Shown piece by piece: positions 1 to 37,559 of a DNA stretch of 37,559 nt (position 1 is its first letter; every line of letters begins with the position of its first letter). This DNA comes from Saccoglossus kowalevskii (lineage: Eukaryota > Hemichordata > Enteropneusta > Harrimaniidae), in contig NW_003112966.1 of NCBI RefSeq assembly GCF_000003605.2, positions 136,047 to 173,605 on the forward strand, in the 5' to 3' direction. The translations under genes and the position numbers were made by a program. The notes beneath the pieces were generated by a model. It had not been told where the DNA came from. It did not search any database and worked only from the letters and a program-made list of their open reading frames with translations.

Positions 1-199
1 AGGACTGTGTTCTGGGTGAGACTAACTTGAATTTGCTTTCAGTGCTCACCACGAGGAAACAGAAACAAAGAATTTGCATACTAATAGTACAGCTGGGCGA
101 CCTGTCCTCAACCTAAGCCCTAACTGGCTCTTTGTTTAAAACAATGGCATCTGAAGTGGTATACACTGCAGGTGACTAATTACCGATACTAGATTATAA

Positions 200-420
200 T
201 GTGACAGAAGGTAATGGAACGTTCTAGAAATTTGTAGTAAGTACCAGACTTATTATGTATGCTGATGTAATGGTCTATTTATAGACAGTGGGGGTATATA
301 TAGGGGAGTTGTTCAGCACTGAGTTCAGATCGGAGATCTCGTTGAATTGTGTTGGAGTTTAAGTATCTAGTTATTGGAGTAGTGGAGTTTTACCGCGTTA
401 TTGTACTTGATGTTTGCAGA
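200..420 (+). promoter_or_regulatory. TATA-containing promoter-like block, possibly part of a solo LTR
   Basis: GTATATATAGG at about 294-304 is followed roughly 30 bp downstream by TTCAGATCGG, an initiator-like arrangement. The block follows a TGTGACAG near 200, and TG is how many LTRs begin. No open reading frame with recognisable content follows, so this may be the promoter of a solo LTR rather than of a host gene. No matching 3' LTR boundary or target-site duplication was identified. Confidence 0.25.
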
Positions 421-3326
421 GTATAATAATACCAGTACCAGTTGAAACCTCATCTGTTGGCTCCGTGTTCGTATGTTATCATCGCCGCCAGGGAAGTCTT
501 TCTGTTACTGTTGCCATTTTGGTATATGAACCATCACACATGTACTATACCAATTACGGTAATATTACGTTGCGTGTGACACATACAACATTGCGATACT
601 AACTGTGAAGACATTAACGAACGTGCATTCTCGCCACTGAACAGAGACGTACACCCACTTATTTTCTGAACGATGTCAACGACCACCCCTTCTCCGTTAT
701 TACAGTGCAGAATATGTTCGACCATAAATTTCAATAAATTACGCAGATGCGACAGATAGAATTTAATTACTAGTATGATTAGGAATTAAATAGGAAATTG
801 TTTCCCTGTGGTATCCACATTTACAGCTATATTTAATTTCTGATGGAGCGTGCTGTTAATAACCATAATTAGATTATAATAAACTTAGTAATTTTCACCT
901 CGTTTCGTATCACCAAATAAGCATTAGTTGTACAGCATGGCACTGTGCGTTGATAACACCAGGTGGTCGTTAGAAGCGCCAGCAATAGAACATATTACAG
1001 CACCCCCACTGACGTATAAGTAATACAATTACCGTGTAACGTGTGATTATTGCTCTAAACTGCCGTATTTTCCGATAAAATGGGGCAACAGCGAACAGCG
1101 AAAGCATACGCATTGGTAATCGTGTTTGTGCCTGGCTAACAGCGAGGTCATGATAATGATGATGAGTTTGTTGTTGAATTTGGTCGCTTGACGAGTTCAA
1201 ATGTTGAATACCTTTCTGACGTAGCTAAACTATCAAGGATACGATACGGTGTTATGATTATATACATTTTTTAAAACAAATAAATATATATAGTCACGAG
1301 ACTCATCGTCAAATATCCAGAATATTCTGTTCACAAAAAATGATGAATTTAGATTACCTGTTTGTTCTTCTGACATCGTTGTTCTCTATGATGACGTCAA
1401 GGGGAAAGTAGACAAGTAGCCAAGTGTGTCTCGGCAGTATCTGATGACGTGCTACGACCTATGACGATAATGTCAATTTTACTCTGCTGGTACAAATAAC
1501 ATTAGTCACGTGACTTTTATTTTTGTTGATTAAAATGCACAAGTACCTGCATGTTTCAGAGATGGTACTCTAACAACTATGAGGGCGCTCGACGTGATAC
1601 CGAAAATAACTATACAAAATAATGTTATTGTTTTATTGTTTATAAAGACTGAGAATGCAAACGAATACAGGTATCGCCTGCCACGTCACATTCCACACAG
1701 GAACCGGAAAAAGAATAAGATAACGATCACACCGTCACAGCATTTCTATGGATACCAATTATTTGATTTTCACTGATGTAATCAGGAGTATGAAGGTACT
1801 TTTAATAAAATCGCGATGGTGAATCGCATTGGAGTTATTAAACGACGTACATACACACAACGAAAATCACATCAAATTAGTTGTGAACCAATGAATGCAT
1901 AAACAGCTGTGTCATAAATACACATGCGTACCCAAGAACGCGTGCTTGTTTTACAGTTTATTCTTTTTACTTTTTGTGCGTGTATTACGTATTGGCTCAA
2001 CATGCCTCAGTAGCCATCGTTATACCGTCATGCGAAGATGTTTAAAGACATTTTAGTAGATAATCCATTTTCATTGATAACCACGTTTTTGGAGTACACA
2101 GAGAATGACGCGATCTACCATACACTGCATGATGGTTCCCCTTACGCACTTTGATTAAGGGTACGTAGCAGTAATTCAAAACGCGTGCAGCGTCTGTCCA
2201 GTTCATTTCAAAGCGAATGATATTGTGGACGGCCGAAATAAAGTTTTCCATTTGCGGTGAGGCGCTACATAACACATTAAATGAGGTAAAAATACGCGTT
2301 ATCTGTATTTCCACTTGCCATAACAGTTACTGAGGAGATGACGGGTAATTGCTTCATTGTCCGATGCACCACTGATCGGCTGACTCCGTGATTTCAGTAC
2401 CAACCAGAATATCGTGTTGATCGAAAGGTTTGGTGGAAAATCCAACTAAAAAAAAAAGTAGAAAAAAGCAACGACGACCGAGAAGATACACCATCCAAAC
2501 ATGTAGCGAACACTAGAGGGCCGCTTGGGATAATGGGGCACGTCGTCATTCTTTAGACAACGTTCGCTATTAAAAATACAATGTACCATTGAAATTAGAC
2601 CTCTCCAACAATCTATAGAAAAGCGTTGAAAAACATCATTTCACGTAAATAATGTCTTTAATTCAAGAATACATCAATACGTATTTGATTAGTTTCTGGG
2701 TAACCCATTCTACCGTCATACCAAGTTGCTGGATGTATGCACAAGAAGCAAGAAGATTCATATTCTTGACTGAACTGATAGGAAAAAGTGTTTCATTCTA
2801 AGAATCAGTGACTTTTGTCTTACTGTTGGCCTACATTGAGGAACGACTACGAGGCCTTTACCGCACATTTTTACTTACCGGTACTAGTATTACAAATTTG
2901 GCAAGTTTTGGATGCAATTTTTTACTGCGGCCCGTCACGGGTTGTGTATTATCACAGCGTACGTGTAATGCTTTTTGTATAAAAGGGCAATAGGCAAATG
3001 GCCCGTAGAAATTGTGCCTATTTAGGTACATATCATAGGGGTGCATTCAACCACATACCACCTACTTAGCTTGTTATTAAACATGTATTGTATTGAAACG
3101 CAGACCACTAAAGATTGAAACAAAGAGTTTTCTAGTAAACGGACATCACTAAGAACAAAGGAACTAGTAAACGGATATTGTTTGGAGCCGTCCTAGCATG
3201 GACCTGTTGGTAGTCCATGACCCTAGTAAACGCTGAACGAAAACTGTCCGCGAAAGTTAGTGGACTATTAAAACAATAGCACGAGCCAAAAAGTAGTATC
3301 CTTATGGCCAACAAGAAGCGCTACAT

Positions 3327-3339
3327 CACCAGAGGGCGC
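3327..3339 (+). promoter_or_regulatory. CTCF-like motif
   Basis: CACCAGAGGGCGC matches the bilaterian CTCF core consensus CCACYAGRGGGCGC closely. It sits in a gene-free stretch upstream of the cluster. CTCF and its motif are conserved in most bilaterians. Motif only; occupancy is unknown. Confidence 0.35.
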
Positions 3340-4229
3340 AAGGCGGTATAAACCTCATGTACATGGTTGTACAATGTGTGTGTAAAGCGATTCTTTCAGC
3401 CAATCACTGTATTACCATTAGTCAATAATCATCTGTATTACCCATAAATCTCCACGCCAAAACATACCGATTATTACGTTCCACCATTTCGGTGCTGGAA
3501 TCGACAGACACTCGTGAACGTTTTTTTACGAAATAAACATAACGATTGGAAAGTTTCATAGCTTTAATGATATCATAGTAAAAACTACTCCCATATTTGA
3601 AGTATAAGCCACTGTTTCGATGTCCTTGACCCCAACTTTAAAATTTTCGTTTATTTCAGCGAAATTTATGCATTTTATTGGGCAAGAACATGTCGATTTT
3701 TGGGTCAATTTTCAACTGGCTGTGGAGCATTGCCACCCAATATAAACCCACCCCCTCCCCGCCCGAGAGCACATGGAATTGATTAAAACTCATAACATTT
3801 TCCTAGACAAAAATAACAATTATTAGGCCTTGAATCAATTGAATATTATTTTTGAGAACTTATTTGTAAAGTTACTGTACATTTATTCTAAGAAAGACAC
3901 TATATATAGCATAATTTCTGTAGCATAATTTGTTAGTTGGGCAATTTTTTTCTTTAAAGAGAACACTTCACAGATGTCCACATTTTAATTTCACAAATGC
4001 ACCCATCAATGGAAAAACATAAATAAAAAAAAAAGCTTGGAAAGAACTGACTGTGTGCTGACAAGTATTGGAGGCATGAAGTTCAAATAAATAATACTGT
4101 ATGAGCACATCATTCAATACACATGAAGAAAAATGTCGTTGAGACTATCGATAATACATCACAAAAATTTGTAATCAATAACATATTATTATCGTTATCA
4201 TTTATTGTATCTTTATGATGTGAAAGTGA

Positions 4230-4560
4230 ACTCTGTTGACCAATCAGGACTTTTCGCGGGCTTTTACTCTCAAAAGTAGCATTCTCTATTTGTGTTGTTT
4301 TACCAATAAGCTGTCTGCTGTAAGTTTTGTCATGGAACTTTACATTGTAAACCTACATAGTTTTGTACTTGCTATTGGACTTGCACATTGTGTTAGTTAG
4401 TGTTCAGTTCCTTCAGGGATTCTGCGATAATAAAGTGTTTGAGTTTAGTAATCGTGCTTCTTTCAACCCGCAAACTGTCCATTGCGGCAGTAGTTAAATA
4501 TTTTGAACCTAGCTAGGGGACCAAGTTTAACGGCAGAGTCCCAGATACTTATTCTGTATA
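4230..4560 (+). mobile_element. LTR-like regulatory block (possible solo LTR)
   Basis: The stretch has, in order, a CCAAT box (GACCAATCAGG, about 4239), a second CCAAT (about 4303), an AATAAAG polyadenylation-type signal (about 4430), and then a region resembling an LTR end and leader. This order is typical of a retroelement LTR, but I could not define TG...CA ends or a target-site duplication. It could be an unrelated promoter or terminator region. Confidence 0.22.
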
Positions 4561-4943
4561 AAGCTCTCCCCAACAAAAAAAATTGTATTTATTGTATGCA
4601 AATGTTTTATTTTGACTATAGACTTGTGTGTATCCTTTACATGCTGTGATAGAGAAAATACAACATTTAAAGCAGTTATCATGTGGCTACGGTATAACAA
4701 TTATAAATATTTAATGAAATGATATTTTGGTCACATGTCTTGTATAACAACACAATTATAGTACCAGTTGTATGTCCGAATCATTAACAGTTATCATTAT
4801 TACAGTTATGCATAATAATGAGGTCACATAACCACATATGGACATGTATGTTAGTCATACCTCTTGTCAAATGCCTTCATTATACATGTAGCACTGATTA
4901 TGGCAACCGAGGAGGGTCATGGACATGCCATGTTTTTACGGTT

Positions 4944-5018
4944 TTACATTTAAAAATTTACTTTTACTTTTGAATAAGGACTCTCATTTAAAAATTTACT
5001 TTTATTTTTGAAAATAGA
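4944..5018. repeat. Direct repeat, two AT-rich copies
   Basis: CATTTAAAAATTTACTTTTA occurs twice, near 4946 and 4985, each followed by a TTTTTGAA-like tail. The two copies are adjacent and nearly identical over about 30 bp. Local duplication in AT-rich DNA; no function can be inferred. Confidence 0.7.
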
Positions 5019-5121
5019 TATTAATTTTTAATTTCACTTTACTTATGGATATATGTATCAAGTTTGAATGAAATCACATAATTGGTTCTTGTGATATCAG
5101 TGGAACACACATGCACATACA

Positions 5122-6325
5122 ATCTGATTAAAATATGATGTAGTGTACGGGCTTTAATTATGTTGGCTATAAACTTATTTTAATTGTATGTTTTATTACT
5201 TTTGTTATTACTGCCTTTTTATTTTATTATTTTACTTTGATTTTGAATTCCGCCCTACATACATCTGATCCGACGCCTATGTAAGTCCCGTTCAAATCTC
5301 GCGCAAGTAACAGCAAATCACAGCCCCCTTGTATACAGGCTGTCGGCTGCTTACTTTTCAGTGTAGCGATACTCTACGGGCAATTTTTCTGTACATTATA
5401 TTTTGCCCACTTAAATAAACCATTAATAGAAAATTGCTAGTATATTTTTATTTACAAAAGAAATTCCATAGCATTTTACAATACATCTTCGCCAGCCAAG
5501 GTTCGTTTATTCTGTCATCGCTTCAATTTTACACCAAACACTGAGAATAACTATCTAGAATGGAAGCAAAAAAATAAGTAAATCGTAATGATTAGAACAC
5601 TGTAAACAGCTATAGTAAACAATGCACACTGATTTTAAATTGTATAACGGTCACCGGCCAAGGCATCAACGCAGAAAATTGGAGCAAAAAAATATTTCCT
5701 GATCAATTGTGATGTGTTCCAAATAAAAAATATTTTATTCCAGTCCAAATCAGCTCAATTACTTTAATAAAGAGTTATTGCATAATGTACAAAATGTTCA
5801 ATACCGTAGACGATTTTGGCCCGATCGTCAACAAAACATCAACAGTCTCCAGGGCAAGCGAAAAAAGACACCGGTGTTCGGTTGAACCGGTGGAAACAAA
5901 ATCGTCACACCCAGAATAACTACGCAAAATAACGATCTAAACTTGAATCATTCGAGCCACAATATAAACATAAAAATGACTTGCATTTGACAATGATACT
6001 TACCGAAAAGCAGTGTTTTTCTTGGTCGCTAACATCGGTATTTTATTTGAGTTTGTTTGGGACCTGACTCTTCCCGGTGACGCTATAGAATGAGGTCTGT
6101 GATTCGTTGACTAAAATCGTCGATAGTGGGTCTCGTTGAAATCTCGTTACATAGGCATCGGGTCAGACGTATGTAGGGCGGAATTAAAAAAAATCACTAA
6201 ATCAAAATCGAAGTAAAATAATAAAATAAAAAGGCAGTAATAACAAAAGTAATACAAAATAAAATAAAAATAAGTTTATAACCAAAATAATTAAAGCCCG
6301 TACACTAAATCAGATTTTAATCAGA
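5122..6325. mobile_element. 1.2-kb element with long terminal inverted repeats (non-autonomous DNA transposon / fold-back)
   Basis: The left arm (about 5122-5284) and the right arm (about 6147-6325) are reverse complements over roughly 160 bp, with small indels. Both outer ends read TCTGATTAAAAT inward, then share GTGTACGGGCTTTAATTAT, a T/A-rich tract, and AATTCCGCCCTACATAC followed by GCCTATGTAA. The interior (5285-6146) has no open frame worth calling, so this is a non-autonomous, long-TIR element. Target-site duplications are not clear. The arms differ at perhaps 10-15% of positions, so the insertion is old. Confidence 0.82.
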
Positions 6326-7778
6326 CACACTAAGACTCCTATTGGAAACAGGAGTCAAAAACACTTGTATTTTTTGTTTTTATATTTGAGGTAAATTACC
6401 AAAACACAAGTTAGTATTCATGCTTTAATTCATAAATAAATCACTGTGTTACACCCATACAAAAGCTAAAAAATAACTACAATATTATGTTAGATCACAA
6501 TATTATGAACATTACAGTATGTAGCTTGTTTCAGCCAGTTATTGAAGTCTGACATGACAAGCATAGTAAGTATACACATATAGAAAAACTAGTTTATTTA
6601 CTCCTGTATTGCTGCCAAGGCCAAAAACTGCTTACTTTGTAAATTATAAACATTGCACTAAACAGGATGTTCAAATCATACATTATAAACTATTTTATAA
6701 ATTAGCCAGATTTCTGTGTAAATGCAAGTATGAAATTTATTTTATTTTAAATATTAATGATACCAAAAATAAATCATCTGGGAAAGTTCTATTTCAAAAA
6801 ATGTCTCTAATAAGCATAGCATTTACACTATTATTTACACATTTAAATCTAGACCTTCCTGAATAGTTAAAACTCAATTCAGCATAACTATTAAAAATGT
6901 TATAAAATGATTTCCGCATACCAGCATATTTTGCTGGCTTGAACTTTGACTTGTTAGCCATCACTGCATCTCACCTCCCACCTATCTGACAATAACATTG
7001 GTGTATAGCACAAGTCAGCATAGACACATAAAGCTTTGCAAAAACACCAAATGAGACATTTGTATGGTTAATGTTGCTATTCTGATATTATACAATTGAT
7101 AATGTTTGTCATATTTAAAAAAAATACATTGCCTTGAAATACTTGAATTATTGCAGGCTGCAAGGCGTTAACATACAGTTTGAATACTATTAATAGTAGC
7201 TGTATGATTAAAAACAAACTTGACATTTATAATTGAATAAATCACAATAGCGAAAGCAGTTTTGACTGATCAACTGTATAAAAGCGATTGTTGCAACAGA
7301 CTCAACAGGCAGGTCCGAAACTCAAATTACAGGAGATATACGACCTATGTACATTTTTGTACTTGTATAAGTATGCCACAGACTCGATGGGGGACCAATA
7401 CCACTGGCCAGGAGTCAAGCTATAACAGATACGACTTTGGAAGAACCTTGGTTAAGGATCATGTGGGCAGAAAGATAGTCACATAGTTACATAGTCCCAG
7501 TAGTCACAATATTGTGTATGATGCAATATAAACTATCGGTAAAATGTACCATCATTACTAGCCCTTGCAATTGTCAGGCACAAAATTAAATTTAAAAAAC
7601 AGTTTCATTTAGAGATTGCATTGCCTGTGAATTGGATGATGAAAGAAGTACGCAGCAGAGTGATTTGAAAGTTGTCAGCGTCAATTCTTTTAACCATTGA
7701 GTCTCCAACCCATAAGCAGATTTTAAAAAGCTAGCTGTGACCTTTGACCTAAGGTCAAGACACTGATTAAAACAGATT
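6326..7778. other. Gene-free stretch downstream of gene A
   Basis: AT-rich sequence after the right end of the long-TIR element, up to the stop codon of gene A, which reads leftward. Its right part is presumably the 3' UTR of gene A. The 85-codon plus-strand frame at 6609-6866 is low-complexity, Lys/Phe/Ile-rich and antisense to the expected transcript, so I do not call it. Confidence 0.5.
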
Positions 7779-10700
7779 TCAAACGTCAATATCGATATCA
7801 ATTTCATCATGATGTACAATAATCAACACGACTGAAATAATCAGTATTGCTAATCCAATAACAAACGCCGTCCAGGAGAGGAAGCGAGCTGAAGATGATG
7901 CTTGCCATGCTCCATCAAGATCACCACGTGACGAGGAGCGGTAAACCTGATAAAACAAGAAAATACAACATAATTAAATGTACATATATATTTTGTTCAC
8001 AACTAATGGTTTGTTGTCTAATATTGTTCAAAAATTGGTGACACATTAAAACATCTTCTAATTAAGCGAACTACCGTAGTCCCTACAATTCAAACATAAC
8101 CCTCTCAAAAAAACAGCAATGCTCACACAACAAGGAATTTTATTTTTATTTCTTAACTTTCTCAGTTGCTTTCGGTGATGGATACATGTAGAATAAAAAT
8201 ATTGATTCTAAATTGTAGCTCATAAAATTTCACCAAAGTTTGGTGTTCAGTACACACTATGAGAATTTTCCAAAGCTCCCTCAATCCGACAATCTTGTGC
8301 AGGTTTTATGTCAATAACTTGTCAAGGGGATCCACGTGTGGCAATATTAACAAGTATATGCATCACATAAGTAGTCCCTGTGAGTTCTCAAGATTGAGAA
8401 ATATATAAAATTTGAACATGAACAGTCAGAGATATGGCTCCAAAACTGAATTCACTAAAACAAAATTGCCACCAGTCAGCCATTTTGAGTCCGATCTGAC
8501 AAATAACGCGAGATCATGCATTAAGGTCTCCATGTAAATATCAAGTTCGAACAAAACCTGCCTATGCATTACTGAGATCCAGAATTGAAAGAATGTTTGA
8601 TTTTGATGGTTTTTTAATATTAAAATAACAGAAATTCAGCCACCTTGAATTAGATAACTGAATGAATAAATATTCATAAGTATGACATATATAAGGCATA
8701 CATGTATCAGAGATATGACTCATTAAAACAAAATGGCCACCAATAGGACAATTTGAATTCAATCTATCAAATCAAAATGATGTGCATCAAAAGCCCAATA
8801 ATGTCCAATATATGTACCAAGTTTTAATGAAATCTATACATGACTGAAATATTTAAACATGAACGACTCCAAAACCGCATTCACTAAAACAAAAATGGCC
8901 ACATATGGCCATTTTGAATCAAATTATGAAACCAAAGAACGTGCATACTTCATGTTGCATGATATGTTTTTTTAAGTTTGAATGTAGATGCACAAAATCA
9001 CAGACGCACACATAGAAGTAAATAAGTGGTCGAATGACTTGGCATGCATGCATGTTCGGTTTTACTTATTACTAATATGGAGAAAAACATGCAACTACTG
9101 AACATAGCTTGATTCTGAGTTGTGTGATTTGCTTTGCATGAATTTTGCTTATATGGCTGGGTGGCACACTTTGTGAAATTTAATCTGAGCTTGTGCAATT
9201 TTTCTGTACATGTATAACGAATCAGTGACTTTGTCAGTGCTGCACTGTGTTGCATTCAAATATGTTTCATAATTTTAGTGTTTTTACAGGAAATTTGATT
9301 ATAACTACTGAAATTAGTCTAAAATCAGGTTATGTGTTCTGATAAAAGTTTGTAATATTGCGACATGTGTGTGATAAATCCAGATAAAAACAAACCCGGT
9401 TGCTTTTATCAAGGGGTCTCCCATACAACAATGCTCAATTGAGCTTTACTTTAGACATCAATCAATCATCTAATCACACTGCTGCATGACTAATTTGAAA
9501 TTTAGCCGAATTGGCAGGTATTTTATGTTTGTAATGTTTTAAAATTTATATTATTTTCACAAGTATCTTCTTGTATTGAAATCAATTATTTCAACTCAAA
9601 ATTGCATGTGCTGGTTGTACATCTACCTACATTTCTAGCAACCCCAATATTGAACTTAGTTGATATTTCATAGTGAATGATGATATTTTTACATTTCAAG
9701 ATGATCAGAAAAATGTTTTTGAATTACAGAAAAAAGACAACAACAGCAACAACAGAATTATTTAATCTACAATGAACAAGGTAAAGAGTAACATCTTTGA
9801 TAGTTTGTGGTACAGTGAAGTGAGTTTTGTCCAGAGTCACTGATGAAAACCGTTGCTACACAAAGAATGTTTATGAAAAGTAAGGTACCAAAAATGACAA
9901 GGGAGGTGGCGAGTGCCAGCAAGGTACCATAAATGCTGTTAGAGGTGGAGAGTGCCAGCAAGATTCCTTAAATGACCTGGCAAGTGGTGAGTGCCAGCTA
10001 AGTACTGTAAATGTAAACAGATTTATTATACGACTGAAGTATGACTTCTGATGAACGAACAGACACAAAATTATACCGGGTAAATCCCCGTTTTTGAACT
10101 TCATTCAAACATGGACTAAATATTGCACTTTGAATATGGATGTACCCTTTAGTAAAGTGAACATGTGTAAATGCCCATATTCAGCCAGTAATATGTACAA
10201 GTCATCACATTATAGCAGGACCAACAAATTAAAACATCTTTTATTTTGAGATGATGGAGATTAATCATATGATACACATGTGATAACAAATCAGTCAAAA
10301 TAAATGTGTCAACTTAAATTGCAGTTTGCAACAAAAGGGAGCTGTGTTTTATCAGAGTTTGTTCGTAGTTTTTAGTCTAACTAATTGTGTAGAACTAAAT
10401 GAATACACAAAAACATGAATTTTGTCATATAATTTTAACAAATATGATGATTCAATTTTGGCTAAAATAGAGAAGTACATCAAAGAGCACTTAGACATCA
10501 CCTGACTCAGTCAATGAGATCACCTGGCTCAGTGGGAGGTCAACAGATTCAGTGAAGTCATTGATGCTAGCTACAAAATAAATAACCAGTCTACTCACTT
10601 CTCTAGATTTCCAGAGAGCGAATATTCCAATAGGCCAAAAACACAAGACTGTTGAAATTACGGCTAATATAAAATAATCACTGGGTATTCTCCACGCTGG

Positions 10701-12040
10701 AACAGGGCTGCCATATGTGTATCTTGTAGGTTCATCTCTCACCTATAAACAACAATATGGTAAATATGGTCCTTACATTTAAAAAATACAATGGAATCAA
10801 AATGACTACATAGATATATTGTACGACACTTGGTTTCAGATATTTCTGCTTTCATGAGTGTTTCTTTAAGCTTTAAATCACACAGAAATAACTGATGAAT
10901 GTAAAATTGAGAACCAAAAATGCATCAATGAGTGTCACATGATAGTAGATAAAATAATCGCAGCTATCACCAGACAAAACAGTTTATGATGATACAGTGT
11001 ATGCTGTGTGTGGTAACAGAGTATGAGAATAGATGCGAAACACACTAATAGAACAAAAGCAGAATCAAGACTTGGTTGTGGAAATTTGTTTTAAATAATA
11101 TTTTTTGTTTGTTTACTTAGCAGTCACATGACATTGAATTAGATCAAAAATTACCCAGAATTTTAGGAAGTGTGAAACAAGAGCTTTAATAAAATATATA
11201 GTTTACTATAGTTCAGGACAATTCTTATATGAAAATATCAAGCCTAATTATAACATCCCTGTTAGGTCTACTACAACCTTAAAGGGCAGTGGTCATCACA
11301 CCTTGTTCCATATGGGTCCCATAGCGAAGTATACGATGCATCTTTAAANNNNNNNNNNNNNNNNNNNNNNNNNNNNNNNNNNNNNNNNNNNNNNNNNNNN
11401 NNNNNNNNNNNNNNNNNNNNNNNNNNNNNNNNNNNNNNNNNNNNNNNNNNNNNNNNNNNNNNNNNNNNNNNNNNNNNNNNNNNNNNNNNNNNNNNNNNNN
11501 NNNNNNNNNNNNNNNNNNNNNNNNNNNNNNNNNNNNNNNNNNNNNNNNNNNNNNNNNNNNNNNNNNNNNNNNNNNNNNNNNNNNNNNNNNNNNNNNNNNN
11601 NNNNNNNNNNNNNNNNNNNNNNNNNNNNNNNNNNNNNNNNNNNNNNNNNNNCAAGGCCGTGATAGGAAGAACGAGGTTGTAGTGACCTTGTAGTGCACAT
11701 TGGTGAGGCAAGGGAGTGTATACATTTTTTATACATTATTTAAATTATAAATTCAAACGGCAGTTTATCTTTGTACGAATGCGTAGAGACTTCGAATGTT
11801 CTAATTTCTGTCCAATGATTTGTGAGCGTTGGAGAAAAATTACCCAAATTAGTTTCCAGCTTACAAACGGGAGGTCCCTGATCAAGGGATTTCGAGTACA
11901 GATTAGAGCAGAGTTCTACACAGTTGCACGCTGCAATCGTCAGCATACAAATTCTCGTCCACCAGTGTCACTAGCGGACATTCCTGTACAATCAAATGTT
12001 TATACCAGATGTTCTACATACCTTGGCCCACATATGCCAT
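7779..12040 (-). CDS. Gene A: dispanin / CD225-domain (IFITM-like) membrane protein, one exon missing
   Basis: Recognised exons in transcript order: 12040-12022 (ATG, six codons encoding MAYVGQ plus one base, donor GTATGT), 10742-10599 (48 codons, phase 0 at both ends, donor GTGAGT) and 7946-7779 (54 residues of the tail plus one more, then TGA). The 10742 exon carries the first CD225 segment, with SDYF, CFWPIGIFA and KSRE. The last exon has the conserved Gly-Asp (SSSRGD), an Ala/Ser-rich stretch ending in AR, and a second membrane helix of about 22 residues, then an acidic His/Asp tail. Exon 1 ends in phase 1 but the CD225 exon starts in phase 0, so an exon of length 2 mod 3 must lie between 10743 and 12021; the N gap at 11349-11651 is the obvious place. 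The ATG has a strong context (A at -3, G at +4). Family role: small double-pass or hairpin proteins of plasma and endosomal membranes. Family call is firm; exon 1 is inferred by analogy with gene B. Confidence 0.8.
8412..8990. repeat. Three diverged copies of a dispersed repeat in gene A's last intron
   Basis: Similar blocks start near 8412, 8698 and 8858. Each has AACATGAAC or CATGTATCAGAG, then ATTCACTAAAACAAAA, then TGGCCACCA and CCATTTTGAAT-type sequence. A related piece (CAAGTTTGAATGAAATC) lies at about 5060. The copies are strongly diverged and none is coding. Origin as a transposon-derived satellite is inferred. Confidence 0.65.
9875..10016. repeat. Minisatellite, about 3 units of ~40 bp
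   Basis: Units contain GAGTGCCAGC at about 9910, 9949 and 9989, each preceded by a GTGG-like core and followed by a TACC/TTCCT block and AAATG. It lies in the last intron of gene A. The open minus-strand frames across it come from the repeat and not from a gene. Confidence 0.75.
11349..11651. other. Assembly gap (303 N)
   Basis: An unbroken run of N. It falls between exon 1 and the CD225 exon of gene A and most likely hides that gene's second exon. The N count may not be the true gap length. Confidence 0.99.
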
Positions 12041-12121
12041 GTTCAGTTTGTTGATTTACCCGTTTATCTTCATGAAACAAATTGTGACGCTAACTAGTTC
12101 TTTCGTGAGGTCGTTCACCGG

Positions 12122-12133
12122 AGTCACGTGACT
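12122..12133. promoter_or_regulatory. Palindromic E-box (CLEAR/MITF/USF-type) upstream of gene A
   Basis: AGTCACGTGACT is a perfect 12-bp palindrome containing the CLEAR consensus GTCACGTGAC. It lies 82 bp upstream of the proposed gene A start codon, a promoter-proximal position. bHLH-Zip factors (USF, MITF/TFE) bind this motif in animals. The same 12-mer plus TTT recurs at 1504, so chance or repeat origin is possible. Confidence 0.45.
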
Positions 12134-13296
12134 TTTGGTGTGACCCGCTCGGGCGCTGAGGTCAGGCTTCAGGTTCTGAACGACTACTACAGTTAAGGAA
12201 GTATCATTGGCATTATCGACTGACAACGTTGCTCGCCGTTCGCCGTTACGTCTTCAGATTTCCAAAGTACGCTTTGCAGGAGAAAGCCCAGTTCCGTATT
12301 TGATTGTCTTCAGTATTTTATGATTGAAGTCCGAGCTATTCTTAGAGTAATTGGGAAGGCGTTCCTGTAGACATTGGCGCGACAATTAAATAACGAATTT
12401 TTAAATGTAGTTCATATGCCCTACTAGAGGATTATTTGGGAGTTTATTTGAGAATTTGCTTATCGATATACAAAAGTACGTCTTCGCACGTTGATATGAC
12501 TTAATTCTTTTCTGTAGTTGCTACGTGCTTTCTTTTTAGGAACTACGTGTAGTTCTGGGTGTGGTAACGGCAATATTACCGACCTGCCTACCTTTGTCTA
12601 CAAGGCCAAACTGAATTGATAAACTACACGATCACGATCTTGCTATTTACAAACACGAACAATCTTTTCAAGCCATTCTTAAGCATTTGTTTTGCACCTT
12701 TCGTTTATGTATGTAGTTGTTAATTTGAATATTATAGTCATGACCAATTGGATTCCAAACAAGAGAACCATACTCCCAAATGTATCTTATAATGGAATCT
12801 CAATCATTTCCGATGATTTATTTTTAATACAATGGCGTACAAGACTATTTTATGATACGATCATCCCAAAGAAGTTGTGAATCTGTTACGATAATTTCCA
12901 GGACTTTATATTCTGTTACAATACCTATACTGTTACCATCTAATTCGTGAGTTTATTCATTTTCCAAGTAGATATTTCGTATTTATGTGGATTCAACCCT
13001 TTATCTCATGAGAATATAGTTGCTAAATCACCACAATGACTCTCACTGTGACAATATCAACAAAAAGAATACTAGTATCTTCACTCTCTGCTTACCTTTA
13101 TATCATTTATGAAGATACGGGCAAGGTAAAAAGTCTTACTTTCCAATAGTAGCACACTAGTTGGCAGTTACGGGCACTGCTGTCTCTCTCAACCTGTATT
13201 TTGTCAGTTCTTTTGTTCGGGTCGCGGTATTCCGGGTTCCATGTTTCGTGCCTTCAAGTTACCGACATTACATGTACTGACTGTTTCAATCATCAA

Positions 13297-13592
13297 TCAA
13301 CGAAGTATATTCGAATTGTCAATATATAAGAGTGTGAATAATTCACCCCTTTTTTGTTCAAATTTAATTCTGTAACATATATAGACACTTTCACCGTTGA
13401 CTAATTCCAAGAACATACTAACGTGATTCAACTTGCTACCACGGGCGATATTCAAAAACATTGATTTTCCACCCAAACTCAAAACATCGACCCTGCTCTC
13501 GGAATTGTTTGCTCTGAATATAACCACAGAAATTCTAGGACACCTGTTGGCCAATTCAACAAGAGCCATGGTACAAGACAGCCGCTGACAAG
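13297..13592 (-). CDS. Orphan open frame, possible terminal exon of unknown gene
   Basis: A minus-strand open frame of nearly 100 codons starts just after a good acceptor (TTTCCTTGTCAG, exon start near 13592) and ends in a stop at 13297. It encodes an internal Met (MALVELANRC), a short beta/alpha-like pattern and a Lys/Glu-rich tail. I do not recognise it. No upstream exon could be joined with confidence. It lies between divergent genes A and B and may be a pseudogene piece or chance. Confidence 0.2.
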
Positions 13593-13828
13593 GAAACGGA
13601 CCGACACGCCTGATCTTTCTCAATGTACTCGTCCTCTCGCGAATAACACATTAGTAAATGTGATTTTGAGTTTTTGTTGAGATAACCTTTACGACAACGC
13701 AGATAAAACGAACATGGATACAAATACAAATGGAACAGCACTGAACAACCACGATGTGATCGTATTATATTGACCAACACATATATATTATTATATGGGA
13801 CCCAGTGTATAATTAAATATTACATCAG

Positions 13829-13836
13829 TGACGTCA
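13829..13836. promoter_or_regulatory. CRE core upstream of gene B
   Basis: TGACGTCA, the full palindromic cAMP-response / ATF element, sits about 200 bp upstream of the gene B start codon. AGATAAGATA, a double GATA-type site, follows near 13866. An initiator-like TCAGTGC is at about 13907. No TATA box is convincing. Motif evidence only. Confidence 0.4.
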
Positions 13837-14032
13837 AATATTTAGAAAATTATTAATTCACAAGAGATAAGATAGGGAATACCACAAGGCAGGAACTGAT
13901 AGGAGTCAGTGCATCTTCGGGACCGTCTTCAGTCGGGTTTGTGTATTACCCGGGCATTAAGTTAGTGCCGGAAAGCCAGAGAAGTTCGCTGAAAACATAA
14001 TTGGACCCATTAATACAGCAGTGCCGTGAGAT

Positions 14033-16265
14033 ATGTCAGATAAAGGTATAGGTAAGAATTGCGAGGTTTCGTTGAACCCGGAACATCAAAGCATAAAAAA
14101 CTACTCTACAGCCATCGTGGCGGTCCCCCACAAATGGAGGCTGACTTAACTATGAGCTTCGGTTTCTAAATCTCGATCCATAAACAGATCCGAGTCGTAC
14201 ACGGCTAACACAACCGCAACGAGTCAGTGAGCATTGGACGACCGACCACATTGTAGTTTATTGCGGTTTATAATATCTCGGAGAAAGGTCAAATATGGTA
14301 TTTCAAAATGGAACGCACTCAACCGCCGTGCTTACTGGCAGCACCTTTATCTACGTTTGTGATATTTTCTGATACACGGTAGTCGCGACAGAGATTTTTT
14401 TTTTTAGATCTTGTCTTGGAGTAGCTTCGATCAGTGAAGATGTACGTTTAATAAGCCCCTTTTTTTAAAGTTGTCGAATCATGATTGCATGTTGTGTCTA
14501 CCTCGTGATTATGACGCATCCCATAAATCAAAGATATGGATTGGGCAATCAATAAATTACATGACATATACATCTCAGCATGTAACACCCATAGATTACA
14601 ACCAATGACAACTGACATATGACGTGCTAACTTTTCACAGCCTTACTGTACTTTGCTCTGCCCGATTGAAATATCGTTTTAAATGCATAAAAATGTAATC
14701 TGTTGGTAAATTGTCACGGCGACAAACACGTGACCCGTCCACATGTGTTTCTGGAATGCATCATTGAGTACTCGTGAACTAATGCCTTTATTCCTCAAGA
14801 TGGTCAACATATAGACGCAATCGCAAGAACATATGTACGTCAATATTATATAGTAATGGGTGGGGTGTCGCCTTTAATAGGACGCGCCCATAGATGTCAC
14901 GTTGTCCGATTATTACAATCTTACACAAACTGATCTGAGTACGATTGTATGATCTTGTCTAACTTCAACGGCGCGTCACGGAGACAGCGAATTTAAAAGC
15001 ATGCTCACTCTCCGTAGATGTGTTGAGCACGGATGATGTATATTTCCTTCCCCGTTCAGAATACGCTACTCAATTCAAGTAAGACCATACGGCTTATTTG
15101 AACAGTCAGCACGCACCGCTGACACTTTAGTAGCCGTATTCGAGGTGTCACCATTACGGATTATTGATCCATATTTCTGTTTCTATTCATTAGTTTCGCC
15201 CGAGCTTCCAGATGCTCCGCCCGCCTACACAACGATCGCTGGCTACACGGATACACAACCCGATGACACTGAGCCGTACGCGACGCAGTTAACGCTACCG
15301 TACAGGTGTACTTCAAATGGGTATTCGAATCAAGTGTGTACTGGCTTCGCTCGCTATTCTAATCACTTCGACCATCAGGCATATATAGTAAGTACATGTT
15401 TGCATTGGGTGTACACTATACCGAGTTTGACGCACTGCATGTGTGCCACATCGCCGTGTCTAAGAAGCGTACTTATTTGATGTGAAGTTGTCTACAGTCA
15501 CCCCCATTCAATATAATTGAATCGACATAATTGATGAAATTAAGAATTCAACTTTGATATCGATGATTACGACCTTCTCTCATGATTTCTGTCTGTTGTA
15601 TATATTCTCAGGTTTCCGGACCTCAATTCCAACACACTGTCATTATACGCAGTCCGGAGCCGCTTAGAAACCCTCCACCGGATTACCTATGCTCGTCTAT
15701 CCTGACAACTATTTTCTGCTTCTGGCCAGTGGGAATATTTGCCGTTATGAAGTCTTTTGAGGTAGTATGAATACTATAATGTTATTGGTGTGTATGGTCA
15801 CGTGATTTCACTGACCTCGCTATCACAACTCATCACAATCATAGGATGGACGTGATACGATGTAAACTAAAGTGAATGTACGTCACTGCGTGCAAGAGCA
15901 AAGCAACGTGACTAGCCCTTACAACCAAGATACTTATCGTGTTCACATCTATGTTTTGTGTCCATTTACGCCGACGTAAATAGGGTTAAAAATTAGCGGC
16001 GTTTAAACCACCTCAACACGTTAACTAGGTGTTTATCTCATTCTAACAAACAAACAAACAAACACATAACAAACAAAATAAAATTAATAGTCTACGTAAT
16101 TTATCATTTTAGACCAGGAGAAGCTCGACAAGAGGCGACGAAAACATTGCATATTCAGCGTCACGATCTGCGAGGATATTGAACTGGATAGCTCTGAGTA
16201 TTGGCGTGGCGTTGGCCAGCGCTACGATAATCACACTGGCTATCTTAACCCTCACAGCGCAATGA
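14033..16265 (+). CDS. Gene B: dispanin / CD225 protein with IFITM3-like PPxY-YxxPhi motif
   Basis: Four exons: 14033-14051 (ATG, six codons encoding MSDKGI, plus one base; donor GTAAGA), 15194-15387 (donor GTAAGT), 15612-15761 (donor GTAGTA) and 16113-16265 (TGA). Phases are 1, 0, 0 and the product is 171 residues. PPAYTTI is at residues 15-21, followed by a Tyr/Thr/Asp-rich soluble region to about 90. CD225 begins at PPPDY (92-96), then a first hydrophobic segment (97-116) with Cys98 and Cys107 as possible palmitoylation sites and CFWPVG, then KSFE. The last exon has Arg/Ser-rich sequence, Gly129-Asp130, the SASRSAR signature and a second helix (about 143-168) ending three residues before the stop. 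Exons 2-4 are secure; exon 1 is inferred from phase and from the identical 19-nt length of gene A's first exon. Head-to-head with gene A. The exact role is unknown; endosomal or plasma membrane location is expected. Confidence 0.86.
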
Positions 16266-16820
16266 CTCGGTGTTCCATCCCAGGAACCTACTTGGACTTG
16301 GTGTACCATTCCCGTGACCGACTCGAACTTGACTTGGTATACTATTCCTAGAGCTTACTAAGGCTCTTGAAAGCGGAGAATTTTACATAATGCTGCAAAA
16401 CTTGTAACAATGCTTTTAACGATGTTCGAAAAGCTGAAATGGAGCATACTGACAGTTTTACCCTTCAGTTTATACTATGATATACATTATTTTCAATGAA
16501 AATGTCATTCAACTTGCAGGTTTATTTATTAATGTTGTTGTTATTGAAAACTCCATCGGCAATTCATATAAGGTACATTAATCTTCTGTTAAGTTGACAA
16601 ATGTGTTATTTTTGCAAATTATATTTCAAACATCAATCACACAATTAATCAAATACTTCAAAACCATGTTGTCATAAGATGTTATATTACTTAATTTATT
16701 GAGTGACTTGATTGTGGTGGTGACACGCAAAACATCCAATAAGTCAGCGAACACATATACAAAGTAAAGAGGCGATGTGGATAATATTTGTTGAGCATGT
16801 CGTTTTTGTATTATCTTGGT

Positions 16821-16898
16821 GAATTAATGAAAACGCTAGTGTGACTAGGCATCGTAGATAAATCCAGGACGCGTGCGCAGTAGCGTTTTCATTAATTC
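16821..16898. repeat. Perfect 18-bp inverted repeat with 42-bp spacer
   Basis: GAATTAATGAAAACGCTA at 16821-16838 is matched exactly by its reverse complement at 16881-16898. The spacer is GC-richer and includes GCGTGCGCAG. It lies about 550 bp downstream of gene B. It could be the ends of a very small MITE or an RNA hairpin; no target duplication is obvious. Confidence 0.85.
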
Positions 16899-17195
16899 GC
16901 ACTATCAACAGGCAAAATCTTTAAACATGCTCAAACTTATTTACATTGTTTTTATACGGATACTTTATACAAATTATATGCAGAGTTACGCAGTACAGTA
17001 GTTATGTGTCAACATTTAATTGTTTCCAATATCTGATCCGATATACAACAGACGTGAAGACAAAGACAACAGTAGTAATTGTTCCGACAAATTGTGTAGT
17101 GTTGTACATCCATAGAGACAATTTAGATATTAACTACATGTAGTAATTACATGTGTGGACAACACTGTGGCATGATCGCCTCTACCTACATTATA

Positions 17196-17222
17196 TCACA
17201 GTCCCTGATAGAGGGACTGTTG
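17196..17222. repeat. CACAGTCCCT hairpin, copy 1
   Basis: ACAGTCCCT, GATAG, AGGGACTGT forms a 9-bp stem with a 5-nt loop. The stem sequence is shared with the longer hairpin at 25573-25604, so it is a repeated structure and not a chance palindrome. Confidence 0.7.
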
Positions 17223-17269
17223 ATAAATATCCTGACTGGCTACTTGTATAAAACAAGACATGGATACAA

Positions 17270-17705
17270 ACAATGAAAAGTCATAAACGTACAGTCACGA
17301 CAGTGAAAGACAACATTGTGAAAAGAGGCGTATGTACATCACTGTGACATGAGAAATACTAGTAGGTGCAAACAACAATCATGAGAAACGAGACGACATT
17401 GTGCAATGAGATAGAGGTACATTACTGTGAAATAGACATATATTCAGACAACCTTGGGAACATCTCCGTGAGACGCGGCAAAAATGTGAACATGTGAAAT
17501 GTGACAGAGGTACATTAACTGTGAAATAAGACAGATGTTCGGACAACTTTGTGTAAAGCGACAAAGTTACACATGTCCAAACAGCGCTGTAAAAAGGAAT
17601 AACGTTGTAAAAATGTGAAACGAGATATATGTCTAGACAGTAGAGTGAAAAGAGACATACACGGAACTGTAAAACAAGACAAAGGTACAACACTTCGAAA
17701 TAAGA
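17270..17705. repeat. Degenerate minisatellite
   Basis: Roughly 15 diverged units of about 25-30 bp built on TGTGAAA-GAGACA-GGTACA-type words fill this block (for example GTGAAATAGACA, GTGAAACGAGA, GTGAAAAGAGACA). The overlapping open frames on both strands here (17379-17902) are products of the repeat. They are rich in Leu/Ser/Phe on the minus strand and Lys/Asp on the plus, and I do not treat them as genes. Confidence 0.7.
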
Positions 17706-17711
17706 TGCTGA

Positions 17712-18025
17712 ATCGAGTTACGTACATCGAATTACGAGCAGCGAGTGAAAAAAACGACGGCTTATACTTCAGAAACCACGCCCATTTTTGCACAACCACG
17801 CCCAAAGTAACAATTAACAAAACTTTGAGTTACAGGTTAAATATATTTAAACGAAACACAAATTTTATGTTGCCCGTAACTCGAAGTTGGGTTAACTGTT
17901 AAATAAAATTCGAGTTACTGAATGTGGAAATTCAACAAAATTTCGCAAAAGTGGGAGTGGTTTCTGAAAAATGGGCGTGGTCATTTTTGTAACTCGATGT
18001 CTAGATCTGTAACTCGAACAATTTA
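17712..18025. mobile_element. Palindromic MITE-like element with GTAACTCG and CCACGCCC motifs
   Basis: The two halves are approximate reverse complements. Both carry CAGAAACCAC-CCC next to CCACGCCCATTTTT, near 17770-17800 on the left and inverted near 17955-17990 on the right. CGAGTTAC or close variants occur about seven times in both orientations, including both outer ends (about 17712 and 18010). No open frame. The structure fits a MITE or small fold-back element. Confidence 0.65.
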
Positions 18026-21000
18026 GCATCTTCGCATTAAGCGTCCATGTAAATAACCATATATTTATACATGTACAGAGATACAATAAACCATGTATAT
18101 GGTATAATGAAAATAATAAATTTATTGTCATTGAATATATTACAGTATTTTATGACTGGAATCGCTCGCCGATATCGCCGACTTGCACCTGTTTGAACTC
18201 CGTGTCACCGTAACATATTCACACTCAGGCGTCAGGCGAGTTTATATCACTCCCACTGGGCATGGGATCATATTACACCCTTGAATCACATTGACTATAT
18301 ATTGTTGTAAATTCGTATAATACTGGATATTTGTTTAGTAATTGGAAGATTTAAATAAGACCCTAGTTTGGGTTCAACATTCAAGTTTTACTTTAATGAT
18401 TATTTACTTGTTACAAACATTAATAAAATAACAAACGATTAGATATATGTTATAAAAAAATATTATTGTAAAAATAATGTACCAAATATGAAATAAAAAA
18501 ATCACGCCATACAGTATGTACGATTTTATCCATTGGTTGGCACTATAAATAAATTAAAAACTACTAGTTTTTTTTTAAAAAATGGCAACGTGTTAACCAG
18601 AATGTCCACGTTAAATGTCGCCCGATCGATGACCCGTCCCGTTTATTTGCCTACGTGTCATTTACCCGAAAGGTTAACACGAAGGTTCTCTCCTTGACAA
18701 CCGTGTATTAGGTTTCCCGAATTTTTACTTTTCCGGAAATTCGTCGGGTAACCACAGTTTTGTAACCTATTTTTATTGGATATTCTAATAAAGTAATATC
18801 AACTTATACAACGCAATTAGAATTGCATACAGTCAGAAGGCCCATATAGCCATGTCGCATTATGAAATTCTTTTCCATGTGCTCAAGACCAAGAAAATGT
18901 GCTTTTTGGCCGCAGAATAAACTGCGCTATTCAATGATGGAGGTATGAGCAATACCAAGTCAATTAGCATAACTGTGATTGGTTGAAAGATTCAGTTGCA
19001 GAAACGCATGACCTTGGAAAGTAATAATTACATGTAGCAATTCTCTTGTTCTAAGTTAATAAAAACGCCTAAAAGGAAATGGAATATTGACTTCGCATTT
19101 GATATTAGTTTAGATTCGCTGTTATTGCCACGCTATGTGCGAAAGAGCGAGTCTTTGATTGTTAACAAATATGCAAATTCGCGAGGCAACCAGCAGACTG
19201 TCCAAACATACCACAAAATAGACACACAGACCGTTACCATGGTAGGCGTTAGCCGTATCGACGATCTGTCCAGTTGCCAGCCAGTTGCTAAGTGACTTGT
19301 GATTTCCTGTTCCATATATTAAAAAATACACTTTAAAAAATTCAAAAAGTGGGAAGAGACCGGGGGTGAAACATAGACTTGAAACATATTATCGCCTGTA
19401 CCATGGAGGTTATCTCCATGCCTGTACATACTTAAAACCCGTCGAGTGTTAATCAGTGGGCACTCTCGTCTATATGATGGTGCTTTTAAAGAAAGTGTTT
19501 GGACTATTACGTTACACATTTGAAGAAAATAATGGTACAAGAACAGTTTAGATTTGGGTTATCTGTTTGCGAATGGTTCTGGTATTCCTCGCTGTTTCTG
19601 TACAAATTGATAACAAAAGAAACATTTTTTTGTTCGCCCAATTTCGAAAGTAAAAGGAAACCCCTGAACGGACACGAGCGTATGCCTGACGTCAGGTAAC
19701 CAAGGGAAATAAAACAAGAAACAGGAAAGTGATGGACCATTCATAATGCTGGAACCATTACTAGTTACCGGCCTCTTGTGGCTTAGTACGCCATGACACT
19801 TGAGGCGGGAACCAGCCAAGAGTATTCTCTTACAGGAGATTGGAAGCCAGCCTACGCTTCGTCGTAGATGGCGCCACTGATTTGAAATAAGATTTCGGAA
19901 CGATATTACCAGAAAGTCATATCACGATATCTATTATCTTAATTATATTTATATATAACTACACATTCTATCTTAACTTTCATGGTATGGGGGCGGGTCT
20001 AGTGAGTGAGATTAAACCCTTAGAGTCTGAAGATAGTTTTGAATTGAGTCTTTTCAATATGTTTTATTGTTGCGCCTCTAGTGCGAGGCAGATTTGTTTT
20101 TGTTTGCTGATCCAAATATCTTTTTTGTGTTTACAGACAACACTGGCGGATCCAGAAATTCGGTAAAGGGCGCGCGCTCCTATTGACGTGGCCGAAGTAG
20201 ACCTCCGGTGGGCTGGGTTTGTCAGTTGATTTGGCATTTTTTGCGGGCTGAAAGGGGGGGGGGGTCGCCTGGCATACAATGTACGTCTTCACACGGCAAA
20301 ATCATGCACGTTGCGCGGCATACAAAATGTGGAAAGATCTTATTGAAACGAAGTTACTGGTGTATTTATATATAAGCTGTCGTTGTATGGCATTTACAGC
20401 CAGCGTATGGAATTTTGTATGTGAGTGGTATTACATAACTGCAACTAGACAGAGGTCGATCTGAGGCAGCAATTCGGTCACGATGTATGTGCCGTTCAAC
20501 CAAACACGAACGGAAATCAAGACGGAAATACTAAATGTACAGAAAAAGGGGAAAAAACAAACAAACAAACACTGGTTGAATTAGCTGGCATATAAAATCA
20601 ATCCAAGACGAAAAACAACTGAAAAAGTAAAGTCTATTCATATTTTTTGAGAAAGTTGGTCATAATTCAAGTTCGCAGGACAATGTTCATTGGTTTATTA
20701 TGTGAAATCATGGGGTTATAGATTATAATGGCACCATCGAATATTATTTTTGTGTCTGTTTTGGGAACATAATTATATATTTTTCAAAAATCGCTATTTT
20801 CAGAACAATTCTATAGAACACAATGAAACAAAATTTTGGACACTTTTTTTTAAATTCGTGATTTTTTAAAAATAATTCAGGAAACCAAAAATTACTACTT
20901 CATCAGTCTCAATATATAATCAGATATAGCATAATATTTCTGCCATAAAAGAGTTATAATACAGCCAAAATGGTCACTATCCAGTAAAATACTACATTTT

Positions 21001-22236
21001 CATTCAACTTTTTAAAGTCAATATTCTTATATTGCCCGGGAGTACAATATATTGGAAAATGAATAAATTCCTGTATCTGCATTCATGAGTAGGTTTAGGA
21101 AAGAAATGATAGACTTTGAATACAAAATAAATTCATGTTTATTAATAAACCAGATAAAGATAAAACGCCCGGGCCCGCCTTGCAATGAAACTAGGTGCTA
21201 CGCCTCCGGTTTCCATTGTGAAATTTAATGAGCGCTGTGAATTTATTTTTAAATAAACACCAACTTTCACATTAAATGACGCATTTACACAGGTATTGAA
21301 TACAAAGCACATGAATGCCACATTTACAATAATGAATTCGAAAACTTATAAAATAATTATAATTAGCAATTATATATTGCCCAGAATTATCACAATATTG
21401 CCCTGATCATATTGTTAAAGGGGAAGACCGGCTAAACAACACATTTCTCCCAGATCAAGGCAAATATAGGAGAATGCAATTTAAAGTTTCCCTAGGTATT
21501 CAACTTTTCACCTGTATTATGTAGTCCTCCATCTTGATTTATGATTATGTTCTGTAATCAAATGTACCTGGCATAAGTTTTGTATAAAGTGATATTTATT
21601 TTAGCTTAATTTCTCTTTAGAATTTATCCCCAAAATTTTCATTGTTCAGATTTGATTTTCAAAATCGACCTCAGAGTTTCAACTCCCAAAAATATGAGTC
21701 ACAGAAACAAAACAAAACACGAAAACAAAAACAAAAGACAGGTTTCCATTTTAAAACTGTATTAACCCGCCAGCTACGTGGATTGCGCGAAACAGTGCAC
21801 GACACACCGGTGATTCAACGATATTTACTTCCGGGTCATGTGTAATGTGCATTACTCACCAGGAATAACGTATTGTCGGTAAAGTGGAGGTCTACTTTCA
21901 TTGTTCTAGTTACCACACGGTGACGGCAATAATAACCATGTCAGTATAAACCGCGAAAGAAAAACTGTCACACTCTCGGATTGAAACAACAATGGCCGGC
22001 AGTAAAACAGGTACAGTACGGTATAGATTGTCATCACTTTGTACTCCACGTTGTCGGTGTCTGGTTAGATAACGCCATTCACGGTCATCCAAGTGAACGA
22101 GGGACTGTGAACCTTTTAAACATGACGTGATATCTACGTATCGGGTCTTGTACTACATGGACGCTACCCGTATTCTTGTGTCCTAATTGTGACGTTCCAT
22201 GTTTATCTATTTACCCCGCCCTTGAAGTACTAGTAT

Positions 22237-22260
22237 ATACTGAATACTCGTATTCAGTAT
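22237..22260. repeat. Perfect palindrome, 11-bp arms
   Basis: ATACTGAATAC, TC, GTATTCAGTAT. The arms are perfect with a 2-nt centre. ACTAGTAT words flank it on both sides. Possibly an element end or chance in AT-rich DNA. Confidence 0.75.
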
Positions 22261-23010
22261 CTTACAAAGAAAGTAGTGTTATTTTAATAATACTAGTATG
22301 TTATATATAGGTTAATTCATCCACAGACCCAGCTACCAGTACAGTATATCACGTGTTTCAATTGTTGTGTTCATTTGACCTAGGTGAAAACCGCGTGTCA
22401 GAAGGTCATATCATGCCCCGGGATCTCATGCTCACTCGATCATAAAATTGTCTAGTAGCTGTGATCCTGGGAGGAGCCGGTATTTGTAGGTGGGTTTGAT
22501 TGTTATGACAAACAGACCCACCTATATGTTCCGAACTGTATAGTAATGCTTTTTTTGTGAAATCCGGACCTGTCAGCTAATGTAATGACTGTGACCGCGC
22601 GACTGGGTCGAGCTTTGCGGCGAGTTCCTAGCCTTTGTCTGGTATAATTGTATATAATTTATCTAACCAGCGTACCAAATAATCGAGATAGCTTGCTCAC
22701 ACATAGATACTATGGAACACTAACGAACAAGCTTTAGTGTATTCATCCTCTTCTATCGTGATGGGACCTTTGTTACGAGTTACCAAGCTAGATTTGAGTT
22801 GCGCCCTCTCCGACATCTATGCGCGAATGTCGTCAGTGAAATGGGCTCAACAAATGAGTTACTGTAGAACGGAACATTTTTTGCGCAGTTTAATTTTCGC
22901 GTAGTACGCGGAGGTAGCTCTCTGCGCTAAAATTAAAATGCGTGAACATTTCGTTTAGGGGTTATTTTTTTAATTTTGCCGCTGGGGGCGGTGTATTTTT
23001 GTATTGCCGC

Positions 23011-23142
23011 AGATGTACGCAATGAAAATGATAAACAAAGTTGAAAACATGGCTCTAAAGTCGGAAATTAACATGCCAGTAATCAACCACATGAACAAAA
23101 ATGAACATGTTGGCCTGCTCAAATTCTTGCAAAACTCAGGTA
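23011..23142 (+). CDS. Weak single-exon candidate
   Basis: An acceptor-like TATTGCCGCAG precedes an open stretch starting ATGTACGCA, which ends at an excellent donor (CTCAG followed by GTAAGC, about 23142). The encoded piece is Met/Lys/Asn-rich (MINKVENMALKSEINM...) and unrecognised. The frame stays open past the donor to 23255. No partner exon could be joined, so this may be a false exon. Confidence 0.15.
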
Positions 23143-24024
23143 AGCAAGACACACCTACAGTAATTTGGATTGCACCTGGAGAAATCACTGGAAAAACTCC
23201 AAGATTAGAACATCCAAATACACGCATAATAAACCTACATATACACAGCCGCTGAGTAGTAAACAAAATATCACACGTTAGTCTCACCTTTGACCCATAT
23301 GATGCACGCCCTCAAACGGCACACCTGAGAAAAAAATATTTAAAAAATTTCATTGGGACTTGCAAGGCATTTGCTACAAATAGTGATTGGTTGATTAATG
23401 TCACGAGACCACAACACATCACAGGACACTCACGTAATTCAAGCAGTGAAAAACAAAGTACTAGTATTCACAGTCAATAAATATTTGTTCACACAAACAG
23501 TAGTTAAAAACTTGAAAAATGCTTGTCTGAAATCTGAGACCTGGGTGTGACAGCACCGTAAAATTTATAAAAATAAGTTCAGACAAGATGTTTTCCTTCT
23601 GAATGTTATACTTAGTAACACAAGACTAGTGAATACAAATGTTAGGTATTCGTCCGAACTCTGGTTTTAAAAAGGAGACATTTTTGAACAACAGCAATAC
23701 TCATGTGACTGTCAACCTATTCCACATATTCGCGAAGTGGCTTCAGTCGATCTGGAATGCAGCCGATCGGTACAACAGGTCGGAACAAACACAGTGACGA
23801 TGTTGTTGTCGTGTAGTTTTTTTCTCATTAAAAACTCCATATCGATGTGCTCTGAATACATCAAATATTGCCAGGGCTTTTTTGTTCTTCGTGTAACCCC
23901 AGCTTCTGACATGTAGATGTCACATACCGTCATACGGAATGATAACAGTGTCTAAATACCGAAACATTGTTTCCGTATTTGATCAATGGTTCGGGGAGGA
24001 AGGCGCAACACTGTACTTATTAAC

Positions 24025-24335
24025 GTTATCCGATATTATCGTCTACAATGTATAAGTTAGACAGGTCTGTCTGGGTAACTATTGGGGCAGTTCGTTTTTC
24101 TCCGATATTATCGATAATATCATCTAATAATGTCTAAATTAGACATATCTTCCAATATTTCATTATATTTTATTAGCCGACAATTATACGATAGTATCGG
24201 AGAAAAACGATCTTCCCCAATAGTTGCCCAGACATGGGTGTCTAAATTAGACCTTATTAGACGATATTATCGGGAAAAAAACGTAATACGAGTTAGTGAT
24301 GCCAACATTTCATTAGATTTTATTAGACGATAATT
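24025..24335. mobile_element. Fold-back / MITE element
   Basis: The left half (about 24025-24125) and right half (about 24180-24280) are reverse complements. Both contain GGGTAACTATTGGGG or GGGCAACTATTGGGG, then CGTTTTTCTCCGATA with ATCG. GTCTAAATTAGAC palindromes and GATATTATCG occur several times. No coding capacity. The small loop and high arm identity fit a MITE able to fold into a long hairpin. Confidence 0.75.
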
Positions 24336-24348
24336 ATTCGATAATGAT

Positions 24349-25239
24349 TTATATGACGTGCTGTAACTGATGTCCCAAATTTAAAGCTGGGCGGCACTGC
24401 GTTGTATTTCCCTGATACAATAAATGTGATGGTAACATGTGGCCGGTATGGTTAACAGCAAGAATGACGGTGATTTTTCGTTTATCGTCGAGGTCTGTGA
24501 TCTGATCTTGTTTGCTGCCCCGGAACTCCATTGTCCAGTTACCCGATGCATGGATGGACTATCGCAACACCAGTCTGATCCCAGTTGAAGATCAACTCGT
24601 CCGTGATGAGACACTCACTGTTCGATTTTACGCAAATATTCCTCCTTGACTTGTTTGTTTACATGCCTTGGTTCTTCGTCTTTCTGTGTAGCCTATCCTC
24701 TTTATGATGAGTGATTCGGCCCAAGATTAATAAGGACCTGTCTTTGTTCAAAACAAGTGCACGTGGTGCCATAGTCACGATCGAAGTATTGACAATACCA
24801 CAACTGATACGCAGAGACTTTATAAATGACTAGATTTTGATGTCACGCTGGTTACCACGGAGTAAAGGACGACCACGTTGTTTTTTCTCTATAATTTCTG
24901 GTGGGTCACGATCTTGCTTCACGTGCTGGATGTAGGCTTTCTTCATAGTCCGAACTGTACTCTCGTTAATGGGATTTTCAAGCAGCCTACTGAAATGCCT
25001 GGCGGCTTTCATTACACCATTTTCGGACGCGTGTCTTCCTATCTTTGCTCGAATCCTGGGGCTATAATGCTGGTAGGTACCTCGCTTACATTTTCTTGAG
25101 GCACTGTCAGTCTTGATTAGAACAACGTCTACGTCGTCATTAATCTCATAGACTAATGCTGGATCAATTGCTGGGACCATTGATGGCGACGGTAAACCGG
25201 CCGGTGCACTGGTATCAGATGGCTTTGATTTCTTCAGGT
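24349..25239 (-). pseudogene. Broken pogo/Tigger-like (DDE_1) transposase
   Basis: The N-terminal part (25239-24830) is a clean frame with a Pro/Ser/Asp leader, then KRGTYQHYSPR, a helix-turn-helix-type region (HASENGVMKAARHFSR, INESTVR) and a basic RGRPLLRGNQRD segment, ending at TAG. Downstream the reading shifts frame. A stretch with ELIFNWDQTG, the first catalytic Asp context of the DDE_1 family, lies near 24595-24565 with stops before and after. Another frame (24531-24349) carries DLDDKRKITVILAV and LPSHLLYQG, the block that follows it in this family. At least two stops and two frameshifts, and the later catalytic region is absent. Dead element; no terminal repeats located. The helix-turn-helix half is well preserved. 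Confidence 0.8.
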
Positions 25240-25262
25240 AATAATAATAATAATAATAATAT
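25239..25262. repeat. (AAT)n microsatellite
   Basis: About eight AAT/ATA triplets at the junction between the transposase fragment and the retroposon-like block to its right. On the minus strand it reads (ATT)n after GGCTAATAAAAT, a common 3' tail form for LINE/SINE elements. Confidence 0.9.
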
Positions 25263-25604
25263 TTTATTAGCCTTTGGAGCGGCAAACAAAGAGAAGAAAA
25301 CAACCAAATCATACATATTTGAAAAAGGAAAGAAGAAAAATCACATTAAATTCAAACTTTCTTTTCTATACTTATACAATTGAGTAATAAATACTCTAAC
25401 TTCCTTGGATACAATATTCCCCAAATTATTGTTGACTTTCCACAATATGTCGCTAAAAAGTACATTAAACTTAAAATTAATTCCTCCAGAAAGAAAGTTA
25501 TTAATAAGTGTTGGGTCTACTTCAAGGTTTTGAACTTTGTACATGAAATCTATCGGACGATAGACATTTTAGCACAGTCCCTCAACACCTGTTGAGGGAC
25601 TGTG
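25263..25604 (-). mobile_element. Possible retroposon 3' end
   Basis: Read on the minus strand, the block runs from a 15-bp-arm hairpin (25604-25573), through an open frame ending in a stop at about 25341 (the segment near its C-terminus reads FITQLYKYRKESLNLM), then a T/C-rich tract and GGCTAATAAAAT, to (ATT)n. This order resembles the 3' end of a CR1/L2-type LINE or a SINE built on one. The protein piece is too short for a firm family call. Confidence 0.35.
25573..25604. repeat. CACAGTCCCT hairpin, copy 2
   Basis: CACAGTCCCTCAACA, CC, TGTTGAGGGACTGTG is a perfect 15-bp stem with a 2-nt centre. It shares its outer stem with the hairpin at 17196-17222. Confidence 0.85.
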
Positions 25605-27381
25605 ATTTTAGTAACGCACTGTAAACAGTTCGATTTGGAATGAAATCGTTACTAACTTTTTGCATAACATTAACTTTGGTGTGAACAAGTTTTCAATTCC
25701 CTCGCATTTCATTGAATAATAATACATTTTAGTAAATTCCAATCTCCGGAAACAGAACATATTTTTCACTTGGCAAAATTACTGTCGTGCAATTGTCGTG
25801 TGAACTGCAGCGATAATCATCGGACGTGTGTTGGCTAGTGGAAGTGTAACACTCGTTTTTAATGTGTGAATTAGTAACAGGCATTGAGTAATCAATGCTC
25901 TTTGTTTTTATTTGATGAGATGCTGTATACAATTGATTGACAAATACGTATAAATGAAAAGTTGAAATAATAGTAATTCGTCTGCAAGAAGAACGCGAAG
26001 AATAAAATGCGTGAATTAGACGAAACTTAATTTCACGCTCGTATACAGTATTTACCTGCTAAAACAAATAGTTATTTTATATGTATCATCACAAGTGACT
26101 AAGACAACATTGAACAAACCGTTTGCTTATCCAACGCTGGTATCAAGGCATGGTAATGACACATGCTAGGTACGACTAGATTCCGAATTAATTAATGCAA
26201 TTCTCTCTGTGTAGATAAACTATTGTCAGTGACTGTATATTAATATTAAAACACACAGCGAGTAATGTTTTTTAAAATGTTACGCTTCATTTATGCAGTT
26301 TCCTGTAAAGGCACATAAAACCAAATTCTAGAGAATGTAAAAACAAATGTATTCATCTCGAAAGGAAACAATTTTTGACAGTGTAAATATTATGTGAATA
26401 AAACGTTATTTTGTGGAATCCTGCAATATTTGAACTCAAGCACTGCCCGCATTTATAAGTGATGCTTGTAAGTAGATACGGTACATTTTACTTGAAGCGG
26501 GGGTAGTTGTCACCTGCGAACGCCGGCGTGAGACGACCATAGCGTGTCGTTGTTTACACAGAAACGTCTACCCATGAGCCTTTAGCGTGCGTTGATAACG
26601 TCGCCTGGGACTGAATTCCCGCGTTAAGACTTTCATATATTTTTTTTTACATTCCCAATTCTGCAAAGTTGATTTTATTTGTTAACAAATATGTCGTAAT
26701 CCTTGTATAAAACAGTCCGTTTGTATTTACCTGTATAGAGCTTAATTATTCAATCCGTCCCATCGCTGATAATATCATGCTAATTTGAAACCGATTGAAC
26801 AGTCAAGTTCAACAATAGAATGCATTATTTCCTTTGCAAACCAGTGAAATTAAATCCCGGTGAATATCTCTGCAACATCAAATCCACTAAAATTAAACAC
26901 AGTACTGAGTAAATATTCCCCTTTACAGTATTTTGAACCAACCTTGTAATCAGTTAACCGTACACCGAACACGACAACAATTTGTTGAACGTGAGTAGGC
27001 ATTACCAATTGTCAGTGATATCAAGGGAATAATTGTCCAACTCAAATATACAAATTAGCTTGACATCGTTGCTTAGAAAAAATAACTTTAAATAAGTCTG
27101 GTATATAATTATAATTTTTGGGCAAAAATCAGTGAGTTATTTAAGCCAAAAACAAATTCTATGTCATTTAACTGTACATATTTTTTAAATGTGACACAGT
27201 ATGTGGCATAATTTGCATATCATTTACATCATAATAGAAATTTACATATGAATTACAAAGACCAAAGCAGGTTTACATTCAGAAACACATAGTTATTAAC
27301 ATTATACATATATACAACTAAATTACATTTTCAAGCACAAACTATAATATTCAAACATCAGCTATTTTTTCTGTATTTAAT
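25605..27381. other. Gene-free stretch
   Basis: AT-rich. One minus-strand open frame of about 109 codons follows an acceptor-like TTTTAGCAG (exon start near 26056) and ends at 25729. Its composition is not protein-like and its phase does not fit gene D, so it is not called. No other structure noted. Confidence 0.45.
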
Positions 27382-27642
27382 CTACTTCAGTAATTGAAGT
27401 CGTCTTGTCTTGGTCATTGCCCATGCATCTGAAGCAGCCTTGAAGTCAAACTTCTCAATTGGTGGTCCTTCTACACTTATGAATAATAAACATCTTAATA
27501 TTTTTTCAGAAAGTCTATTTCTCAGATTGGTCTTGATTCTTGATACAGCTGAGAACCCTCGTTCACAATCTACAGATGAAAAGAGTTCAGATTTTACATG
27601 TAGAAATGGAGTTTGAAACAAATAAACTTGATATAAATACAT
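27382..27642 (-). pseudogene. hAT transposase C-terminal fragment (dimerisation domain)
   Basis: The minus-strand frame contains SSVDCERGFSAVSRIKTNLR, then LRCLLFISVEGPP, then a short basic tail and stop. The CERGFS motif followed by a Leu-rich helix is the hAT-family dimerisation domain, close to the ZNF862-like/TTF-type group. Only this tail is seen; the zinc finger and catalytic regions are not in the adjoining sequence. It lies 25 bp beyond the last donor found for gene D, on the same strand. In-frame joining to that donor fails, because the split codon becomes TGA. Most likely a transposon fragment in or beyond gene D's next intron. Confidence 0.75.
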
Positions 27643-27667
27643 AACTCTGATGATATAATGTACTTAC

Positions 27668-30391
27668 CAACTGTTGATATTCACTAGCCTATTCAATTGG
27701 TGACAGTCATGTTTAGCTTTTTTTAACAGCCTAAATTAGGCATTTATTTAAAATCGTACAACAAAGAAAGTAATCAAGCAACATGAACTCTCTGGCCCAA
27801 GGTATTAACAGATCTACCCAGCGATCAATTGATTAGGTACGAAAACAAAATCACTGTCTACACCAAAAAATAATTGCATATTAAACATTTCGGTAGGAAT
27901 GACTGATACAGAACAAAAGAAGACTAATGCGAAAATTGCTTATACGTGCTATATTCTAAATGGTATTACATTATTATCATGACTGGATCTTTCTTATTTT
28001 GATCTCTAACTGTCCACCCTATAATCAGTCTATTACTCAACCCCCTTATTGTTTTGTATATTACATTCATTTTGTATTGGTAATCAGTAACGGATACGAT
28101 CTACGGACCTAGACACATCGATTTGCAATGTTACATACCGAGATTTGTCGCTTATCTCCCGTAGAAAGTGCCTCACATACAGGTGGAACAAAACATACAC
28201 AATTGGCGAGACTGCTTCACTTTCATTTATTGAAACAGCCTTGCCCGTGTGTTTGCTCATATACTCAAATGCAGTTTGTTCGTCGTCTTGGCGTTTAAGC
28301 GAGAGGTACAGAAGAAATGTGAGCTCGAGTCGGAGGTTTGCTAATATTAATCAAAATATCGTTATACCGCGTTTGAGGCCTCAACGTTAGGCAATGTAGC
28401 AATTCGCCCGAAACCTCTGGTAATGATTTCTTGCTGTTTTGGCGTGTATTTCAAGTATTGGCTTATACTATGTTGGCTTATACTATGTCGGCTTATACAA
28501 TGTTGGCTTATACTATGTTGGCTTATACTATGTTACGTTCCTAGAAAATGAACGTGTATTGGGCCAGTCGACCACTGGAGAAGCGTCGGCACTGATATAT
28601 TGACCGTCAATCAAGGGTACACTGTGGTAATTTCCGTGTGTCATGATATAGGGAACCTCTTATCAATAAAATGGCGTACATGTAATAACATGGTCATTTT
28701 TGAATTCGATTCGCTGATATAATTTCTGATAAACTGTAATTTCTGTATGAAGTAGCCCCGCCATCACGGTGTGCTAATTCTGGATGTATACACTAATGTA
28801 CACTAAACTTTGACAGACGACATACACTGTTACTGGTTGTCAAGACTATACTACACCGCCATTCCGTTTTGTACACACACTAATACGTAAATGTACTATT
28901 TCTGCCATATTTAGTGCACACTTCGGTACTACTGGAATATATCGATGATGGGAGAAATATAGCCTGACAAGATCGCGTGAGTTGCGCCCTCAGCGGTGCT
29001 CCAAACTCCAAACCGGGCAGGGCGCCACTCACGCCTACATTTCAGGCTACACGCAGGACCATCTTTGCTAGTCAAGGGTTGATAAACGCCAACTTAGGGG
29101 GTCAGAATTATGACATCATGAATTAGATGAGTGTATCACGGCACCACATTGCCAGCATATGCTACACACACGAGAACAGTGTGATTTAATCGTTAATATT
29201 AGTCATCGTCAATTGACACATGTATTGTTGATTGACAACCCGACGACGCAATTGCCATAGCATGGGTGTCATCAGCCCAGTTGCCATGGGAGAGGAACTG
29301 TCAATATCATAGCAACGAATCTGTAATCTGATTCTGCTTTCATTGTGAATTAATTTCAAACACACATTTCATTTTAACACGCACAGAGAGAAAGATATAG
29401 CTCTTTTATATTTCTGACAACTACCCACAAATTAACACCGCATGGCTTTTTTGACAATAAATTTTATTACGTATTTCCGTTTTTCTTAAATCAGCATTAT
29501 ATAGACACAGGGATTGTAATTGTAAGGTGTCAACTCTTAACTGAAGTCCATTGTCCAAAATCCTGCCTTATGTAGTACTTGTATAATCATGTATAGTCTA
29601 GATTCATATTGGTATGCGCATAGTAGCTACCATAAATTCTATTCATGTCAATATTTACGTACGTGATGTGACGTGTACATCTACTAAAACAATATCTATA
29701 TATCTTACCTATTGCCTGCAGCGCCATACATGTCTCGCGTTCTAAATTCATTCTAAACAAACATCAAATATAAATTATTCAATATTACCAGACTTTTTGT
29801 AGAAAACATATGGACTACTGGTACAATCAGTTGTCACTGTGTGAAAATAGTAATATTTATATCGAAATAATCTTATTTATAACTGTATGAAGTGGAGAAA
29901 ACATATGGATATATATCTGTATGATCATATTGTTTTTATTAAACATTATTATTTATTATGATATTCCAATACTCCGCATGTTGCCTGCGATCTTTCACTT
30001 TATTCCGATATTAACTGAACAAAGGACTTTGCGCGAAGGACTACAGTTACCTACTATCATTTTGTATAACAATCGGTCGTGATCTCACGTACCTCTGTTT
30101 TTCACAAGTTAGAACCTCTTACTACTTGTATCTTTCCGCCCGCAGAAATATCTTTAAAATGTATGTACGGATACCAGAATAATATATATTATTTTTGTTT
30201 TAATTCCATTGTGTGTGAATAAATGAAAAGCACGTTATATTCTGTGAAAAATTCGTAAAATTTCAATCTTAGATGCCTACAAGACAGAAATAAAATGCTC
30301 ATGATAAAACTGATGTAAACTATAGTGTTGTGAAATACCTGCCTGACCGGAAGTGAATTAACGTATATCGACTCATTCCGTTAGCCTGCAT
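27668..30391 (-). CDS. Gene D: unrecognised helical protein, four exons, 3' end not found
   Basis: Exons in transcript order: 30391-30339 (ATG, 17 codons plus 2 bases, donor GTATTT), 29752-29709 (44 nt, donor GTAAGA), 28340-28139 (202 nt, donor GTATGT) and 27730-27668 (63 nt, donor GTAAGTA). All three junctions are phase-compatible, and joining them gives 120 residues without a stop. The ATG is preceded in frame by TAA and has A at -3. The protein begins MQANGMSRYTLIHFRSGR, then has a long amphipathic region (about 19-50) including ETCMALQAIANLRLELTF, a polar Asp/Glu/Gln link (50-58), and another hydrophobic helix (about 78-95, with VYVLFHLYVRHFLREIS) before a Lys/His-rich segment. No signal peptide. 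I do not recognise the family. It is head-to-head with gene C. The terminal exon is not identified. Confidence 0.6.
28458..28532. repeat. 15-bp tandem repeat, five units
   Basis: TTGGCTTATACTATG is repeated five times head-to-tail. Unit 3 differs at two positions (TCGGCTTATACAATG). It lies in the second intron of gene D. The near-identity of units points to recent expansion and probable length polymorphism. Confidence 0.95.
28959..29047. repeat. Small inverted repeat element sharing sequence with 33668-33703
   Basis: TAGCCTGACA...GCGTGAGTTGCGCCCT on the left is mirrored by AGGGCGCCACTCACGC...TCAGGCTA on the right. The right-arm sequence recurs at 33668-33703 (CAGGGCGCCACCTACGCC, then TTGTCAGGCTA) in gene C's first intron. 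This looks like a dispersed MITE or SINE end. The left arm also carries a CTCF-like GAGGGCGCAA on the minus strand. Confidence 0.65.
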
Positions 30392-30990
30392 GGTAGCTTA
30401 GCGACCCCCGGGCCGTCGCATGACCCTATCGAACATGACTCACTGGAACGAGTGTGTCGCTTTGAACGCCAAATAGCTATGAATTAACAAAAAAAGGTTC
30501 GACTCTGTGGACATTCACCGGAATTACAATTACTCATGAAGCTTGAACTGTTTTTTTTGCAGCGCTAGCATTCCTTAGATGAATGTACAGATACGCACGC
30601 GCGTTTAGTATGGAACACGCATGCGCATTTGCGTATTACTAGTACTATTGTTGTGTACGACCAAAATAACGCTTCCCTTTTACAATAAACTATAATCAAA
30701 AACAAAAAAACTGCAGCATAGAACACACATATTGACAATAGAATAAACAGAATTCAAATTAAGTTGCCCAATAAATATGAATAATTAGCATATCAATGAA
30801 TCAAGTACTTTGTGAATTTACATTACACTTCATCACTGAGCCGGCTGCCATGACAATTATCTTATTTTAACCGCCAGCTTGCGGGCTCGCATAAATGCCG
30901 AAATGAGTAAGCCGGTTATTTTTGTGACAGCGCGGTATTACATTCACCCTAGTCGCATGTAATGTAGACCGATGAGCAGTGGACGTGGTT
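30392..30990. promoter_or_regulatory. Bidirectional promoter region between genes D and C
   Basis: 599 bp separate the two start codons, which point away from each other. The region holds an NRF1-like site (TGCGCATGCG, minus strand, about 30618-30627), a CCCCCGGGCCG stretch near 30405, and ACGCACGCGCG near 30593, locally CpG-rich against the AT-rich background. No convincing TATA box. NRF1 sites are common in TATA-less divergent animal promoters; the promoter role is inferred. Confidence 0.45.
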
Positions 30991-33900
30991 ATGCCGGTTT
31001 TTAATAAACGTCCAAAAAACCGCGGTCGACCCTGGCTCCCGACACGTTATAATTACGGTAAGTATGTCGCTTTCTCTAGTATGTCGGGGAAAGTATTGTT
31101 TCGATTATTTGAAAATGTATGCTTGAATCTTCCGTTCAGTAAATTAATTCACTTTTGTCAGAGTGAACACATGTGCGAGTAAATCCGCGATTCAGGGTAT
31201 ATTGTTGTCATGGTGTGGAAATAATGTCCATTTTTGTTATTCTTAATTGATTTGCCAAAATGAAGCGTAACGTCGATAACAATCATTACAGGCCATTTTC
31301 CTATTGTGATTCACGTGATTACGTATTCGATGGATCTATTACGAACACTCGAGCACGATGATTAAAGTAATTGTAATTAAGTGTTTAATTTCAATCTTTA
31401 TTCGGATAGATCTCAATTATCATCACTTTATAATTGTTTGCTTGAATTAATTGATATTCCCAGTAATAATTGTGAGTAGGTATATATAAACCATCACATG
31501 TCTACCAGCAAATCGCGATGACAGGCTTCCGTTTTAACAGTGTGACCCTGAGAATAATATTCTGGGGGCAATCGTATCTGACGGTACCCATGACACCATG
31601 TGCGTATATACTGAAACTCACCGCTCAGAACCATCCCCCGAATAAGTCGGTTTTCAATCGATATCTTGTTCTTTTCGCCAGCGTTTCGTCAAATAGCAGG
31701 TTCATAACGATGTAAACGTGTATGTATAATTAAATACCGTTGAATATTAGTGAGGGGTATTATAATTCATCTCGGAGCACGTTGTCATATATTTTGACCT
31801 GTTTTGACCTGACTAATATTTCATCTCCTGTTTTAAATGATACCTCGGCTTAGGCTTACTTTGTTCACGCCTACGCTGGTAACATGTGCAGCACGAACAT
31901 GAACATTAATGTGAATGCAAAAATAGAAACTATGTATCTGTGTGAAGAAATGCAACAAAGTGGGCGACTTGTTCACGTTCACACTTCCGATTTAAAATAT
32001 CACCAGTGATCCATAAAATGTGAATATATTTACATAAACATGTTGCCGCTGTCACTTTATTGCAACTCGCACGCCATCATATTTTCAATATGTATTATTC
32101 ATTTAAGCACTTCTAACACCTGACACGTATCGACAAAAGCGTCACCCATTTGTCGACATTGACTTTGTAGATTAAACACGAAACATTATGACACCGAAAT
32201 GGTCAAAGCAACTCCGTTTCCGGATCAATAATTTCGCTGCGCGTGAAATGAAAACATGTAGTTGTTGTAAATAAATGAATTGTCTCCTTTGTTTGACTTT
32301 AACTTCACTATTGCCCTGTATTTTGAGATGACGTGGTGCCATGTTACGATCTAGTTGTTTTATTCGGTGCAGTGTGATATTAAAGGAAACAGCTGGTCTC
32401 AACTGAATGTATGTGATCGTGTCATCTACCACATGAGTTGCTTTCTTTCCTTCATTCCATTCTTGGTCATGTCGTACATTGTACCGGCCGTGCATTGATT
32501 TTAGTAACTCTGCATGTGGTCGTCTACGGTCTCTATATCTGCAAATGTACCATGGAGGTTCAATATATTACGATACCGCCGCAGTTATTTGTTTCGTATG
32601 AGGTTAGAGTACTGAACAGTCGTTCATTCTAGCTCATACAACTAATAGAACTATTAGTTATATGAGATATTATCAAACCGTCATTTTTTGGGCCATGTGA
32701 TAGTTTTGTTTTGTGTTAGATGAACCTTAGCTTGGAATACACATGAATAATAACCGTGAATTCAGTCACCCGGAAATGTGTTCACCCGCAATCAAATATT
32801 CACATTTCACCTAACAGTTCGTATTAATATCTTATGCATTTACCGTTGTTTAGTCTTTATAGTGACGATGTCCGAAATCCGAGACCTGCATATAAGTCAA
32901 TATCCCATGGCATAGCGTATACCTCAGCTTATTTTTTGACTGGCTGATAGTTTATGGTATTAAAGCGTACATGGAAACCGGTGGGACTTGTGCAAACATG
33001 TCTGGACTGATCCTTGCAATAATCGCGTGACAAACATCGATTGGTATTTCACTTTTTTTTTCTCTCTCAATTGATACGTAGCGTTACCCATGTCTTTTAT
33101 CAATTTTCAGTGATTTAATAATATAATTATATTTTAATAATAATCCTAATTTTTGACTGACGCGCCACTGTCCTGTAAAACAACAAATACACCTTGCCTA
33201 TAAATCACGCCATTTATCGACGAAGCGTTTGTGTGACATTGTTTTTATATGTAGCGAGTCGTACATCATTTTGACGTCACCGAAAGGTGATTTAATGGTG
33301 CTAGGAATCCTATATTGTTTGATAAAGACACTACAATGTATTTCATTACACCACACTATACGCACAGTCCGCTGGCGCACATGTGATAGTAAAAGAAATA
33401 CGATATTTACTATATGGGGGCCGCCATCTTGAATGCAGCATAAAACTAAATAAGAGACAAGTTGTGAAACGTGTTTTTCAGATTTCCTACAAATCTGGAC
33501 AAAAATACCAATTTTTGTCAAAAATACGATCCGGTGGGGTTATATTAAGCCAACCGATAACAAAATTCAGCCGAATTCGGCGTTTTTGTGTGGAAAAATC
33601 CCTTGCATACAAACACCTAATTATACCAAGAACCTAGAACACTTTCCCGGGTGGGGATCGCAGCAGTCCAGGGCGCCACCTACGCCAACTTGTCAGGCTA
33701 GTGACTATACGTATACACTATCGTCAACAAATACGTCATCTTAGTTGTCAATATTAATTTTGTTGGGGTTGGTTGTCATAATAATGGTTTTTGTTTTGTC
33801 TTTTTTATTAGATTATAATCGTTTCGACGACTCTGTCCAGGAAGAGGCCCCACCCTCCCCCGGATTACTTCGCACGGAAAGCGATGGAGCACAAAGTGTG

Positions 33901-35527
33901 AATACTGATCACGATGTCAAACGCGTTAGAATTGACTCTACAACCGAGGCTGATACGGAATACACTGACTCGGCCAATGAGAAACTTTTACCACAAAAAG
34001 GAGCGAAGAAAGGCAACCAGAGCGTCGCAAAAAAACAACGTCGAGATCCGAGACAGTTACGACGACCGCCACCACAAGAACACGATGGACCCCCCGCATT
34101 GCAGGAGGTCTACAGTGCGTTCGGAAAGTCGGTGACGAGCAGAAACTACGCTGTGGTAAGTCGACCGATGTTTTTTTCCGCTAGTTTTAATTGGGTTTAT
34201 TTTCTGAAATTAGTGGACGTGTCGTGCTGTTAGATGAGTTATTCGTGACCTGTAAGTTGTGCTGTTAGAACATCTATTGTCGATTTCCCCATCCGCATGA
34301 GTGTACTTAATTTGTCGCTGCGTGTTATGTTCGACATGGGTCCTATGCGATGTATTCAACGCAAGTAAAATACACTGTTCTAACGCTCGCTGTAGGACGA
34401 ATATTGCCCTTCCAAATGATAAACATACAGCACGTATTCTTGATAAGAGACCATCCTACTAAGATGTATGGTGACTTGTATTACGCAGTCAAAACTCGTA
34501 ACGTTTCATATACGATTCCTATACGTTTACAGGTAACGGTGAGCCCACCATCAAGTCCAACTGTCAAGACTCTGCCTTACCCTCGCCCCACCATACCATT
34601 GGAAGACCCACCGCCTGATTACCTGTGTTGTTCCATATTCTCGTGTTTCTTCTTCTGTTGGATTATAGGCTTGTTCGCAATACATCAGTCCTGGCTTGTA
34701 AGTATAATATTGAAATATTAAATAATAATAAAAAAATATTAGAATTACTCAAGTGTGGCATGTGAATGAACGCATAGCGTTAATTGGGGATTTTCCGTTC
34801 ACCTCGGGATCTGGCATATTGCGTGAATAGCGCGGACTGAACGATTTGATTTTGAATTTATATTTTTTTATAGCTCAATGACGTAATGGCGATCCTTCGG
34901 AGAGGAATATTGCATTGAGATACCCTTACTTCATCGAAATTAATCATCATCAAATGTGAATAGAAATACCCAAATATATTTTCGCGTTTGACAAACCCCA
35001 CGCGATATTCTGAAGCCACTACGATGCTATGACCTTTATTTGTCCTAGAGTTCGTCTGATTTAACGCATAACGCGGGATCTCGCAGTGAAAGGAAAATGG
35101 TTAATTGATGAGGGAGACAATGTTGAATCCATAAGTTTGTTTCTTGTGTTTGATCAGACCAAGTGGCAAACGATATTGAATGGCGCGGAGTACTAATAAT
35201 ATTTTATTCCCCGAAACTAATGAATGTGAGTTTCTTTTATTGAGCCCTGTGCAATCCAGAAATGATAATAATGTATTTAAAGACATAATGAATTGAATTC
35301 ACGCCCTAAGTGGTTTCATCCGGTGAATGTGAAACATTACAATCACGTTACAATTGTTCTATGTTTGATTTCAGTCTCGACAAGCAGCCAAGGCGGGTGA
35401 TAGGATGGTGGCTGAAGAGAGTGGTCGATACGCCTTGCAACTTACATGGGCTGGTATATTTCTTGGCGTCATTTTAGCAATACTCTTCGTGGTCGTGTTT
35501 GTGACGCCCCATTTTGCTAAAACTTGA
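30991..35527 (+). CDS. Gene C: dispanin / CD225 protein with long charged N-terminus and Cys cluster
   Basis: Four exons: 30991-31057 (ATG, 22 codons plus 1 base, donor GTAAGT), 33812-34155 (donor GTAAGT), 34533-34697 (donor GTAAGT) and 35375-35527 (TGA). Phases are 1, 0, 0, as in gene B, and the product is 242 residues. Residues 1-22 are basic (KRPKNRGRPW). Residues 23-137 are polar and probably disordered, acidic first (DSVQEEAPPSP) and then basic (KKQRRDPRQLRRPPPQ). CD225 starts at PPPDY (163-167), with a first hydrophobic segment holding four Cys at 169, 170, 175 and 179, likely palmitoylation sites. The last exon has Gly200-Asp201 and a second helix at about 217-235, then a short tail. 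Exon 2 has no ATG of its own, and its upstream in-frame extension is intron. First intron 2754 bp. Compared with IFITMs (about 130 residues) the N-terminus is about 100 residues longer. Function unknown. Confidence 0.88.
33668..33703. repeat. Second copy of GGGCGCC / TCAGGCTA repeat end
   Basis: It matches the right arm of the inverted element at 28959-29047 over about 35 bp. It lies in the first intron of gene C, about 110 bp before exon 2. Confidence 0.6.
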
Positions 35528-36739
35528 GCTTGTACGTTTCCCACTCGGCTGAACGTTTTTTTTCTCGCAGCAATCCTATGCAAACTTTTGAATATGACAC
35601 TTGTTGTTTTTATTGTTAAGTTATTTATTTATGCATTGGTTTGATAAGTTATTTTATTTATCAATGTCCCACAGGTGTATTTGAATGGGAGTGTGAAGTC
35701 TGTAAAACTTCATATTTATATCTATGCCGAGGGTTTTGTATATAGAAATTCGACCTATTTGTAATGCATTGTGGGATATTATAATGCATTTCGGGAGTTT
35801 GTAATGCACTGTGGGAGTGTCTGTCTCCGAATAATCACTATGATAGTTACAGACTATAACCAGGCAGTGATGACGTCGCACAACTTGATCTAGATATTTT
35901 AGAACACATGCAGTGGTTCTTTTCGTATATTACTTTATTTTATTTCAGCATTTATATTTGTACCTCACGGCGGTTGCTTTCCGGGATAGAAATGTTTAGT
36001 GCATGTCACTTGCGACAGCTGATGCCGTGAACGAGTGCTACGTATTTTGTAGAAATAGGGTATGAATACAAACTATCAACACGATGAATTACGGCTGAAA
36101 ATACCCCATATCAACATACACATACATGTTGATTATTTTATATTTGAAAAAAAATGTGTCACGTCTTACTATTGTTGGTCAGACGTTTTTTGTGTGGACG
36201 TTTTTCTACTACAAGCGTTGATGTACATTAATGGAGATCGAACAAAAAAAAACAACGCTACTAATATCAGTGAAGAACACGCAATATTGAAAGATGTACT
36301 GTATATATATATATTTTGAATTCCGTTTCTGGAAATATTAATAACAATGCAACCGTTTTAGGGTTGTGAACAATATACTATTTTAAAGAACCTTATTTTA
36401 CTTTTTTTCCTTCCATGACCCATCATTCATTTCTTCGTAATGGTGCTATTTTTAGACAGTTATAACTAATATTGGCTAACGTTTTATTCTTTTGTCATGT
36501 AACCGTTATTTATTCAGATTCGTTTTATAGCGTATAATTGTAAGTATGTGTTAAATTTTAATAATTCAAAATCAATAATAATATTGGAAATTATATAATT
36601 TGTATTCCTGTGTTTTAATTATCTCCACCCGAACCACGTGCAACATTTCCTCACTCTGCCCGTCAAATGTGCCATTCGTTTACAACATAGAATCTCACTC
36701 GTAATCTAAAATATTTAAATTAGACCGTAACTGACCACT
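35528..36739. other. Gene C 3' flank
   Basis: 3' UTR and downstream DNA. At 35759-35818 there are three units of about 20 bp built on TAATGCATTGTGGGA or TAATGCACTGTGGGA. The 85-codon frame at 36062-36319 is low-complexity and not called. No other gene signal. Confidence 0.5.
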
Positions 36740-36908
36740 GATGTATCAGTCTAGTGAAAAACATGCAGTTGCGAGGTATACTATTATTTTCGACAGCACC
36801 TCTTGCCATTGGAGGTAGACACTGCATATACTTACGACAAGTTCTCGTTTATCCTTCGCTGAAGATCATAATTTTGTGTTGCATTCATACCTTGTACATA
36901 CTGGTAAT
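36740..36908 (-). pseudogene. Inverted partial copy of the gag-like fragment
   Basis: 36787-36843 is the reverse complement of 37213-37268 with about six differences. Read on the minus strand it encodes the same CLPPM...RGAVE core. Similarity fades toward 36908 and 36760. It is therefore a second, degraded piece of the element at the right edge, in opposite orientation, about 370 bp away. Confidence 0.75.
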
Positions 36909-37044
36909 ACTGCTGTCAGTCAAGTGAATATCGTGCTGTGAATGTCATATCCTAGATCATAAACCCGAGCAAGACAGGGAAATGAGTCTGATTCAAAGAT
37001 ATTCGCAAAATAGGGACACATTATTCGACCTGGACTGAGCCAGT

Positions 37045-37559
37045 ATGCAACTTGATAAGATACATCGTTTGAAGAAATCAACAGCTTCATATGGCGATCA
37101 TCTTACCAGAGTCTACACTGAGATAGACAGTATAATGTCCACAAAGGCAGCATACCATGAAGTAAGCAAGAAAAGATGTGCTCTTGAGAAAATATTCAAC
37201 TCGTATAAAAAAAACTTGTCGTGAATATATGCTGTGTCTACCTCCAATGGAAAGAGGTGCTGTCGAAAGTGAATACGAGGTTGAACTTGAAAGAAAGGAG
37301 TATTTTGATCAGGGACACAGAGAATGGGTATTCCAAACAATGGAGTCAGCTGGCCCAAAGGAAGAGATAGACGACCAAATAAAAGACGCATTGGAACATA
37401 GATTTCTCTTGGAAAGGAAAGTTCACATGCCAACTCTAACCACAGAGCCAAATGCCTCGGTTGATTCACACACTTCGTCTTGGCCTCGACTCCCACAAGA
37501 AAACAAGACAAATCCATGGGATACTGGCAAGAGAGAATTTTTGGATGTGGATACTGAGG
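37045..37559 (+). pseudogene. Retrotransposon gag-like fragment, runs off the window
   Basis: An ATG frame at 37045-37224 encodes a helical Lys/Glu-rich piece (LTRVYTEIDS, then KRCALEKIF) ending at TGA. A second frame, open from about 37166 to the window end, continues with EYMLCLPPMERGAVE, then an acidic helical stretch and a Ser/Thr/Pro/Asn-rich segment. The two frames overlap at an A8 run (37207-37214), so either a frameshift or a sequencing error separates them. The helical arrangement resembles the N-terminal gag region of BEL/Pao-type LTR elements (DUF1759-like); no protease, RT or LTR is within the window. Family call tentative. Confidence 0.45.

Follow-up and report, generated by a model that had tools for sequence, protein, structure and literature searches.

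Many viruses are blocked from endosomes by IFITM3, a protein whose level and location hinge on one tyrosine that is common to a ubiquitin-ligase site and an endocytosis signal. This tyrosine lies ∼37 residues from the first hydrophobic segment, and IFITM1 is without the N-terminal extension of IFITM3. In the IFITM3 protein the motif 17-PPNY-20 overlaps a YxxPhi signal, with the tyrosine common to both (PMC4532365), and the whole motif reads PPNYEML at residues 17–23 (PMC13344045); the overlap is described for IFITM2 as well. The layout given for IFITM3 in the initial annotation of the locus described here agrees with this. Through its PPxY motif, which is called highly conserved, IFITM3 is bound by the WW domains of a ligase of the NEDD4 family (PMC4532365), and the YxxPhi signal of vertebrate IFITMs is likewise called highly conserved (PMC4488726); PMC3499546 describes the N-terminal region of these vertebrate proteins as hypervariable, and the lysines of IFITM3 are K24, K83, K88 and K104 (PMC13344045). 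Published accounts give IFITM genes two exons (PMC3282796; PMC3499546) and their proteins a length of 102–157 aa (PMC3499546, PMC3424830); bat IFITM isoforms use alternative first exons with distinct YxxPhi signals (PMC11801718), and exon number varies among human and mouse IFITM10 transcripts (PMC3424830).

Two other systems are comparable. SynDIG4/PRRT1 has a YxxPhi signal, 178-YVPV-181, that is proven to bind mu2 (PMC11798926); it lies far from the start codon, and the part of that paper available to us reports no overlap with PPxY. LAPTM4a and LAPTM4b, from an unrelated family, carry PY motifs in the C-terminal tail that share their tyrosine with putative tyrosine-based sorting motifs, and LAPTM4 is a lysosomal membrane protein sorted with Nedd4 (PMC3214061). 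Hence, the overlap design is not unique to IFITM3. Invertebrate dispanins are closer to subfamilies C and D than to A and B, and genes of subfamily C and DSPD1 are said to have one more exon at the N-terminus (PMC3282796). In the open-licence literature, supplements aside and as far as its partial texts go, we found no report of PPxY or PPxYxxPhi in an invertebrate dispanin.

The DNA analysed here is a 37,559-nt stretch of the Saccoglossus kowalevskii genome (the window), with no Rfam match and no tRNA. It holds a candidate gene, gene B, with the following predicted features:

14033..14051, + strand: gene B coding exon 1, from the ATG, MSDKGI plus one base, with a phase-1 donor (AG/GTAAGA)
15194..15387, + strand: gene B exon 2 (phase 1 in, phase 0 out), which encodes the cytosolic N-terminal tail
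15217..15237, + strand: PPAYTTI, composed of PPxY (15217–15228) and YxxPhi (YTTI, 15226–15237), with the tyrosine common to both
15612..15761, + strand: gene B exon 3, first half of CD225, with the juxtamembrane stretch and the first of two hydrophobic segments
16113..16265, + strand: gene B exon 4, which encodes the intracellular loop (RRSSTRGD) and the second of the hydrophobic segments and ends in the stop codon TGA

This four-exon model gives a 171-aa protein with splice phases 1/1, 0/0 and 0/0. An in-frame TGA is read in the sequence two codons upstream of the start codon, and exon 1 is the best by donor score of 60 ATG-to-phase-1-donor candidates between 11700 and 15120, the splice scores being rough throughout. 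Exon 2 has borders that match the consensus (cattag/ and /gtaagt) and a GC content of 0.515, compared with 0.413 and 0.379 in the flanking introns, and shows no GC bias by codon position (0.52, 0.52 and 0.53). A second in-frame acceptor at 15212 scores 4.0 versus 1.7 for 15194; it would give a 165-aa protein that starts MSDKGIDAPPAYTTI, with the motif at residues 9–15, so that the residue numbering of the motif depends on the acceptor. Exon 2 also has an alternative donor after 15333, and the weak sites of the model are the donor at 15761 (top 11% of GT sites) and the acceptor at 16113 (top 17% of AG sites). That exon 2 joins the CD225 exons, as the initial annotation had supposed, is very probable, because the splice phases fit and paralogs have the same architecture; for exons 1 and 2 together, the strongest evidence is that paralogs show the same layout with a tiny Met exon.

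Gene B is a member of the CD225/dispanin family, in agreement with its first description. The spliced protein matches the Pfam CD225 domain with 74.6 bits against a cut-off of 27.1 (E 6.7e-21), over residues 92–155 and profile positions 1–64 of 68. Its hydrophobic segments are at 96–119 and 143–171, and the exon border after residue 121 falls in the loop between them; such a border is typical of eukaryotic dispanins and is described as missing only in an S. mansoni gene and mouse Dspa2f (PMC3282796). Among dispanin criteria the same paper gives G-D and A-x6-A in the loop and an acidic residue ahead of the first transmembrane segment (TM1), and by eye gene B has RGD and A-YSASRS-A in the loop and PPPDYL before TM1. 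A double cysteine in the first helix (C-C, or C-F-C in DSPB) is conserved, not defining, according to PMC3282796; unlike IFITM3, gene B lacks it, reading FCFW, and its only cysteines there are C98 and C107. The double cysteine is present in 8 of 13 aligned genes of this genome and missing from gene B, its paralogs A and C in the window, and the genes C1343 and C2465 elsewhere.

By its predicted structure, gene B is PRRT1/SynDIG-like rather than IFITM-like. Comparison with the PDB gave PRRT1 (9zks_M, E 1.1e-15) as the only CD225 protein among the matches listed, the two other rows (E 0.68 and 2.2) both being unrelated, and NCBIfam gave a sub-threshold CCC_membrane match alone (E 0.13). Like PRRT1/SynDIG4 and SynDIG1 (subfamilies D and C), gene B has additional N-terminal coding sequence ahead of the TM1 exon, in two exons (1 and 2) compared with the one described. 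It falls outside the description of the IFITM subfamily (DSPA), with four exons instead of two, the motif in an exon apart from TM1, and a length of 171 aa (165 aa with the 15212 acceptor) that exceeds the DSPA range.

PPAYTTI is found at residues 15–21 with the 15194 acceptor, in the phase-1 frame of exon 2, and its tyrosine belongs to both motifs, just as had been noticed at the outset; gene B thus has in common with human IFITM3 (subfamily A) both the CD225 domain and PPxY and YxxPhi on one N-terminal tyrosine. YTTI is the only YxxPhi in the protein. Shuffling of the 92-aa tail produced PPxYxxPhi in 1.6% and PPxY in 9% of shuffles, and shuffling of the first 30 residues produced them in 0.6% and 4.6%, respectively. 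Six-frame translation of the window contains 11 PPxY and two PPxYxxPhi, the other being PPTYLTI at +6974 in a 34-aa frame of no known gene. Taken alone, PPAYTTI is uncommon, not extreme, and only mildly surprising; what makes the PPxY half convincing is the comparison with paralogs. The tyrosine lies 78 residues ahead of the first hydrophobic segment, and the disorder value around the motif (residues 13–24) is a weak 0.09 on a rough scale, hence the accessibility of the motif is not assured.

Within the window, the paralogs A and C have the following predicted exons:

7779..7946, − strand: gene A TM2 exon (Pfam CD225)
10599..10742, − strand: gene A TM1 exon (Pfam CD225), with 303 N in the region upstream
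33812..34155, + strand: gene C exon 2, phase 1 in and phase 0 out as in gene B, reading EEAPPSPGLL
34533..34697, + strand: gene C TM1 exon (CD225), with PPPDYL before TM1
35375..35527, + strand: gene C TM2 exon, stop TGA

For gene A, upstream of which there is an assembly gap, a strict scan for an N-terminal exon was empty and a relaxed scan gave 11 weak candidates, none of them with PPxY. Exon 2 of gene C has no PPxY, with APPSPGLL in its place, and has YNRF and YSAF elsewhere. Its first exon was sought among 122 candidates, the best of which (MPVFNKRPKNRGRPWLPTRYNY, score 6.3) was not adopted. The tails of B and C are not alignable (P 0.29).

To extend the comparison, matches to the CD225 exons were collected from the window's own 572-Mb genome assembly. 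There are at least 20 such matches, including at least 15 TM1 exons on 11 contigs, with A, B and C among them. For the 12 other TM1 exons we took ∼10 kb upstream (∼6 kb for one at a contig end), and downstream stretches for nine of the 12. An N-terminal exon with phase 1 in and 0 out was resolved in nine of the 15 genes: B, C, C291, C3324, C5, C1343, C2798a, C994a and C994b. The others are A, C1950 and C2798b, which have assembly gaps, and C3500, C2465 and C4080, which have no convincing exon. In six paralogs, counting the near duplicates C994a and C994b, exon 2 is preceded by a tiny Met exon that ends in a phase-1 donor, like MSDKGI of gene B. It was the top candidate in C291 (MSEK), C1343 (MASTNE) and C3324 (MS); in C5, the sole candidate, MTEKQ, lies 4.3 kb upstream, and its region contains 3651 N; in C994a and C994b, MSGI ranked only fifth of 10 and fifth of 13 by score, and is near exon 2 and common to both. 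Further PPxY matches in C4080 (PPLYDFE), C1950 (PPSYILV), C994a (PPLYAPL) and C291 (PPYYGTI) were not taken as exons because of poor splice context, short frames or lack of a phase 1-to-0 exon.

PPxY recurs among the dispanins of this genome, and its overlap with YxxPhi is not enriched. Counting B, exon 2 contains PPxY in six of the nine resolved genes: PPAYTTI in B, PPPYNGY in C291, PPPYVVF in C3324, PPAYTCT in C5, PPAYDPG in C1343, and two, PPPYPAT and PPNYGQS, in C2798a. Tail shuffling (C994b dropped) predicts 0.51 such genes among eight compared with the six observed, P about 5e-8. This value is optimistic, given that PPxY is what drew notice to the C5 exon and that exon 1 is missing from the tails used for C and C2798a. 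In this test, the exon 1–2 junction residue was omitted for C994a and C994b, and C1343 was given the third-ranked start at 9239, the first-ranked start being earlier in the same frame. A motif-blind scan by splice phase and score ranked the PPxY candidate first or second in B, C2798a, C291, C3324 and C1343 (in B and C1343 the first-ranked version has borders other than those used). On the sense strands of the 15 regions there were 37 exon-like clusters, five with PPxY and one each in five genes, compared with 24 clusters on the antisense decoy strands, where the single PPxY was gene B itself within the region of gene A; the exon of C5, which has a weak acceptor, is below the thresholds of this cluster count.

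The other half of the motif behaves differently. A Phi residue at Y+3 occurs in two of seven PPxY motifs versus 1.18 expected (P 0.33), and the whole PPxYxxPhi is present in two of nine resolved genes, B and C3324, so that most resolved paralogs, unlike IFITM3, are without the overlap. C994a and C994b show the converse, a YxxPhi (QQPYLIF) without PPxY. Conservation of the motif in relatives, which the initial annotation had proposed as its test, is thus seen within this genome for the PPxY half and not for the complete unit. Since PPxY is recurrent and Phi is at chance level, the recurrent feature is the N-terminal PY motif, and YTTI is gene-specific. This suggests that the ubiquitin-ligase half of the putative tag is a family trait and the endocytosis half a gene-specific addition; the exons are otherwise not alignable, and thus the PY motif itself may, but need not, go back to a single ancestral motif.

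A CD225 tree of 13 of the 15 genes and two of 11 bacterial sequences (L001 and L003; 85 columns) was weakly resolved, with two of 12 inner branches starred. In this tree B groups with A and C291 at support 85/87, short of the 95/80 mark; within the group, a tail that can be compared with that of B is available for C291 alone. Its start, MSEKENLVPPPYNGY, aligns without gaps to that of B from the 15212 acceptor, with 6 of 15 residues identical. PPxY is retained in C291, and the residue opposite the Ile of B is Tyr, hence no YxxPhi. Loss of the motif in close relatives had been named as a refuting result, and in C291 it applies to the YxxPhi half alone. The second gene with the overlap, C3324, has a tail that reads MSEEKEKNGMPPPYVVF, with PPPYVVF near the start, an exon layout as in B and a tail exon of 56 nt. 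Its CD225 domain is 38% identical to that of B, the same value as for the bacterial L001 (38%), and the tree, weakly resolved as it is, places it apart from B. Because C3324 does not group with B, there may have been two origins of the overlap, or many losses.

Taken together, the reading that we favour, with fair rather than high confidence, is that gene B is a dispanin with a recurrent PY tail that acts as a NEDD4-type ligand, that its YTTI is gene-specific, and that its likeness to IFITM3 is either a coincidence or the same overlay formed anew on a common PY motif. From the sequence comparison, the N-terminal PY motif of B is probably a WW-domain ligand of the NEDD4 family. PPAY would most likely recruit a HECT ubiquitin ligase of the NEDD4 family by way of its WW domains, and the recruited ligase would then ubiquitinate B or a partner, steering B through endosomes. 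Lysines are scarce in the protein, the tail having K4 and the loop K118 and no others being present, and K4 lies before the motif, whereas the tail lysine of IFITM3, K24, follows it; with so few lysines a ubiquitination site in cis is not assured, and K4, K118 or a partner may be the substrate. YTTI may bind the mu2 subunit of AP-2, like the YxxPhi signals of IFITM3 and SynDIG4, in which case it would compete with WW binding for the common tyrosine; it is perhaps a real AP-2 signal and perhaps chance. A widespread PY half and a sporadic AP-2 half in a non-vertebrate genome suggest a testable order of events, and the dispanin paralogs are natural variants for testing the role of each half.

Alternatively, B, and perhaps C3324, could carry a true IFITM3-type switch, acquired independently of IFITM3, in which AP-2-driven endocytosis and NEDD4-driven ubiquitination are mutually exclusive and controlled by phosphorylation. 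The overlapping layout near the N-terminus in both paralogs, the position of YTTI as sole YxxPhi in B, the common tyrosine of IFITM3 and the service of a YxxPhi to mu2 in SynDIG4/PRRT1 are consistent with this. However, the frequency of Phi at Y+3 over the seven motifs is that of chance, C291 has Tyr at the Phi position, and the tyrosine of B is farther from the first hydrophobic segment than that of IFITM3. The switch is hence possible but unproven, and we regard it as doubtful; the recurrent N-terminal PY motif is the better-supported result. Slightly more tentative again is the idea that animal dispanins have long had an N-terminal PY motif, to which Phi at Y+3 was added more than once, in B, C3324 and vertebrate IFITM3. 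If so, the NEDD4-type ubiquitin handle would be older than the AP-2 signal, and each gain of Phi would make an endocytosis/ubiquitination switch; C291, C5, C1343 and C2798a with PPxY only, and C994a and C994b with YxxPhi only, would then be natural single-function controls.

PPAYTTI is unlikely to be a string that a tail rich in proline and tyrosine contains by chance, without a binding partner. The shuffle frequency of 1.6%, the second PPxYxxPhi at +6974, and the PPxY-free exon 2 of C, C994a and C994b would all fit such a string, but six of nine genes with PPxY against the 0.5 of eight expected do not. Bacterial dispanins provide a further null for such tails. Among bacterial genome contigs, 11 dispanins were found in 74 pattern matches, and PPxY was present in none of their tails (839 residues) nor anywhere else in these 11 proteins. 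To our knowledge, bacteria have no NEDD4 or AP-2. The absence from all 11 tails indicates that PPxY is not a mere by-product of tails of this kind, and it gives no sign of deep ancestry. Among viral contigs, none of 56 pattern matches was confirmed with the CD225 alignment, and none of 27 with exon 2.

We consider it very unlikely that exon 2 is outside the main product, which would then start from a transcript beginning in intron 2 and, like IFITM1, lack the PY tail. The open frame 15567–15770 does hold an in-frame ATG ahead of exon 3, reading MISVCCIYSQVSGPQ, but this ATG is within a pyrimidine-rich tract leading up to a good acceptor (among the top 3% of AG sites), the phases of exons 1–3 fit, and the six paralogs with their similar exon 1–exon 2 layout argue for the longer product. 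Least probable of all is that IFITM3 and gene B both inherited the complete PPxYxxPhi unit from an ancestor that they share, the ancestry that the initial annotation had offered beside convergence: the distance from the start codon is similar (15, or 9 with the 15212 acceptor, versus 17), both vertebrate motifs are called highly conserved and the two-exon rule is not absolute, but the motif of B has an exon of its own, preceded by a tiny Met exon, in a PRRT1/SynDIG-like structure, which makes inheritance of the whole switch unlikely, and the unit is missing from seven of nine resolved genes, the tails of B and C cannot be aligned, and invertebrate dispanins are nearer to subfamilies C and D.

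Gene B, read here as a dispanin with an N-terminal PY ligand, has a second PPxY directly before TM1:

15675..15686, + strand: PPDY, residues 93–96 of gene B

We rejected this site as a WW ligand because the pattern P-x-[DN]-Y-L is found at the same place in bacterial dispanins, before TM1 in six of the 11 loci (L001, L002, L003, L006, L007 and L011). PPDY of gene B is thus probably a structural part of this pattern.

Because two dispanin paralogs of the same assembly, C5 and C291, both fit the PPxYxxPhi pattern (a PPxY and a YxxPhi signal with one tyrosine in common) immediately before the first hydrophobic segment, with APPNYLPL in the C5 pre-TM1 stretch (L039) and PPDYLYF in the C291 TM1 exon (L036), we suggest that structural reasons can produce such matches at this position. 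Within the window, a second PPxYxxPhi string, PPTYLTI at 6974 (+), lies in a 34-aa frame that corresponds to no known gene, and we take it as a chance example of the pattern.

In paralogs C994a and C994b (L035 and L042), the exon equivalent to exon 2 of gene B carries YxxPhi (QQPYLIF) without PPxY. The TM1 exon of C3500 (L040/L050) closely matches that of C994a. A scan around this exon, covering ∼10 kb on the upstream side and 8 kb on the downstream side, gave no convincing candidate for either exon 2 or the TM2 exon; C3500 is perhaps a truncated copy. For gene A, a 303-base run of N (window ∼11349–11651) lies upstream of the TM1 exon, and the N-terminal exon may be within this gap.

One further CD225 exon is encoded on the opposite strand from paralog C3324, and therefore probably represents a sixteenth dispanin of this genome; no TM1 partner for it is present among the CD225 exon matches listed for the assembly:

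C3324:686161–686301, +, TM2-type CD225 exon (L029)

The window also contains putative transposon-like ORFs, the first two of which presumably resemble parts of a DDE transposase:

24349–24614, −, ORF piece, DDE transposase-like

24830–25345, −, ORF piece, DDE transposase-like; a Pfam scan gave only one match, sub-threshold and unrelated

27382–27663, −, ORF, weak match to the hAT dimerisation domain (Pfam E 0.018, under the cut-off)
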